From Hyphomicrobiaceae bacterium (GTDB lineage: Bacteria > Pseudomonadota > Alphaproteobacteria > Rhizobiales > Hyphomicrobiaceae): a stretch of DNA of 64,000 bases. The notes under the pieces are model-generated. The model was not told the origin of the DNA, did no database searches, and saw only the letters and a program-made list of their open reading frames with translations. The stretch covers positions 1-64,000 of the forward strand of contig JANYHF010000014.1 of assembly GCA_025359185.1 (NCBI GenBank), given 5' to 3'. Shown here one piece after another: positions 1-64,000 of the stretch. Within the stretch, counting starts at the first letter, position 1; every line of letters begins with the position of its first letter. The position numbers and the translations under genes were made by a program.

Positions 1-444
1 GGTTCGTGAGGAGAGGGAATCGGCCAACGCGATTTGCAAGGAAATCGCTGTGCAACCGTTGAAATCTTGCAACGCCCACGATACAATTCAGGCCGTTTCG
101 CATTCCGGATCAAAGGGTTGGCAATTCTTCACGGCCGACTAGCTACGGTCGAGGCGCGCAACGCACCGGCCGGCCGTGGAACGCGACCCAGCGGGCGAAC
201 AAGGAAGCTCGCCGGGTGCGTAACGGCGCTCGACCATAGTTCACTATGCTCGTCGCGCCGTTCCTGCCCGGCGAGCTTGCTTGTTCGTCATACGTGCTAG
301 CTACTTCTGATAGTGGGTACTAGCCCCAACGCGACTGGCAGCGTTAACCAAGCGCCGCTCCGCGCCGATGCGCCATGTTGCACCGCAGAAGGCGGCCCAT
401 TAAGTCATGATGAAACAGTGTCAGCATCGGCCGGGGGAGCTTCT
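1..444. other. non-coding stretch at left edge
   Basis: No convincing gene is seen. Short open frames here lack a ribosome site and family features. The stretch holds one large inverted repeat (196-287) and ends with the GGGGGAG-like ribosome site of the MaoC-like gene at 445. The upstream neighbour lies outside the window. Confidence 0.6.
196..287. repeat. 92-base imperfect hairpin
   Basis: The two 45-base arms are centred on a TC at 241-242. The core CATAGT-TC-ACTATG is perfect. The outer arms match over CGAACAAG, AAGCTCGCCGGG and AACGGCGC, with short internal loops between. There is no T-tract, so it is not a classical intrinsic terminator. It could be a palindromic repeat unit or a strong structure between genes. 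Confidence 0.75.
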
Positions 445-894
445 ATGGACGGGACAACGCGCGCAGGCCACGTTTTTGAGGATCTCGCGATCGGGATGGA
501 GGCGCACTATACGCGTGTCGTCGCCGAGCGCGACATCGCAGGCTTTGCCGAACTCACCGGCGACAACAATCCGCTGCATCTCGATGCGGGCTATGCTGCC
601 GGCACGATGTTCAAAGGCCGCATTGCCCATGGGATGCTGACGGCGGGCTATCTGTCGGCCATCTTCGGCACGCGGCTGCCGGGGCCGGGCTGCATCTATG
701 TCTCGCAATCGCTCAGTTTTCGCGGGCCGGTGCGGATTGGCGATGAGGTGACGGCCAAGGTCGTCATCACCGAGTTGATTGCGGCCAAGTCGCGCGTCAT
801 CTTTGCTTGCGATTGCTCGGTGGGCGGCAAGACGGTATTGCAGGGCGAGGCCGTGCTCATGGTGCCTTCGGGCAAGGGTCCGGGCGCGAGATAA
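445..894 (+). CDS. MaoC-like (R)-specific enoyl-CoA hydratase
   Basis: The protein of 149 residues has the single hot-dog fold of the MaoC/PhaJ family, which hydrates trans-2-enoyl-CoA to (R)-3-hydroxyacyl-CoA, often to feed polyhydroxyalkanoate synthesis. The hydratase signature TGDNNPLHLD near residues 39-48 holds the catalytic Asp and His, followed by the FKGRIAHGML segment typical of the family. The start at 445 is preferred because a GGGGGAG-like ribosome site precedes it and because the longer frame from 313 adds a low-complexity tail absent from the family. It lies 21 bases before ribF, so the two may be co-transcribed. The exact substrate length preference cannot be read from the sequence. 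Confidence 0.82.
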   Translation: MDGTTRAGHVFEDLAIGMEAHYTRVVAERDIAGFAELTGDNNPLHLDAGYAAGTMFKGRIAHGMLTAGYLSAIFGTRLPGPGCIYVSQSLSFRGPVRIGDEVTAKVVITELIAAKSRVIFACDCSVGGKTVLQGEAVLMVPSGKGPGAR

Positions 895-915
895 CCCGAA
901 CAGCCAGGACCGTTC

Positions 916-1854
916 ATGCAGGTGGTGCGCAGCTATCGAGACGTGCCCGCATCCGCCCGGCATGGTGTGCTGACGATTGGCAATTTCGACGGCGTGCATC
1001 TGGGTCATCAGGCGGTGATCGGCGAAGTCAAGCGGCTGGCTGCCGCGCTCGAAGGCCCGGCTGGCGTCATGCTGTTCGATCCACATCCGCGCGCGTTCTT
1101 TCAGCCCCATGTGCCGCTGTTCACGCTGACGCCGCTGCCAGCCCGGTTGGAGCTGCTGGCGGACCTCGGGCTCGACTTTGCCGCCGTACTGCCGTTCGAT
1201 GCGGCCATGGCGGCCCTACCGGCACAGACGTTCATCATGGACGTTCTGGCTGCGGGCTTTGCCGTCCGCCACGCCGTCGTCGGCTATGATTTCAATTTTG
1301 GCAAAGGCCGCACCGGCAATGGCGCTTTGCTGATGGCAGAGGGTGAGCGCCTGGGCTTTGGCGTAACCATCCAGGCGGCGGCGGGCGACGGTGCCGCGTA
1401 CTCCTCAAGCCGGATTCGCGATCTCTTGCGTCTTGGCGACGTGGCGGGAGCGGCTCGCCTCATGGGACGCTGGTGGCGGATCGAAGGCGAGGTGGTCCCC
1501 GGCGCGGGGCGTGGTGCGGGCATGGGATTTCCCACTGCGAACCTTCGTTTGCCGCCCGGCGTTGACCTTGCCCACGGCATCTACGCCACCTGGGTCTGGA
1601 TCGACGGCCAGCGTCATCCTGCCGCATCCTACTTGGGCAAACGCCCGACGTTCGATAACACTGCGCCGGTTTTCGAAACGTTTTTGCTGGCCTACGACGG
1701 CAATCTTTATGGCCGGAGTCTGGCCGTCGATCTTGTCGCATTTTTGCGCCCCGATATGGCCTTTCCGGACGCCGCCGCGCTCTCAGTCCAGATGGACGCC
1801 GATTGCGCTAAAGCCTTGCGAATTTTAGAAGATGCCGGCGTTAGACGCCCTTAG
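916..1854 (+). CDS. ribF: bifunctional riboflavin kinase/FAD synthetase RibF
   Basis: The enzyme phosphorylates riboflavin to FMN and adenylylates FMN to FAD in the cytoplasm. At 312 residues it has the normal bacterial length. The N-terminal FAD synthetase domain shows the nucleotidyltransferase motif GNFDGVHLGHQ near residues 18-28 and the later SSSRIRDLL segment. The C-terminal flavokinase domain shows GFPTANLRLP, YLGKRPTFD and the FETFLL segment. It sits between a MaoC-like gene and, further on, ileS, an order familiar from Hyphomicrobiales. No FMN riboswitch is seen upstream, as expected for this group. Confidence 0.96.
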   Translation: MQVVRSYRDVPASARHGVLTIGNFDGVHLGHQAVIGEVKRLAAALEGPAGVMLFDPHPRAFFQPHVPLFTLTPLPARLELLADLGLDFAAVLPFDAAMAALPAQTFIMDVLAAGFAVRHAVVGYDFNFGKGRTGNGALLMAEGERLGFGVTIQAAAGDGAAYSSSRIRDLLRLGDVAGAARLMGRWWRIEGEVVPGAGRGAGMGFPTANLRLPPGVDLAHGIYATWVWIDGQRHPAASYLGKRPTFDNTAPVFETFLLAYDGNLYGRSLAVDLVAFLRPDMAFPDAAALSVQMDADCAKALRILEDAGVRRP

Positions 1855-1949
1855 ACGTTGACGACGAAGCAGGCATAATACTTAAATTGTGACGAGTGCA
1901 GCACTTGGCTGATCCAATCGGGTTTTCCAGTCGCCGGAATGAGGCTGTC

Positions 1950-2783
1950 ATGTCTGCAGTGAGTTACAACGGACGTCTCACCAGCCTTGCGGCTGCCCAA
2001 TTGCAATCCCAGCCTGCTGCACCAGGCATTACCTCCACCCAGCCATTCCAGCTTCCGGATGTGCCGTTACCGAACCTCAAGGTGACCGCTATCGCTACAA
2101 CGACCTTGATCGAGAGGCACTTCATGATCACTGCCCGCCCAAAGCGCTCGAATGCCGTGCACGCCGCTGCAACTGGCCGCCGGCATGTGTATGCCGTAGC
2201 GCCCGGTCCGTCCCGTCCGGAGTTGTCAACGTTGGCATCAGCACTGCCGGAAGCGGCCTGGCAGGAGTTTCCCAGCGGGCAGGACTTCCTCTCCGCCGTG
2301 CCAAACCTGCCCCAAGGTTGTGCGCTGATTTTTGATCCCTTGGTCGATATCGAAACGCTGGCACTGGTTGGCTGGCTCGGTCAGCAGCGCCCGGACATCG
2401 GCAGCATCGTCGTATCGGCCAACCCTGCGGCAAACCACGCCGTGCGCTGCCTGAAGGCGGGCGCTGGTGATTTCATCCCCCGCCCGCTGGACCGTGACGC
2501 CGCCGTTGCCGCCATGACGGCCATGTTCGAGCCCGCGCCCGAGCGTCCCACCCGCTCCATGGTGCTGCGGCGCCTGTCGATATCGAACCGTCTCTCCTTC
2601 CGCGAAATGGAAGTGCTGGAGGCGCTGATCTCGGGCCTTTCCAACAAGGAAGTCGGCACCAAGCTGAAGATCAGCGAGCGCACTGTCGAAGTGCACCGCT
2701 CCAGAATCATGCGGCGGCTGGAGGTTGAGAGCTTTGCGCAGCTCGTGCGCATGAGCGTGCAGGCCGGACTCGGGCCGGTCTGA
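1950..2783 (+). CDS. FixJ/LuxR-type regulator with degenerate receiver
   Basis: The C-terminal part, about residues 212-272, is a clear LuxR/FixJ helix-turn-helix (LSFREMEVLEALISGLSNKE, then SERTVEVHRSRIMRRL). The middle part aligns with a FixJ receiver, but the acidic pair at the end of the first strand is replaced by APGP, the switch Ser/Thr lies in VVSAN, and the conserved Lys of the KP motif is Arg (PRPLD). Only the phospho-acceptor-like Asp near residue 129 (LIFDP) remains. An N-terminal extension of about 60 residues has no recognisable domain. The start at 1950 follows a GAGG ribosome site; GTG 1896 and ATG 2125 are alternatives. No kinase gene is adjacent, so phosphorylation-independent signalling is likely. 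Confidence 0.8.
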   Translation: MSAVSYNGRLTSLAAAQLQSQPAAPGITSTQPFQLPDVPLPNLKVTAIATTTLIERHFMITARPKRSNAVHAAATGRRHVYAVAPGPSRPELSTLASALPEAAWQEFPSGQDFLSAVPNLPQGCALIFDPLVDIETLALVGWLGQQRPDIGSIVVSANPAANHAVRCLKAGAGDFIPRPLDRDAAVAAMTAMFEPAPERPTRSMVLRRLSISNRLSFREMEVLEALISGLSNKEVGTKLKISERTVEVHRSRIMRRLEVESFAQLVRMSVQAGLGPV

Positions 2784-3063
2784 CCCACGGCTTCCGTCCA
2801 AGGGTGTGGCGGAAAAAAGTTTTCCACAGGAAAAGTGCTGGTTTATCCACACTCCGCTGGATTGAGCCATGGGTTGGGCGCTCACTGGTTATGCCGTGCA
2901 CGGTCGCGGGTGCTGCGTTAAACACGACCAGGTAGGGCGAGGTGCCACGCAGCTGTCACTGACAGCTGCGGCGAGGCATTGAACGAAGCGTCACGCTAAA
3001 AGGACGAAAAGGGCGGCCGGCAACGGTCATTGTCCGATGGTGGGTCTGTGCGGGGACTGTGTT

Positions 3064-3162
3064 ATGGTGGCGGAACTCTTGAAGGCGTTGGCGACTGGAA
3101 TGGCCATTACGGCTGTGAGCGCAGTGGTGATCGCGAGTGCAATTGTGCTGGTGTATGCCTGA
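3064..3162 (+). CDS. possible 32-residue membrane peptide
   Basis: A short frame encodes MVAELLKALATGMAITAVSA followed by VVIASAIVLVYA. About 24 hydrophobic residues could form a single membrane helix that ends at the stop codon. No strong ribosome site is visible and there is no homology I recognise. It is listed because the hydrophobic pattern is continuous and it is the only plausible gene in the 663-base gap between the regulator and ileS. Confidence 0.25.
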   Translation: MVAELLKALATGMAITAVSAVVIASAIVLVYA

Positions 3163-3173
3163 GGATGGCTAAT

Positions 3174-3307
3174 AAACGTCGTCCCGAATGCGATGCTGCA
3201 TCCTACATGGCGCAGCGCTGACCCGGGACTGTGTTCACGGCTCCAGCACCTGTCCGGCGCACATCAGCGGCGCACCGCAGGACGAAGCGCTGCACCGCGC
3301 GCGGGAT
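3174..3307 (+). repeat. dispersed intergenic repeat, copy A
   Basis: This stretch resembles 12735-12866 along its length. Shared blocks include GCGCTGA-CCGGGAC, CGGCTCCAGCACCTGTCCG and GACGAAGCGCTGCACCGCGC, in the same order and orientation. It ends about 140 bases before ileS. It is probably a non-coding repeat family of this genome. Confidence 0.75.
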
Positions 3308-3446
3308 GACGACAGGGCTGTTTGCCGGATCGTCAGCCTAATTGCTGGCCAAGTCGCTGGTTTTTGCGGCGCAGCGTTGCTAGAACGCGGGGCATGCTCT
3401 TCCCGATGTTCGAGTCCAACGGCTCGCATCCCAACCGGCGATTCCC

Positions 3447-6400
3447 ATGACCAAGCAGAAGACCGGCACTCCCACGCCTGACGCAAGTGCTGCTAAACTC
3501 ACGGGCCGCGACTGGTCAAAGACGCTTTATCTCCCCAAAACCGAATTCCCTATGAAGGCCGGGCTGCCCGAGCGCGAGCCGGAGCTGGTCAAACGCTGGC
3601 AAACGATCAAAATTTATGAGCAGCAACGGGCCCAGGCTCCCGGCCGCGAGCCGTTCGTGCTGCACGACGGCCCGCCCTACGCCAACGCCAACATCCATAT
3701 CGGCACCGGCCTCAACAAGATTTTGAAGGACGTGGTCGTCCGCAGCCAGCAGATGCTCGGCAAGGACGCCAACTACGTTCCAGGCTGGGACTGCCACGGC
3801 CTGCCGATCGAATGGAAGATCGAGGAGAAATACCGTGCCGAAGGCGAGGACAAGGACGCGGTGCCGATCATCGAGTTCCGCAAAGAGTGCCGCGAGTTCG
3901 CCGAGCACTGGCTGAACGTGCAGCGCGCCGAGTTCATGCGGCTCGGCGTCGAGGGCGACTGGTGGCACCCGTACATGACCATGACGCACGAGGCCGAAGC
4001 CTTCATCGCGGCGGAACTGATGAAGTTCGCGATGAATGGGCTGCTGTATCGCGGGTCGAAGCCCGTGATGTGGTCCGTGGTGGAGAAGACCGCGCTGGCC
4101 GAGGCGGAGGTGGAGTACGCGGACTATCAGAGCGATACGGTGTGGGTGAAGTTTCCGGTTTTTGGGAGCGATCAAAGTCCCCAAATGCTGACAGGCGGCA
4201 CAAGAATCAGTGTTGACGACGCTGGGAACACAGTTTTCGACGACACTAAGCTGCGTCAATGTGCTGGCCAGCAAGCAACCATGCTTAGTGCGGTTGAACA
4301 ACTCAAGAAAATGAACGCGAACGTTGTTATCTGGACGACGACGCCTTGGACCATTCCGGGCAACCGGGCGATCTCGTTTTCACCGAAGATCGCTTACGGA
4401 ATCTACGAAGTGACAAAGGCGTCAGACGGCAATTGGGCGAAGGTTGGCGAGCACTACATCCTGGCCGACAAGCTCGCCGCCGAGGTGATGAAGTCCGCCA
4501 AGGTCGAAGCCTATGAGAAGCGCGGTGACGTGAGCGCTGCCGTTATGAGCTTAATGATCTGTTCGCATCCCTTACGCGGCAATGGCTACGATTTCACGGT
4601 GCCGCTGTTGGCCGGCGATCACGTCACCGACGATACGGGCACCGGCTTCGTCCACACCGCGCCTGGTCACGGCACCGACGATTTCGAGGTCTGGATGCAC
4701 CACGCGCCCGAACTCGAGAAACGAGGTATCGACACGCGCATCCCCTTTACCGTCGACGAGAACGGCACCCTCACCAAGGACGCGCCTGGCTTTGAAGGCA
4801 AGCGGGTGCTCAACGACAAGGGCGACAAGGGCGACGCCAACGACGCCGTCATCAAGGCACTGGCCGACGCTGGCGCCCTGATCGCGCGCGGCCGGCTCAA
4901 ACATCAGTACCCGCATTCCTGGCGCTCGAAAAAGCCGGTGATCTACCGCAACACGCCGCAATGGTTCATCGCCATGGATAGGCAGATCACTAAGGACGGC
5001 ATCGAGTCGAAGCTCGGTCCGATGCACGATCTGACTGACACGTTGCGGCACCGTGCCCTCAAGGCCATCGCCGACACTGCCTTTTACCCGCCCGCCGGGC
5101 AAAACCGGCTGCGTGGCATGATCGAGGCTAAGCCCGATTGGGTGCTGTCGCGCCAGCGCGCTTGGGGCGTGCCAATCTCGGTGTTTTTCAACAAGGGGAC
5201 ACTTGAGATCATCCCCAACGCGAATTGGCAGCACTCGGGCGAACTCATCAAGCAGATCACCGAGAGCTTCAAAAAGGGCGGCGCCGACGCCTGGTTCCAG
5301 CCCGGTTCGGCCGAGGCCTATCTCAAGGGCCTCGTCGACAACCCAGCCGACTGGCAAAAGGTCGACGACATTCTCGACGTCTGGTTCGAGAGCGGCTGCA
5401 CGCACGCCTTCGTGCTCGAACAGCGCCCTGATCTCAAATGGCCCGCTGACCTCTACCTCGAAGGCTCGGACCAGCATCGCGGCTGGTTCCATTCATCCTT
5501 GTTGGAGAGCTGCGGCACGCGCGGCCGTGCTCCCTACGATCAGGTGCTGACGCACGGCTTCGTCATGGCCGAGGACGGCCGCAAGATGTCAAAATCGCTC
5601 AACAACACCGTGACGCCCCAGGACGTCATCAAAAACTCGGGCGCGGACATTCTGCGGCTGTGGGTGATGAGCAGCGACTATTCCGACGACCTGCGCATCG
5701 GGCCGGAAATTTTGAAAGCGAACGTGGAGAGTTACAGAAAACTGCGCAACACCTGGCGCTGGCTACTGGGGTCGCTGACGCATTTCGATGCCAAAAAGGC
5801 CTTTGATCACAAGCACCTGCCCGAGCTTGAGCGGCTGATGCTGCACACGCTGGCCGAACTCGACATCACCGTGCGCGAGGGCTACGCGGCCTACGACTTC
5901 AAGCGCGTATTCCAGGCGCTCTCGAATTTCTGCATCGTTGATCTGTCGGCGTTCTATTTCGACATACGCAAGGACACGCTGTATTGCGAGCCTGAGGACA
6001 GTGCCAAGCGGCTTGCCGCGCTGACGGTCGTGGACAGAATCTTCAACTGCCTGACGATCTGGCTGTCGCCGATGGTGCCGTTCACGGCTGAAGAGAGCTG
6101 GCTGATCCGGTATCCGTCGGAAACGGGTTCGGTGCATCTGCAGACCATCCCCGTCATTCCGAGAGGCTGGACCGACAATAAGCTGGCCGAAAAGTGGGAT
6201 GGCGTGCGGACCATTCGCAAGGCCGTCACGGGTGCTCTCGAACTGGAGCGTGCCGGAAAACGCATTGGCTCCAGCCTCGAAGCGGCACCCATCGTCTATA
6301 TTGATGATCCCGAGATCGCGGCCTATCTCAAGGGCATCGACCTTGCAGAACTGTGCATCACGTCGGGCGCGACGCTCGTGCAAGGGCCGATCCCCGAAGG

Positions 6401-6581
6401 CGCGTTCCGGCACGACGATGTGCGCCATGTGGGCGTGGTGTTTGCGCGTGCGGAAGGGAAAAAGTGCGAGCGTTCGTGGCGGATCACGCAGGATGTGGGG
6501 TCAGACAAGGACTACCCCACGCTCTCGGCCCGCGATGCCGCCGCCGTCCGCGCCTGGGATGCGCGACAGATTGCACAGTAA
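3447..6581 (+). CDS. ileS: isoleucyl-tRNA synthetase IleS
   Basis: The class I synthetase charges tRNA-Ile and hydrolyses mischarged Val-tRNA. The HIGH-type motif is HIGT (residues 84-87) and KMSKS is at about 713-717. The editing domain shows [14 protein letters not shown] and the [11 protein letters not shown] segment. The C-terminal zinc site is reduced to one Cys (KKCERSW), as I recall for alphaproteobacterial enzymes. At 1044 residues it is somewhat long: residues about 240-289, where the editing domain begins, hold an extra segment whose DNA (4165-4312) is visibly richer in A/T than its surroundings. lspA follows 43 bases later. Confidence 0.97.
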
Positions 6582-6588
6582 TTTCGCT

Positions 6589-6608
6589 ATGGCAGCGCAG
6601 GCTGCCAT
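6589..6608. repeat. ATGGCAGC hairpin, copy 1
   Basis: A perfect 8-base stem ATGGCAGC/GCTGCCAT encloses the loop GCAG between ileS and lspA. The same palindrome, with a longer stem, occurs at 33211-33236. No T-tract follows. Confidence 0.7.
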
Positions 6609-6624
6609 GACGAAGGTGAGGTAG

Positions 6625-7149
6625 ATGACCGTGCAGGGGAAATTCAGTTGGCGTGGACCGTTCACCGGCCCGGGGCTCAGCCTCGCCGCCATCACCGCCA
6701 TCCTCGACCAGGCCAGCAAATTCTGGCTGGTGCATCTGTCGGGCGTTGTTGGCGAAGCAGGCGGCCGGCTTACCTTCGGCCCGTTCATCGACCTCGTCTA
6801 CATGCGCAACACCGGCATCAGCTACAGCCTGTTCGAGCTGGGTGGCCGCACCGGGCAGCTGTTGCTGACCGCCATTGCCATCCTCGTCTCCATCGGCATC
6901 GTCCTCTGGCTCGCCCGCGCCACCGGCCGGCTGACGGCCAATGCGCTGGGCCTCATCCTCGGCGGGGCCATCGGCAACGCCATTGACCGGCCACTGATGG
7001 GCGGCGTGGTGGACTTCGTGTCGCTGCACGCCTTCGGATTCCACTGGTATGTCTTCAACTTGGCCGATGTCGCCATCGTTGCCGGAGTGATCGGGCTGTT
7101 GTATGAGTCGCTGGTGGGGAGCCGGAAAAGAGCCGCAAAGAGTGCTTAG
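6625..7149 (+). CDS. lspA: lipoprotein signal peptidase LspA
   Basis: This aspartic protease of the inner membrane removes signal peptides from diacylglyceryl prolipoproteins. The 174-residue protein has four hydrophobic segments, and both catalytic Asp motifs are present: GNAIDR near residue 118 and FNLADVAI near residue 145. The ileS-lspA order is conserved in many bacteria. The gene downstream encodes a lipoprotein that this enzyme would process. Confidence 0.95.
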   Translation: MTVQGKFSWRGPFTGPGLSLAAITAILDQASKFWLVHLSGVVGEAGGRLTFGPFIDLVYMRNTGISYSLFELGGRTGQLLLTAIAILVSIGIVLWLARATGRLTANALGLILGGAIGNAIDRPLMGGVVDFVSLHAFGFHWYVFNLADVAIVAGVIGLLYESLVGSRKRAAKSA

Positions 7150-7196
7150 GCGCTACAACTCGTGCAGCCTTGCATCTGACGATGGGGATTGGGGAT

Positions 7197-7607
7197 ATGA
7201 TCCGCACAGCCGCAAAGTTCGCAATGCTGACCGCACTGATCGTCCTGTGCGGCGGATTGGCAGGTTGCAGCGATGGCATCGAGGTGAATAGCAAGCTGTT
7301 TGATGCGCTCAACATCGGCAGCTCAGGCTTGTCGCGTGAACCGCAGATGTCGGAACGGGCGGGCCTCGTCATTCCGCCACCCATGCCGAGCCTGCCCGAA
7401 CCAGGTTCGGGCCGCAGTGTCACCGACGCGGTGAACGCCCAACTGCCCAAAGACCCCGAAGCCGTCGCCGTGCAGTCCGAAGAGGCCAAGAAGAAAAAGC
7501 TGGCCGAGGCGTGCGCGCAGGCGCGGATTCGCCGTGACGAAGCTGAACAGGCGAAGGTCTGCCCCGGCTTGTTCGGGAAGATGCTGGGTGTCAATCAGGC
7601 GAACTGA
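7197..7607 (+). CDS. small lipoprotein after lspA, possibly BamF-like
   Basis: The protein of 136 residues begins with a short basic N-terminus, a hydrophobic core and the lipobox LAGC, so the mature protein would be acylated at that Cys. The rest is hydrophilic: a Pro-rich stretch (VIPPPMPSLPEPG), then a Lys/Glu-rich probable helix. In other Alphaproteobacteria the gene between lspA and the M16 peptidases encodes a DUF3035/BamF-type lipoprotein of the outer-membrane assembly complex. The position and the VIPP segment suggest the same here, but this is inference. The ATG at 7197 follows TTGGGGAT and gives a standard signal peptide; the frame extends upstream to 7170. Confidence 0.72.
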   Translation: MIRTAAKFAMLTALIVLCGGLAGCSDGIEVNSKLFDALNIGSSGLSREPQMSERAGLVIPPPMPSLPEPGSGRSVTDAVNAQLPKDPEAVAVQSEEAKKKKLAEACAQARIRRDEAEQAKVCPGLFGKMLGVNQAN

Positions 7608-7792
7608 CTGCGCGTGCGGTGCGGCAATGGACAATCCTTAATTTGACGCCTGAGCGCCGCTACCCTCAATGTCACACGACGGTATCACGTGCAGTCAAAT
7701 GAACGTGCGCACCGTGTCAGTTTTTCACGCCACCTTGGATCAACGTCGCGGCTCCGGCCTCATACCCCGTGACCTTCTCAACAGATGAGTCC

Positions 7793-9160
7793 ATGCGCCA
7801 CATCCGTTCCCTCCCCCTGCTAGCGGCCCTTACCCTCATGACAGTGCAAGCCCCTCTTTCGACGCTCGCCCATGCTGCGGCGCCCCGTGCAGTCGAGTAC
7901 AAGCTCGACAACGGCATGATGGTTGTCGTCATTCCGGACCACCGCGCGCCCGTGGTGCAACACATGGTCTGGTACCGTGTTGGCGCGTCGGACGAGGTGC
8001 GCGGCAAGTCGGGCATCGCCCACTTCCTTGAGCATCTGATGTTCAAGGGCACCGAAAAGCTGGGGCCAGGCCAGTTCTCCAAGATCATCGCCAGGAATGG
8101 CGGCCAGGACAACGCCTTCACCGGCAATGATTCGACCACCTACTTCCAGTCCGTCGCCAAGGACCGCTTGCCGCTGGTCATGGACATGGAAGCCGACCGG
8201 ATGGCTAACCTGAAGCTTGACGTCAAACAGGTCGAGACCGAGCGATCGGTCATTCTCGAAGAGCGCCGTTCGCGGGTCGAGAACGATCCGGGCTCGCAGC
8301 TCGACGAGCAGATGCGCGCCGCCATGTATCAGAACCATCCCTATCACACGCCAATCATTGGCTGGTTCCACGAGATGCAAAAGCTGACGCGCGAAGATGC
8401 CTTCGTGTTTTATCGCCGCTACTACGCGCCCAACAACGCCATCCTGGTGGTGGCGGGCGATGTCGAACCGGAGGACGTGCTGAAGTTGGCCAAGTCGACT
8501 TACGGCAAGCTGCCGGCCAATCCCGCCACGTTGCGCGCCGAACGCCCGACCGAGCCGCCCGCCGTGGTCGGCCGCCGCATCCAAATGCAGGACGCCCGCG
8601 CTGGCCAGCCGACACTCGTGCGCCATTACCTCGCCCCCTGCTATGCCAAGGCCGCCCCGCGCGAGGCCGAGGCCCTCGATCTCCTTTTGAAGGTGCTCGC
8701 TGGCGGTTCCACCAGCCGGATGTACAAGGCGCTGGTCGTTGATCAGAAAGTCGCCACCAGCCTTGATGGCGGCTATTCGGGCGAAGCGCTCGACAGCGGC
8801 CGGATCGCGCTGTTCGGCGTCGCGGCAGACGGCGTGAAACTCTCCGACCTCGAAACCGCCATGGATAAAGTCATCGGGGACGTCGTCGCCAAGGGCGTCA
8901 CCGCCAAGGAGTTGGAACTGGCCCGCAATCAGTACATCGCCAGCTATGTGTATGAAAGCGACGGCATCGGCGCGCTCGCCCGCCGCTATGGCTGGGGGCT
9001 GGTCAATGGCCAGAGCATTAACGACATTGAGGACTGGCCCAACCGCCTCAAATCGGTGACCGCCGAAGACGTCAAGATGGTTGCGGAAAAGTATCTTAAC
9101 AGCAAAGCCTCGGTCACCGGCTGGCTGGAGCCGCCCGCCGATCCGGCCAAGAAGTCTTGA
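7793..9160 (+). CDS. M16 family zinc metallopeptidase, active subunit
   Basis: The protein of 455 residues has a signal peptide ending near AHAAA and an M16 (pitrilysin/processing-peptidase-like) core. The inverted zinc motif HFLEH is present and is followed by the ERSVILEERR segment that supplies the third ligand. It is probably periplasmic. A second M16 protein without the motif follows directly, so the two probably form a heterodimer, as described for tandem alphaproteobacterial M16 proteins. The ATG at 7793 is chosen because the signal peptide begins there; GTG 7769 is an alternative. Confidence 0.9.
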   Translation: MRHIRSLPLLAALTLMTVQAPLSTLAHAAAPRAVEYKLDNGMMVVVIPDHRAPVVQHMVWYRVGASDEVRGKSGIAHFLEHLMFKGTEKLGPGQFSKIIARNGGQDNAFTGNDSTTYFQSVAKDRLPLVMDMEADRMANLKLDVKQVETERSVILEERRSRVENDPGSQLDEQMRAAMYQNHPYHTPIIGWFHEMQKLTREDAFVFYRRYYAPNNAILVVAGDVEPEDVLKLAKSTYGKLPANPATLRAERPTEPPAVVGRRIQMQDARAGQPTLVRHYLAPCYAKAAPREAEALDLLLKVLAGGSTSRMYKALVVDQKVATSLDGGYSGEALDSGRIALFGVAADGVKLSDLETAMDKVIGDVVAKGVTAKELELARNQYIASYVYESDGIGALARRYGWGLVNGQSINDIEDWPNRLKSVTAEDVKMVAEKYLNSKASVTGWLEPPADPAKKS

Positions 9161-9177
9161 GCGGGAGCATAGAGAGC

Positions 9178-10527
9178 ATGATCACCTTGTCCATCGCCCG
9201 CACCCTGCGCCCCGCCCTTGCCGCCCTGGCGCTGACCAGCGCCGTCTTCCTCACCTCGGGTTCTGCCAACGCCATGAAAATTCAAAGTGTGAAAAGCCCC
9301 GGCGGCATCGAAGCCTGGCTCGTCGAAGAGCACGGCCTGCCGCTGATGACGATGCAGTTCGGCTTCATGGGCGGCTCCTCGCAGGACCCGGCCGATAAGT
9401 CCGGTGTCGCCAACTACATCACCGCCATGATGGATGAGGGCGCCGGCGACATCAGATCGGCCGACTTCCAGGAGCAGCTAGAAGAGCTCGCCGCCAAGAT
9501 GCGCTTTGAGACCGGCCGCGATACGCTCACCGGCACCTTCCAGACGCTGACCGGGAACCGCGAGAAGGCGGGCGATCTCCTTGCCCTGGCTCTTGCCAAA
9601 CCGCGTTTCGATGGCGACGCCATGGACCGCATCCGCGGCCAGCTGCAGGCGACCATCCAGTTCGATGCCAAAGATCCGGACAAGATCGCCGAGCAGGCCT
9701 GGTTCGAAACCGCGTATCCCAAGCATCCGTATGGCAATGCCGTGCACGGCACCACGGCCTCGACCACCACGATTTCCGGCAAGGATCTCGAAGCCTACCG
9801 CGCCCGCGTGTTTGCCCGTGACAATTTGAAGGTGGCCGTCGTTGGCGATATCGACGCCAAGACGCTCGGTGCATTCCTTGATAAGGCCTTCGGCGGTCTC
9901 GCCGCCAAGGCGCAGCTCAACCCGGTCGCCGCGCTCGATCCGCAAGGCGGCCCGGCGCAAAAGCAGATCGTGATGGACATTCCGCAGTCCGTCGCCCAGT
10001 TCGGCCAGATCGGCATGAAGCGCAAGGATCCGGACTTTATCGCCGCCTATATCCTCAACTACATCATGGGCGGCGGCGGCTTTGCCTCGCGGCTGATGGA
10101 TGAAGTGCGCGAGAAGCGGGGCTTGGCTTATTCCGTCTACAGCTACATCCAGCCCTTGCAGCAATCGTCGATCTATATGGGCGGCGTCGCCACCAAGACC
10201 GACGGCATGGACAAGTCGCTCGAAGTCATTCGCGCCGAATTGACCAAGATGGCCAAGGACGGCCCGACCGACGAGGAATTGGCCGACGCCAAGCAGTATC
10301 TTACCGGCTCCTACGCGCTGAACTTCACTTCAAGCGGGTCAATCGCGGGCCAGCTGCTCGGCATCCAGATGCAGGACCTCGGCATCGACTACATCGAGAC
10401 CCGCAATAGCAGGGTCGAAGCCGTCACCATGGCCGACATGCGCCGCGTCGCCAAGAAGCTGCTCCACCCCGATCAGCTTATCGTGACCGTGGTCGGCAAA
10501 GGCAAACCGGGCGTGGCGCAGAATTAG
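9178..10527 (+). CDS. M16 family protein lacking the zinc motif
   Basis: This 449-residue paralogue of the preceding gene has a signal peptide ending near ANA. Where the active partner has HFLEH it has YITAMMDEG, so zinc binding is lost. It keeps the Gly-rich FMGGGG-like region (YIMGGGGFASRLM) and the RGLAYSVYSY segment that contact substrate in M16 enzymes. It therefore probably acts as the substrate-binding half of a heterodimer. The start at 9178 follows AGAGAG, 17 bases after the upstream stop; TTG 9157 would overlap that stop. Confidence 0.88.
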   Translation: MITLSIARTLRPALAALALTSAVFLTSGSANAMKIQSVKSPGGIEAWLVEEHGLPLMTMQFGFMGGSSQDPADKSGVANYITAMMDEGAGDIRSADFQEQLEELAAKMRFETGRDTLTGTFQTLTGNREKAGDLLALALAKPRFDGDAMDRIRGQLQATIQFDAKDPDKIAEQAWFETAYPKHPYGNAVHGTTASTTTISGKDLEAYRARVFARDNLKVAVVGDIDAKTLGAFLDKAFGGLAAKAQLNPVAALDPQGGPAQKQIVMDIPQSVAQFGQIGMKRKDPDFIAAYILNYIMGGGGFASRLMDEVREKRGLAYSVYSYIQPLQQSSIYMGGVATKTDGMDKSLEVIRAELTKMAKDGPTDEELADAKQYLTGSYALNFTSSGSIAGQLLGIQMQDLGIDYIETRNSRVEAVTMADMRRVAKKLLHPDQLIVTVVGKGKPGVAQN

Positions 10528-10547
10528 GCCTGCACTGCACTATCGAT

Positions 10548-10656
10548 GTAGGGGCGACTGGCGGACGCCCGTCTCGCAGCCTCCGCCGCTCTGTTAGACG
10601 GGCGAGCTTCGTTCGCCTCTTCAAGGCAACCTTCGTTGCATCCGTTACGGCCCTAC
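10548..10656. repeat. nested inverted repeat between genes
   Basis: The outer arms GTAGGG (10548-10553) and CCCTAC (10651-10656) enclose a second pair, CGCCCGTCT (10566-10574) and AGACGGGCG (10606-10614). Small hairpins such as GGCGA-GCTTCGT-TCGCC lie inside. It lies between the M16 pair and the SorC-type regulator and is likely a palindromic repeat element. Confidence 0.6.
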
Positions 10657-10726
10657 GCCGATAGCTTGGTCCTACCTTCACTTTGCACCCAAGAGTTCGT
10701 CAATCTGCACTATAGCTCTAACGATC

Positions 10727-11689
10727 ATGAGCCGCCGCAAAGACCCATCTGACCAGCGCCTTGACGATGCCGCCCGCGCGGGCTGGCTGTATTATGTCGC
10801 GGGCAACACCCAGGAAGACATCGCCACCAAGCTCGGGATTTCGCGCCAGACTGCGCAGCGGCTGGTGTCGCTGGCGATGTCCGAGGGGCTGATTCGGGTA
10901 CGCCTGGAGCACCCGATCGCCGAATGCATGGACCTCAGCGACAAGCTGGTGACCCACTTCAAGCTCGCCCATGTGGAGGTGGTGCCGACCGACCCAGGCT
11001 CGCCCTCGACCACTATTGGCATCGCCGAGGCGGTGGCGGCCGAGATCGAGCGGCGGCTCCGGTCCCCGGAGCCCCTGGTGCTGGCCATGGGCACCGGCCG
11101 CACCCTGAAGGCTGCGACCGAGCTATTGCCGAAGATGGATTGCCCGCAGCATCGTATCGTGTCGCTCACGGGCAATATCGGGCCGGACGGCTCGGCGGCC
11201 TATTTCAACGTCATCTTCAACATGGCCGACGCCATCAAGGCCCGGCATTATCCGTTCACGCTGCCGGTGTTCGCGTCCTCGGCCAAGGAGCGCCAACTGT
11301 TGCACGCTCAGGCGCTCATTCGCACCACGCTGGATCTCGCCGCCAAGGCCAATGTATCCTTCGTCGGCATCGGCGAACTCGGTCCGCAGGCGCCGTCTGT
11401 CGTCGACGGCTTTCTGACGGCGGCCGAAATGGAGGCACTGCAAAACGCAGGTGCCGCAGGCGAAATCGTCGGCTGGGTGTTCGATGCATCGGGCCAGATG
11501 ATCAAAGGCCTCACCAATGACCGCGTCGCCAGCGCTCCCATCCCATCGCGCGGCACCAGCCTCGTCATCGGAGCCGCGATGGGCCTGCGCAAACTGCCCG
11601 GCATCCGCGCCGCCCTGACCGGCCAACTCGTCAACGGGCTGATCACGGACGAAGCGACGGCACGGGCTTTGCTCGAAAGCGCCGCTTAG
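10727..11689 (+). CDS. SorC/DeoR-type sugar-binding transcriptional regulator
   Basis: The protein of 320 residues has an N-terminal helix-turn-helix (NTQEDIATKLGISRQTAQRL, about residues 25-44) and a large C-terminal SorC-type sensor domain with the GTGRTLKAATELL loop that binds phosphosugars in this family. Related proteins control sugar or polyol catabolic operons. No sugar gene is adjacent, so its target is unknown. Its stop overlaps the 3' end of the convergent gene 11686-12654 by four bases. Confidence 0.88.
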   Translation: MSRRKDPSDQRLDDAARAGWLYYVAGNTQEDIATKLGISRQTAQRLVSLAMSEGLIRVRLEHPIAECMDLSDKLVTHFKLAHVEVVPTDPGSPSTTIGIAEAVAAEIERRLRSPEPLVLAMGTGRTLKAATELLPKMDCPQHRIVSLTGNIGPDGSAAYFNVIFNMADAIKARHYPFTLPVFASSAKERQLLHAQALIRTTLDLAAKANVSFVGIGELGPQAPSVVDGFLTAAEMEALQNAGAAGEIVGWVFDASGQMIKGLTNDRVASAPIPSRGTSLVIGAAMGLRKLPGIRAALTGQLVNGLITDEATARALLESAA

Positions 11690-12654
11690 CTGCCAGACGC
11701 CGGGACGGCGGCCGGCAACGTGATGCGGGCAAACACGGGCCGGTGATCCGAGCCCATATCCTCGCCCAGCCAGACGTCATCAAAGTGGATCGCAGGCGTC
11801 GCAAACATATGGTCGATGGCCAGCTGCGGCAGCCGCGTGCCGCCGGACGGATAGGTTGGCAGGAACCGGCCCATATGGGTCAGGCCTGACACCTTGGAGA
11901 ACCGGGAAAAACCGCTGGTCCATGGCGTCGTATTGAAATCCCCGGCGGCAAGAACCTCTCCGGGCAGCTGATGAATAAGGTCCGCCAGTGCGGCCGTCTC
12001 GCGCGCGTGCCGCCACGGCGACCGGGTTGGCCCCATGATGTGTACACCCATGATGGTGAAGGCCTCCGCGCCCGCTCCAAAGGTGATCCAGGCGCGCGCC
12101 GGACCGTTGCCTTCGGCCTCGCTCACACTACCCGACGATGCGAACGGATGACGTGAGAGCAGGGCCACAGCGCACTCCCAGTCCGCCGCGCAGTCCACGC
12201 GATAGGGATAGGCCTCCTGCAAGGTATGCAGCAGGCTGATCTTATTGGGGCCAAATTCCGTCAGGACCAGGACATCGGCCTTGGCCGCGATCAATTGATC
12301 GGCAAGGCCGTAGCCATCGGGATGGTTGTGCCAGGTGTTGAGGCTGAGCACGCTCAGGCTGCTTGGGCTCGAGGCCTGAGCCGTTCTGATCCATGGCGAC
12401 TGGCTCTGCTGGGCCAGCAGCGCGTGCCCTGCCAACGTGATGAAGGCCCCCAAGGCCACCACCAGCACGGGCCGGTAATCCAGCCACAGCGCCAAGACGG
12501 CAAACCCCAACAGGCCGATGAGATGCCCCCGCCCATTGGCGATGACATCGAGCTCCGGCGAAAACCGCCCGAGCGCCCCCAGCACCAGGCCCGCCGCACT
12601 TCCCGTCAGGACGCCCCAGGCCACCCATCGCCCAGCCGCACTCAATCGTGACAT
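11686..12654 (-). CDS. membrane-anchored endonuclease/exonuclease/phosphatase family protein
   Basis: About 100 N-terminal residues hold roughly three membrane helices. They are followed by an EEP-fold catalytic domain with motifs LSLNTWH, LTEFGP, GDFNTTPW, IDHMFAT and GSDHRPV, which carry the metal-binding and catalytic Asn, Glu, Asp and His. Members hydrolyse phosphodiesters of DNA, phospholipids or inositol phosphates, and the domain probably faces the periplasm. The substrate cannot be predicted. The start at 12654 gives 322 residues with a clean basic N-terminus; an upstream start at 12702 would add 16 residues. Confidence 0.85.
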   Translation of the reverse strand: MSRLSAAGRWVAWGVLTGSAAGLVLGALGRFSPELDVIANGRGHLIGLLGFAVLALWLDYRPVLVVALGAFITLAGHALLAQQSQSPWIRTAQASSPSSLSVLSLNTWHNHPDGYGLADQLIAAKADVLVLTEFGPNKISLLHTLQEAYPYRVDCAADWECAVALLSRHPFASSGSVSEAEGNGPARAWITFGAGAEAFTIMGVHIMGPTRSPWRHARETAALADLIHQLPGEVLAAGDFNTTPWTSGFSRFSKVSGLTHMGRFLPTYPSGGTRLPQLAIDHMFATPAIHFDDVWLGEDMGSDHRPVFARITLPAAVPASGS

Positions 12655-12734
12655 ACAACTCACCAAAACCAACGCACCGCCCCGATTTGGCACGCCCGTC
12701 AACGAACCAGCAAGTTTTGGCTGAAGGTGTGCCT

Positions 12735-12866
12735 AACGTCCTCCCGGATGCGCCGCAGTATCCTTATGGTGCGGCGCTGATCCGGGACCTCCCGTCGGCT
12801 CCAGCACCTGTCCGATGCCCAAGGTCCCGCGTCTGCGCCGCACCGCTGACGAAGCGCTGCACCGCG
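12735..12866 (+). repeat. dispersed intergenic repeat, copy B
   Basis: This is the second copy of the repeat at 3174-3307, aligned from AACGTC-TCCCG to GACGAAGCGCTGCACCGCGC, with scattered substitutions and a central length difference. It precedes the small secreted protein gene at 12983. Confidence 0.75.
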
Positions 12867-12982
12867 CAACGGAGGACGAGGGTGCGATGGCACGTTGCCG
12901 CAAACCGGCCGCATGGCGGCCCAAGTTTGGCCGAACGAAGCACACAACGTCGTACACGGCTGCCGAACGATGGAGACCACCG

Positions 12983-13288
12983 ATGTTCTCGTCCCTCCGC
13001 TCAGCAGGTTTTGGTGTGGTGTCCGTGTTGCTTTTCGCGAGCCCCGCAAGGGCCGGTATGGCGGTTGAATGCGGGGCGGGATTTACCAAAATTCTGGAGC
13101 AGGATGGCACGGCCATGTGCCGCCGCAGCAGAAGCGTGGCGAGTTCCGACCTTGCCGAAAGTTTGTCGCAAATGTGGTGGGGCCAGGCCGCGTGCAGCGG
13201 CCAGACGTCGGACCGGCAATCGGGCATCTCGCAGAACCAGAACGGCGAGTGGACCGTGACCATGCGGTTCTTCTGTAACGGGTTCTGA
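12983..13288 (+). CDS. small secreted Cys-containing hypothetical protein
   Basis: The product of 101 residues has a signal peptide (MFSSLRSAGFGVVSVLLFAS, cleavage near ARA) and a mature part of about 77 residues with four cysteines that could form two disulfides. No family is recognised. A longer frame from 12815 runs through the intergenic repeat and is unlikely to be coding. It stands between the EEP-family gene on the other strand and the TPR-methyltransferase gene. Confidence 0.6.
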   Translation: MFSSLRSAGFGVVSVLLFASPARAGMAVECGAGFTKILEQDGTAMCRRSRSVASSDLAESLSQMWWGQAACSGQTSDRQSGISQNQNGEWTVTMRFFCNGF

Positions 13289-13375
13289 AGGCGGGGCGGC
13301 GGGCGGACGATTGACATCGGACGGGCTGGCTGGCTTGTTCCGGCCACCTATCAACCAGCGTCGAGGACCCGCAAC

Positions 13376-15181
13376 ATGGCCGCCCAGGACAAGCAGCGCT
13401 CCAGCGCCATCCAATGGGCGGGGCTTGGCGTCGAGGCCATCCGCGCGGGCCGGTTCGCCGACGGGCGCGATCATCTCGTGCGGGCGCTACGGCTTGATAA
13501 GGTGAACCCGTTCTATCACTTTGATCTGGCGCTCGCCCACCACGGCCTCGGCGACATCGAGGAGGCCGCGCGCGAACTTTGCACCGCCATCCGCCTGAAA
13601 CCCGATTTCGATGACGCCTCGCGGCGGCTGGGGATGCTGTGCGCCCGCTACCTGTTCGAAAGCGATGGTGTGCTCGATGGCTTTGCCTTGCGCACCGCGA
13701 TGCAGGCGCCGCGGGCTTCCCAACAGGCGCTGGCCGAGGCGGCGATCAGCGAGCTGGCACGGCATGGCAGTTTGGCTCAGCCGTTGGCCGCCATCGCGCG
13801 TGAGGGTGCCGATGCCACGGCGCGCAACCTGCTCACCAAGCGCACTGATGATGCGCTGCGGGACGATACGCTGCTGGCCGCGCTTGAATGGGGCGTCAAC
13901 AAGAACCTGACCGTCGAGCGCATGCTGACGGCCTTGCGCCGCGCAGTTCTTCTCGATGTTCCTCCCGGGCGTTTCGAGGATAAGGCGCTGCAAGCCTTCA
14001 CCATCGCGCTTGCCAAGCACTGCGTCGCTAATGAGCATGTGTGGGCCGAGACGCCGGAGGAAACGGCGGCGATTGAGCACCTGAAGCCATTGCTGACAGG
14101 TTTGCCATTGGGTGAATTCCAGGCCACCAGGGCTGTTTTGCTCATCGCGCTTTACAGGCCGCTAAGTTCGTTTTTGCCTGCGGGTCAGACAAGCGCCGTC
14201 AAGCTGCGGGCCTTGCGCGATTGGGCGGCCGAATCGCTGAAAAACGAACAGGCCGAGATCGCGCTGGCCAAGACGCTGACGGCCGGTCCGCTGCCGGGCG
14301 ATGCAACGGGCAAGCGCGTGGCGCAGCAATACGAAAAAGCGCCGTATCCGCGCTGGACGAGCCTGACGATGCCCAACACGGGATCGCTGAAACTGGCGCT
14401 GCGGCAATTCTTTTCCCCCGACCGCCTTACCTTCCTCGAGCGCGAGTTCAACGTGCTGATCGCAGGCTGCGGCACCGGCCGGCAGGCGATCCAGTCGGCG
14501 CTGGGCTATGGCGAAAACGCGGCTGTTCTGGGCCTCGACATCTCCGCCCGCAGCCTCGCCTATGCCACCCGCATGGCGCAGGGTTTTGGCATTCCGCGCC
14601 TCGCCTTCGAGCAGGCCGATCTGCTGGCACCCGATGCAAAACAACGAACATTCGACATCATCGAATGCGTTGGCGTGCTGCATCACATGGCCGATCCGCT
14701 GGCGGGCTGGCGGTCGCTGCTTGGCCGGCTCAAGCCGCATGGCCTGATGATGCTGGGGCTGTATTCGCCCGTATCGAGAAAGGTGCTGTCGCAGTTGCGC
14801 CAGGAGCCGGCCTTCCCCGGCGCCGGCTGCACCGATGCCGCCGCGCGCGCTTACCGCCAAAGCCTGCTGGCCAGAACGGCGGCGGAACCGGGCGGCGATT
14901 TGGCCATCTCGAAAGACGCCTACACGCTGAGCGAGTTTCGCGACCTTGCCTTGCATGAGCAGGAGCATCCGTTGACACTGGCCGAAATCGACGCATTTAT
15001 GTCGGCGGAAAAGTTGGCATTTCGCGGTTTCATCCTGCCCGGCCCGTCTTTCGACAGTTTCCACAAGCAGTTCCCCGAGCCTGCGTCCCTGCTCCGCCTC
15101 GCCGACTGGGCCGCCCACGAGGCCGAACACCCCAATCTGTTTGACGGCATGTACTGCTTCTGGTGTGAGCGCGTTGTATGA
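13376..15181 (+). CDS. TPR protein fused to SAM-dependent methyltransferase
   Basis: The N-terminal region (about residues 8-90) contains TPR-like helices (YHFDLALAHHGLGDIEEAAR). A long helical linker leads to a class I methyltransferase domain from about residue 320. The SAM-binding loop is LIAGCGTGRQ near residues 360-370, followed by LGLDIS and IIECVGVLHHMADPLAG. Similar TPR-methyltransferase proteins are common in Alphaproteobacteria but their substrates are mostly unknown. It appears monocistronic; the next gene starts 124 bases later. Confidence 0.82.
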   Translation: MAAQDKQRSSAIQWAGLGVEAIRAGRFADGRDHLVRALRLDKVNPFYHFDLALAHHGLGDIEEAARELCTAIRLKPDFDDASRRLGMLCARYLFESDGVLDGFALRTAMQAPRASQQALAEAAISELARHGSLAQPLAAIAREGADATARNLLTKRTDDALRDDTLLAALEWGVNKNLTVERMLTALRRAVLLDVPPGRFEDKALQAFTIALAKHCVANEHVWAETPEETAAIEHLKPLLTGLPLGEFQATRAVLLIALYRPLSSFLPAGQTSAVKLRALRDWAAESLKNEQAEIALAKTLTAGPLPGDATGKRVAQQYEKAPYPRWTSLTMPNTGSLKLALRQFFSPDRLTFLEREFNVLIAGCGTGRQAIQSALGYGENAAVLGLDISARSLAYATRMAQGFGIPRLAFEQADLLAPDAKQRTFDIIECVGVLHHMADPLAGWRSLLGRLKPHGLMMLGLYSPVSRKVLSQLRQEPAFPGAGCTDAAARAYRQSLLARTAAEPGGDLAISKDAYTLSEFRDLALHEQEHPLTLAEIDAFMSAEKLAFRGFILPGPSFDSFHKQFPEPASLLRLADWAAHEAEHPNLFDGMYCFWCERVV

Positions 15182-15305
15182 TCGTCCTTGCTCCGGCCAT
15201 GAGCCCCTGGCATGGAAGGCAGGTGCGGCGGTCGTTCACTCGATCGTCGGCCATGACCTTGTGCGCGTGCCAAAGCGAGCGACTGCGACGCCGGATTGAC
15301 CGCCC

Positions 15306-16049
15306 ATGTCTGCCCTCATTGCCATTCTTGCGCTGATTGCCGCCGCCTATTTTGGCTTGCGGTACTATCGCGGCATGGACCTGGAAAAACGCGCCGTGTT
15401 GATCCGCAAGGCGGTGGGTGTGCTTGCCCTTGGCGTTGCCCTGGCCCTGCTCGCCACGGGCCGCATTCTGTTCGCCATCCCGTTCGGCTTTTTTGGCTAT
15501 TTCGTCCTATGGCGTCCGCAAGGCTGGTTTTCCCGGACACAAACCTTCACCAGCAGCGCGCGCCTCGCCAGTGTGCGCACAGCCTTTCTGCAGATGACGC
15601 TCGATCAGGGCTCCGGGGCGCTGTCGGGCCACGTGCTGGCGGGCACCTACACTGGCCGAGACCTGTCTTCGTTGTCGCGCACCGAGCTCGCGCAACTCTG
15701 GCGCGAGTGCCGCGCTGGCGAGCCGCAGAGCCGGCAGTTGCTGGAAGCCTATCTCGACCGCAGCTGGCCGGAATGGCGGGCCGACATGCCGCGGCTTGGT
15801 GGCGGCATGGGCGGCGGCACGGGTCCGGGCAATGGTGCTGGACAAAGTGCGCCCGAACGCGGCCGCCCGCCGATGACACGCGCCGAGGCCTTTGAGGTGC
15901 TCGGCCTGGCCAACAGTGCAGACCTCGAAGAGATCAAAGCCGCGCACCGCAATCTGATGAAACGGTTGCATCCCGATCAAGGCGGCACGAATTATCTCGC
16001 CGCCAAGATCAACGAGGCCAAAGAGGTGTTGCTTGGCAAGCGGGCGTGA
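15306..16049 (+). CDS. membrane protein with C-terminal J domain
   Basis: The product of 247 residues has an N-terminal membrane helix (about residues 2-18), a second hydrophobic pair around 35-65, a helical linker, a Gly-rich hinge near 170 and a short J-like domain at the end. The J domain contains the essential HPD motif (KRLHPDQGG), so it can in principle stimulate a DnaK-type ATPase. The arrangement resembles Tim14/Pam18-like bacterial J proteins. Its partner and client are unknown. Confidence 0.83.
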   Translation: MSALIAILALIAAAYFGLRYYRGMDLEKRAVLIRKAVGVLALGVALALLATGRILFAIPFGFFGYFVLWRPQGWFSRTQTFTSSARLASVRTAFLQMTLDQGSGALSGHVLAGTYTGRDLSSLSRTELAQLWRECRAGEPQSRQLLEAYLDRSWPEWRADMPRLGGGMGGGTGPGNGAGQSAPERGRPPMTRAEAFEVLGLANSADLEEIKAAHRNLMKRLHPDQGGTNYLAAKINEAKEVLLGKRA

Positions 16050-16194
16050 TTGCGACGTGTACGTTGGTGAGGGCTGTCGACGGCACACGCCTCACCCAGG
16101 TGACGTTCTCCCCAGCGCCGCGTGCATAACTGGCGCCCGGCAAAGCTGTTAGACACTGGGGCGGTGTGCTGGTTCCAGCCGGGCGAATCTCACC

Positions 16195-17424
16195 ATGACG
16201 TCACTTACCACCGCCGATGTCCCCGCCATGGGCCGTTCGCGCCCGGGCTTGTGGGTGTTCTCAACGCTGTTTTTCATCGAGGCGGTGGCGCGGGCGTCGC
16301 TGGCGACGGTTATTCCCTTACAGACCTACGCGCTGCTGAACGAGGCGCGGTATGTCAGCTATCTTGGCTTTGCCATGGGGCTCGGCGGGCTCATTGCCGG
16401 CCTCGGCGTGCCGCTCCTGATCGCGCGCATCAGCCGCCGATGGACCTATACGCTCGGCGCCTGCTGCTTGATCGCAGCGGCCGCCGTATTCTGTTCCTTC
16501 AGCGTGCAAAGCCAGATCGCCGGCATTGGTTTGCGCAATTTCGGCTCGCTCTGCCTCAACATCGTGCTGATGCTTTACATCATGGATTATGTGCGCAAGC
16601 ACGAACTGATGCGCAATGACTCGCAGCGCATGGCGGTGGCGACGCTCGGCTGGACGGTCGGGCCGTTTCTGGGCGTGTGGCTCTATGAGCGGATCGGGCC
16701 GTTCGCGGCGTTCGGCTGGAGCGCAGGATGGTCGGGCATCCTGATTGCCGCCTTCTGGTATTTCCGCATGTCGGACCCGGACGTGATCATCCCGGCCAAG
16801 GCCCCGCCCGCCAATCCGATCCACTTCGTGCCCCGGTTCGTGTCTCAGCCGCGTCTGATGCTGGCCTGGATGATCGCCATGGGGCGGTCGGGGTTTTGGG
16901 GGACGCTGTTCGTCTACGAACCGATCCTGTTCAAAAAGACTGGCGCGGGCATTGACGCTTTTGGCTTGCACCTATCGAGCAGCGACGCGGCGGGCATCCT
17001 GATTTCGCTGAGCCAGGTGATGCTCATCACGGCGCTGTTCTGGGGCCGGACCGGTGGGCGGATCGGCTTGCGCGCGACGGTTGCGCTGTGCTTTGCCGGC
17101 ATGAGCGGGACATTGATTCTGGCGGGACTGGCTGGCGAAAGTGTGCCGCTGCTGGCAGGCGCCGTGCTGCTGGTGACCAGCTTTTTTGCCACCGGCCTCG
17201 ATGCTGTCGGCGGCGTGCCCTTCTACCGGTCCGTGCGGGCACGCGAGCGGGCGCCGATGACGGCGGTCTACCGCACCTATCTTGATATCGGCGACCTGAT
17301 CCCCAATCTCGTCTACGGCGTTGTTCTGCTGTGGCTGCCCCTGGGAGCCGTGTTCGCGGTCTACGGCGTTGCTTGCCTCGGCTTTGCCGCAGTGTGCTGG
17401 CGGTATCTTCCGCGCGGGATGTAG
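16195..17424 (+). CDS. major facilitator superfamily transporter
   Basis: The protein of 409 residues has about twelve hydrophobic segments and the Gly-rich pattern of MFS carriers. The central loop around residues 195-215 is short. The cytoplasmic motif A is poorly conserved (RISRRW). No substrate is suggested by the sequence. It ends 83 bases before nuoA and may read through into it. Confidence 0.8.
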
Positions 17425-17507
17425 GCTGCGGCGCCTTTGGCTTTGAGTGCGCTGACAGAAGCAGCTATAAGGCGAGACGGTTCGCCAGGGACCGGATGGA
17501 AAAACCT

Positions 17508-17873
17508 ATGGATGAGCTGCTCGGAAACTATCTCGCCGTCGTCATCTTCATCGGCGTAGCGCTGGCCATCGCCATGGTGCTGACCATCGCCCCGTTCCTG
17601 GTCGCCATGCGCAATCCGGACCCGGAAAAGGTGTCGGCCTACGAATGCGGCTTCAACGCCTTCGACGACGCAAGAATGCAGTTCGACGTTCGCTTCTATC
17701 TGGTCTCGATCCTGTTCATCATCTTCGACCTTGAAGTCGCCTTCCTGTTCCCCTGGGCCGCCGCCTTCCCCAAGATGAGCGATTACGGCTTCTGGGCCAT
17801 GATCGTGTTCTTGGGTGTACTGACGATCGGCTTCATCTACGAGTGGAAAAAGGGCGCGCTGGAGTGGGATTGA
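17508..17873 (+). CDS. nuoA: NADH-quinone oxidoreductase subunit A
   Basis: NuoA is a small membrane subunit of respiratory complex I near the quinone site. The 121-residue product has three membrane helices and the conserved loop [14 protein letters not shown] with its key Cys, then [12 protein letters not shown] and the terminal [14 protein letters not shown]. The start at 17508 gives the usual length and follows GGATGGA by seven bases; ATG 17496 in the same frame is an alternative. Unusually, nuoB does not follow directly: a toxin-antitoxin-like pair on the opposite strand lies between them. Confidence 0.95.
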
Positions 17874-17880
17874 GGGCGGA

Positions 17881-18270
17881 TTAGGGTGCGGCCCAGGCGA
17901 GCGGGTGGGTGACGAGGTCGCGGTCCACGGTCATCAGGCACATGTTTTCCACTTGGGTCTGCGCGAGCAACAGGCGGTTGAATGGATCGCGCGTAGCTGG
18001 CTCATGGGCGAGTTCCGCAAGAACGTGCGGAAGCTCAATCGGCAAAAGCTTGAAGCTGAGTTCCGAACACGCGCGCGGCAAAGTAGAAATGGGCCGGTTC
18101 AATTGCAAACGTCCGAGCCTAGTTTTGATCGACAATTCCCAGATCGTGGCCAAGCTGACATAAACTTCAGGGATTGCCTGCGAGATTGCCGCGCGAACTG
18201 GCGCAGGCAGTCGGACGGCTCCTTCGTCGAGGACAGCAAGGAAATAGTGGCTGTCAAGAATGAGCATCAC
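17881..18270 (-). CDS. PIN-domain toxin, VapC-type
   Basis: The 129-residue PIN-domain protein is of the type whose members cleave RNA in toxin-antitoxin systems. Acidic positions are present: the first-strand Asp (LILDSH), the SLATIWELSIK Glu, RDPFNRLLLAQ and TVDRDL. In RDPFNR the position usually occupied by a second acidic residue is Asn. Its start overlaps the upstream antitoxin stop in ATGA, so translation is probably coupled. It converges on nuoA with seven bases between them. Confidence 0.87.
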   Translation of the reverse strand: MMLILDSHYFLAVLDEGAVRLPAPVRAAISQAIPEVYVSLATIWELSIKTRLGRLQLNRPISTLPRACSELSFKLLPIELPHVLAELAHEPATRDPFNRLLLAQTQVENMCLMTVDRDLVTHPLAWAAP

Positions 18271-18590
18271 GCGCTGCCAGGTGGTTCGTTGGGATCCGGC
18301 AATGGCCGAAGCAGAAAATCCTCGGGCAATGGATCGTCAAAATCGGGTGAGATGTAAGCCACGAACTTCTCTATGCCCAACTCGCGCTTGTAAGCCTCAA
18401 GTGCTGCAAAATTAAGCCCGCCCTTCGGTTTGGCCCGGGCAATTGTCTTTGTCTTGGCCTTGTGTTTTGCTGGTATCAGCTCCAGTACAGGTTTGCCGCC
18501 CCGTGTGACCGTCACCGTCTCGCCCGCCTCCACGCGCTCCGCGAGTTCGGCCAGACGTTCTTCAAGCTGCTCGAATGAGACCTTTTCCAT
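18267..18590 (-). CDS. Phd/YefM-type antitoxin
   Basis: The 107-residue protein starts with a Phd-like region (EERLAELAERVEAGETVTVT followed by RGGKPVLELIP) that forms the DNA-binding dimer in this family. The C-terminal half, expected to wrap the toxin, is Lys- then Asp/Pro-rich. The order antitoxin then toxin is normal and the genes overlap by four bases. ATG 18590 is chosen over the upstream TTG; a GAGGAG lies immediately before it, which is unusually close. The dimer probably represses its own promoter in the short gap before nuoB. Confidence 0.83.
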   Translation of the reverse strand: MEKVSFEQLEERLAELAERVEAGETVTVTRGGKPVLELIPAKHKAKTKTIARAKPKGGLNFAALEAYKRELGIEKFVAYISPDFDDPLPEDFLLRPLPDPNEPPGSA

Positions 18591-18688
18591 CTCCTCATAA
18601 TACTGCGTTCTTACGCCGTGTTGCAACGCATTTGCCGCTAGGCTAGGAGCTTACTTCAGCGCTCGTTTCGGGGCGCAGGAGCGCGTGC

Positions 18689-19276
18689 ATGGCATTGACT
18701 ATTCCGGGCCGGACAGAGCCCAATTTTGAGACCGTGCGCGAAGGCGCAGCGGGTGGCGGAGCCGTTCGCGATCCCCGTGTCGACGAGATGCTGTTTGGCG
18801 AAATCCGCAACGACCTCGCTGACAAGGGTTTTTTTACCACGTCCGCCGACGCGCTGATCACCTGGGCCCGCACGGGGTCATTGATGTGGATGACGTTCGG
18901 CCTCGCCTGCTGCGCTGTCGAGATGATGCAAACGGCGATGCCGCGCTACGACCTCGAACGCTTCGGCTTTGCGCCGCGCGCCAGCCCGCGCCAGTCCGAC
19001 GTGATGATCGTTGCAGGCACGCTCACCAACAAGATGGCGCCTGCGCTGCGCAAGGTTTACGACCAGATGCCCGAGCCGCGCTATGTGATCTCCATGGGAT
19101 CATGCGCCAATGGCGGGGGCTACTATCACTATTCCTACGCCGTGGTGCGCGGCTGCGACCGCATCGTGCCGGTGGACATCTATGTTCCGGGCTGCCCACC
19201 TACCGCCGAGGCGCTGGTCTATGGCGTGCTGATGCTGCAACGCAAGATCCGGCGCACAGGCACCATCGCAAGGTAG
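18689..19276 (+). CDS. nuoB: NADH-quinone oxidoreductase subunit B
   Basis: NuoB carries the terminal [4Fe-4S] cluster N2 of complex I. The 195-residue protein has the four ligands in [17 protein letters not shown] and VPGCPPT. The N-terminal extension is typical for Alphaproteobacteria. nuoC does not follow: the next gene is an AraC-type regulator, so the remaining nuo genes must lie elsewhere. The 98-base gap upstream must contain its promoter, because nuoA read-through would have to cross an opposing module. Confidence 0.96.
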
Positions 19277-19500
19277 CGTGAGCTGGGATCAGCCCTGCAC
19301 TGAGCGTCTGATTGGATGACACCCGCATCACCTTTGCCCAAGGCGATTGGGTGAACCCGCGCCAGCCACCGGCCCATCCTGGTTGGCGAGGTCTCCTAGG
19401 GCGAGGGCTGCGCGCCACCCGATGTCGCAACTGGACAAGCCCCACGCCGCAATCGTACACTGCCGCGCAAGCCGTCACCCCGCACACCCGCGCGCCAAAA

Positions 19501-20511
19501 ATGCTCACCACGACACCGCTTGCCGAGCACATCTACTTTCTGCTGTGCCCCAACTTTTCGATGATCGCCTTCACTATGGCCATCGAGCCGCTCAGGCTGG
19601 CCAACCGGATGCATGGCGAGCCGTTTTATCGCTGGGAGCTGATCTCGCGCGATGGGGCGGCGGTCACAGCCAGCAATGGCGTCGAGGTGGCGGTGGCCAA
19701 GTCCATCGCGGCGTTGCAGCGCGAGTGTCTCGGACCCGTCCGCTCACGGATGGTCATCGTGTGTTCGGGCATCGAAGTCGAGGAGGTGCAGGACCCGGGG
19801 CTGTTTGCGTGGTTGCGGCGAATGTACGCGCAAGGGGCGGGCATCGGCGGGCTGTGCACGGCGGCGTGGGTTTTGGCGGAGGCGGGATTGCTGGAAGGCA
19901 AGCGCTGCGCCATTCATTGGGAGAACCTGCCGGGTTTCGCCGAGCGGTTTCCGTCCGTGATCGTCAAATCGGTGCTGTTCGAAGTGGACCAGAACATCTT
20001 CACTTGCGCGGGCGGGACAGCCTCGCTGGATATGATGTTACATCTGATCGGCGACAGCCTCGGCCCCGAGATCGTCGCCAAGGTCTGCGAGCAGTGCCTG
20101 ATCGACCGCATCCGCGCGCCCGACGACCGGCAGCGGCTGCCCTTGGGCGCGCGTATCGGCGTTCAAAACGCAAAACTGCTGGCCATCGTCGAACTGATGG
20201 AGGCCAACATCGCGGAGCCCGTGTCGCTGATCGACATGAGCCAGGCGTCGGGTCTGTCGCGCCGTCATGTGGAGCGGTTGTTTCGCCAGCATATGGGCCG
20301 GTCGCCAGCGCGGTACTATCTTGACGTGCGTTTGGAACGCGCACGCAGATTATTGCGCCATTCGGGGATGCCGATTGTGGAAGTGGCGGTGGCGTCCGGT
20401 TTCGTGTCGGCGTCGCATTTTTCCAAGCGCTACCGGGAGCGCTATAAAGTGTCGCCGCAAGCTGACCGGCGCGAGGTCGAGGCCGGGCTGGTGGCGCCGT
20501 TAACGGTGTGA
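19501..20511 (+). CDS. GlxA/ArgR-like AraC-family regulator
   Basis: The protein of 336 residues has an N-terminal DJ-1/PfpI-like domain (IGGLCTAAWVLAEAGLL, Cys retained) and a C-terminal AraC DNA-binding domain with two helix-turn-helix motifs (LIDMSQASGLSRRHVERLFR and VEVAVASGFVSASHFSKRYR). Relatives such as GbdR, CdhR and ArgR respond to amino acids or quaternary amines. It converges on a D-amino-acid-dehydrogenase-like gene, whose substrate could be its signal. The start at 19501 begins the conserved domain; the frame is open further upstream without a good ribosome site. Confidence 0.87.
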   Translation: MLTTTPLAEHIYFLLCPNFSMIAFTMAIEPLRLANRMHGEPFYRWELISRDGAAVTASNGVEVAVAKSIAALQRECLGPVRSRMVIVCSGIEVEEVQDPGLFAWLRRMYAQGAGIGGLCTAAWVLAEAGLLEGKRCAIHWENLPGFAERFPSVIVKSVLFEVDQNIFTCAGGTASLDMMLHLIGDSLGPEIVAKVCEQCLIDRIRAPDDRQRLPLGARIGVQNAKLLAIVELMEANIAEPVSLIDMSQASGLSRRHVERLFRQHMGRSPARYYLDVRLERARRLLRHSGMPIVEVAVASGFVSASHFSKRYRERYKVSPQADRREVEAGLVAPLTV

Positions 20512-20540
20512 GGTTGGGTGCAAACCGGCGCGGCCCATTG

Positions 20541-21779
20541 CTAAAATCTCCCGGCCGCGAACGGCATGAGGTCGATGGCGGTCTGCCGTTGAGCGGCCAG
20601 TTGCGCGGCCAACTCACCTGTCGCCGCCGACTGCGTCAATCCATAATGGCCATGCCCAAAGGCATAGAGAATGCGGTCCGATTTGGCTGACCGGCTGATC
20701 ACCGGCAGCGAGTCCGGGAGCGATGGCCGGAACCCCATCCAGCGGGTGCCGCCCTCGAACTTGGCATCCGGCAGATAGGGTTTAGCACGGGCGAGAATCG
20801 CATCCAGCCGGGCATAGTTGGGGGCGGCTTCGAGGCCCGCAAACTCCACCGCGCCGCCAATCCGGTCGCCGGTATCAAGCGGTGAACTGACAAAGCCCTG
20901 GCCCTCGAAAATGACGGGCCGTTCGAGGCCGAGCGAACCCTTGGGGAGCGTGATGTTGTAGCCTCGCTCCGTATCGAGAGGAATGCGGTCGCCAAGCCGC
21001 GCCGCCAGCGGTTTTGACCAGGCCCCGGCGGCGATCACGGCCATGTCGCTGCTGTGCGTTTGGCCATCGGTGCCGGTGATTTCGACGCCACCTTCGACAG
21101 GCGTTACGGCGCTTACGGATCTTTTCACCAGCACGGCCCCGCGTGCCACTGCCGCCTCGCCAATGGCCGCGCAGATGACGGCCGGATCATCGACACTGAC
21201 GCCGCCCGGGTAAAAGGCGGCAGCGGCCACACGCGCACTCAGGGCGGGCTCCAGGCGGCGCACCGAGGCGCTGTCCTGTAACAGTTCAACCTCGATGCCC
21301 ACCTGACGCTGCCGGGCGAACACGGACGCACTCGCCGCAAAGGCCGAGGCGCTGGGAAAGACATTGAGAAAACCCTTGCGCCGCAGGTGTTTCTCGCCAA
21401 GACCGAGCTTGGCCAGCCGCCGCTCCCAGGCAGGCAGTGCCAAGCCTTGCAGGCCGATGAGCGCGAGCGTGCTGGCCTCGATGCGGGCGGGCGTGCTGGC
21501 GGCCAGAAACCGCAGCATGAAGGGCAGCACCCGCAGCCCATAAGCCGGACGGATGGCCAACGGACCCAAGGGATCGATCAGCCAGCCCGGCAGGTGCCGC
21601 CAGACTTTGCGGCTGGCCAGCGGCAGAATATCTGTATGCGCAATATACCCCGCATTGCGCGCCGATGTGCGCTGCGCCAAGCCATCGGGATCGAACAGGG
21701 TCACCGTGTGCCCGTCATCCATCAGCGCATGGGCCGATTGCAGCCCGATGATCCCGGCGCCGATGATGCTCACATGCAT
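20541..21779 (-). CDS. FAD-dependent D-amino-acid-dehydrogenase-like oxidoreductase
   Basis: The product of 412 residues has an N-terminal Rossmann motif (IIGAGIIGLQSAHAL), a DAO-type fold and C-terminal GHGHYGLTQSAATGEL, the FAD-contacting segment of DadA-like enzymes. DadA oxidises D-amino acids to keto acids and passes electrons to the respiratory chain; this protein could also act on sarcosine-like or other secondary amines. It stands alone on its strand. The start at 21779 follows GGGAGATTGGGA. Confidence 0.83.
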   Translation of the reverse strand: MHVSIIGAGIIGLQSAHALMDDGHTVTLFDPDGLAQRTSARNAGYIAHTDILPLASRKVWRHLPGWLIDPLGPLAIRPAYGLRVLPFMLRFLAASTPARIEASTLALIGLQGLALPAWERRLAKLGLGEKHLRRKGFLNVFPSASAFAASASVFARQRQVGIEVELLQDSASVRRLEPALSARVAAAAFYPGGVSVDDPAVICAAIGEAAVARGAVLVKRSVSAVTPVEGGVEITGTDGQTHSSDMAVIAAGAWSKPLAARLGDRIPLDTERGYNITLPKGSLGLERPVIFEGQGFVSSPLDTGDRIGGAVEFAGLEAAPNYARLDAILARAKPYLPDAKFEGGTRWMGFRPSLPDSLPVISRSAKSDRILYAFGHGHYGLTQSAATGELAAQLAAQRQTAIDLMPFAAGRF

Positions 21780-21897
21780 TCCCAATCTCCCGTATCCCAG
21801 CCATTTCCGCGCGCACAGTGTTCACCGCCGCTTGAACCGTCAACCCGGATACCGCGACCAACAGGCCAGAGTGAAACCCGAAGCAAGGAGACGGTTC

Positions 21898-22155
21898 ATG
21901 CGAAATCGCAAGATCCAGGTCATTTTTACGGTCGCATTGTTTCTCGTGGCGATGGTGGAGGCGGCCATGGCCGGTTCGGTGCGGCTGCCGCCCCGGGAGA
22001 CCATTATCTCGTGCCAGGATGTCTGTGTGCGCAAAGCCTCAGCACCCAAACCTGGTGGGCACCCCAGCGGCCACCTCGAACGCCAATGCGTCAATACCCT
22101 TACGGGCCAGTTCATCGGCACCCGGCCGATCCCTTTCACAGCCTGCGGGCCCTGA
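21898..22155 (+). CDS. small secreted hypothetical protein
   Basis: The frame encodes 85 residues with a basic start (MRNRK), a hydrophobic core and an AMA cleavage site, giving a mature protein of about 60 residues with four Cys. A good AAGGAG ribosome site lies seven bases upstream. No family is recognised. It is divergent from the flavoprotein gene and 97 bases before a DUF805 gene. Confidence 0.65.
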   Translation: MRNRKIQVIFTVALFLVAMVEAAMAGSVRLPPRETIISCQDVCVRKASAPKPGGHPSGHLERQCVNTLTGQFIGTRPIPFTACGP

Positions 22156-22252
22156 CCTCAGCCCTTCCGTCAGGGTTGCGCCGCCGCCCGTCCTGGGGCA
22201 CATATCGGCCGGGATCGCAGTCGGGGCGCGACGGTTCAGAGGACGGCGGAAC

Positions 22253-22741
22253 ATGGGATTGCTGGGCTTTTACTTCTCACCGTCGGGCCGGATCAGCCGA
22301 GGCTGGTTCTGGGTCGGCCTCTTGGGCCTGTTCGCCTTCGAGATCGTGTTCAACCTCTGGCTGGCTACAGCCATGTTCGGGCGCGATCTGCTCGATCCGG
22401 CGTCGGGCAATCTCGCAAAGCCCGCGCGGCAGCTGAGCCTGCTGATCAACCTGATTTTCCTGTTCCCGATTTTCGTCGTGCTGGCCAAGCGCTTCCATGA
22501 CCGCAACAAGGGCGCAGTCTGGACGATCCCGTTTTTGCTGGCCTATTCGGCGCTGATTGTTGCGGCCATCATGGGCGTGATACCAACCGATCTACCCATC
22601 GATCCTGCTGCTATCAAACCTGCCGGATTGGCCGTGGCATCCTTGTGGACGGCAGTTTTGCTCTGGGTGCTGATCGAACTCGGCGTCATCCGGGGCACCA
22701 AGGGCCAGAACCGTTTCGGCAATGACCCGCTGATCAAGTAG
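22253..22741 (+). CDS. DUF805 family membrane protein
   Basis: The protein of 162 residues has about four membrane helices. It begins with FYFSPSGRISRGWFWVG, matching the start of DUF805 proteins, and has the KRFHDRNKGAVW segment typical of the family. The function of DUF805 is unknown. The start at 22253 follows AGAGGACGG; longer upstream frames are not supported. It converges on the SPOR-like gene at 22752. Confidence 0.85.
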   Translation: MGLLGFYFSPSGRISRGWFWVGLLGLFAFEIVFNLWLATAMFGRDLLDPASGNLAKPARQLSLLINLIFLFPIFVVLAKRFHDRNKGAVWTIPFLLAYSALIVAAIMGVIPTDLPIDPAAIKPAGLAVASLWTAVLLWVLIELGVIRGTKGQNRFGNDPLIK

Positions 22742-22751
22742 AAGTCCGCGT

Positions 22752-23636
22752 TCAAAGCGGCGTGCCGCCCAATGGGGCCGGGCTGCACGACATACCTTCC
22801 TTGCGCAGTTTGGCGCACTGGGCGGCTGCGGCTGCCTGGCTGGGGAACGGGCCAGCAACCAGCTTGACGTTGCTACCCGACACAACTGAGCGCGGCGACA
22901 GGCCGTTCAACATGCCCGCGTGCTGCTCCTTGAACAGCTGCCAGATCTGTTTCAGGGCATCGGGCGATGTCGACATCGCCAGCTCAATCCCATAGGGCTT
23001 GCCGGGAGCCGCCGCAGGTTTCGCATCGGCCGCGGCAGCAGCGACTTTCGCCGTCTTCTTGGCCGGCGCCTTGATCACGAGGGGTGCACCGCCATTGGCT
23101 TCGTCCAGCGCCGCTTCGCTCGACATCGGTGTCTCGGCGCTGCCGGTATCTTCGATCACCGCGCCCTCAATCGGCGGAGCCGCAGTCGGGGCCGCCTTCA
23201 CGGCTGCTGATTGCACGGGCTTCGCGGGCTGAGCCTCGACGACGGGAACGCCCTTCCCATCCAGCCCCGACAGCCGTTCGACCACGGACTGATTGACGGA
23301 TTTGAGGTCGGTCAGCCGCACCTTGATGCCGCTCACTTCATTGCGCAGCACATCCATGCCACTGGCCAGTTCCTGCTGTTTGGACTGCGTCGCCGCAACG
23401 ACGGTCCTGATCTGACCCACAGTGTCCGTGAGCGTGGCAACCTGCTTGGTCGTTTGCTCAAGCGCACCCGTGCCCGCGTCGGCATTGCGCAACACCTCCG
23501 GGGCCAGTGCCGCGATGGTGACGTAGAAGATCCCCGCCGCGCCGAGAGCCAGCCACGCGACGAAATAGAAGCGGCCAAGCGAACCGCCTGCGCTGGAATT
23601 GGGGCTAGAATTTGGAATTGTGTTGCTCGTGGTCAT
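22752..23636 (-). CDS. single-pass membrane protein with coiled coil and SPOR-like end
   Basis: The 294-residue protein has a cytoplasmic N-terminus of about 20 residues, one membrane helix (FYFVAWLALGAAGIFYVTIA), a predicted coiled coil at about 55-120, an Ala/Pro-rich linker and a C-terminal module (VKLVAGPFPSQ, then CAKLRKEGMSC) resembling a SPOR peptidoglycan-binding repeat. It would span the periplasm from the inner membrane. A second SPOR-like protein (27300-28310) ends in a closely similar Cys-bracketed motif. Confidence 0.7.
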   Translation of the reverse strand: MTTSNTIPNSSPNSSAGGSLGRFYFVAWLALGAAGIFYVTIAALAPEVLRNADAGTGALEQTTKQVATLTDTVGQIRTVVAATQSKQQELASGMDVLRNEVSGIKVRLTDLKSVNQSVVERLSGLDGKGVPVVEAQPAKPVQSAAVKAAPTAAPPIEGAVIEDTGSAETPMSSEAALDEANGGAPLVIKAPAKKTAKVAAAAADAKPAAAPGKPYGIELAMSTSPDALKQIWQLFKEQHAGMLNGLSPRSVVSGSNVKLVAGPFPSQAAAAAQCAKLRKEGMSCSPAPLGGTPL

Positions 23637-23967
23637 GACGGCTCCGGATCTGCAACCCTCTTGCGAACCTAAGCTGCAAGGAGCTGAACTGAATTTAGAT
23701 ACGAGACGCCATACTTTCCCCGACCGGGGACTGATTTCAGTTCGGAACGCTGTCTGAGTCGCGGCTGCCGATCAACCTGTGGCTTTCGTTGGGCGCTGTG
23801 GACTGCCGGAATCTGTGGAAAAGCCGTCGGGGCCACGGTCAACCGGGCGAAGCGCTGCGCACGTCTGTAACAGGGCGTGACTGTCTCGCGGCCATGTTTT
23901 ATGCCAATGAGACCATTGGCGAATCACTGTTTGGGCTTACGTATTTTCTTGAGGCAAAAGCCGGCGC
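23637..23967. other. divergent intergenic region before glmU
   Basis: This 331-base region lies between the divergent SPOR-like gene and glmU. It should hold both promoters, but I see no strong sigma-70 match. No gene or long repeat is evident. Confidence 0.5.
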
Positions 23968-25341
23968 ATGAGCGAAAGACCGATGCTTATTGTTATCCTT
24001 GCGGCAGGCAAGGGCACCCGGATGCAATCGGCTGAGCCCAAGGTGCTGCATCAGGTGGCCGGGCGCTCGCTGCTGGGGCATGTGATCGCGGCGGCGGTGG
24101 CCGCGGATGCGCAAAGTGTGGCGGTGGTGATCGGTCCGGATATGGATGCGGTGCGCAAAGAAGCGACGCGCTGCGCGCCCGCCCCTGCGATCTTCGTGCA
24201 AACCAACCAGCGCGGCACGGCCGATGCGTTGCTGGCGGCGCGGCCAGCCCTGGCAGCCCACCATGGCGACGTTGTTGTGTTGTTTGGCGATACGCCTTTG
24301 TTGACGCCAGCGACCATCGCGGCGGCGCAAGCCGGATTGACGGCGGCCGATATCGTCACGGTTGGTTTCGATGCCATCGATCCTACCGGTTATGGCCGTA
24401 TCCTGACGGACGTCCAGGGCGGCGTGCTGGCGATACGCGAGCACAAGGACGCCAGCGAGGCCGAGCACCGTGTGACCCGCTGCAATTCCGGCGTGATGGC
24501 CTTCCGTTCCGAGCGGATGCTGGAGGTGCTGGACGCCATCGGTAATGCCAACGCCAAGGCAGAATTCTACCTCACGGACGCCGTCGAGATCGGCCGGACC
24601 AAGGGCTTGCGCGTGAGTTATGTGATGACGTCAGAGACGGAGACACAGGGCATCAACGACCGCGCACAATTGGCGGGCGTCGAAGCGGACTTCCAGGCCC
24701 GCAAGCGTTTGGATGTGATGACGGGTGGGGCGACGCTGGTTGCTCCCGATACGGTGTATTTCAGCCACGATACGGTCATTGGCCGCGACGTGGTGATCGA
24801 GCCCTTCGTGGTGTTTGGGCCGGGCGTGTCGGTTGGCGACAACGTCACTATTCGTGCGTTCACGCATCTTGTGGGTGCTGACAAGAAACTCAACACGGGT
24901 GCCAAGATTGGTGACGGCGTAGAACTTGGCCCGTTCTCGCGCATCCGGCCCGGCACCGTGCTCGGCAAGAACGTGCATGTCGGCAATTTCGTTGAGGTGA
25001 AAGGCGCCGTGCTCGAAGAGGGTGCCAAGGCCAACCATCTGAGCTATCTGGGCGATGTGCGGGTGGGCGCGAAGGCCAACATCGGGGCAGGCACCATCAC
25101 CTGCAACTACGACGGCTTCAATAAGCATTCCACGGACATTGGCGCTGGCGCGTTCATCGGCTCCAACACGGCGTTGGTGGCTCCGGTGAAAATTGGCGAC
25201 GGCGCGATTGTGGGCGCTGGCAGCGTGATCGTAAAAGATGTGGCCGCCGACGCGCTGGCGGTGACGCGCGCACCACACGACGAACGGCCGGGCTGGGCCG
25301 CGAAATTCCGCACCATGATGGCGCGCCGGAAAAAGTCATAG
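23968..25341 (+). CDS. glmU: bifunctional UDP-GlcNAc pyrophosphorylase/GlcN-1-P acetyltransferase GlmU
   Basis: GlmU makes UDP-N-acetylglucosamine for peptidoglycan and lipopolysaccharide. The 457-residue protein has the N-terminal uridylyltransferase motif LAAGKGTRM near residues 11-19 and a C-terminal left-handed beta-helix of hexapeptide repeats with acetyltransferase residues in NFVEVKG and NYDGFNKH. glmS follows 39 bases later, so two steps of one pathway form an operon. Confidence 0.97.
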   Translation: MSERPMLIVILAAGKGTRMQSAEPKVLHQVAGRSLLGHVIAAAVAADAQSVAVVIGPDMDAVRKEATRCAPAPAIFVQTNQRGTADALLAARPALAAHHGDVVVLFGDTPLLTPATIAAAQAGLTAADIVTVGFDAIDPTGYGRILTDVQGGVLAIREHKDASEAEHRVTRCNSGVMAFRSERMLEVLDAIGNANAKAEFYLTDAVEIGRTKGLRVSYVMTSETETQGINDRAQLAGVEADFQARKRLDVMTGGATLVAPDTVYFSHDTVIGRDVVIEPFVVFGPGVSVGDNVTIRAFTHLVGADKKLNTGAKIGDGVELGPFSRIRPGTVLGKNVHVGNFVEVKGAVLEEGAKANHLSYLGDVRVGAKANIGAGTITCNYDGFNKHSTDIGAGAFIGSNTALVAPVKIGDGAIVGAGSVIVKDVAADALAVTRAPHDERPGWAAKFRTMMARRKKS

Positions 25342-25380
25342 CGCCCTAGGGGCAGCGGGCAAATTGGAGAGAGCGATCCT

Positions 25381-27201
25381 ATGTGCGGAATTGTGGGCAT
25401 CCTGGGCACAGAGGCGGTCGCCGGCGATCTCGTCGAGGCGCTGAAGCGGCTGGAATATCGCGGCTATGATAGCGCCGGCATCGCCACCATCGAAGGCGGC
25501 AAGCTCGACCGCCGCCGTGCTGAGGGCAAGCTGAAGAATCTTGCTCTCCGGCTTTCCAACCAACCTTTGCAGGGGCGCACCGGCATCGGCCACACGCGCT
25601 GGGCCACGCACGGAAAACCCGTCGAACGTAACGCCCATCCGCATATGAACGACAAAGTGGCGGTCGTTCACAACGGCATCATCGAGAATTTCCGCGAGCT
25701 GCGCGGCGAACTCACCAAGAAGGGCTATGCGTTCGAGACCGAGACCGATACGGAGACGGTACTTCATCTGGTGACGGACAATCTCAAGCAGGGCCTGAAG
25801 CCCGTCGAGGCCGCTCACAAGGCTTTGTCGCGGCTACGCGGGGCTTATGCGCTCGGCATTATTTTTGCCGCCGACGACGATCTGATGATCGCGGCCCGGC
25901 AAGGTCCGCCGCTGGCCATCGGCCACGGCGAGGGTGTCACCTATCTCGGCTCCGATGCCATTGCGCTCGCCCCCTTCACCAGCAAGATCACCTATCTGGA
26001 AGACGGCGATTGGGCCGTGCTCAGGCGCAGCGGCGCTGAAATTTTCGATCTTGCAGGCAAGCCGATCACGCGCCCGACGATTGTCTCGACGGCAAGCTCA
26101 TTAACGGTCGACAAGGGCGGCTACCGCCACTTCATGCTGAAAGAAATCCACCAGCAACCCGAAGTCATCAGCCACACCATCGCCAACTATCTTGATCTTG
26201 CGGCGGGCACGGTTGAATTCCCGGACCTTGGCATCGATCTCAAAACCCTCAGCCGGGTGACGATCTCGGCCTGCGGCACGGCGAGCTATGCGGGCCTCGT
26301 CGGCAAATACTGGCTGGAGCGCTACGCCCGCCTGCCCGTCGATATCGATGTCGCTTCGGAATACCGCTACCGCGAGGCACCGCTGCCCGAGAATGGCCTC
26401 GCCCTCTTCATCTCGCAGTCGGGCGAAACTGCGGACACCATGGCCGCCCTGCGCTATTGCAAAGACGGCGGCCAGCGCATCGCCGCCATCGTCAATGTGC
26501 GCACCTCGACCATGGCGCGCGAAAGCCATGTGGTGCTGCCGACATTGGCTGGCCCCGAGATCGGCGTTGCTTCAACGAAAGCCTTCACCTGCCAGCTCAG
26601 CGTGCTCGCTTGCTTCGCCATTGCGGCTGGCAAAGCGCGCGGCCATATCGGCCCGGAGAAAGAGCGCGAACTGGTGCAGGCGCTGACCCAGGTGCCGCGC
26701 TTGATGTCCGATATTCTGCGCGATGAAAAACCCTATGAGCATCTCGGCCACCGGCTGACCAAGGCGCGCGATGTGCTCTATCTTGGCCGCGGCATCAGCT
26801 TCCCGATAGCCCTGGAAGGCGCTCTAAAACTGAAGGAGCTGTCCTACATCCACGCCGAAGGCTACGCGGCGGGTGAGCTCAAGCACGGACCAATCGCCCT
26901 GATCGAAGAGGGTGTGCCCGTGATCGTGGTCGCACCCCACGACGAGTTGTTCGAAAAGACCGTCTCCAACATGCAGGAAGTGGCGGCGCGCGGCGGCGAT
27001 ATCATCTTCGTGTCGGATGCCGAGGACGGCGCGGCAGGCTGCAAGGTGATTGAGCACCTGCATCTGCCCAAGGCGCATCCGTTCACCCATCCGCTGATGG
27101 CCTCCATCCCTGTGCAGCTGATTTCCTATCATACTGCGGTGCAGATGGGCACCGACGTGGACCAGCCGCGCAACCTGGCAAAATCCGTAACCGTGGAATA
27201 A
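25381..27201 (+). CDS. glmS: glutamine-fructose-6-phosphate aminotransferase GlmS
   Basis: GlmS makes glucosamine-6-phosphate from fructose-6-phosphate and glutamine, the first committed step toward UDP-GlcNAc. The 606-residue protein has the catalytic Cys directly after Met (MCGIVGILG), then the class II glutaminase domain and two SIS sugar-isomerase domains (ISACGTASYAG, SQSGETADT, ASTKAFTCQL). It ends with the conserved PRNLAKSVTVE. No glmS ribozyme is seen in the 39-base gap, which is too short to hold one. Confidence 0.98.
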   Translation: MCGIVGILGTEAVAGDLVEALKRLEYRGYDSAGIATIEGGKLDRRRAEGKLKNLALRLSNQPLQGRTGIGHTRWATHGKPVERNAHPHMNDKVAVVHNGIIENFRELRGELTKKGYAFETETDTETVLHLVTDNLKQGLKPVEAAHKALSRLRGAYALGIIFAADDDLMIAARQGPPLAIGHGEGVTYLGSDAIALAPFTSKITYLEDGDWAVLRRSGAEIFDLAGKPITRPTIVSTASSLTVDKGGYRHFMLKEIHQQPEVISHTIANYLDLAAGTVEFPDLGIDLKTLSRVTISACGTASYAGLVGKYWLERYARLPVDIDVASEYRYREAPLPENGLALFISQSGETADTMAALRYCKDGGQRIAAIVNVRTSTMARESHVVLPTLAGPEIGVASTKAFTCQLSVLACFAIAAGKARGHIGPEKERELVQALTQVPRLMSDILRDEKPYEHLGHRLTKARDVLYLGRGISFPIALEGALKLKELSYIHAEGYAAGELKHGPIALIEEGVPVIVVAPHDELFEKTVSNMQEVAARGGDIIFVSDAEDGAAGCKVIEHLHLPKAHPFTHPLMASIPVQLISYHTAVQMGTDVDQPRNLAKSVTVE

Positions 27202-27299
27202 CTCTTGACAACGTGGTCCCGCAATTGCCCGAATCATCCTGTTGTTCTAGGCGGTTAGATCACGTTCGCGGGCGTCGTGGAGCCGGAGGAGTGATGGAC

Positions 27300-28310
27300 A
27301 TGCCTCGTTGGCGTGCCAGAATTGGTGGAGTAATGATGGCCATCGCTGGGCTGGCCTTGTGCTGTCCGGCCGTTGCCTTTGCTGCCGAAGCTGCCATCCC
27401 CTTAGCTCAAAAGGCTTTAAAGGCCGGTAAGCCCGACTTGGCCATCAAAGCCATGAACGTGGCGCTGGCGTCGAACGGGTTGAAGGGCGCCGAGATTGCC
27501 CGCGCCTACTACGTGCGCGGCCTTGCACAGGCCAAGGCCCGTAACCCGGCCGCTGCCATTGCCGACCTCAGCCATGCGTTATGGTTAAAAGGGCTGTCGG
27601 ATACCGAACGCGCCGAGGCAACGGCCGCCAAGGCGGCGGCCTATCAAACAGCGGGTATTGCCGACACACCGGCCGAAAGCGCACCAGTGGCAGCAGGTGC
27701 TGCCGCCGTTGCGGAGGCCGCAACGATTGTTGTGCCTGAAGTTCCTGCAACGACCATCAGCAAGGCGAGAAAATCCAAATCAAAACCGGCCGCTCCGGAT
27801 GCGGCGGCACTTGAACAGACGGCGAGCGTTGAGGCTTTGCCTTGGAACGCAGAGGCCGCATCTGCCGCGCCCAAACCCACCGAGGTCGCCCAAAGTGAGA
27901 GCAACTCGTTCAGTGCGGTCCTGGGCAGCCTGTTTGGCGGCGGCCAGCTGACGGCCCCGGAGGCTTCCGCGCCACCAACGGCCGAACCGGCTAAATTAGC
28001 CGCAGTGGAAGTTCAACCGTCCATCGCCGAAGCGGCCAAACCTGCCGGCAAAGCCGCCAAAACGGGGCTCTTCTTGCAGATTGCGTCGTTGCGCTCCGAG
28101 GCCGATGCGCAGGCGGCGGCGGCCAAACTGGCGGGCGACCACGCAGCTACCCTGGCCGGAGTCGAGACTGCGATTGCGCCATCGGTGATCGGCAATATGG
28201 GCACCTTCTATAACGTTCGCCTCGGTCCGGTCGCCAGCAAGGCCGCCGGGCAAACCCTGTGCGCGCAACTCCGGCGCGAAGGCGTCGACTGCTTCTTCGC
28301 AGCGCCGTAA
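27300..28310 (+). CDS. secreted Ala-rich protein with helical repeats and SPOR-like end
   Basis: The protein of 336 residues begins with a signal peptide ending near AFAAEA. A helical TPR-like part follows (about residues 30-110, KAGKPDLAIKAMNVALASNG), then a low-complexity Ala/Pro-rich linker and a C-terminal SPOR-type region (TGLFLQIASLRSEADAQAAA to CAQLRREGVDC). SPOR domains bind glycan strands stripped of stem peptides, so a cell-envelope role fits its place after glmS. The start at 27300 lies eight bases after GGAGGAG; ATG 27294 is an alternative. Confidence 0.73.
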   Translation: MPRWRARIGGVMMAIAGLALCCPAVAFAAEAAIPLAQKALKAGKPDLAIKAMNVALASNGLKGAEIARAYYVRGLAQAKARNPAAAIADLSHALWLKGLSDTERAEATAAKAAAYQTAGIADTPAESAPVAAGAAAVAEAATIVVPEVPATTISKARKSKSKPAAPDAAALEQTASVEALPWNAEAASAAPKPTEVAQSESNSFSAVLGSLFGGGQLTAPEASAPPTAEPAKLAAVEVQPSIAEAAKPAGKAAKTGLFLQIASLRSEADAQAAAAKLAGDHAATLAGVETAIAPSVIGNMGTFYNVRLGPVASKAAGQTLCAQLRREGVDCFFAAP

Positions 28311-28389
28311 ATCTGGGGCATATTGATCCCCGGAAGGCGGATGGTGCGATGCCTCAAGGGCGTCGCCGCCAGAGCGGGGGACATGAGCG

Positions 28390-29175
28390 ATGACACCCAT
28401 CGATGAACCAAGGCCAAGGCCGTCGGCCAGCCGCGACACTCCAGAGGCAGGTCCCATCGCCCAGCTCAGCGGCGAGGATACCCGCCCGATCCACGCCTTC
28501 GCGCGCTTGCGCAACTATTTCCTGACCGGCCTCGTCATTGCGGGGCCGGTGACGGTGACGCTTTGGATCGTCTGGTGGTTCGTCAATCTCATCGACAGCT
28601 GGGTGAAGCCGGTGATGCCGGACTTTTACGCCTGGCTGCGCGCGTTGATCCCAAGCGCCTATTGGCCCACTAATTTCACGGTACCAGGCGTCGGCCTGCT
28701 GTTTGCGGTGGCCGGATTGACATTGCTTGGCGCGCTCGCCGCCAATCTCCTCGGCCGCACACTGCTCAGCTACGCCGAGTTCTTCGTGGGCGGCCTGCCG
28801 GTGGTGCGCAGCGTTTACAAGCCCGTGAAGCAGATCTTTGAAACCGTCCTCAGCAAGGGCGATTCCAACTTCCGCAAGGCGGGGCTGATCGAGTTTCCGC
28901 GCAAGGGCGCCTATTCGCTCGTGTTCGTCTCCAGCGACGCGCACGGCGAAATCCCGCTGAAGCTGCCGCCGGGCGATCCGTTCGTGACGGTGTTCATGCC
29001 CAGCTGCCCGCCAACCTCGGGGTTTCTCATGTTCGTGCGCCGCAGCGAGCTGATCGTGCTTGAAATGAGTGTGGAAGACGCGGCCAAGATGGTGCTCTCG
29101 GCCGGCATCGTCACACCTGAGTATCAGCTGGAGAACGGGGCGCTTACGCCGATAACACCCGCTCAACCTCGATGA
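28390..29175 (+). CDS. DUF502 family membrane protein
   Basis: The product of 261 residues has two membrane helices in its first 125 residues (YFLTGLVIAGPVTVTLWIVW and a second near 100-120) and a soluble C-terminal part with the family's FPRKGAYSLVFVSS and VFMPSCPPTSGFLMFV segments. DUF502 function is not established. Its last 32 bases overlap the 3' end of the convergent decarboxylase-like gene. Confidence 0.88.
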   Translation: MTPIDEPRPRPSASRDTPEAGPIAQLSGEDTRPIHAFARLRNYFLTGLVIAGPVTVTLWIVWWFVNLIDSWVKPVMPDFYAWLRALIPSAYWPTNFTVPGVGLLFAVAGLTLLGALAANLLGRTLLSYAEFFVGGLPVVRSVYKPVKQIFETVLSKGDSNFRKAGLIEFPRKGAYSLVFVSSDAHGEIPLKLPPGDPFVTVFMPSCPPTSGFLMFVRRSELIVLEMSVEDAAKMVLSAGIVTPEYQLENGALTPITPAQPR

Positions 29176-30358
29176 TTTCGGCAGGGCCATACCCGTTGAA
29201 GCGGGTACTCGTGGCCGTGCCGTAAGCGCCGAGCGGCCCGAACTCGATATAGTCACCCTCGGCGATGTCGGCGGCGAGATCGAGCTTGTTGGGCAGCACG
29301 TCCAGCGGGTCGCACGTTGGGCCATAGGCCGTGCAGGTCACGGTTGCGCCGGTCAGCACCTTGCCATCGCGAATGACGCGGTAGTTCGGCTGCAACAGGG
29401 CCACCTGGCTGACTTCCATCAGCGAGCCATAGATGCCGTCATTCATGAACACTTCTCGTCGCGTGCTCTTAACCAGTTTTACGCGGGCCAGCACTGACGT
29501 GCAGTTGGCGACCAGGCCACGGCCCGGCTCACACTCCAGCGGCGGCACAAAGTCAGCGCCGAACGCTTCTGCGGCTGCCAAGGCAATGGTCTCGAAGTAA
29601 ACCGACAGATCCGGCGCGCTGAGGCCCACATAGCGTGATGGGAACCCGCCACCCACATTGAGTGCGGCCAGCCGGACACCTGCGGCGCGCGCGATATCGG
29701 CAGCCGCGTGGATGTACGTGGTCCAGATGGCGGGATCGCCACATTGCGAGCCTGGGTGGAAGGTCAGCAGCGGCTTGCAGCCCAGGCTCACCACATGGCG
29801 CAGCAGATGCGCGGCCAGCTCCGGCCCCGCGCCGAATTTGCTCGAAAAATCATGCGCCGACGAGCCGTGCTTGGGAAGCACGAAGCGGATCGCGATCTCC
29901 AGCTCTTGCGCGTTGCCCGCGACGGCGACGATCTTGTTGATTTCCTGCTCGTCATCGGCCGCGAACCGGACGCAACCATATTGCGCCGCAGCGATTGCAA
30001 TCTCATTCCGGCCTTTGACCGGATTGTGATAGTGAAAGCGCGCCTCAGGGGCGACGGCGCGAACGGCCATCATCTCTTCGACTGAGGCGACGTCGAACAC
30101 GTCAAGGCCGCCCGCCGCCAGCGTTGCTAGCACGTGCGGGCCATCGTTGGACTTGACGGCATAGCTGACCTCACCGGGAAATCCGGTCAGGAAGGTATTG
30201 AGGGTGGACGTGAGGATCGCGGGTGAAAAGCAGTGCACGGGCTCATCGGGGGAACGCTGTGCTGCGACATCCATAGCGTCGCCATAACTTGACGACTGAG
30301 ACGCGCTGACCGGAGGCAACAGAACCGACGTTTTGGCGCCCACCAGCATCTGCTTCAT
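29144..30358 (-). CDS. ornithine/diaminopimelate decarboxylase-like PLP enzyme
   Basis: This is a fold-type III PLP enzyme of 404 residues. The PLP Lys is in VSYAVKSND, the Gly-rich phosphate loop in NVGGGFPSRY, and the CEPGRGLV and YGPTCDPLDVLP segments match eukaryotic-type ornithine decarboxylases. It probably decarboxylates ornithine or lysine for polyamine synthesis. It is transcribed divergently from an Lrp-type regulator that may control it. The N-terminal 40 residues are weakly conserved, so a start a little downstream is possible. Confidence 0.86.
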   Translation of the reverse strand: MKQMLVGAKTSVLLPPVSASQSSSYGDAMDVAAQRSPDEPVHCFSPAILTSTLNTFLTGFPGEVSYAVKSNDGPHVLATLAAGGLDVFDVASVEEMMAVRAVAPEARFHYHNPVKGRNEIAIAAAQYGCVRFAADDEQEINKIVAVAGNAQELEIAIRFVLPKHGSSAHDFSSKFGAGPELAAHLLRHVVSLGCKPLLTFHPGSQCGDPAIWTTYIHAAADIARAAGVRLAALNVGGGFPSRYVGLSAPDLSVYFETIALAAAEAFGADFVPPLECEPGRGLVANCTSVLARVKLVKSTRREVFMNDGIYGSLMEVSQVALLQPNYRVIRDGKVLTGATVTCTAYGPTCDPLDVLPNKLDLAADIAEGDYIEFGPLGAYGTATSTRFNGYGPAEIIEVERVLSA

Positions 30359-30481
30359 TGACCGGGTTCTCCTTCAAAAAAAGCGACGTCGCTAAGATGA
30401 CCAACGGGAGTGACGAGTACGATCCCCCGATGCGCAGCCGCAAGCCCTAATGTCCGTCAAATTGCCGAATGGACCGTAAAT

Positions 30482-30922
30482 ATGACGAAAGCGCTGACCG
30501 ACAAAGACCGTGAGCTGATTGCGCTGTTACGGATCAACGCGCGCGAACCTGTCGCGAGTCTCGCCCGGAAGCTACAAGTTTCTCGTACCACCGTGCAGGA
30601 CCGCCTGCGCCGGCTGGAGGAAACCAAAGTCATCGAGGGCTATGCGCTAAAGCTCACGGACACCGCTGCGATGGCGGGCCTGAAGGCCTTCATCACCATC
30701 GAGATCGATCCCAAACGCACCCAGGAGGTGGTCCGCGCCCTGGTGAAATTGCCGCAGCTCGAATCGCTGCACACTGTCAGCGGCAAATACGACGTGATGG
30801 GCATGATCGCGGCTGCCGACGCCGACGAGCTGGAGCGCGTGCTCGACCGCATCGGCGAAATTGCCGGCGTGAACGATACCGAGAGCGCGATTATTCTGTC
30901 GACGAAGCTGGATCGGCGGTGA
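30482..30922 (+). CDS. Lrp/AsnC-family transcriptional regulator
   Basis: The 146-residue protein has an N-terminal winged helix-turn-helix (LTDKDRELIALLRINAREPV and SLARKLQVSRTTVQDRLRRL) and a C-terminal RAM effector-binding domain (LESLHTVSGKYDVMGMIAA). Such regulators sense amino acids. It is divergent from the decarboxylase-like gene with 123 bases between the starts, a typical arrangement for a local amino-acid regulator and its target. The ATG at 30482 begins the conserved fold. Confidence 0.9.
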   Translation: MTKALTDKDRELIALLRINAREPVASLARKLQVSRTTVQDRLRRLEETKVIEGYALKLTDTAAMAGLKAFITIEIDPKRTQEVVRALVKLPQLESLHTVSGKYDVMGMIAAADADELERVLDRIGEIAGVNDTESAIILSTKLDRR

Positions 30923-30983
30923 GTGTCTTGGATTGCGTTCTGTAGTCGTTTCGACTATAGTAATTCAGGGAAAGCCGGAGTTT

Positions 30984-31355
30984 ATGCGCGTCTTTGCTTC
31001 AAAGGTGTTCAGCAAGTTCCAGCGGCGGGAGCGAATTCGCAATGAGGTCCTTTGCGATGCAGCTGCTCGCGCCGAACGCGGCCTGATCGATGCTAGTCTT
31101 GGACAAGGACTGATCAAGCAGCGGGTAGCGCGGCCCGGGCAAGGACGGAGTGCAGGTTACCGTACAGTCATTGCTTATCACGTTGGCGCACGGGCCGTGT
31201 CCATTTTTGGATTCGCCAAGAGTGAGCGAGACAATGTCCGGCCTGACGAATTGGAGAGTTTGCGCGAGCTAGGTGCTTCCTGGCTCAAAGGTGACGATGA
31301 GGCGATCGACAAAGCAATCGCGGACGAAGCGTTAAGAGAGGTGCATTGTGACTAA
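30984..31355 (+). CDS. RelE/HigB-type toxin (PF06296-like)
   Basis: The 123-residue protein matches the RelE-superfamily group with the motif GLIKQRVARPGQGRSAGYRT and the later FGFAKSERDN, seen in HigB-like toxins that cleave mRNA. The toxin gene comes first, as in higBA modules, and overlaps the antitoxin start by eight bases. The start at 30984 follows CCGGAG. The DNA is visibly lower in GC than the flanking genes, in keeping with acquisition. Confidence 0.83.
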   Translation: MRVFASKVFSKFQRRERIRNEVLCDAAARAERGLIDASLGQGLIKQRVARPGQGRSAGYRTVIAYHVGARAVSIFGFAKSERDNVRPDELESLRELGASWLKGDDEAIDKAIADEALREVHCD

Positions 31356-31710
31356 AATCGTTAGGGGCAAAGCTTCAAGAGAATTGAAGGGCCGTATGCG
31401 TCTGCGAGCCGAAATTGTGGAGTCTGCACGAGATTTGGGTGCAGCCGGATTGATGGACTCGAAAACGGTGGAGAAAATCACCGTACGGATGTTGGGTCCA
31501 GATGCACTCCCTGGTGCGGTTGCGGTTTCGAGCAAACAAATCATCGCGATCCGCGAAGAAGCGCAAATGAGCCAGGCCGTGTTCGCCCGCCTGCTGTCGG
31601 TGTCTACGGGCACGCTCAGCAAGTGGGAGCGCGGGGAAATCCAGCCGCGTGGTCCGGCGCGGCGGCTGTTGCAGATCATCAAGGCCAGGGGCGTTGACGT
31701 GGTTTGCTAA
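31348..31710 (+). CDS. HigA-type XRE-family antitoxin
   Basis: The protein of 120 residues starts at GTG 31348 inside the toxin's last codons. The C-terminal half is a helix-turn-helix of the XRE type (IIAIREEAQMSQAVFARLLS then VSTGTLSKWERGE). The N-terminal half, expected to contact the toxin, is basic and helical. It would neutralise the toxin and autorepress the operon. Confidence 0.85.
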   Translation: MTKIVRGKASRELKGRMRLRAEIVESARDLGAAGLMDSKTVEKITVRMLGPDALPGAVAVSSKQIIAIREEAQMSQAVFARLLSVSTGTLSKWERGEIQPRGPARRLLQIIKARGVDVVC

Positions 31711-31770
31711 ATCGGGCGATCCATGGCTTATCGCGCGGACGTGCGAATGCCGTTTGTGTGGATGTGCAAG

Positions 31771-33165
31771 ATGCCCCGGTTGACTGTTCTGTCTCCCCTG
31801 ATCCTTCTTCTGGCCCTCGCCGCGCCCGCTTTGGCGCAAACCAAAGTGCCCGAGAACAAGGCGCAGATGCAGCTGTCGTTCTCGCCGCTGGTCAAGGCGA
31901 CGGCACCTGCCGTGGTCAACGTCTATGTGACCCACCGCGTCAAAGAGTTCGTCTCGCCGTTTGGCGATGATCCGTTTTTCCGCGAGTTCTTTGGCGGCAA
32001 TGCCGGGGTGCCGCAGGAGCGGTTGCAGAATTCGCTCGGCTCGGGCGTCATCGTGCGCGAGGACGGGCTGATCGTCACGAACAACCATGTCATCAAAGAC
32101 ATGGGCGATGCCGAGATCCGGGTGGCGCTGGCCGACAAGCGCGAACTCGATGCCAAGGTGCTGCTGCGCGACGAAAAGCTCGATCTCGCGGTGCTGCGGG
32201 TCGATGCCAAGGGCAAGAAATTCCCGTTTTTGCAGTTCGACAATTCGGACACGGTGGAAGTCGGCGACATTGTGCTGGCCATCGGCAATCCGTTCGGCAT
32301 CGGCCAGACCGTCACCAGCGGCATCGTCTCAGCGCTCGCCCGCACCAGCGTCGAGAACAACGATGCGCAGTATTTCATCCAGACCGATGCCGCCATCAAT
32401 CCGGGCAATTCCGGCGGTGCCTTGATCGATATGAACGGGCGGCTGCTGGGCATCAACACCGCGATCGTCTCGCGCTCAGGTGGCTCGCAGGGCATCGGCT
32501 TTGCTATCCCGGCCAACCTCGTGAAGGTGTTCGTCGAGAGCGCCATTTCCGGTAAGCAGATCGCAAAACCCTATCTCGGGGCCAAGATGTCGATGGTCAC
32601 GCGCGAGATTGCGCAGGCCTTGAAACTGGAGCGAGTCTCCGGTGCTCTGGTGGTTGATTTGGACACGGATGGTCCGTCTGCTAAGGCCGGGCTGGTGCAG
32701 AACGATATCGTCATCGGTATCGACGATCATGTGGTCGAAGATCCGAGCACGCTGGCCTACCGGCTGGAGACCATCGGCGTTGGCCACACCGCCAAGCTCA
32801 AAGTGCTGCGCGACGGCAAGGAAACGCTGTTGGATCTGCCCTTGCAGGAGGCCCCTGCTCCGGTCGCGGTGGCGCTGGCGGGCGCGCATCCGTTCGACGG
32901 CGCGCGGGTTTCGCAGCTGACGCAAGCCATTGCCCAGCAATTGGGTCTCACGGGCGAGGCCACCGGCGTGGTGGTGATCGAGGTTGCGGCCGGGTCGATC
33001 GCGCAAGGCCTCGGCTTCCGGCCCGGCGACGTGGTGATGCGCGTCAACCGCTCGCGCATCCGTGGCATCGATGAACTGGAAAAGGTGATCAAAACCCCGC
33101 AAAGGCTTTGGCGGCTGGATGTAAAGCGCGGCGACCAGATCTATCAGATGGCCGTGCCTGGGTAG
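31771..33165 (+). CDS. DegP/DegQ-type periplasmic serine protease
   Basis: This HtrA-family protease and chaperone for misfolded envelope proteins begins with a signal peptide ending ALAQ. The trypsin-like triad is present: His in TNNHVIKDM, Asp in KLDLAVL and Ser in NPGNSGGAL. Two PDZ domains follow (from about residues 255 and 365 of the 464). Start choice: ATG 31771 begins a clean signal peptide, while 31723, 31747 and 31762 are in-frame alternatives that would add up to 16 residues. Confidence 0.92.
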   Translation: MPRLTVLSPLILLLALAAPALAQTKVPENKAQMQLSFSPLVKATAPAVVNVYVTHRVKEFVSPFGDDPFFREFFGGNAGVPQERLQNSLGSGVIVREDGLIVTNNHVIKDMGDAEIRVALADKRELDAKVLLRDEKLDLAVLRVDAKGKKFPFLQFDNSDTVEVGDIVLAIGNPFGIGQTVTSGIVSALARTSVENNDAQYFIQTDAAINPGNSGGALIDMNGRLLGINTAIVSRSGGSQGIGFAIPANLVKVFVESAISGKQIAKPYLGAKMSMVTREIAQALKLERVSGALVVDLDTDGPSAKAGLVQNDIVIGIDDHVVEDPSTLAYRLETIGVGHTAKLKVLRDGKETLLDLPLQEAPAPVAVALAGAHPFDGARVSQLTQAIAQQLGLTGEATGVVVIEVAAGSIAQGLGFRPGDVVMRVNRSRIRGIDELEKVIKTPQRLWRLDVKRGDQIYQMAVPG

Positions 33166-33210
33166 ACATTTCGCTTGCAGCACCTTGCGCCGAAGGATCA
33201 GGCGATTTTT

Positions 33211-33236
33211 GTCATGGCAGCGGAGGCTGCCATGAC
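33211..33236. repeat. ATGGCAGC hairpin, copy 2
   Basis: A perfect 11-base stem (GTCATGGCAGC/GCTGCCATGAC) with loop GGAG lies between the convergent Deg protease gene and metY. The core is identical to the hairpin at 6589-6608. Five T's precede rather than follow it on the + strand, so terminator function is uncertain. Confidence 0.75.
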
Positions 33237-33280
33237 AATGTGGGCGGATTAATTCGCGACCAACCCCAAGGTATCGCAGC

Positions 33281-34561
33281 CTACACCCCCGCCAACGCCT
33301 GTTCGAGGTCGGCGATAATGTCGGCTTTGTCTTCGATGCCCACGCTCAACCGTACTACGTCCGCAGCTGCACCCGCCGCCGCCAGCTGATCGCGTGGGAC
33401 TTGGCTGTGGGTCGTCGAGGCCGGGTGGATGATGAGTGACCTGGTATCACCGATGTTCGCCACATGACTGAACAGGTTTACCGCCAACACCAGCTTCACG
33501 CCCGCCTCATAGCCGCCCTTGAGGCCAAAGGTGAATACCGCGCCCGCGCCCTTGGGGCAGATCTTCTGTTGCAGCGCGTGGTACTTATTCTCCGGCAGTC
33601 CGGCGTAGTTCACCCACGCCACCTTCGGGTGCTTTTCCAGCCAAGTGGCCACGGCCAGCGCGTTTTCGCAGTGCCGCTGCATCCGGAGCGCCAGCGTCTC
33701 GATGCCTGTCAGAATGAGGAACGCATTCAACGGCGCGATCGCCGGGCCGATGTCGCGCAGGCCGAGCACGCGGCAGGCGATGGCGAATGAGAAATTGCCA
33801 AACGTTTCCGCCAACACCATGCCGCGATAGCTGGGGTTCGGCTGCGACAGGGACGCATACTTGCCGGACTTCATCCAATCAAACGTGCCGCAATCGACGA
33901 TCACGCCAGCGATCGAATTGCCGTGGCCACCCAGGAATTTGGTGGCCGAATGCACGATGATGTCGGCGCCGTGGTCTTTCGGCTTGCACAGATAGGGCGT
34001 GGCCATCGTGTTATCGACGATGAAGGGCACGCCGGCTTTTTTGGCCACAGCCGCGATGGCGTCGAGATCCATGATGATGCCGCCGGGATTGGCGACGCTC
34101 TCGCAAAAGATCGCCTTGGTTTTTGGCGTCACTTGCGCGGCAAAGCTGGCGGGGTCGTTACCGTCGGCCCATTTCACGCGCCAGTCGAACTTCTTGAAAG
34201 ATTGGCCGAACTGGTTGATCGAGCCGCCATAGAGCTGCCGGGCGGCGATGAACTCGTCGCCGGGCTCCATCAGGGTGTGGAACACGAGGAATTGCGCGGC
34301 ATGGCCCGACGCCACCGCCAACGCCGCCGTGCCGCCTTCCAACGCCGCCACGCGCTCTTCCAGCACGCCCTGCGTCGGGTTCATGATGCGGGTGTAGATA
34401 TTGCCGAAGGCTTCGAGATTGAACAGGCTGGCGGCGTGGTCGACGTCGTTGAAGACATAGGCCGTGGTTTGATAGATCGGTGTCGCCCGCGCGCCCGTGG
34501 TCGGGTCGGGCTTGGCGCCAGCGTGAATAGCAAGGGTATTGAACTTGGGGGCGTCGGTCAT
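33281..34561 (-). CDS. metY: O-acetylhomoserine sulfhydrylase-like MetY
   Basis: This PLP enzyme of the Cys/Met-metabolism family, 426 residues, forms homocysteine from O-acetylhomoserine and sulfide. The PLP Lys is in VHSATKFLGGHGNSIAG, and the N-terminal FNTLAIHAGAKPDPTTGARA and C-terminal SVGIEDKADIIADL segments are typical of MetY rather than MetZ/MetB. The start at 34561 lies about ten bases after AAGGAG. I see no SAM-II riboswitch in the 200-base leader. Confidence 0.93.
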   Translation of the reverse strand: MTDAPKFNTLAIHAGAKPDPTTGARATPIYQTTAYVFNDVDHAASLFNLEAFGNIYTRIMNPTQGVLEERVAALEGGTAALAVASGHAAQFLVFHTLMEPGDEFIAARQLYGGSINQFGQSFKKFDWRVKWADGNDPASFAAQVTPKTKAIFCESVANPGGIIMDLDAIAAVAKKAGVPFIVDNTMATPYLCKPKDHGADIIVHSATKFLGGHGNSIAGVIVDCGTFDWMKSGKYASLSQPNPSYRGMVLAETFGNFSFAIACRVLGLRDIGPAIAPLNAFLILTGIETLALRMQRHCENALAVATWLEKHPKVAWVNYAGLPENKYHALQQKICPKGAGAVFTFGLKGGYEAGVKLVLAVNLFSHVANIGDTRSLIIHPASTTHSQVPRDQLAAAGAAADVVRLSVGIEDKADIIADLEQALAGV

Positions 34562-34659
34562 AGGGGCGGGCTCCTTCGAAAGGCTGCGGCGGGTCGCCAC
34601 AGTTGAAGGGGATTTGAGTATTGGATGTCAAGGGGAAGACAAGGAACAAAGTAGTAAGA

Positions 34660-34690
34660 GGGATTAGGGACTTGGGATTAGGGATTAGGG
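34660..34690 (+). repeat. telomere-like GGGATTA array, copy 1
   Basis: Four copies of TTAGGGA-like heptamers (GGGATTAGGG, then a CTT interruption, then GGGATTAGGGATTAGGG) lie about 100 bases upstream of metY. Four G-tracts could form a G-quadruplex on this strand. The surrounding 60 bases resemble 41471-41530 in reverse complement. Confidence 0.75.
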
Positions 34691-34770
34691 AAAGAAAGTA
34701 CCGCAATCGGCGCTCCGCGCGAGGCGAATGCCTCGGCGATTGTGCTGTTGGACGGTCATGTTGGGTTCAA

Positions 34771-34847
34771 TGGCGCGAGCGACGGGGCTCGAACCCGCGA
34801 CCTTCGGCGTGACAGGCCGACGCTCTAACCAACTGAGCTACGCCCGC
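34771..34847 (-). tRNA. tRNA-Asp (GTC)
   Basis: Read on the minus strand, the 77-base sequence folds as a cloverleaf: a seven-pair acceptor GCGGGCG/CGCTCGC (one G-U), D arm GCTC/GAGC, anticodon stem TCGGC/GCCGA with loop CTGTCAC (anticodon GTC), T arm with TTCGAGC, and an encoded CCA. Confidence 0.96.
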
Positions 34848-34860
34848 GCATGACTGAGGG

Positions 34861-34888
34861 TGTATGCTGCGACCAGACACGAAGTCAA
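34861..34888 (-). promoter_or_regulatory. probable promoter of tRNA-Asp
   Basis: On the minus strand TTGACT (34888-34883) and CATACA (34866-34861) are separated by 16 bases and lie about 14 bases before the mature tRNA 5' end, as expected for a sigma-70 promoter. Confidence 0.5.
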
Positions 34889-35002
34889 GCGCGGCAACCG
34901 GGGGCGTGCGTTTTCTATGTCGCGATGGCCTGCGTGTAGGCGAAGCGGCTTTGTTCCATGCTACGCACATGGCCGCCACCGTGATCGAAAGCTACGCCGC
35001 CA

Positions 35003-35572
35003 ATGCCCGCATTTGAACGCACCGAACTCAACAGCGCCCGCCTGCATTTGCGCCCGCTGGCCGCCACTGATGCACAATCGCTGTTCACAGTCTATTCGGA
35101 CCCGGCCGTGATGCGTTATTGGAGCAGTCCGCCCTGGACGGCGATGTCTGAGGCCGAGGCGCACATCGCTGAGGAACTCGCGGGGTTAGCTGCGGGAACC
35201 GGGCTGGCGCTTGGGATCGAGCGCACTTCGGATCACCAGCTGATCGGCACTTGCCAGTACCACCTGTTCCATGAGCAGAGCCGCCGGGCCGAGATCGGCT
35301 ACGGGCTGGCGAAATCAGCCTGGGGCCAGGGTTTTATGCATGAAGCTCTGACGATGCTCATTCGCCACGGTTTTACCGCGCTTGGCCTCAATCGCATCGA
35401 GGCCGACATCGATCCCCGCAATCTGTCATCTGCCAGATGCCTCGAGCGGTTAGGATTTGCCAAGGAAGGATTACTGCGTGAGCGCTGGATCGTTGCGGGT
35501 GAGGTCTCCGATTCACGACTCTACGGCTTGCTGCGGCGCGACTGGCTGGCGGCCCTGGGAGGGCAGCAATGA
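35003..35572 (+). CDS. GNAT acetyltransferase, RimJ/RimL-like
   Basis: The 189-residue protein is of the GNAT fold group that acetylates N-termini of ribosomal proteins or small molecules. LHLRPLAATDAQSLFTVYSD opens the fold, IGYGLAKSAWGQGFMHEA is the acetyl-CoA-binding motif A, and NRIEADIDPRNLSSARCLER followed by LGFAKEG closes it. The substrate is unknown. Its stop overlaps the next start in ATGA, so the two genes are coupled. Confidence 0.87.
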   Translation: MPAFERTELNSARLHLRPLAATDAQSLFTVYSDPAVMRYWSSPPWTAMSEAEAHIAEELAGLAAGTGLALGIERTSDHQLIGTCQYHLFHEQSRRAEIGYGLAKSAWGQGFMHEALTMLIRHGFTALGLNRIEADIDPRNLSSARCLERLGFAKEGLLRERWIVAGEVSDSRLYGLLRRDWLAALGGQQ

Positions 35573-36138
35573 TCAAGAACTGGCTGGTGGCCCATTGGGT
35601 GACGGGCGCGCTGTTCATGGCTTTGGGGTTCCTGGCGCTGACGCCGCTGCTGGCGATGAGCTGGGAGCTGCCGCTTTTGCTGATCTACCTGCATCTGCCC
35701 GGCTACATGGTTCATCAGGTCGAAGAGCATTGGGGCGACCGCTTCCGCACCTATATCAACGAAAAAGTGTTCGGCGGCGTCGAGGCGCTGACCCCGGGCG
35801 ACGTGCTGTGGATCAACCTGCCCGGCGTCTGGGGCGTTAACATCGTGGCGCTGTATCTCGCCTTCTTCTACGACGCAGGCTGGGCACTGGCGGCGCCCTA
35901 TCTGATGCTGGTCAACGCTTTTGCTCATCTCGTCAACGCGATGCAAACCCAGGAGTACAATCCAGGCCTCGCCACTGCCGTCGTGATTTTTCTGCCGCTG
36001 GGCCTTGTATCGTTGTTCATGGCGGGCGGCACGCCGTTGCAGCACGGCATTGGGGTGGCCGTCGCGCTGGCCATCCACGCGCTCATCGGCATCAGCGCCA
36101 ATAGGCGGGCGGCCACGGCGGCGCGGCGGCTGGCCTAG
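35569..36138 (+). CDS. HXXEE-domain membrane protein
   Basis: The 189-residue protein has about five hydrophobic segments and the motif HQVEEHWGDRF near residue 46, with the His/Glu arrangement that defines HXXEE proteins; a second signature, NAFAHLVNAM, follows. Its biochemical function is unknown. Its start overlaps the GNAT stop by four bases. It converges on aqpS with a four-base overlap. Confidence 0.8.
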   Translation: MIKNWLVAHWVTGALFMALGFLALTPLLAMSWELPLLLIYLHLPGYMVHQVEEHWGDRFRTYINEKVFGGVEALTPGDVLWINLPGVWGVNIVALYLAFFYDAGWALAAPYLMLVNAFAHLVNAMQTQEYNPGLATAVVIFLPLGLVSLFMAGGTPLQHGIGVAVALAIHALIGISANRRAATAARRLA

Positions 36139-36812
36139 CGGCGATCCGTTGGCCAGTGCGGCCAGAGCGCGGGAGCCAAGGCTGTTGCCCCAGCCATGCC
36201 GATCAGCTGTGCAAGGATGAAGCCAGGGACACAAGACGGCGCGATGCCGGCAAAAGTATCTGACAAGGACCGCGCGATGGTCACAGCCGGATTGGCGAAT
36301 GAGGTCGAGGCCGTGAACCAATAGGCCGCCGTAATATACAGGCCAACAGCGTAGGGCACGGCAGCGGGGGTTCGGGCCACGCAGCCATAGATCGTCAGTA
36401 GCAACCCGAAGGTGGCCACAGCCTCAGCGAACCACTGGCCTGTGCCAGACCGGACATGCTGGGAGAGCTGGAATACCGGCAGGTTAAACATCAGATGGGC
36501 CGCCCACACGCCGATCAGCGAGCCTGTCAGCTGCGCGGCGGTATAGGGCAAGAGTTCCGGCCAGCCGAATTCGCGCCGCAGCGCCAGCGATACCGTCACC
36601 GCCGGGTTGAAATGCGCGCCCGAAATGGGGCCGAAAATCAAGATCAGCACCACCAGCATGGCGCCTGTCGGGAAGGTGTTGCAAAGCAGCGCGATGGCGA
36701 CGTTCCCGCCCGCCAGCTTTTCGCCCATGACGCCGGAACCAACGACGGTTGCGAGCAGTAGCGCGCTGCCAAGGGCTTCGGCAAGGAGGCGGCGGGGCAG
36801 GGGTTCGCTCAT
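36135..36812 (-). CDS. aqpS: aquaglyceroporin of the arsenic cluster, AqpS-type
   Basis: This MIP-family channel of 225 residues has two NPA boxes, HFNPAVTVSL and FANPAVTIARSL, and six membrane helices. In Sinorhizobium meliloti AqpS lets arsenite leave the cell down its gradient, replacing an ArsB pump. The same logic fits here: arsR, arsC and this gene form one operon, and the start overlaps the arsC stop in ATGA. The start at 36812 is the first Met of the channel; the frame upstream is the arsC region. Confidence 0.92.
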   Translation of the reverse strand: MSEPLPRRLLAEALGSALLLATVVGSGVMGEKLAGGNVAIALLCNTFPTGAMLVVLILIFGPISGAHFNPAVTVSLALRREFGWPELLPYTAAQLTGSLIGVWAAHLMFNLPVFQLSQHVRSGTGQWFAEAVATFGLLLTIYGCVARTPAAVPYAVGLYITAAYWFTASTSFANPAVTIARSLSDTFAGIAPSCVPGFILAQLIGMAGATALAPALWPHWPTDRR

Positions 36813-37318
36813 GACGAACTGCCCTCCATCCGGCCGATATCTTGGACTGATTTGGCCAGCGCCATCGAACTGATGCTGGTCATCGGCAATGACGTGAACG
36901 CCACGATGCGGTTTTTCATGTACTTGGACGCGGTGCTGAACGCGCGTTCCTTGTCGACATCCGTACCCTCGACGGCGGCCGGGTCCTCGATACCCCAATG
37001 GGCGCTCATCGGCTGGCCGGGCCACACGGGACAGGTTTCCCCGGCCGCATTGTCGCAAACGGTGATCACGAAATCCATTTTCGGCGCGCCGGGCATGACG
37101 AACTCTTCCCAACTCTTGGAGCGCAACCCCTCGCTAGGGTACTCCATCGCCGCCAGCACTTTCAGCGTGAACGGATTGACCACGCCCTTGGGCTGGCTGC
37201 CGGCCGAGTAGGCGTTGAACCGCCCCGCCCCGAGTTTTTGCAGAATGCTTTCGGCCAGCACCGAGCGGGCGGTGTTTCCGGTGCAAAGGAACAGCACGTT
37301 GAAAATGCGGTCAGGCAT
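36809..37318 (-). CDS. arsC: arsenate reductase ArsC, thioredoxin-coupled
   Basis: This low-molecular-weight-phosphatase-fold reductase of 169 residues converts arsenate to arsenite. The P-loop CTGNTARS begins at Cys12, and the redox relay Cys residues are Cys88 (VITVCDN) and Cys96 (ETCPVWPG), matching the three-Cys mechanism of the Staphylococcus type. The last 25 residues extend beyond the usual core. It overlaps arsR by eight bases. Confidence 0.94.
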   Translation of the reverse strand: MPDRIFNVLFLCTGNTARSVLAESILQKLGAGRFNAYSAGSQPKGVVNPFTLKVLAAMEYPSEGLRSKSWEEFVMPGAPKMDFVITVCDNAAGETCPVWPGQPMSAHWGIEDPAAVEGTDVDKERAFSTASKYMKNRIVAFTSLPMTSISSMALAKSVQDIGRMEGSSS

Positions 37319-37670
37319 GGGTTGGCCGCTCCTTGGGTGGGCAGCATGGGGTGAGATCCGAAATCAGCGGCGCGCAAATCTCGGGGCGACCGCCGCAACA
37401 ATCATTGAGCAGGAACACCATGACGGTGCGGAACTGGTCTAGGCCGGCCCGGTAGATGATCGAACGTGAGTGCCGTTCGCTCTTGATGAGGCCAGCGCGT
37501 GTGAGGATCGCCAGATGGGCGGACATCGTGTTCTGCGGCGTGCCAATCAACCGCGCCAGTTCGCCAGCCGGGACGCCTTCGGGTTCCCTCGCGACGAGCA
37601 GCCGGAAGGTTTCCAGCCGTGTCGCCTGGGCAAGAGCTGAGAGGGCTGCGAGAGCGGCTGATTGATCCAT
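37311..37670 (-). CDS. arsR: ArsR-family arsenic-responsive repressor
   Basis: The protein of 119 residues has the ArsR winged helix (GELARLIGTPQNTMSAHLAI). The cysteines differ from the classic E. coli helix-4 site: they lie toward the C-terminus as Cys91-Cys92, Cys99 and Cys109-Cys110. The CC-x6-C spacing is like that of Acidithiobacillus ArsR, so arsenite binding by the C-terminal set is likely. It heads the operon and presumably represses it. Confidence 0.93.
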   Translation of the reverse strand: MDQSAALAALSALAQATRLETFRLLVAREPEGVPAGELARLIGTPQNTMSAHLAILTRAGLIKSERHSRSIIYRAGLDQFRTVMVFLLNDCCGGRPEICAPLISDLTPCCPPKERPTHA

Positions 37671-37688
37671 GCATCCAGAATAATGGAT
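37665..37688. promoter_or_regulatory. possible ArsR operator
   Basis: An inverted repeat ATCCAT (37665-37670) and ATGGAT (37683-37688), with a tighter ATCCA-N6-TGGAT inside, overlaps the arsR start codon and lies in the gap shared with the divergent soeA gene. ArsR dimers bind short AT-rich palindromes; assignment is by position only. Confidence 0.35.
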
Positions 37689-37821
37689 TTACATGACAGC
37701 CTAGTGACGGTTCGCGCCGGGGGGCTGGCCCCATGGCCTCATTGGCACTGGGCGTGGCAAAGGACTACTGCTACAGCCATAGTTCGCGCACTTTCATTCC
37801 ATTTTTCGCGCAAAGCTGTCC

Positions 37822-40701
37822 ATGCAACCCGTTGTCAACCTCAGCCCGCCGCCCGCCGACGAGGTGAAGGCGACGACGTGCTATATGTGTGCGTGCCGGT
37901 GCGGGATTCATGTCCACATCAAGGGCGGCGCGATCACCTACATCGAGGGCAATCGCGATCATCCGGTGAACAAGGGCGTGATCTGCGGCAAGGGCGCGGC
38001 GGGGATCATGCAGCATTTTTCGCCCGCGCGGCTCAGGAACCCTTTGCTCAGGACAGGCGAGCGCGGAAAGGGCCAGTTCAAGGAAATTTCATGGGACGAG
38101 GCGTTGAGCCTCGCGAGCACATGGCTCGGCGATGTGCGGCGAACCGACCCCAAAAAACTTGCATTCTTCACTGGCCGCGACCAAAGCCAAGCGCTCACTG
38201 GCTGGTGGGCGAGCCAGTTCGGTACGCCGAATTTCGCCGCCCATGGCGGGTTCTGTTCGGTGAACATGGCGGCGGCCGGCCTCTATACCATGGGCGGCTC
38301 ATTCTGGGAGTTCGGCGAACCCGATTGGGAGCGCACGAAATATTTCCTCTTGTTCGGAGTCGCCGAGGATCACGCCTCGAACCCGATCAAGATCGCGCTT
38401 GGGAAACTGAAAGCGCGTGGCGTCAAGATCGTGTCGGTGAACCCGGTGCGGACCGGCTACAACGCCATCGCCGACGAGTGGCTGGGCATCAAGCCGGGCA
38501 CGGACGGGTTGTTCGTGGCGGCGCTCATCCAAGAACTTTTCCGCACACAGCGTATCGATGTGGAGTCACTCTGCCGCTATACGAATGCTGCCTGGCTGGT
38601 GGTGCAGGCGCCGGGAACGGCCGGGGACGGATTGTTTGCGCGCGACGCGGCCGGAGCGCCGTTGGTCATCGATCGCAGGACCGGGCTCCCACGCCCAGTG
38701 CCGCTCTTTGCGGCACGGGGAGAGGGTGGGGGTGAGGGGCGTCCACAAGCTCCGGCCCTTCACCCCCACCCTCTCCCCGCGAAGGACGGGGAGAATGAGT
38801 TCCTGCCTGCGCTCAGCGGCGACTATGTGCTTGCCGATGGCCGCCAAGCGACGCCCTCGTTCGCGCTGATGGCTGAGCGCTACATGGGTGCCGAGTATGC
38901 TCCCGAGCGCGCAGAGGCCGAGACCGGCATTCCCGCTGCCACCATCCGGCGCATCGCGGCCGAACTTGCGACGGCGGCCTTCGACCAGGCCATCGCGCTG
39001 GATCAGCCGTGGACGGATTGGACGGGCACCCGGCATGAGACGATGACCGGCCGCCCAGTGTCGATGCACGCCATGCGCGGCGTGTCCGCCCATTCCAACG
39101 GCTTTCATACCTGCCGCCTGATCCATATCCTGCAGATCCTGCTGGGTTCCATCGATTGCCCCGGTGGCTTCCGCTACAAGCCGCCCTACCCGAAGTCCGT
39201 GCCGCCGGCCATCCGCCCCATGGGCAAAGCGGGGAAAACTGCTCCGAACACGCCGCTGGGCGGGTCGCCGCTCGGCTTTCCGATGGGGCCGGAGGATTTG
39301 CTCATTGGTCCCAACGGCGAGCCGCAGCGCGTTGACAAAGCCTATTCGTGGGAGGCGCCGCTGGCTGCGCACGGCCTCATGCATATGGTCATCACCAATG
39401 CGGCGACGGCTGATCCGTACCCGGTGGATGTGCTGTTCCTCTATATGGCCAATATGAGCTGGAATTCGTCGATGAATGTTCCCGCCGTGCTGCAGCATCT
39501 GACAGCGAAGGACGAAACAGGCGCATACAAAATCCCAAAGATCATCTATTCCGATGCCTATGCGTCGGAGATGGTGGCCTATGCCGATCTGATCCTTCCC
39601 GATACGACCTATCTCGAACGCTGGGATTGTATCTCCCTCCTTGATCGCCCGATTTCCGATCCCGATGGCCCCGCCGATGCCATCCGCCAACCGGTGGTGA
39701 AGCCCGACCGCAATGTGCGGCCGTTCCAGGAGGTGCTGCTGGATCTCGGCGCGCGGCTGGGGCTTCCGGGCTTTGTGGATATGGCGGGCAAGCCGAAATA
39801 TCCGGGCGGGTATGCGGACTATATAGTCAACCACGAGCGCGCACCGGGCATCGGGCCGCTGGCAGGCTGGCGCGGCACCGACGGCAAGAGCTTTGGCCGC
39901 GGCGCGGTGAACCCGCAGCAGCTGGAGCGTTACATCGAGAACGGCGCGTTTTTCGCGACGCAGCTGCCGCCCGAGGCGCGGTTTTTCAAACATGCGAACA
40001 AGGACTATCTGGAGTGGGCCACGTCCGTCGGCTTCATCGGCGCGCCCGATCCGGTGATCCTGCAACTCTATTGCGAGCCCTTGCAGCGGTTCCGTCTGGC
40101 GGCGCAAGGGCATGGGGGCGTGAAGCCGCCGGAGCAGCATCGTAAGCGGATTGCGACCTACTTTGATCCGTTGCCGTTTTGGTATCCAGCGGCAGGTGAT
40201 GCAGCGCCTAAAGAGGATCTGTACCCGTTATGCGCTATCACCCAGCGCCCCATGCATATGTACCATTCCTGGGGCAGTCAAAATGCCTGGTTGCGCCAGA
40301 TTACCAATGAGAACCGGCTGTTCATCCATCACGACCTCGCCCGCAAGCATGACCTCAAGGACGACGACTGGGTCTGGCTCACCAGCGCCACTGGCCGGAT
40401 CAAGTGCCAGGTGCGCGCGATGGACGGCGTCAATCCGCACACCGTGTGGACGTGGAACGCGATCGGCAAGCGCTCGGGCACTTGGGGGCTTGATCCGCAA
40501 GCACCCGAATCGCAGAAGAGCTTCCTGCTCAACCATCTGATCCCGGATCTTCTTCCAGAAGGCGCGGGCGGCTACCGCTATTCGAATTCCGATCCGGTGA
40601 CGGGCCAAGCCGCGTGGTATGACCTCAAAGTGCGGATCGAGAAATGCGTGGGAGATGCGGCGCGGGAAATTTCGCCGAAATTCGCGACGATCACACCATG
40701 A
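37822..40701 (+). CDS. soeA: molybdopterin oxidoreductase, SoeA-like sulfite dehydrogenase catalytic subunit
   Basis: This DMSO-reductase-family enzyme of 959 residues binds bis-MGD and one [4Fe-4S] cluster through Cys20, Cys23, Cys27 and Cys55. Cys145 (GGFCSVN) is a candidate Mo ligand, as in polysulfide and thiosulfate reductases. There is no Tat signal, so it faces the cytoplasm, which agrees with SoeA. A ferredoxin-type subunit and a DmsC-type anchor follow, giving the SoeABC layout for oxidising sulfite to sulfate; other DMSO-reductase-like roles cannot be excluded. Oddity: 38716-38779 is a palindromic repeat that codes in frame for a low-complexity insert at about residues 299-319. Confidence 0.82.
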   Translation: MQPVVNLSPPPADEVKATTCYMCACRCGIHVHIKGGAITYIEGNRDHPVNKGVICGKGAAGIMQHFSPARLRNPLLRTGERGKGQFKEISWDEALSLASTWLGDVRRTDPKKLAFFTGRDQSQALTGWWASQFGTPNFAAHGGFCSVNMAAAGLYTMGGSFWEFGEPDWERTKYFLLFGVAEDHASNPIKIALGKLKARGVKIVSVNPVRTGYNAIADEWLGIKPGTDGLFVAALIQELFRTQRIDVESLCRYTNAAWLVVQAPGTAGDGLFARDAAGAPLVIDRRTGLPRPVPLFAARGEGGGEGRPQAPALHPHPLPAKDGENEFLPALSGDYVLADGRQATPSFALMAERYMGAEYAPERAEAETGIPAATIRRIAAELATAAFDQAIALDQPWTDWTGTRHETMTGRPVSMHAMRGVSAHSNGFHTCRLIHILQILLGSIDCPGGFRYKPPYPKSVPPAIRPMGKAGKTAPNTPLGGSPLGFPMGPEDLLIGPNGEPQRVDKAYSWEAPLAAHGLMHMVITNAATADPYPVDVLFLYMANMSWNSSMNVPAVLQHLTAKDETGAYKIPKIIYSDAYASEMVAYADLILPDTTYLERWDCISLLDRPISDPDGPADAIRQPVVKPDRNVRPFQEVLLDLGARLGLPGFVDMAGKPKYPGGYADYIVNHERAPGIGPLAGWRGTDGKSFGRGAVNPQQLERYIENGAFFATQLPPEARFFKHANKDYLEWATSVGFIGAPDPVILQLYCEPLQRFRLAAQGHGGVKPPEQHRKRIATYFDPLPFWYPAAGDAAPKEDLYPLCAITQRPMHMYHSWGSQNAWLRQITNENRLFIHHDLARKHDLKDDDWVWLTSATGRIKCQVRAMDGVNPHTVWTWNAIGKRSGTWGLDPQAPESQKSFLLNHLIPDLLPEGAGGYRYSNSDPVTGQAAWYDLKVRIEKCVGDAAREISPKFATITP
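38716..38779. repeat. GGGGAG palindrome inside soeA
   Basis: Perfect 20-base arms (38716-38735 and 38760-38779, cores GGGGAGAGGGTGGGGG and CCCCCACCCTCTCCCC) flank a 24-base centre. This is the shape of a REP-like intergenic element, yet the reading frame stays open and it encodes a Gly-, Pro- and His-rich insert. Related short palindromes occur at 49839-49860 and 52301-52320. Confidence 0.85.
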
Positions 40702-41444
40702 CCACCCTCCCCACGCCACCAACCAAAAAACTCGGCCTCGTCATCGATCTCGACATCTGCGTCGGCTGCCAGGCTTGCGCGACGTCGTGCAAGGAGTGGA
40801 ACTCGCAAGGGCTTACCTCCGCGCCGCTGACCGATGAGGACCCCTACGGCGATGACCCGCACGGCACCTGGCTCAACCGTGTGCACACGTATGAAGTGGG
40901 CACAGGCCCCGCCGCCCGCACCGTGCATTTCCCGCGCTCGTGCCTGCATTGCGAGGACGCGCCCTGCGTCACCGTCTGCCCGACCGGCGCCAGCTACAAG
41001 CGCGCCGAGGACGGCATTGTGCTGGTCAATCCGGACACCTGCATCGGCTGCAAGCTCTGCTCCTGGGCCTGCCCCTATGGCGCGCGCGAATATGACTACA
41101 CCGACGGCGTCATGAAGAAATGCACGCTCTGCGTCGACCGCATCTACAACGAGAACCTTGCCGAAGTGGACCGCGTCCCGGCCTGCGTGCGTGCCTGCCC
41201 GACAGGCGCGCGGGCGTTTGGCGATTTGGGTGATCCAGGCAGCTCGGTGTCGAAAAACGTGGCAGCGCGCGGTGGCTACGACCTCATGCCGGAAATGGGG
41301 TGCAGGCCCACCAACAAGTACCTGCCGCCCCGCGAAAAGCGCGCCACGGCCGATCCCGAGCCGATGCCCTCGCTGGCCGAAATGGCCGCGGGCAAAGCCG
41401 GCCTTGAGAAATTGTTCGCCTGGGTGGACAAAGTGTTGTCGTAA
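40698..41444 (+). CDS. soeB: four-cluster ferredoxin subunit, SoeB-like
   Basis: The 248-residue electron-transfer subunit has four Cys groups for four [4Fe-4S] clusters: DICVGCQACATSCKEWN, SCLHCEDAPCVTVCPTG, TCIGCKLCSWACPYG, and CTLCVDRI with PACVRACPTGA. It would carry electrons from the molybdenum subunit to the membrane anchor. Its start overlaps the soeA stop in ATGA, so the two are made together. An upstream in-frame start at 40644 would lie within soeA and is unlikely. Confidence 0.88.
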   Translation: MTTLPTPPTKKLGLVIDLDICVGCQACATSCKEWNSQGLTSAPLTDEDPYGDDPHGTWLNRVHTYEVGTGPAARTVHFPRSCLHCEDAPCVTVCPTGASYKRAEDGIVLVNPDTCIGCKLCSWACPYGAREYDYTDGVMKKCTLCVDRIYNENLAEVDRVPACVRACPTGARAFGDLGDPGSSVSKNVAARGGYDLMPEMGCRPTNKYLPPREKRATADPEPMPSLAEMAAGKAGLEKLFAWVDKVLS

Positions 41445-41480
41445 AGGTCAGGGTCAGGCCGCAAGAGAGCCCTCTACTTT

Positions 41481-41517
41481 CCCTAATCCCTAATCCCTAC
41501 CCTCTAATCCCTCTTTC
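41481..41517 (+). repeat. telomere-like CCCTAAT array, copy 2
   Basis: CCCTAATCCCTAATCCCTAC followed by CCTCTAATCCCTCTTTC lies between soeB and soeC. It is the reverse-complement counterpart of 34660-34690, including part of the flanks (TACTTT before, CCCTCTT and CTACT after). The C-tracts could form an i-motif and the other strand a G-quadruplex. Confidence 0.75.
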
Positions 41518-41555
41518 TACTTCCTGTTCTCTCCTGTTCTCGTCGAGCCGATCGT

Positions 41556-42500
41556 ATGCACCCAGCCTATTCCGTCATCTTCTTCACTGCCGCGTCTGGC
41601 GCGGGCTATGGCTTACTCGCCTTACTGAGCATCGGTGTGGCGACCGGCTGGCTGCCGCCCGACCGCACGCTGGGGCTCACCGGTCTCGGCCTCGCCCTCA
41701 CCCTCATCACCGCAGGCCTCCTTTCCTCCACCGCCCATCTTGGCCGCCCCTCACGGGCGTGGCGCGCGTTCTCGCAATGGCGCTCGTCGTGGCTGTCGCG
41801 CGAAGGCGTGCTGGCGGTCGCCACCTACGTGCCTGCGGGCATCCTCGGACTCGGCTGGGCCATCCTTGGACGGACGGATGGCGTGTTTGCGCTGGCCGCT
41901 TGGCTGACGGTGCCGCTTGCGATCGCGACGGTGATCGCCACCGGCATGATTTATCAGAGCTTGGCGACCATCCGGCAGTGGCACCAGCGTTTGACCACGC
42001 CGGTCTACTTGCTGCTGGCGCTGGCGACCGGCGGGCTGCTGCTGATCGCCATCCTGCGCCTGACCACCGGGCAAGCTGGCAAGATCGTGCTGGTGGTGCA
42101 GGCGTTCCTGATTCTCGCGGCACTGATCAAATGGCTGTACTGGCGCGCCATCGACCGCGCGCCCGTTCTGGCGACACCTGAAACTGCCACCGGTCTCGGC
42201 CGCTTCGGCACGGTGCGTCAGCTGGAGGCCCCGCATTCGCAAGCCAATTATGTGATGCGAGAGATGGGCTACTCAATCGGCCGCAAGCACGCGCTCACGC
42301 TACGGTACGCTGTGCTTTGGCTGCTGTTCGGGCTGCCGTGTCTGCTGATCGCGCAAGCCCTGTGGCAGGGCACGTTCGCCACCATCGCCGTGATCGCTGC
42401 TGTGCTGTTGGCCGCCTTGGGCGTAGTTATCGAACGCTGGCTGTTCTTTGCCGAGGCCGAGCATGTGGTGATGACGTATTATGGGGCCGGTACAAAGTAG
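41556..42500 (+). CDS. soeC: DmsC/NrfD-type membrane anchor, SoeC-like
   Basis: The product of 314 residues has about eight membrane helices and the DmsC-family opening MHPAYSVIFFTAASGAGYGL and LGRPSRAWRAFSQWRSSWLS segment. It would pass electrons from SoeB to the quinone pool. The gap after soeB is 111 bases and holds the telomere-like array. The sequence resembles SoeC subunits more than E. coli DmsC, which supports the sulfite-oxidising assignment. Confidence 0.82.
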   Translation: MHPAYSVIFFTAASGAGYGLLALLSIGVATGWLPPDRTLGLTGLGLALTLITAGLLSSTAHLGRPSRAWRAFSQWRSSWLSREGVLAVATYVPAGILGLGWAILGRTDGVFALAAWLTVPLAIATVIATGMIYQSLATIRQWHQRLTTPVYLLLALATGGLLLIAILRLTTGQAGKIVLVVQAFLILAALIKWLYWRAIDRAPVLATPETATGLGRFGTVRQLEAPHSQANYVMREMGYSIGRKHALTLRYAVLWLLFGLPCLLIAQALWQGTFATIAVIAAVLLAALGVVIERWLFFAEAEHVVMTYYGAGTK

Positions 42501-42522
42501 GGCCGAGACCCGCGAGGTAAAC

Positions 42523-42597
42523 TGGTGGGTGGTGAGAGGATCGAACTCCCGGCCACTTCGGTGTAAACGAAGCGCTCTACCGCTGAGCTAACCACCC
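42523..42597 (-). tRNA. tRNA-Val (TAC)
   Basis: The minus-strand 75-base cloverleaf has acceptor GGGTGGT/ACCACCC, D arm GCTC/GAGC, anticodon stem with loop TTTACAC (anticodon TAC), T arm with TTCGATC and an encoded CCA. It lies downstream of hupB on the same strand. Confidence 0.96.
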
Positions 42598-42623
42598 GGC
42601 TGTTTCCGTCCGGTCCTCGTCAC

Positions 42624-42707
42624 GGCCGGACTTGACCCGGCCACCCAGGGCGGCACATGCAGATGGCTCTGTTATGAGGCACTGGATGGCCGGGTCAAGC
42701 CCGGCCA
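42624..42707. repeat. GGCCGGACTTGACCCGGCC inverted repeat
   Basis: The arms GGCCGGACTTGACCCGGCCA (42624-42643) and its near-complement (42687-42707, core GGCCGGGTCAAGCCCGGCC) lie between tRNA-Val and hupB. A single arm recurs at 45873-45895. It is a dispersed palindromic element. Confidence 0.8.
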
Positions 42708-42738
42708 TGAGAAAAGCGCGTTGCGCCCGTGGCCAACC

Positions 42739-43017
42739 TTACTTCCCGGCGATGGCTTCTTTGAGGTTCTTGGCGGCCGTAAAGCGCGGCACGGTCGTGG
42801 CAGGCAGCTGGATCTGCGCCTTGGTCTGCGGATTGAGGCCGGTGCGGGCGGCGCGGTGGCTGACCTTGAAGGTGCCAAAGCCCGGAATGCGGACTTCTTC
42901 GTGAGCCTTCAGGCTCTTTTCAATATGCACAAAGAGCGAATCGATGACCTCGCCAGCCTTCTCCTTGGTGAGTGCAGCTTCATCGGCGATGGCGGCAACG
43001 AGTTCTTTTTTGTTCAT
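42739..43017 (-). CDS. hupB: HU-family DNA-binding protein
   Basis: This 92-residue nucleoid protein begins MNKKELVAAIADEAALTKEK and has the arm motif of HU (GFGTFKVSHRAARTGLNPQT). It bends DNA as a dimer and follows lon, its usual place in Proteobacteria. The start at 43017 is the canonical HU N-terminus; an upstream extension in frame is not coding in the family. Confidence 0.96.
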   Translation of the reverse strand: MNKKELVAAIADEAALTKEKAGEVIDSLFVHIEKSLKAHEEVRIPGFGTFKVSHRAARTGLNPQTKAQIQLPATTVPRFTAAKNLKEAIAGK

Positions 43018-43161
43018 GACAAGACCTTTCGTGACAAACGCATTGTTTGAGTGTGTTGGCCGGTAATGTGTCCAGCCCCAGGGACGCCTATAGCCATCAT
43101 GGCAGGCTTTGGCTAGGGTTAATTTTGGCATCAGAGCCCGGATTTCCGGCTTTTTTCACAG

Positions 43162-43195
43162 ATATGGCCCCTGCGGATTACCGCCGGGGCCATAT
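43162..43195. terminator. hairpin after lon
   Basis: ATATGGCCCC/GGGGCCATAT (ten perfect pairs) encloses GCGG-ATTA-CCGC after a single mismatch. It lies 40 bases beyond the lon stop. The sequence after the stem on the lon strand is A-rich, not T-rich, so a Rho-independent role is uncertain. Confidence 0.45.
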
Positions 43196-43234
43196 GGCTG
43201 TTCATCGATGGCCCGCCCAGGGCGGCCGTGTTGC

Positions 43235-45655
43235 CTAATGGGCGGTGATGCCTGTGCCGTCTTCGTCAGGGAGCACGGCGGTGACCGTCTCCACTTCAGA
43301 CCACACGATGGGTGTCAGCGGACGGGTCAGTGCGATCTTCAGCACATCGTCCATGCGTGCGACCGGGATGATCTCCAGGCCGCTTTTGACCACGTCGGGG
43401 ATCTCGGCAAGATCTTTGGCGTTGTCTTCCGGGATGATCACCGTCTTCAGACCGCCGCGCAGGGCCGCCAGAAGTTTTTCCTTCAGGCCGCCGATGGGCA
43501 GCACACGGCCACGCAGCGTGATCTCGCCGGTCATGGCGACATCGCGGCGCACCGGCGTACCCGTCATGATGGACACAATGGCCGTTACCATGGCGACGCC
43601 TGCCGACGGACCGTCCTTGGGCGTTGCACCTTCCGGCACATGCACATGGATATCCTTTTTCTCGAACATCGGCGGGGCGATGCCGAAATCGACAGACCGC
43701 GAGCGCACATAGGCGTTGGCGGCCGTGATCGATTCCTTCATCACATCGCGCAGATTGCCGGTGACGGAAAACCGCCCCTTGCCCGGCATCATCACGCCTT
43801 CGATGGTGAGCAGCTCACCGCCGACTTCGGTCCACGCCAAGCCCGTCACGACGCCGATCTGGTCATCGCTCTCCATCTCGCCGTACCGGTATTTCGGCAC
43901 GCCGAGATAGTCTTTGATGTTGGCAGCGGTCACCGTCACTGATGTGGTGCCGCCGAGCGAGATCGCCTTGACGGCCTTGCGGGCGAGTTTAGAGATTTCA
44001 CGCTCCAGCGAGCGCACCCCAGCTTCGCGCGTGTAACGGCGCAGCAGCTCTTCGAGCGCGGGCATCTCAACGCTCCACTCGTGCGGCTCCAGCCCGTGCG
44101 CGAGCGCGGCGGCTGGGATGAGGTGGCGCCGGGCGATCTCAACCTTCTCGGGCTCGGTGTAGCCGGCAATCCGGATGATCTCCATGCGGTCCAGCAGGGC
44201 CGGCGGGATGTTCAGCGTATTGGCGGTGGTCACGAACATCACGCTCGAAAGGTCATAGTCGACCTCAAGATAGTGATCGTTGAAGGTGTGGTTCTGCTCA
44301 GGGTCCAGGACCTCGAGCAGCGCCGCTGCCGGATCGCCACGGAAGTCCGAGCCCATCTTGTCCACCTCGTCGAGGAGGAACATCGGGTTTGGTTTCTTGG
44401 CTTTGCGCATGGACTGGATGACCTTGCCGGGCATCGAGCCAATGTAAGTGCGCCTGTGGCCGCGAATTTCGGCCTCGTCGCGAACGCCGCCAAGCGACAT
44501 GCGCACGAATTCGCGCCCCGTCGCTTTCGCGATGGATTTTCCGAGCGAGGTTTTGCCCACGCCAGGAGGGCCGACGAGGCACAAGATCGGTCCCTTCAGC
44601 TTGTTCGTACGCTGCTGCACCGCTAGGTATTCAAGGATGCGCTCCTTGACCTTCTCAAGCCCGTAATGCTCGTCTTCGAGCACCTTTTCGGCTTCCAAGA
44701 GGTCACGCTTGATCTTGCTGGGCTTGCCCCAGGGAATCGACAGCAGCCAATCGAGATAATTGCGCACCACCGTCGCTTCGGCCGACATCGGGCTCATCTG
44801 CCGCAGTTTTTTAACCTCGGCCTTTGCCTTCTCCTCAGCTTCCTTGGACAGCTTGGTCTTCTCAATCTTTTCTTCGAGCTCAGCGATATCGTCGCGCTCG
44901 TCGCCGTCCCCGAGTTCCTTCTGGATCGCCTTCATCTGCTCGTTGAGGTAATACTCGCGCTGGGTCTTCTCCATCTGGCGCTTGACACGCGAGCGGATTT
45001 TTTTCTCGACCTGGAGAACAGAAATCTCGCTCTCCATGAGGGCGTAGACTTTCTCGAGGCGCTCTGAGAGCGTCGTGGTTTCCAGCACGTCTTGCTTGTC
45101 GGCGATCTTCACCGCCAAGTGCGAGGCGATGGTGTCGCCAAGCTTGGAATAGTCTTCGATCTGCGAGACGGTGCCGAGCACTTCTGGCGAAATCTTCTTG
45201 TTCAGCTTTACATAGCTCTCGAACTGCGAGATCGCCGAGCGCGACAGCGCCTCGATCTCGTCTTCGGAGCCCTGCTCCTCGGTGATACGCTCGACTTCCG
45301 CCTCGTAATAATTGGCATTGTTCGTGTACCGCTTGATGCGCGCACGCGAGCCACCCTCGACGAGCACCTTCACGGTGCCATCGGGGAGTTTCAGCAGCTG
45401 CAAGACATTGGCGAGCGTGCCGACGGTGTAGATGGCATCGGGTGACGGATCGTCGTCGCTCGCGTTCTTCTGCGCCGCGAGCAGGATGTGCTTGTCCGCG
45501 CGCATCACTTCTTCGAGCGCGTTGATGGATTTTTCGCGGCCGACGAACAAGGGCACGATCATATAGGGAAACACGACGATGTCCCGGAGCGGGAGCACCG
45601 GATAAAGCTCAGGCCCGCTTGCAGGCTTCTTGGTGGTCACTTTGTCGTCGCCCAT
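43235..45655 (-). CDS. lon: ATP-dependent protease Lon
   Basis: Lon degrades misfolded and regulatory proteins. The start at 45655 gives 806 residues, the usual size; the frame extends upstream by 27 basic residues without family support. Order: N-terminal substrate domain ([20 protein letters not shown]), coiled linker, AAA+ module with Walker A GPPGVGKT at about 362-369, and a C-terminal Ser-Lys protease with Ser684 ([10 protein letters not shown]) and the Lys near 727. It lies in the conserved run clpP-clpX-lon-hupB. Confidence 0.97.
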
Positions 45656-45872
45656 GACTTTGGTTCTTCCTTTGAGAGCGGCCCCGCGACGCGGCGCGCC
45701 TTTCGGGGCACCCTCCGGCTTGCGGTCCTTTGGCAATGCGATCGTCCCTTGTCTGGTTCCGGCGCGGCTGATGCCGGGCAGGCTTTGGGTTAATGCAACC
45801 CGTTCGAGTCACATATGCGCTACGTGACCCTAATCAACCCCTGACCGGATGGTCAGCTTCACCTCTTGCCAC

Positions 45873-45895
45873 GGCCGGATTTGACCCGGCCATGA
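45873..45895. repeat. single arm of GGCCGG-TTGACCCGGCC repeat
   Basis: GGCCGGATTTGACCCGGCCATGA matches the arms at 42624-42707 and lies in the lon-clpX gap just below the clpX stop. It is itself partly palindromic and could act as an end-of-gene hairpin. Confidence 0.65.
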
Positions 45896-45912
45896 CAAAT
45901 GAGCGACGGTCG

Positions 45913-47166
<1,254 letters not shown>

Positions 47167-47548
47167 GCGTCGTCTTGCTTTCGTTGGGCGGAACCGGAAC
47201 CAGCGTGGATTGCTCGCCTGGTTTCAGAGTCCTGCCGCTGCTCGCAGCCTCTTGCAAACGCTTCGCCGCAACACCACCCCAATCCTCAAGCTGCCAAACC
47301 GAATCTTGGACCAAACGCTTGAGTCTGGTGATTGGAGCATGCCGCAGGCTGCCTGATCAAGGCATCCCGCAACGCCGTAGCTCCGTCACAGGTGTATCAG
47401 CGGCTCATTTACCACAGTCTCGAACCGGTGCCGAGCCTGAGCGTCACTGGTTTGTCACGAGGATTATGCAACTCCCCTGCCACTGTGCCTATGTCATCAT
47501 GCCCGTCAAATCTGCTGCTTTCACGGCAGATTCGTGGAAGCCCATGAC
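47167..47548. other. intergenic region clpP-clpX
   Basis: These 382 bases between clpP and clpX on the minus strand show no supported gene or repeat. They presumably contain the clpX promoter; no strong sigma-70 or sigma-32 match is obvious to the eye. Confidence 0.45.
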
Positions 47549-48199
47549 TTAAGTGCGTTTTCCGCTGCCACCGCTGGCGTCTTCGGCGTCTTTGCGCTTG
47601 GAAATCACTTCATCGACGATACCGAACTTCTGCGCTTCCTCGGCCGACATGAAGTGGTCACGGTCGAGTGTGCGCTCAATCGTCTCAAGCGGCTGGCCGG
47701 TGTGTTTCACATAAATGTCGTTGAGGCGGCGCTTGACCTTCACAATATCTTCGGCATGACGTTCGATGTCGCTGGCCTGGCCACGGAAGCCGCCCGATGG
47801 CTGATGCAACATGACGCGGGCATTGGGAAGGATGTAGCGCATTCCCTTGGCACCGGCAGTCAACAGTAGCGACCCCGCCGAGGCCGCCTGGCCCACGCAC
47901 AGCGTCGCAACTTCCGGCTTGATAAACTGCATGGTGTCGTACATTGCCATGGCCGCTGTGACGGCGCCGCCGGGCGAGTTGATATACATGGAGATTTCCT
48001 TCTTCGGGTTCTCCGATTCCAGAAACAGAAGCTGGGCGACGATGACAGAACTCATGTCGTCTTCGACCGCGCCCGTCAGGAAGATGATTCGCTCTTTGAG
48101 GAGGCGCGAATAAATATCATACGAGCGCTCGCCCCGGTTGGTTTGCTCGACCACCATCGGAATCAAATAATTGCGATAGGTTTCAACGGGATCTCTCAT
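47549..48199 (-). CDS. clpP: ATP-dependent Clp protease proteolytic subunit ClpP
   Basis: The serine protease subunit of 216 residues forms the ClpP double ring. The triad is Ser107 ([10 protein letters not shown]), the His in MLHQPSGG and the Asp in TLDRDHFM. The N-terminal part before [20 protein letters not shown] is probably a short propeptide. It heads the proteostasis run and is divergent from the microcompartment operon. Confidence 0.97.
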
Positions 48200-48530
48200 G
48201 GCGGCAGCATCCTTTTTAGATGAACGGGCAGCTCACATATAGGCGTCTGCCTGGCAGGGTGCGCCCCGCCAGTTGGGCAGGTCGCGCGCTGCCTCTTTCA
48301 TCACATCGCACCAGTGGACCGCAAGCTGCACCGTCCATGCCGGTGTGGGCAACCGGCAGTATAGCCACAAACAACCCGGCAGGACAACGTGTCGCCCGGT
48401 GTGATTGTGCTGCCTGTGCAATAGCTTGAGGCTTGGAGAGCGACGTTGCCCAACGGTGGTGTAAGGCGCAGCGAAGCGAATCTGTTATGCACGGGCTCTA
48501 AAAGTTAGCGCGAAGGCAAAGCCGGAAACG
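48200..48530. other. divergent intergenic region clpP/BMC operon
   Basis: This 331-base region should hold the promoters of clpP and of the microcompartment operon. No regulator gene and no clear operator palindrome is visible here, so control of the operon cannot be read from its own locus. Confidence 0.45.
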
Positions 48531-49805
48531 ATGGTGAGCGAAGCCAAAGCCGAGTTTCTGGAGCGCTCGAAAGAGTTCTGGAACCCAGGCAAAACGCAAT
48601 TCTGGCAGGACCAGGACGTCGATCTCGTCATCGACAAGCGCGAAGGCTATCACCTCTTCGACATGGACGGCCGCAGGCTGATCGACGTGCATCTGAATGG
48701 CGGCACCTACAACCTTGGCCATCGCAATGCCGAGCTGATCGCGGTGATGACGGCTGCGGCGGCGCGCTTCGACATGGGCAACCATCATTTTCCGGCCTTG
48801 GCGCGCACGGCTCTGGCCGAGACCATCGCGGCCTGTATGCCGGGTGATCTGCAGTACACGATCTATGGGGCCGGCGGGGCGGAAGCGATTGATATTGCTC
48901 TGAAAACTGCACGTAACGCGACCAAGAAAAAGAAGATCGTTTCGATTGTGAAGGCCTATCACGGGCATACCGGGCTGGCGGTTAAGACCGGCGATGCGCG
49001 GTTCTCAAAGCTGTTCTTGTCTGAGGACACGGCGGGCGAATTCATCCAGGTGCCGTTCAACGATTTGAACGCCATGGAAGACGCGCTGAAGCGGCGCGAT
49101 GTGGCCGCCGTGATCATGGAGACGATCCCCGCCACCTACGGTTTTCCGATGCCGAAGGAGGGCTATCTCCCCGGCGTCAAGCGCCTCACCGAGCGTTATG
49201 ATGCTCTTTACATCGCCGACGAAGTGCAGACCGGTTTCATGCGCACGGGCGCGATGTGGGGCGTCAACAAGTACGGCATCGAGCCCGACATCATGGTGCT
49301 GGGCAAGGCGCTGACCGGCGGCATCTATCCGATTTCCGCCGCAGTGGTTTCGAAGCGCCACGCCGGCTGGCTGACCGAGGACGGCTTCGGCCACATCTCC
49401 ACGTCCGGCGGTGCCGAGATCGGCTGCTGCGTGGCGATGAAGGTGCTCGAAATCACCCAGCGGCCAGAGGTAGCGTCCATGGTGCGCTACATCGCTGATT
49501 TCGTGCGCGCGGGGTTGAACCGCATCCAGGCGCAATATCCCGACTGGTTCATCGGCATCCGCCAGCATGGCGTTGTCATGGGGCTGGAGTTCAACCACCC
49601 CGAAGGCGCCAAGCCGGTGATGAAGCATCTCTACAAAAACGGCGTGTGGGCCATTTTCTCGACCCTCGACCCGCGCGTCCTCCAGTTCAAGCCCGGCATT
49701 CTGATGACGCAAGCCTCCTGCGAGGACCTCTTGCGGCGCGTCGACATCGCCATCGGCGACGCGCGCACCGAAGTCATAGGCTCGGGTTCGCGGAGGGCTG
49801 GGTGA
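48531..49805 (+). CDS. class III PLP aminotransferase-like enzyme of the BMC locus
   Basis: This fold-type I, class III PLP enzyme of 424 residues has the PLP Lys in LGKALTGGIYP, IADEVQTGFMRTG as the cofactor Asp motif, and GAGGAEAIDIALKTAR near residue 110. Class III members include transaminases of amines and phospho-lyases of ethanolamine-phosphate type; both yield an aldehyde. It is first in the run that leads to a CoA-acylating aldehyde dehydrogenase and shell genes, so it probably makes the aldehyde. It has no clear encapsulation helix, although its N-terminus (MVSEAKAEFLERSKEFW) is amphipathic. Confidence 0.85.
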   Translation: MVSEAKAEFLERSKEFWNPGKTQFWQDQDVDLVIDKREGYHLFDMDGRRLIDVHLNGGTYNLGHRNAELIAVMTAAAARFDMGNHHFPALARTALAETIAACMPGDLQYTIYGAGGAEAIDIALKTARNATKKKKIVSIVKAYHGHTGLAVKTGDARFSKLFLSEDTAGEFIQVPFNDLNAMEDALKRRDVAAVIMETIPATYGFPMPKEGYLPGVKRLTERYDALYIADEVQTGFMRTGAMWGVNKYGIEPDIMVLGKALTGGIYPISAAVVSKRHAGWLTEDGFGHISTSGGAEIGCCVAMKVLEITQRPEVASMVRYIADFVRAGLNRIQAQYPDWFIGIRQHGVVMGLEFNHPEGAKPVMKHLYKNGVWAIFSTLDPRVLQFKPGILMTQASCEDLLRRVDIAIGDARTEVIGSGSRRAG

Positions 49806-49838
49806 TGATTTGCTTGGCGATCACGTGCAACGACGTCT

Positions 49839-49860
49839 CCCTCCCCCTTGTGGGGAGGGG
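49839..49860. repeat. GGGGAGGG palindrome
   Basis: CCCTCCCC and GGGGAGGG arms with a five-base loop lie between the PLP-enzyme gene and the aldehyde dehydrogenase gene. It is related to the palindromes at 38716-38779 and 52301-52320 and could alter the transcript level downstream. Confidence 0.6.
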
Positions 49861-49926
49861 ACAGGGGCGGAGGTTGCCGCGGACGGCAGCTTTCACCGCA
49901 TATGACGTTCGAAAGGGCAAATCCTA

Positions 49927-51513
49927 ATGCCCTCCCCGCTCGAAGCCCTGATCGACCTATCCGGCACGCCTGCCGCGCTGACAGCGCAGGCCGACACCAT
50001 GCTGGAGCGCGCGCGATGGGCCTCGGAAGTCTATCAGCGCTATGACCGTACGCGTGTCATGCGGATCGCCGAGGCGGTCGCCAACGCCGCGCATGAAAAG
50101 GCCGAAGCCTATGCTGAGTGGGCCGTGCGCGAAACGGGCTTTGGCGTCGTCGCGCACAAGAAGATCAAGAACGAGCTGACCGCGCGGCCGTTCCTCGATT
50201 ACTACCGCGACTGGGATTTCGTGAACCCGCGCACCGACCCGAACACCGGTGTCGTCGAAGTACCGAAACCCGCTGGCGTCATTTTCGCGCTGATCCCATC
50301 GACCAATCCCATCGCGACCATCAATTTCAAGGCGATCTGTGCGATCCTGACACGCAACGCCATTGTCATGTCGCCCCATCCCGCCGCGCGCGAATGCTGC
50401 GTGGACGCCGCAAGGATGCTCGCCAAAGTCGCCGAAGCGGCGGGTGCGCCCGATGGCATCATCCAAGTTGTGGAGAAGCCCGCCATTCCGTTGATCGACC
50501 AGTTCATGAAATCCGACAAGACCGATGTGATCCTGGCCACCGGCGGCAACGCCATGGTGCGATCAGCCTATTCGTCGTCGAACCCGGCGCTGGGCGTCGG
50601 CCCCGGCAATGCCCCGTGCTATGTCGATAACTCGGCGGATCTGAAGCACGCGGCCTATTGCATTTCCGAAAGTAAGAGTTTTGATAACTCCGTGCTCTGC
50701 ACAAATGAGAGTGTTCTGATTGCTCATGCCGCGATAGCCGAGGCTCTAGCGCGTGAGCTGGAGAAGACGGGCTGCCACATCTGCAACGAGGACGAAACCG
50801 CACAGCTGCGGACATACCTGTTCCATGACCGTGGCTTCAACATCGAGGCTATCGGCCGCGAAGCCACCTGGATCGCCGCCAAGGCGGGCTTGCGCGTGCC
50901 GCCCAAAACCAAGGTGCTGATCACACCGATTTCGATGATCGGCGTGGACGAGCCGCTGTCGAAGGAAAAGCTTTGCCCGGTGCTGGCGATGGTCTCGGCC
51001 ACCAGCCGTTCGCAGGCGATTGCCACAGCGCGCGCGGTGTTGCGTTTCCAAGGCGCGGGTCATTCGTCGGCGATCCACTGCAAGGACGCGCAGACGATTT
51101 TGGATTTTGCCGCCGCCGTCGAAAGCTACCGCGTGGTGGTGAACGCCCCCTGCAGCCAGGGCGCGGCGGGCTTCGGCACGAATTTGGCACCGACCTTTAC
51201 GGTGGGTACGGGATTTTTCGGGCGGTCCTCCATCGGCGAAAACCTTGGGCCCCAGCATCTGGTACATTGGACCCGGGTCGCGTTCGGCGCGGAATCGCGG
51301 GACCTCGCGCGTGGCGTGAGTTCGTCAGGGTACTCTCTGCCCGGGCCGTTGCCTGAAGCGCCCTCGGACGGTGTGCCCGGCAAGAGCGCCATGTCCTTGG
51401 GCCAGATGTCGTCCGCTGGCGGATCACTCCCTGCCGACCCCAACTATGCGGCGCTCCGCGAAGAAATCCGCCGCGTCATCGCCGAAGAACTGCGCGAGGC
51501 GCTGAAGGGATGA
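49927..51513 (+). CDS. CoA-acylating aldehyde dehydrogenase with encapsulation helix
   Basis: This 528-residue dehydrogenase is closest in motifs to the acylating domain of AdhE and to PduP/EutE. NPIATINFKAICAILTRNAI, PALGVGPGNAPCYVD and SKSFDNSVLCTNES (catalytic Cys) are all present. It should convert an aldehyde, NAD+ and CoA to acyl-CoA. After the core ends at about residue 455, a Gly/Ser/Pro-rich linker leads to ALREEIRRVIAEELREALKG, an amphipathic helix of the kind that targets enzymes into BMC shells. A ribosome site AAAGGG precedes the start. Confidence 0.92.
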   Translation: MPSPLEALIDLSGTPAALTAQADTMLERARWASEVYQRYDRTRVMRIAEAVANAAHEKAEAYAEWAVRETGFGVVAHKKIKNELTARPFLDYYRDWDFVNPRTDPNTGVVEVPKPAGVIFALIPSTNPIATINFKAICAILTRNAIVMSPHPAARECCVDAARMLAKVAEAAGAPDGIIQVVEKPAIPLIDQFMKSDKTDVILATGGNAMVRSAYSSSNPALGVGPGNAPCYVDNSADLKHAAYCISESKSFDNSVLCTNESVLIAHAAIAEALARELEKTGCHICNEDETAQLRTYLFHDRGFNIEAIGREATWIAAKAGLRVPPKTKVLITPISMIGVDEPLSKEKLCPVLAMVSATSRSQAIATARAVLRFQGAGHSSAIHCKDAQTILDFAAAVESYRVVVNAPCSQGAAGFGTNLAPTFTVGTGFFGRSSIGENLGPQHLVHWTRVAFGAESRDLARGVSSSGYSLPGPLPEAPSDGVPGKSAMSLGQMSSAGGSLPADPNYAALREEIRRVIAEELREALKG

Positions 51514-51545
51514 GAACGATGCGCACCAGCACGCGACGTGACGCA

Positions 51546-51626
51546 GGTTGGGTCAAGCCCTGTGCGACCCAACGCCTATGCCCCAGCCGGCCAAGCGTTG
51601 GGTCTCAGGCAAGGCTCGACCCAACC
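51546..51626. repeat. GGTTGGGTC inverted repeat
   Basis: The arms (about 30 bases each) begin GGTTGGGTC and end GACCCAACGC; the right arm is the near-complement, starting GCGTTGGGTC and ending GACCCAACC. It separates the dehydrogenase gene from the first BMC-T gene and looks like a palindromic repeat insertion. Confidence 0.75.
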
Positions 51627-51656
51627 CACGTTTCCTCCGTTATCGGACACTAACCC

Positions 51657-52268
51657 ATGGCCGAGCTGCGCTCATTCATTTTTCTCGACCGGCTGCAGCC
51701 GCAAACGCTGTGCGCGCTCGCGACCTGGATCAAGGGGTCGTTGCCGCGCGCCGATGTGGCAGCCCAGATCATCGAGGTGGCACCGGGCCTCGATATTGAG
51801 GGGCTCACGGACATTGCGCTGAAGAACTCCGATGCCAGGGCCGGCATTCTGATGGTGGAGCGCACTTACGGGTATCTCGAATTTCACCATCGCTCGACAT
51901 CCGTCGTGCAGGCGGGCGCGCAGTCTGTGCTCGATGCGATCGGGGCCAAAGCCGAGCAGGCGATGAAGCCGCAGATTCTCGCGGCCAAGGTGATGACGCG
52001 GATCGATCATCAGCACGCGTTTCTCATCAATCGCAACAAGGCGGGCTCGATGGTGCTGGGTGGCCAGTCTTTGTACGTGCTGGAAATGCAGCCTGCGTCT
52101 TATGCCATCCTGGCCTGCAACGAGGCCGAGAAAGCCGCCAACATCACGGTCGTCGATTACAAGATGATGGGTGCCACGGGCCGCGTGTATCTGGCCGGCG
52201 ACGAAGCCGAAATCCGTAACGCCCGCGAGGCGGCAGAAACCGCACTGACCAACATGGGAGCGCGGTGA
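51657..52268 (+). CDS. BMC-T shell protein 1
   Basis: This tandem-domain shell protein of 203 residues would form pseudohexameric trimers. The two BMC folds are about residues 1-95 (LRSFIFLDRLQPQ to EFHHRSTSVVQAG) and 105-203 (SMVLGGQSLYVLEM, then ACNEAEKAANITVVDYKMMG). It is a paralogue of the protein at 53457-54089 (shared LQPQ, IIEVAP, GILxVER, NEAEK). BMC-T trimers often hold the larger pores for cofactors or bulky substrates. Confidence 0.9.
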   Translation: MAELRSFIFLDRLQPQTLCALATWIKGSLPRADVAAQIIEVAPGLDIEGLTDIALKNSDARAGILMVERTYGYLEFHHRSTSVVQAGAQSVLDAIGAKAEQAMKPQILAAKVMTRIDHQHAFLINRNKAGSMVLGGQSLYVLEMQPASYAILACNEAEKAANITVVDYKMMGATGRVYLAGDEAEIRNAREAAETALTNMGAR

Positions 52269-52300
52269 TGGTGCAACACATTCAGTCCGTGCAACCCCCG

Positions 52301-52320
52301 CTCCCCGTACGCACGGGGAG
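52301..52320. repeat. CTCCCCGT palindrome
   Basis: A perfect 8-base stem CTCCCCGT/ACGGGGAG with loop ACGC lies between the first BMC-T gene and the unknown BMC-associated gene. Confidence 0.65.
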
Positions 52321-52347
52321 AGGGGACGCTGTCGCGACCGGAGCCGC

Positions 52348-52818
52348 ATGATGGACACCTCGCTCCGTTCGATGATTCGCGAGGTCCTCTCTGAGGAGAT
52401 CGGCAAGGCGAAGGCGCAAGGGTTGCTGCCGGGGCAGACCGGGCTCGCGCCCAAGCCAAAGGTGCGCGATGAGATGATCAGCCTACGAACCGATAGCGAC
52501 CTTGCTGCGTTCATCGCGCGGCTGGCCGAGATCCTCAAGGACGGCCGCTCGCGCGAGGAGATCGAACGCGGGCGCTGGGTGTTCCGGCTTGTATCATCCG
52601 CCAGCGGAGCACCGGCCGCGCCGCAGTCGTTCTCCGCATCGCCCGCCGCGCCTGCCCCCTCCACTGCCCGCGTGGAAAAAGGCATCATCGGCGAGAAGCA
52701 GATCGAGAGTCTCCCCGAGGGCACGAAAATTCTCGCCGCCGGAAAATCCGTCCGCTTCACGCCGCTGGCCAAGGATCGCCTGCGCCTGCGCGGCATCACC
52801 ATCGAGAGGACCAGCTGA
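52348..52818 (+). CDS. unknown BMC-associated protein with N-terminal encapsulation-like helix
   Basis: I do not recognise this 156-residue protein. Residues 3-20 (DTSLRSMIREVLSEEIGK) form an amphipathic helix with the same pattern as the aldehyde dehydrogenase tail (LR..IR.V..EE). A helical middle (LAAFIARLAEILKDGRSREE) and a Pro/Ala/Ser linker follow. The last 45 residues end FTPLAKDRLRLRGITIE, reminiscent of the TP-A-D-R-GI-I ends of some BMC-associated proteins. It could be an internal scaffold or enzyme adaptor. Its stop overlaps the BMC-P start by one base. ATG 52351 is an equal start choice. Confidence 0.8.
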   Translation: MMDTSLRSMIREVLSEEIGKAKAQGLLPGQTGLAPKPKVRDEMISLRTDSDLAAFIARLAEILKDGRSREEIERGRWVFRLVSSASGAPAAPQSFSASPAAPAPSTARVEKGIIGEKQIESLPEGTKILAAGKSVRFTPLAKDRLRLRGITIERTS

Positions 52819-53060
52819 TGCTGAAGGGACGTGTACGGGGCAGATTCTGGTCGAGCAAGCGGGTGCCGAGCCTACCGCAAGGGCCGCTGTTGGAAATCGA
52901 GATGGAAGGGGGTCAAAGGTTGATTGCCCTCGACCCGCTCGGCTGCGCCGATGGCGAACTCGTGCTCGTCACTACCGGCTCCGTCGCTGCACGCTTTTTC
53001 GACAAGGTTAATGCATCCGTGGACGCTGTCATCGTCGCTTCGCTCGACGAGAAAGGTTAA
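52818..53060 (+). CDS. BMC-P pentameric vertex protein (EutN/CcmL family)
   Basis: The 80-residue protein closes the twelve vertices of BMC shells. It matches the EutN/CcmL pattern MLKGRVRGRFWSSKRVPSLP, LIALDPLGCADGELVLVTTG and VDAVIVASLDEKG. Being the only BMC-P in the locus it is probably essential for a closed shell. It overlaps the preceding gene by one base. Confidence 0.93.
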   Translation: MLKGRVRGRFWSSKRVPSLPQGPLLEIEMEGGQRLIALDPLGCADGELVLVTTGSVAARFFDKVNASVDAVIVASLDEKG

Positions 53061-53097
53061 TAGGATGCGGGAATCGCCGCAAATGATCGGGAACCAT

Positions 53098-53139
53098 ACC
53101 TGAATCGCCCGGAATGACACCTGAATCGACGGGAATGAA
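53098..53139 (+). repeat. two tandem 21-base repeats upstream of BMC-H
   Basis: ACCTGAATCGCCCGGAATGA(C) is followed directly by ACCTGAATCGACGGGAATGA(A), 18 of 21 positions alike. A weaker half-copy (GGGAATCGCCG) lies at 53069-53079. It could be a regulator site or the remnant of a mobile-element end. Confidence 0.6.
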
Positions 53140-53164
53140 CGCCAACACACACCGGAGACCACCC

Positions 53165-53449
53165 ATGTCCAACCAAGCCATCGGAATGATCGAGACCAAA
53201 GGTTACGTCGCTGCACTCGCGGCTGCCGACGCCATGGTGAAAGCCGCCAACGTCACCATCGTCACCCGTGAGCAGGTCGGCGACGGCCTCGTCGCCATCG
53301 TCATCCGCGGCGATGTCGGCGCCGTGAAAGCCGCCGTGGAAGCGGGCGCCGAGACGGCCAACCAGGTCGGCGAACTCGTCTCTACGCACGTCATCCCACG
53401 CCCCCATCCGGACCTCGCCAACAGCTTCACTTCGATCAAGCAGAGCTAG
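53165..53449 (+). CDS. BMC-H hexameric shell protein
   Basis: The 94-residue single-domain shell protein has the canonical start ([20 protein letters not shown]) and the pore region near [20 protein letters not shown]. It forms hexamers that tile the facets. It is the only BMC-H in the locus, so facets would be built from it and the two BMC-T proteins. The start at 53165 follows GGAG and matches the family N-terminus. Confidence 0.96.
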
Positions 53450-53456
53450 TTCCGGC

Positions 53457-54089
53457 ATGACTGACCTCCGCGTCTATCTGCCGATCGATGATCTGCAACC
53501 TCAGTTCACGGCCTATCTCAACTCGCCGCAGCGGGCGCGCGGATATCCGGCCGTGGTGGGCGATTACAGCCTCATTATCGAAGTTGCGCCTGCCCTTGCC
53601 ATCCACCGGATTGTCGACCTCGCGCTGAAGGCCGAGCCGGACCTTGAGCCCGGGATTCTCTACGTAGAACGCCAGTTCGGCGTGCTGGAACTGCACGCCA
53701 AGGACAAGGCCTTGGTGGAGCGGGCGGGGGCAGCAATCCTCAAGGGCACGGGGGCAAATGCGGGCGATCAGCTGTCGCCGCAAACGCTGTATGCAGATAT
53801 TATCGAGAAGGTGGCCGACCAGCACGCGATCATCCTCAATCGCTCGCGCGAAGCCTCGATGATTTTGCCCGGCCAATCGCTGCTGGTTTACGAGATGGTG
53901 CCCGCGCTGTTCGCGGCCATCGCCAGTAACGAGGCGGAGAAAGTTGCGCCCGATGTGACGCTGGTCGATGTGCAGATGATCGGCGCGTCGGGCCGGGTGT
54001 TCATGTCGGGCCTCACCTCGGATTTGAAGCGCGCCAAAGAGAAGATCGACGAATGCCTCGCGGGCATAAAGGGGCGAAAGAGCAACTGA
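53457..54089 (+). CDS. BMC-T shell protein 2
   Basis: This tandem BMC protein of 210 residues is paralogous to 51657-52268. The first domain runs LRVYLPIDDLQPQFTAYL to EPGILYVERQFGVLELHAKD, the second has SMILPGQSLLVYEM, SNEAEKVAPDVTLVDVQMIG and GASGRVFMSG. It starts seven bases after the BMC-H stop and closes the operon. Two different BMC-T proteins in so small a locus suggest either mixed trimers or stacked double-disc pores. Confidence 0.9.
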   Translation: MTDLRVYLPIDDLQPQFTAYLNSPQRARGYPAVVGDYSLIIEVAPALAIHRIVDLALKAEPDLEPGILYVERQFGVLELHAKDKALVERAGAAILKGTGANAGDQLSPQTLYADIIEKVADQHAIILNRSREASMILPGQSLLVYEMVPALFAAIASNEAEKVAPDVTLVDVQMIGASGRVFMSGLTSDLKRAKEKIDECLAGIKGRKSN

Positions 54090-54222
54090 TTGCTGGGCTT
54101 TTGTGCGTTTTAGGTGCAAGCCTCGTTCAGCCCGCATTCACGCCGTTGGCTGTCAAGTCTTGGCGGACGCGCTCAACTGTGCTGCATAGGCTGGTACAAT
54201 CGGGGCCGTTGTCGAGGATGCC

Positions 54223-55542
54223 ATGATGATTGGTGCGCGTGCGTTCATAGTCGCTGTCTACAGCCTGATCGGCGTCGCCTTCGTGTCCGTGACAGCAACG
54301 CTCGCCTGGGAGTTCCAGAACGCGGCCTGGTTCACGATCGCCACCTTCTACAGCCACCTCTTCGTCTTTTTTCCGATCTTCGGTATCGTTGCTCTGTTCG
54401 CGTTCTATTGGCCGTCGGTCGTGTTTGTCCATATGTATTGGTACCACATCCCCGGCGGACGCTGGCGGTTTTCGATCGGCCTCGTCGCCCTCGCATTGCT
54501 CTCTTATGGCGTGGCGCAATTGCTGGTGACTGGTGCGCAACGGTCCCTGTTCGAGATTCCGCCTACCGCACTTCTCAGCGACGTGGGCGAGCCCGCCAAC
54601 TGTGATGGCAGCGCCGCCCCGTGCGCCCGGCTGCCGCTGCTGGCGGGCCTGAAAAACGTGCGGCGGATGAGCCAACGGCGCGTTGGCCTCAATGATCTTG
54701 TGCGCAACTGCGCGCCTGATCCCCTCATTGAGGTCTTGGAAGACAAGCTGGCGCGCCGCTATTGTTTTGTGACCACGGCGGCGCTCTCGACACCCATTCT
54801 GACCAGCGACAGTGATTGCTGCCGGGCTCAGCGTTCCTTCATGTCGATGTCGGAAATCCGTGCCAATCCCGCCCGCTCGATGACCAGCTACGTGCATCAG
54901 GTGACGCTGCCGTTGATGGTGTTCTTTCTACTGACATTGCTGGTTATCGGTATTATGCTGGCCTTGCGCCGCCGCCGCCTCGAACAGCACTACCGCGAAC
55001 ACATGGGCGCCATCGAAAAAGGTGTCCTCATCGGCGCCGTCGCCATGCTGTTTTTCCCGGTGATGAACCATGCGTTTCTGCAGTCGGCGGCAATGCTGGA
55101 TGTGGCCGGCGGCGCGAACAGCTACCGCAGTCCCGCGCCGTTTTTCAGTTTCATCTTCGGCGGCTGGGCGTTGACGCTGCTGTTCTTTTTCTACCGGCGG
55201 CGCGACAAGGAAGTGGAGTTTCTCGGCCGGATCGGCGGCGTTATCGCCAGCGCCATCGCCATTTTGAAATACGATTCCATCATCTCCTATTTCGTGCGCT
55301 ATGCCGGCTCTGGCGCGAGCCCCCGCGATGTGGGCGTGCTGGTGGCGATTGGTATTGTGTTGCTGGTCGCCTTGCGCATCAAGTCGGATACCGAATTCGT
55401 CGGTGCCAAGATGTTTGGATCGGTGGCGGCGGCTAAGCTGGCGGCCGATGCGGTGGCAGCGTCATCGCTTGCCGCAGCGGGGGCAGGCAGCGATTTGGAT
55501 ACATCGCCGTTGCCCGCTTTCAACGATGACAGCATCAAATGA
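54223..55542 (+). CDS. multi-pass membrane protein of unknown function
   Basis: This 439-residue protein is not recognised. It has about three membrane helices in residues 5-105, a soluble loop of roughly 115 residues with several Cys (NCDGSAAPCARL, NCAPDP, SDCCRAQ) that is probably periplasmic, then about four to five helices (from residue 227) and an Ala-rich C-terminus. It lies 133 bases after the BMC operon on the same strand, but nothing links it to the shell. A GC-rich hairpin follows its stop. Confidence 0.7.
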   Translation: MMIGARAFIVAVYSLIGVAFVSVTATLAWEFQNAAWFTIATFYSHLFVFFPIFGIVALFAFYWPSVVFVHMYWYHIPGGRWRFSIGLVALALLSYGVAQLLVTGAQRSLFEIPPTALLSDVGEPANCDGSAAPCARLPLLAGLKNVRRMSQRRVGLNDLVRNCAPDPLIEVLEDKLARRYCFVTTAALSTPILTSDSDCCRAQRSFMSMSEIRANPARSMTSYVHQVTLPLMVFFLLTLLVIGIMLALRRRRLEQHYREHMGAIEKGVLIGAVAMLFFPVMNHAFLQSAAMLDVAGGANSYRSPAPFFSFIFGGWALTLLFFFYRRRDKEVEFLGRIGGVIASAIAILKYDSIISYFVRYAGSGASPRDVGVLVAIGIVLLVALRIKSDTEFVGAKMFGSVAAAKLAADAVAASSLAAAGAGSDLDTSPLPAFNDDSIK

Positions 55543-55545
55543 CTT

Positions 55546-55569
55546 GAGGCCGGCGTTGCGGCCGGCCTC
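55546..55569. terminator. hairpin between convergent genes
   Basis: GAGGCCGGC/GCCGGCCTC (nine perfect pairs, loop GTTGCG) lies just after the stop of the membrane-protein gene. No T-tract follows, so it is a terminator candidate of moderate quality. Confidence 0.45.
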
Positions 55570-55849
55570 CTGGGTCTGGCCGCCCTAACGGCAGCAAAGC
55601 CTGACACATCACCAACATGGCGGCCGGTGGTGATTGGTCAATTTGAGGAATTCCCACGCACTGCAACGGCTTGGCCGAAGCGCTCCATGGCGAATGGGTT
55701 TCGTTGTCGCGTGAAGCCTGTCACATAGTCTATTTTGACGCTTCAGCATAAGTCGCTCCATCGATCGAGTTCAATGGACTCAACGGCGAACTGCGGAACA
55801 CCGACGAGAGGTGTCTAGCAGATTCGCTGCCCCATATGGCGCTGATGCA

Positions 55850-56740
55850 TCAATGCGGCGCTGGCAATTCGGCCACGCGGTTGGCAGTCTGCACGGCCTT
55901 CTGCACTTTCTCGAATGCGCGCACTTCGATCTGCCGGATACGCTCGCGGCTGACACCATGAGTTTCGGAGAGCTCCTCGAGTGTCGCGGGTTCGTCACGC
56001 AACCGGCGGGCTTCAAAAATCTCGCGCTCGCGATCGTTGAGGCCGCTCATTGCGCTACGCAGGAAACTCTTGCGGCGCTTCAGTTCCTCGCTGTCGGCGA
56101 GCACCGTTTCCTGGCTGTCCTTGTCATCGACCAGCCAATCTTGCCACTCAGCACCTTCGCCATCATTGCGCATCGGCGAGTTGACGGACAGATCGCCCGC
56201 CAGCCGCTGGTTCATCGAAATCACGTCCGCCTCTGGCACCGACAGCTTGGTGGCAATCGCCGTCACCTGGTCCGGGCGCAGATCGCCATCTCCCAGCGCC
56301 TGCACGGCGTTTTTGGCCTTGCGCAGATTGAAGAACAACTTCTTCTGCGAGGCCGTGGTGCCCATTTTCACAAGGCTCCAAGAGCGCAGAATGTACTCTT
56401 GAATCGACGCGCGGATCCACCACATAGCGTAGGTGGCCAAACGGAAGCCCTTGTCCGGCTCGAAGCGTTTAACAGCCTGCATCAGTCCGACATTGCCTTC
56501 CGAAATCACTTCGCCAATTGGCAAGCCATAGCCGCGATAGCCCATGGCGATCCGAGCCACCAGCCGAAGATGCGACGTGACCATTTTGTGCGCCGCAGCC
56601 GTATCGCCGTGTTCGGTCCAACGCTTGGCCAGCATGAATTCCTCATCCGGCGTCAGCATCGGAAATTTCCGGATCTCAGCCAGATAGCGCGTCAGACCTG
56701 TGCCTCCAGCATGTAAGGCCGGCATTGTGTTCGTAGCCAT
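55850..56740 (-). CDS. rpoH: heat-shock sigma factor RpoH (sigma-32)
   Basis: This sigma-70-family factor of 296 residues has region 2 (MVTSHLRLVARIAMGYRGYG, ATYAMWWIRASIQEYILRSW), the RpoH box QKKLFFNLRKAKN, and region 4 (LEELSETHGVSRERIRQIEV). It directs transcription of chaperone and protease genes such as the Lon/Clp genes in this window. It is divergent in function but co-directional with rluD, which lies upstream on the same strand. Confidence 0.96.
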   Translation of the reverse strand: MATNTMPALHAGGTGLTRYLAEIRKFPMLTPDEEFMLAKRWTEHGDTAAAHKMVTSHLRLVARIAMGYRGYGLPIGEVISEGNVGLMQAVKRFEPDKGFRLATYAMWWIRASIQEYILRSWSLVKMGTTASQKKLFFNLRKAKNAVQALGDGDLRPDQVTAIATKLSVPEADVISMNQRLAGDLSVNSPMRNDGEGAEWQDWLVDDKDSQETVLADSEELKRRKSFLRSAMSGLNDREREIFEARRLRDEPATLEELSETHGVSRERIRQIEVRAFEKVQKAVQTANRVAELPAPH

Positions 56741-56864
56741 TGGTGTTCGCTTCCTCCGTAAGTCGGGGCTTTGGGCAAGTCCCGGCGGATGCCGTGTGAA
56801 CCAACCTAACCCTCGGCGCCATCACTTCAAAAACGCATTGAGGTGATGATCGTTCCGGCGTTGA

Positions 56865-57893
56865 TCACGCATCCCTGAGCGCGGCGATCAACGCAACCAT
56901 ATCAGATGGGGGAGCGCTCTCAAATTTCAAGGTCTTGCCGGTGCGTGGATGCTCAAAGCCCAGCACGGCCGCGTGCAAAGCCTGCCGATTGAGGGCATCC
57001 AGGATGACCCGGGTCCTCTCCGTCATGCGGCCCTTGCTGGCGTCAAACCCCGTGCCGTAGGTGGCGTCCCCCAATACAGGATGGCCGATATGCGCCATAT
57101 GCACCCGGATCTGATGCGTGCGCCCGGTCTCCAGCACACAGCGCACAACGCTCGCCAGCGGCTTGTTGTCAGCACCAACGAACGTCTTTTGCACCTCGTA
57201 GTGCGTCGCCGCCGGCCGGCCCACACCGTCGCGAACGACGGCCATCTTGGTGCGGTTGCTGGCCTTGCGCCCGATGCTGGTGGCGATGCGCCCGGAGCGC
57301 GGCTGCGGCTGGCCCCAGACCACGGCCACATAGGCGCGCTGCATCCGCCCATCCTGGCCATGCGCCGCAAATTGCTCACTAAGCGACCGAAGCGCCGCAT
57401 CGGTCTTGGCGACGACCAGCAGGCCGCTCGTGTCTTTATCCAGCCGGTGCACAATGCCTGGCCGCTTGACGCCGCCTATGCCCGCAAGACTATCGCCACA
57501 ATGGGCGATCAGCGCGTTGACCAGCGTTCCAGTCGCGTGTCCTGCTCCTGGATGCACGACCAGGCCAGCGGGCTTATCGATGACGAGGATATCCTTGTCC
57601 TCGTAAACAACTGACAGCGGGATCGATTCGGCCTCAGGCAGCGCGGGCTCAGGCTCCGGGATCTGCACCTCATACTGCGCGCCGGGCCTGACCTTGTGGC
57701 CGGGCTCGCTTATTGGCTTGCCGTCCTCTAAGACGTGACCGGCCTTGATGAGGGCTTGCAGCCTTGTCCGGCTGAGATCGGGCACGCGGGCTTGCAGCAG
57801 CCGGTCGAGCCGCAGCCCGGCTTCCGGCAACTCGGCGACATGGCGGCGCTGGTCACCTAGGACGCTATCGGTTGGACTGAGTTCGGAGGGCAT
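56865..57893 (-). CDS. rluD: RluD-family 23S rRNA pseudouridine synthase
   Basis: The 342-residue enzyme has an N-terminal S4 RNA-binding domain (GLRLDRLLQARVPDLSRTRL) and the RluA/RluD catalytic motif IVHRLDKDTSGLLV with the catalytic Asp, then GRTHQIRVHMAHIGHPVLGD. It modifies helix 69 uridines or related sites of 23S rRNA. Its start codon overlaps that of the divergent gene in a palindromic CATG. The rluD-rpoH order is familiar in Alphaproteobacteria. Confidence 0.93.
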   Translation of the reverse strand: MPSELSPTDSVLGDQRRHVAELPEAGLRLDRLLQARVPDLSRTRLQALIKAGHVLEDGKPISEPGHKVRPGAQYEVQIPEPEPALPEAESIPLSVVYEDKDILVIDKPAGLVVHPGAGHATGTLVNALIAHCGDSLAGIGGVKRPGIVHRLDKDTSGLLVVAKTDAALRSLSEQFAAHGQDGRMQRAYVAVVWGQPQPRSGRIATSIGRKASNRTKMAVVRDGVGRPAATHYEVQKTFVGADNKPLASVVRCVLETGRTHQIRVHMAHIGHPVLGDATYGTGFDASKGRMTERTRVILDALNRQALHAAVLGFEHPRTGKTLKFESAPPSDMVALIAALRDA

Positions 57894-58275
57894 GTTGACA
57901 CAAGACCGAGATGCAGCTGGTTACACCAGAGGCCAGATTCGCGGCCTCAAGATCGCTATCGCGATGATGACGGCGCTGATCTTTATCGGCCTGGTGGTGA
58001 TCATGCTGACCATTGCCTATCGCTCGACCCATGACAAGCGGCGGGTGGCGGCTGAGCCGGAATACGGCACCCCGCCGAACATCCGCACGCTTTATCCCGG
58101 TGCTACGGCCTTCGCCGAGGCCAAGCTGCCGCCGCGCGGCCATGTGGTCTCGATCACGCCTTGGGGCGAGAAGCTGCTGCTGCTAGTCGAAGACGTCTCC
58201 GGCAGCACCGTTCTGGTACTAGACCCGAAGGCCAACACGGTCGCGCTGCTGGCCCGTTTGCAAGCGGAGCGCTGA
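57892..58275 (+). CDS. small membrane protein, DUF6476-like
   Basis: The protein of 127 residues has one membrane helix (IAIAMMTALIFIGLVVIMLT) near residues 23-42 and a short periplasmic domain with VVSITPWGEKLLLLVEDVSG and VLVLDPKAN. The pattern fits the alphaproteobacterial DUF6476 family, whose function is unknown. The ATG at 57892 lies one base after GGAGGG, unusually close; TTG 57895 would have better spacing. Its start overlaps the rluD start codon on the other strand. Confidence 0.72.
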   Translation: MLTQDRDAAGYTRGQIRGLKIAIAMMTALIFIGLVVIMLTIAYRSTHDKRRVAAEPEYGTPPNIRTLYPGATAFAEAKLPPRGHVVSITPWGEKLLLLVEDVSGSTVLVLDPKANTVALLARLQAER

Positions 58276-58312
58276 CCCTTGACACATTCATCACCAGATC
58301 GCGCTTCTTTGC

Positions 58313-58342
58313 TTGCCGAGGGGCGGACCTTCAGTCTATAGC
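58313..58342 (+). promoter_or_regulatory. probable promoter of tRNA-Glu
   Basis: TTGCCG (58313-58318) and TATAGC (58337-58342) are separated by 18 bases and end 18 bases before the mature tRNA, a sigma-70-like arrangement. Confidence 0.45.
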
Positions 58343-58360
58343 CTGGCACTCACCAACGAT

Positions 58361-58436
58361 GCCCCGTTCGTCTAGTGGCCCAGGACACCAGCCTCTCACG
58401 TTGGGAACAGGGGTTCGAAACCCCTACGGGGCGCCA
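58361..58436 (+). tRNA. tRNA-Glu (CTC)
   Basis: The 76-base cloverleaf has acceptor GCCCCGT/ACGGGGC, anticodon stem CCAGC/GTTGG with loop CTCTCAC (anticodon CTC), T arm GGGG-TTCGAAA-CCCC and an encoded CCA. The 3' end is a plausible integration site, and the 390 bases that follow lack intact genes. Confidence 0.97.
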
Positions 58437-58823
58437 TTCCACCGGTGCGACGTCCAACTCCGTATGTCCAGCAAGTTGGGTTGCCGGCTACCATTTGGTC
58501 TTGGCCGATTAAGTGGTCATGACAACCCAGTTAGAAAGTATCGGGGTGTTTGCGAGTCGAGCGGTGCGAGCTGCGCCATCACGCAGTATGGAATAGAAAT
58601 CGGTCAGGGGGCGTATTTTATCTTATCCTGGCGAAGCTGTTCTTCGGCCAAGACGAAATCAGGTTTGAGATTGCCGGGCAGAATGCTCCTGCTATTGCAA
58701 CAGCGATCCGATGACACCCATTTCGGCAATGTTCAAAACAACAGAGGCCCGGTACCAGCGAGCGAACTGACCGGTGCTGGCAACGTCATACTTTACTATC
58801 CGGTCGCAAGCGGCGGTGGCGAT
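58437..58823. other. gene-poor stretch after tRNA-Glu
   Basis: No intact gene is supported. The base composition is lower in GC than in the flanking genes. Short coding-like pieces (FEIAGQNAPAIATAIR at 58667-58714 on +) are interrupted by stops, suggesting decayed sequence. Confidence 0.5.
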
Positions 58824-59146
58824 CTAGATCATCCAATACCGGATAGCCAACCTGGCGGCAGCCGAGCCGAATAACGTTGTCGATTCGATTGGCCGGAAGG
58901 CGAGTAGGCCAGCGAAAGCGGCCACCTGAACAATGATGAGATGATACCGCGGAAACGCTATCCGCAGCAACGACCCCGGTTCGCTGGGTGCCAGCGTCTT
59001 GTACACAGACGGAGCAATAACGGCCACGAAGCATGTTGCGCAGATCCAATGCCGCCTGCCGTCACGAGCGCCATGACTGCAAAAGAAATGGCACGCAGCT
59101 ACCCCAGCACGAGGGCCGACGATGGAATCGTTTCAGACAGCTTCAT
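58824..59146 (-). pseudogene. decayed DUF4149-like membrane protein gene
   Basis: On the minus strand the frame from ATG 59146 gives MKLSETIPSSALVLG, then a TAG, and continues LRAISFAVMALVTAGGIGSA. After about 59035 the sense moves to another frame: CFVAVIAPSVYKTLAPSEPG and LLRIAFPRYHLIIVQVAAFA, ending at a stop near 58824. The APxVYxTLxPxxxG...FPRYxL pattern resembles DUF4149 membrane proteins. One stop and one frameshift mark it as broken, and the C-terminal part is not family-like. Confidence 0.55.
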
Positions 59147-59199
59147 ACATCCCAGCCCTCTGCTCTCAGCGGCAATTTGACCGTTCACACGTCGACCCA

Positions 59200-59724
59200 T
59201 CAGTGCTGCCAGAGCAGCTTCACCAGCACCAGCACCGCTATGGCGTAAGCCGCCATAGCACCGATAAGGATCGGCAACTGACTGCGTCCACCTTTCAGCG
59301 ATTCCCGCGTCATGTCCCGCATGTGCGCGAAGAGATCCGGCCACGTATAAGAAACCAAGTCGCCCTGAGACATCAAATTGATGAGCCGCCCTTCGGCATC
59401 TACCACCGGCAAATGCCGGAACCTATCGTTGGACATCTGCCGTAGCCAATCGAGCAGTTCATCATCGGGTGACGCGGTCCGCACTTCGTTGGTCATGATT
59501 GCCGACAGCGGCGTCTTGGCCGGATCAAGCCCCTTGCCAAGAAGACGGCGCAGCAGATCGCGCTCGGTGACGATACCCTTGACCATCCGGTCATCATCAA
59601 TGATCACCACCGAGCCGATATTGCGGTCTGCCATCGTCCGGATGGCAGAGACCGCCGTGTCACCGGCGCGCAGCGTGAAGGCCGCGGGCTTGCTACGGAA
59701 TTCCGGACGATCTTTGATTTTCAT
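59200..59724 (-). CDS. two-CBS-domain protein with C-terminal membrane anchor
   Basis: The product of 174 residues carries a CBS pair (RAGDTAVSAIRTMADRNIGS to IVTERDLLRRL, and VRTASPDDELLDWLRQMSND to NLMSQGDLVSY). A basic linker and one membrane helix (LPILIGAMAAYAIAVLVLVK) follow at the end. CBS pairs bind adenine nucleotides and act as energy or redox sensors. A membrane-tethered stand-alone CBS pair is uncommon. It is monocistronic. Confidence 0.83.
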   Translation of the reverse strand: MKIKDRPEFRSKPAAFTLRAGDTAVSAIRTMADRNIGSVVIIDDDRMVKGIVTERDLLRRLLGKGLDPAKTPLSAIMTNEVRTASPDDELLDWLRQMSNDRFRHLPVVDAEGRLINLMSQGDLVSYTWPDLFAHMRDMTRESLKGGRSQLPILIGAMAAYAIAVLVLVKLLWQH

Positions 59725-60314
59725 TGGTCATCTCGCAAGGGTTAACAACATTAGAGACTGGCGCAGATCAATACGATACGTTCCAGTTTTCGGTCGGCGC
59801 GCTCTAAATTGAACTGCAACACCGTAAGCCCAGCGTGTTGCAGTTCAGTTTGGTGTCCCCCTGAACGCTACGGAGGAAACACCAGACCATAATTGCCGAG
59901 AGCGGCTCGATGCCTAGCAAGTCAGGTACCGAGTGCAACCAAGGCTCAGGGTTACTCGCCGGTCCGTTGGGACTCTTCGAGGCGCCGCAGGAAGCCGACC
60001 GTGATCCAGATTCTGATACTTCCGGCGAAGACTACGGTCATGGGGGGTCGACTCGCGCTTTTTCTCCTCCAATGAGCGCCATCAGAGACAACGACGCCGA
60101 CGTCGAAGAAGAAACCACGAAGCTATTTCCAAGACACAGGCGGCCACATTTTTATCCCCTAGGAAGCGCCGTTTGGCGTGAGCAATCCAGGTCAGTGCCG
60201 CCATAACAGTTGACGCGCCATCTGGGATTGCGTCTATCCTCCTGGTGCGTCTGCCGGGATCCATCCGTTGGCGATACGTTCTTGCGAACCACCGGCTGGG
60301 GGGCTGGCTGAACG
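59725..60314. other. gene-poor region before glgP
   Basis: The 590 bases hold no gene I can support. An open frame at 59910-60206 (98 codons) encodes a polar, acidic product with no recognisable feature and no clear ribosome site. The glgP promoter should lie near the right end. Confidence 0.5.
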
Positions 60315-62843
60315 ATGATCCGCTTGTCCAAAGTGCGCAGTCTGGCGGCGCAAATCGCCGAAACCATTTCGGCCAATTCGCAGGATTTCAGGAGTACCGC
60401 TTTGCAGGCATCGGTATCGAAACGGACAGCACCCGATGGCAAACTGCTGGCTGCGTCCATCCGCGAGAAGTTGGTGTATGGCCTTGGCAAGTCGCCGGAA
60501 GACGCCAGCAAGCACGATTGGCTGCAGGCCGTAAGCTTGGCCGTGCGCGACAAGATCATGGACCGCTGGCTCGACTGCGACCGGCAGACCAAAGCTAGCG
60601 GCGGCAAGCAGGTCTGTTATCTGTCGATGGAATTTTTGATCGGCCGCGTGTTGCGCGATGCTGTGGGTAATCTTGGACTGACGCAGCCCCTTGAAGCTGC
60701 CCTCAGCTCGCTGGGCGCTGGCGATCTGGTGACGCTGGCGGATCTGGAGCCTGATCCCGCGCTCGGCAACGGCGGCCTGGGGCGGCTCGCGGCGTGCTAC
60801 CTCGAAAGCATGGCGACCGTCGGCATCCCCGCTTATGGTTACGGCATCCGCTATGACCATGGCCTGTTTCGCCAGGGCATCAAGGATGGCCAGCAGACCG
60901 AACGGCCCGAGAACTGGCTGAACGGCGGCAACCCCTGGGAAGTCGCCCGGCGCGAGGCCAGCATGGAGATCGGTTTTGGTGGCGTTGCGGAAACAGGGCC
61001 AGCGCCCTGGAACCAGTGGCGGCCCGGCGAAGTGCTGCGGGCCGTCGCCTATGACATGCCGGTGGTGGGTTGGCGGGGCACGCGCGTGAACACACTGCGG
61101 CTGTGGCACGCTGAGGCGCCCTCGCCGCTCCGGCTCGATCAATTCAATGGCGGTGATCATATCGGTGCGCAATATCGTGACATGCGCGCCGCCAGCATCA
61201 ACAAGGTGCTCTATCCGTCGGACGCGACCCCCGCAGGCCAGGAGCTGCGGCTGCGGCAGGAATACTTCTTCACGTCGGCCTCGTTGCAGGACCTGCTGAA
61301 GCGTCATGTGGTCCGATTTGGCGATGTGCTGACGTTGGCGGACAAAGCCGCCATTCAGCTCAACGATACCCATCCCGCCATCGCGGTTGCCGAGTTGATG
61401 CGGCTGCTGATGGATGTCTATGGTCTCGCCGAAGCGCCGGCCTGGGATATCACCTGCAGGACGATCTCCTACACCAACCACACCCTGCTGCCCGAGGCGC
61501 TTGAGAGCTGGTCGGTGCATCTCATGCAGCATCTCCTGCCGCGGCATATGCAGATTATCTACGCCCTCGACGAACGGCTGGCCGCCGATGTCGAGGCTAA
61601 GGCGCCGGGCGATGAAGCCCTGAAGGCGGCTGTCGCGATTGTCGACAAGCGGGGCGACTGGCGCGTGCGCATGGGACACCTGGCGTTTGCAGGGTCGCAC
61701 AATGTCAACGGGGTCTCGCAGCTGCACACGGACCTGATGAAGGTCTCGGTGTTCCAGGATCTCGACCGGCTGTATCCCGGCCGCATCGTCAACAAGACCA
61801 ATGGCGTGACACCCCGGCGCTGGCTGCAAGAAGTCAATCCGGGGCTGACTGCCCTGATCCGCGATGCCATCGGCGACCGGGTGCTTGATGATCTCGGCGA
61901 GATTTCGAAGCTGAAACCGTTCGCCAAGGACTCCGTGTTCCGGTCGCGCTTTGCTAATGTGAAACTCGCCAACAAGGCGCGGTTGGCGGCGATGATCCAA
62001 ACCAAAACCGGCACCGCCGTCGATCCCGCCAGCCTCTTCGACGTGCACATCAAACGCATCCACGAATACAAGCGCCAGCTGCTGAACCTCCTGCAAACCG
62101 TAGCGCTTTATCAGGCCATGCGCGCCAATCCGTCTGCGAACTGGACACCTCGCGTCAAGATTTTCGCAGGCAAGGCCGCGCCCAGCTACATCGTCGCTAA
62201 ACAGATTATCCACCTCATCAACGATGTGGCGGCGACCATCAATGCCGATACCAGCTTGCGCGGCGCGCTGAAAATGGTGTTCATTCCAAACTACAACGTG
62301 AGCCTGGCGGAGATGATTGTTCCGGCCGCAGATTTGTCGGAACAGATTTCAACCGCTGGCATGGAAGCGTCGGGGACTGGCAATATGAAGTTTGCGCTTA
62401 ATGGAGCCCTGACCATCGGCACGCTCGACGGCGCCAATGTCGAGATCAGCGAGCATGTGGGGCTCGACGATATTGTCATCTTCGGGCTGACGGCAGCCGA
62501 GGTTGCGGCACAGCGGACATCGGGTCACGATCCACGTGGCAATATCGAGCGCTCGCCCAAACTGAAGGGCGCGCTGGATGCGATCAGTGCAGGCACGTTC
62601 TCAGGCGGCGACCGGGACCGCTATCGCTATCTCGTCGAAGGTCTCTATGCCCATGACTGGTTCATGCTGACGGCCGATTTCGACAGCTATGACGCGGCGC
62701 AGGCGCGCGTCGATGCACTGTGGCTAGACCCGGCGCGCTGGCAGGCAAGCCTCATCCGCAACACCGCGGGCGTCGGCTGGTTCTCGTCTGACCGGGCGGT
62801 GCGCGAGTACGCCAGAGACATCTGGAACGTCCCGACGACCTGA
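60315..62843 (+). CDS. glgP: glycogen/maltodextrin phosphorylase GlgP
   Basis: GlgP releases glucose-1-phosphate from glycogen. The 842-residue protein has the usual length and motifs: YLSMEFLIGR, LGNGGLGRLAACYLES, IQLNDTHPAIAVAELMR, HIKRIHEYKRQLLN and the PLP-Lys signature EASGTGNMKFALNGALTIGT. glgB starts 14 bases after its stop, so this is the head of a glycogen operon. No regulatory Ser-phosphorylation extension is seen. Confidence 0.97.
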   Translation: MIRLSKVRSLAAQIAETISANSQDFRSTALQASVSKRTAPDGKLLAASIREKLVYGLGKSPEDASKHDWLQAVSLAVRDKIMDRWLDCDRQTKASGGKQVCYLSMEFLIGRVLRDAVGNLGLTQPLEAALSSLGAGDLVTLADLEPDPALGNGGLGRLAACYLESMATVGIPAYGYGIRYDHGLFRQGIKDGQQTERPENWLNGGNPWEVARREASMEIGFGGVAETGPAPWNQWRPGEVLRAVAYDMPVVGWRGTRVNTLRLWHAEAPSPLRLDQFNGGDHIGAQYRDMRAASINKVLYPSDATPAGQELRLRQEYFFTSASLQDLLKRHVVRFGDVLTLADKAAIQLNDTHPAIAVAELMRLLMDVYGLAEAPAWDITCRTISYTNHTLLPEALESWSVHLMQHLLPRHMQIIYALDERLAADVEAKAPGDEALKAAVAIVDKRGDWRVRMGHLAFAGSHNVNGVSQLHTDLMKVSVFQDLDRLYPGRIVNKTNGVTPRRWLQEVNPGLTALIRDAIGDRVLDDLGEISKLKPFAKDSVFRSRFANVKLANKARLAAMIQTKTGTAVDPASLFDVHIKRIHEYKRQLLNLLQTVALYQAMRANPSANWTPRVKIFAGKAAPSYIVAKQIIHLINDVAATINADTSLRGALKMVFIPNYNVSLAEMIVPAADLSEQISTAGMEASGTGNMKFALNGALTIGTLDGANVEISEHVGLDDIVIFGLTAAEVAAQRTSGHDPRGNIERSPKLKGALDAISAGTFSGGDRDRYRYLVEGLYAHDWFMLTADFDSYDAAQARVDALWLDPARWQASLIRNTAGVGWFSSDRAVREYARDIWNVPTT

Positions 62844-62857
62844 CAGGACCCCGCGCC

Positions 62858-64000
62858 ATGGACAACACTATGTGGATGGCGAGTGGGGCCGATGTGGAGG
62901 CGATCGTCGCTGGGACCCATGGTGATCCGTTCGGCGTGCTGGGACTGCATGAGGTGGAAGGGGCTTGGGTCGCGCGGGCTTTCGCGCCGGGTGCAGAAAC
63001 GCTCAGCGTCCAGACGTTGCAGGGCGGACATTTAGGCCCGCTGGCGCGCCGTCATGAGGCTGGGTTCTTCGAGGCGGTGGTGGCGATCAAGGATCGCCAG
63101 CCGCTGCGCTATCAGGCCGCCAACGCCGGATCGTCCTGGAGCTTTGTCGATCCATTCGCGTTCGGCCCTGTGCTCGGCCCGCTTGACGACTACTACGGCG
63201 CCGAGGGCACGCATCTCAGGCTTTATGACCGGCTCGGCGCACATGCGATGATCCATGAGGGGGTTGCGGGTGTGAATTTTGCGCTGTGGGCGCCCAATGC
63301 CCGCCGTATCTCCGTGGTCGGAGATTTCAACGTCTGGGACGGCCGCCGGCACGTCATGCGTAAGCGGATGGGTTCGGGCGTGCACGAGATTTTCGTCCCC
63401 GAACTTGCGCTGGACACCATCTACAAATACGAAATTATGACCGCCGGCGGCACGCTGTTACCGCTGAAGTCGGACCCGTTCGGGTTCGCCGCCGAACTGC
63501 GGCCCAAGACCGCCTCGATCGTTGCCGAGACGGGCAACTTTGTCTGGAGCGATGCGAGCTACCTTGAAGCTCGCGCCAAAAAGGACCCCCGCCGCGCGCC
63601 GATGTCAACCTACGAGGTGCATCTAGGTTCCTGGCGCAAACGCGGCGATGGTGGGTTCCTCAGCTACGACGAACTTGCTGACCAACTCATTCCCTATGTT
63701 GCGGGCCTCGGCTTCACGCATTTGGAACTGATGCCCGTGAGTGAACATCCCTATGATCCGTCCTGGGGCTATCAGCCAACGGGCCTTTACGCGCCGACCT
63801 CCCGCTTCGGCAATCCGGCTGGCTTTGCGCGGTTCGTGGACAAAGCCCATGCCACCGGCCTCGGCGTCATTCTCGATTGGGTGCCCGCCCATTTCCCGAC
63901 CGATGCCCATGGCCTTGCCCACTTCGACGGCACTGCCCTCTACGAGCACGCCGATCCGCGCAAGGGCTTCCATCCCGATTGGAACACGGCGATCTTCAAT
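62858..64000 (+). CDS. glgB: 1,4-alpha-glucan branching enzyme GlgB, 5' part
   Basis: The frame is open from ATG 62858 to the window edge (381 codons, no stop). It has an N-terminal GlgB module (VVAGTHGDPFGVLGLHEV-like start, DPFAFGPVLGPLDDYY), the CBM48 domain (GVNFALWAPNARRISVVGDF) and the beginning of the GH13 barrel (YEVHLGSWRK, THLELMPVSEHPYDPSWGYQ, VILDWVPAHFPTDAHGL). It forms the alpha-1,6 branches of glycogen. The catalytic Asp/Glu of the barrel lie beyond the edge. Confidence 0.95.
   Translation, partial: MDNTMWMASGADVEAIVAGTHGDPFGVLGLHEVEGAWVARAFAPGAETLSVQTLQGGHLGPLARRHEAGFFEAVVAIKDRQPLRYQAANAGSSWSFVDPFAFGPVLGPLDDYYGAEGTHLRLYDRLGAHAMIHEGVAGVNFALWAPNARRISVVGDFNVWDGRRHVMRKRMGSGVHEIFVPELALDTIYKYEIMTAGGTLLPLKSDPFGFAAELRPKTASIVAETGNFVWSDASYLEARAKKDPRRAPMSTYEVHLGSWRKRGDGGFLSYDELADQLIPYVAGLGFTHLELMPVSEHPYDPSWGYQPTGLYAPTSRFGNPAGFARFVDKAHATGLGVILDWVPAHFPTDAHGLAHFDGTALYEHADPRKGFHPDWNTAIFN

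Follow-up and report, generated by a model that had tools for sequence, protein, structure and literature searches.

The window analysed here, a stretch of DNA of 64,000 nucleotides, carries a BMC operon in which a gene for a 156-aa protein lies among the shell genes, and the locus raises the question of what this protein does there. A first-pass annotation had noticed that it shares a helix of the encapsulation type with the aldehyde dehydrogenase of the same operon. The attachment of enzymes to the shell in metabolosomes has been partly worked out for the Pdu (PduM, PduB) and Eut (EutQ) systems only (PMC12108088, PMC12487888).

The BMC operon and its relatives

The operon comprises the following genes:

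48531..49805, forward strand: class III aminotransferase, 424 aa (Pfam PF00202)
49927..51513, forward strand: aldehyde dehydrogenase of the CoA-acylating type, 528 aa (Pfam Aldedh; NCBIfam, below the equivalog cut-offs)
51657..52268, forward strand: BMC-T shell protein, CcmP-like (PF00936; NF053796, below its cut-off)
52348..52818, forward strand: candidate core-shell adaptor, 156 aa (open reading frame and translation; conserved slot; TGATG overlap with BMC-P)
52818..53060, forward strand: BMC-P (EutN/CcmL) vertex protein (PF03319)
53114..53449, forward strand: BMC-H shell protein (PF00936)
53457..54089, forward strand: second BMC-T shell protein, CcmP-like (NF053796 at E 1.4e-49, below its cut-off; no Pfam match)

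The gene order is aminotransferase, aldehyde dehydrogenase, BMC-T, 156-aa protein, BMC-P, BMC-H, BMC-T. Upstream of the operon, at 37822-42500, are genes that by eye we take to encode a molybdopterin oxidoreductase, a 4Fe-4S subunit and a membrane subunit.

Besides the source genome, four of 100 relatives' genomes contain a match to the 156-aa protein at an E-value of 3e-7 or better, and further matches were found in three MAG contigs and in 10 further genomes of 385 drawn from the class. The alignment has 18 rows including the window; four of them come from one genus and three from another, and since several are close kin, they do not represent 18 independent cases. In each of the 18 aligned loci the gene's slot is the same, with the first BMC-T on one side and BMC-P on the other. 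An ortholog in another class (G783, L046) lies in the order dehydrogenase, BMC-T, ortholog, BMC-P, BMC-H, BMC-T. The second BMC-T was detected at E ≤ 1e-20 in 11 of the 385 class genomes, and the same 11 have the gene for the 156-aa protein. Another search gave 44 matched genomes, three of them with matches below 1e-5 (G000, G136 and G783), each in a BMC operon. Two of the 41 weaker matches were inspected (G142 and G206), and by eye both fall within the gene for translation factor IF-2; eight weak matches from the search of the relatives' genomes (L008-L015, E 1.9e-5 to 9.3e-3) were dropped, as at E ≤ 1 they match neither the profile of the family nor that of the module. A plasmid search with the 156-aa protein yielded no match. 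The search for homologues that the first-pass annotation had proposed thus led to orthologs in the same slot of other BMC operons, beyond the source genome.

The stop codon of the 156-aa protein gene overlaps the start of BMC-P (TGATG), and in the relatives these two genes are likewise overlapping or adjacent. Such an arrangement would suit a protein that serves BMC-P, being translationally coupled to its gene, rather than the cargo. Overlaps are common in operons, though, and this role would leave the cargo-tag helix described below unexplained; we consider it very improbable.

The RMM loci take their name from Mycobacterium and Rhodococcus jostii (PMC4207490), and 1-amino-2-propanol or aminoacetone has been proposed as their substrate (PMC6620236). 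On plasmid pRHL2 of R. jostii RHA1, the genes run dehydrogenase, BMC-T, hypothetical protein, EutN, BMC-H, BMC-T, aminotransferase, followed by a second BMC-T, hypothetical protein, EutN and BMC-H, with a phosphotransferase gene on the other strand in the operon region. The window locus has the RMM/Aut set (acylating dehydrogenase, aminotransferase and BMC-T, BMC-P and BMC-H genes), with the core order as in R. jostii. The R. jostii hypothetical protein (WP_011600239.1), present twice owing to a 1686-bp repeat, occupies the same slot, matches the 18-row profile at E 1.1e-28 and shares 25% identity with the window protein. Because it is an ortholog, the window operon is, judging by its genes, RMM-like; it differs from the RMM of RHA1 in its aminotransferase, which is only 23% identical to the RHA1 enzyme.

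The source genome has an APH-type phosphotransferase, a further component of RMM/Aut metabolosomes and a 64% relative of the kinase of one related locus (L020), on another contig. PF01636 was found beside the operon in all four candidates scanned (L018, L020, L021 and L022), and SDR genes, the type to which the 1-amino-2-propanol dehydrogenase of RMM/Aut metabolosomes belongs, lie near the operons of two relatives (L020 and L021). On contig C6 of the source genome an APH kinase gene directly follows a gene for a PF00724 flavin oxidoreductase (L107 6624-8744, 8744-9733), a pair that may point to an amine substrate.

Terminal helices of the protein and the dehydrogenase

The two helices under comparison are the following:

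52354..52416, forward strand: N-terminal helix of the 156-aa protein, residues 3-23, of the encapsulation-peptide type, with the motif at residues 6-17 (motif, predicted helix, shuffles, orthologs)
51451..51504, forward strand: putative C-terminal tag helix of the dehydrogenase, residues 509-526, an extension beyond the catalytic match, which ends near residue 456

The segment SLRSMIREVLSEEIGK, previously placed at about residues 3-20, is where it was said to be, its exact span being residues 5-20. This segment and residues 509-526 of the 528-aa dehydrogenase (ALREEIRRVIAEELREAL) share the pattern LR-x2-IR-x-V-x2-EE, at residues 6-17 and 510-521, respectively. Across the six frames of the window (127,996 residues), the strict form of the pattern (LR..IR.V..EE) occurs only at the head of the protein and the tail of the dehydrogenase, once each, and one looser pattern of our own writing again matched only these two places in the window. 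Aligned without gaps under BLOSUM62, the two segments score at most 39, a value also reached by 2 of 5000 plain shuffles and by 13 of 5000 in which the hydrophobic pattern was preserved. Neither the N-termini nor the C-termini of 496 other ORFs (mechanical calls of at least 200 aa, spurious ones among them) include one that scores as high.

Similar helices at the head of the protein and the tail of the dehydrogenase recur in 18 related operons. Among the 19 loci compared (the window, 17 relatives and R. jostii), the strict motif is present in one head and one tail, both of them the window's, and judging from these sequences the likeness is one of pattern, not of letters. Within a locus, head and tail are more alike than plain shuffles at p ≤ 0.05 in 16 of the 19 loci, and more alike than pattern-keeping shuffles in 13 (400 shuffles each); for the R. 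jostii pair, the likeness is not significant against either plain (0.095) or pattern-keeping (0.12) shuffles. The earlier claim of one shared pattern, N-terminal in one protein and C-terminal in the other, is thus borne out by the uniqueness of the motif in the window, by the shuffles and by the recurrence in relatives.

The N-terminal helix is amphipathic, ranking in the top 1.6% of 2047 14-mers from eight window proteins, and the highest hydrophobic moments range from 0.30 to 0.73 for the heads and from 0.49 to 0.81 for the dehydrogenase tails. Its Arg-bearing pattern is kept in the orthologs, with R11 invariant in 18 rows. EutE of Escherichia coli K-12 starts with MNQQDIEQVVKAVLLKM and EutC with MDQKQIEEIVRSVMASM, and both resemble the head of the 156-aa protein. 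The marks of an encapsulation peptide, a terminal amphipathic helix followed by a low-confidence stretch, are present (position, moment, AlphaFold2 model), and from that adjoining stretch we infer that the helix is not buried. What had been called an encapsulation-type helix therefore has the position, the amphipathic character, the following low-confidence stretch and the conserved Arg pattern of one, and its targeting role is a prediction. The AlphaFold2 model of the dehydrogenase (pLDDT 45) was not relied on. By eye, no tag-like helix was seen at either end of the window aminotransferase (48531-49805).

On RHA1 pRHL2, 1686 bp (L080 10229-11914) are repeated without mismatch at 14122-15807, 3893 bp downstream, and the repeat covers four shell-operon genes. 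Its first 97 nt are the end of the dehydrogenase gene, stop codon included, and in the second copy they place that enzyme's last 31 residues, with the tag, in frame on the aminotransferase. This duplication supports the dehydrogenase tail as a portable tag, although the repeat might also be an assembly fault. If the likeness of head and tail were mere convergence of ordinary amphipathic helices with no targeting role, one could point to the 6 of 19 loci in which more than 5% of the pattern-keeping shuffles are as good. The shuffle and background counts for the window pair, the recurrence in relatives and the tail's in-frame move onto an R. jostii aminotransferase all argue against convergence, to which we give very little credence.

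The C-terminal module

An AlphaFold2 model of the 156-aa protein based on four sequences is of moderate quality (mean pLDDT 67.4, pTM 0.30). It predicts a helix at residues 3-23, a low-confidence stretch at 27-37, a strand-helix-helix-strand element at 40-82, a low-confidence linker at 85-104 and a strand-helix-strand-helix-strand arrangement at 106-154. The parts that follow the N-terminal helix are:

52465..52593, forward strand: predicted middle strand-helix-helix-strand element, residues 40-82 (AlphaFold2; conserved G75 and F79)
52600..52659, forward strand: linker, residues 85-104, predicted to be disordered (pLDDT below 50)
52663..52815, forward strand: C-terminal module, residues 106-156 (alignment, hhalign with shuffles, NCBIfam)

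In three orthologs from one genus (L034, L035 and L042), a SnoaL-like domain (SnoaL_2) separates the middle element from the module, as would be expected of a linker able to accommodate an insert.

Profile comparison of the module with the C-terminus of PduM (its last ~45 residues) gave an hhalign score of 42.3 (E 1.9e-9), whereas the best of 200 column shuffles scored 15.8 (0 of 200 as good); the PduM profile consisted of 13 of the 14 sequences found via Pfam PF15953, the partial L122 being left out. Profiles of four sequences each gave scores of 29.6 for the EutQ N-terminus (best of 300 shuffles 17.5, reversed profile 9.6) and 33.6 for the EutT N-terminus (best of 300 shuffles 17.9, reversed profile 9.0). 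As single sequences compared with the 18-row profile, E. coli EutT matched at only E 3.4 and EutQ was not matched. On these comparisons we regard the module as a homologue of the PduM C-terminus and, with weaker support, of the EutQ and EutT N-termini. Homology to PduM outside the module was not supported, as 116 of 200 shuffles were as good for the middle region; in the profile comparison of the N-terminal helix with PduM heads, 10 of 200 shuffles were as good.

When the 18 rows were scanned against 18,950 NCBIfam models, 13 matched eut_hyp (TIGR02536, best 2.4e-5), six matched PduM (TIGR04493, best 1.8e-5), four another PduM model and two EutQ, the matched stretches placing the module against the C-terminal end of eut_hyp or PduM or the N-terminal end of EutQ. 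All of these matches are below the family cut-offs, the best TIGR04493 score being 24.7 bits against a curated cut-off of 50. The window row had no eut_hyp, PduM or EutQ match among the 18,950 models, and neither had four of the other 17 rows (L019, L020 and L021 at E ≤ 0.5, and L038). Searched alone, the window protein had no Pfam match and no PduM match in NCBIfam. The first-pass annotation's statement that the rest of the protein matches no family thus holds for the window sequence by itself in Pfam and NCBIfam and fails for its family, which hhalign and the NCBIfam matches of the other rows connect with PduM.

The best NCBIfam match of the window protein, EncD (E 0.14), was taken as chance, as were weak family-scan matches to MutL (0.011), PopZ (0.052), a regulator (0.058) and ThcA (0.1); the scan gave SnoaL-related matches as well. 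Searching the PDB by sequence gave nothing credible for the 156-aa protein, an 8-row profile, PduM or the module, the best match of the 8-row profile, a designed cytochrome trimer (5.5e-4, three weak matches), being judged not credible. The best Foldseek match had an E-value of 0.016 but a TM of 0.20 and was not used, and the Cas1 N-terminal domains that came top for residues 101-156 in VIA-align (Z 6.1) are within the range of models without a clear match.

The module also opens the malate dehydrogenase in the BMC operon of Methylibium (E 6e-7; L082 9603-10901). In Rhodococcus oxybenzonivorans it is found (E 2e-6) on a separate 128-aa protein encoded just before the malate dehydrogenase (L081 9615-10001). 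In both cases the module is N-terminal and the operon is of another BMC type, with EutJ. E. coli EutQ (L023 19303-20004) matches the start of an NCBIfam EutA model with its residues 6-92 (E 1.6e-9), a hint that some EutA proteins, too, may begin with the module.

Could the 156-aa protein be a passenger, a small catalytic or ligand-binding protein that the helix brings in? Encapsulation peptides are found mostly on enzymes; EutQ, EutT and the BMC malate dehydrogenase are fusions of the module with an enzyme, and three orthologs carry the SnoaL-like domain. Against this, no enzyme family was found for the window protein in Pfam or NCBIfam, and the 11 positions that never vary across the 18 rows (R11, G75, F79, G112, E116, T138, P139, L140, A141, D143 and R154) form, in our judgement, no recognised catalytic set. 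We regard a passenger role as improbable. Of the two proposals made at the outset, a new cargo enzyme or a scaffold, the absence of an enzyme family and the module common to PduM and EutQ favour the scaffold.

A candidate link between core and shell

Because a cargo-tag helix is found at one end and a module of core-shell linkers at the other, the 156-aa protein probably joins enzymes to the shell. The helix likeness with its recurrence, the homology of the module, the order of the parts and the fixed operon slot are read from the sequences themselves. From these, we infer the two binding events and the partner of each end. The N-terminal helix would join the cargo condensate, with the C-terminal tag of the dehydrogenase as its likely partner, the middle element and the flexible linker would space it from the C-terminal module, and the module would dock on the inner face of the shell.

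The assignment of the helix to the cargo and of the module to the shell combines reports on EutQ, on PduM and on peptide co-assembly. In EutQ, deletions show that H1/H2 (residues 9-41) follow the shell and H3/H4 (62-99) the cargo, and residues 1-20 of EutC bind EutQ with a Kd of 6.35 uM (PMC12487888). PduM has an N-terminal core-targeting sequence, residues 1-23 of which follow the core, and without PduM core and shell partly separate (PMC12108088). Cargoes are reported to co-assemble via encapsulation-type peptides (PMC12339742). The opposite orientation, in which the module binds the enzyme core and the N-terminal helix is a classical shell-binding peptide that occupies the groove between BMC-H tiles, agrees with the support for binding of the PduL peptide between tessellating PduA tiles (PMC11157265) and with the presence of the same module in E. 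coli EutT, a cargo enzyme. It is at odds with the behaviour of EutQ 9-41, which make up most of the module and go with the shell, not the cargo, and with that of PduM 1-23, and appears unlikely. We therefore consider it reasonably probable that the 156-aa protein serves an RMM/Aut-like metabolosome as a core-shell adaptor without enzymatic activity, with its N-terminal helix directed to the cargo and its C-terminal module to the shell.

As such an adaptor, the 156-aa protein most likely has its functional counterparts in the linking parts of PduM and EutQ. PduM (TIGR04493, PF15953) also has the homologous C-terminal module, is encoded in a shell operon and, at about 163 aa among the relatives, is close in size; both may share an N-terminal encapsulation-type helix, which in the window protein is of that type by its motif. 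It belongs to a different operon, and we did not assign the window protein to PduM because its family scores below the PduM cut-off and the middle regions are not detectably homologous. The N-terminal region of EutQ (residues 1-99) contains a homologous module and, according to PMC12487888, a helical cargo-binding part; the order is reversed, with the module first and H3/H4 as the cargo-binding part. EutQ also has a cupin, and since the window protein has none, it was not assigned to EutQ either: cupin PF06249 gave no Pfam match in the window protein and one weak match in eight rows (E 0.064). The eut_hyp family (TIGR02536), an ethanolamine operon protein listed as of unknown function, matches the module with its C-terminal end in 13 of 18 rows; it has 207 positions, the remainder of which is unmatched, scores are far below the cut-off, and the comparison was made via the model only.

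It is a serious possibility, although one that we would not quite call probable, that a single small mobile docking module provides a general fastening of core to shell in metabolosomes, paired in either order with a compartment-specific cargo-tag helix. Its members would perhaps include the end of PduM, eut_hyp and the RMM protein and the start of EutQ, EutT and the BMC malate dehydrogenase. We found no published report linking PduM, EutQ and the RMM protein through this module in the literature searched, most subscription papers being outside its scope. If the proposal is true, PduM, which has been described as having no relatives, is one member of this set. The shared module would give the orphan PduM relatives, predict which protein serves as linker in compartments of the RMM type and offer a shell-side handle besides encapsulation peptides.
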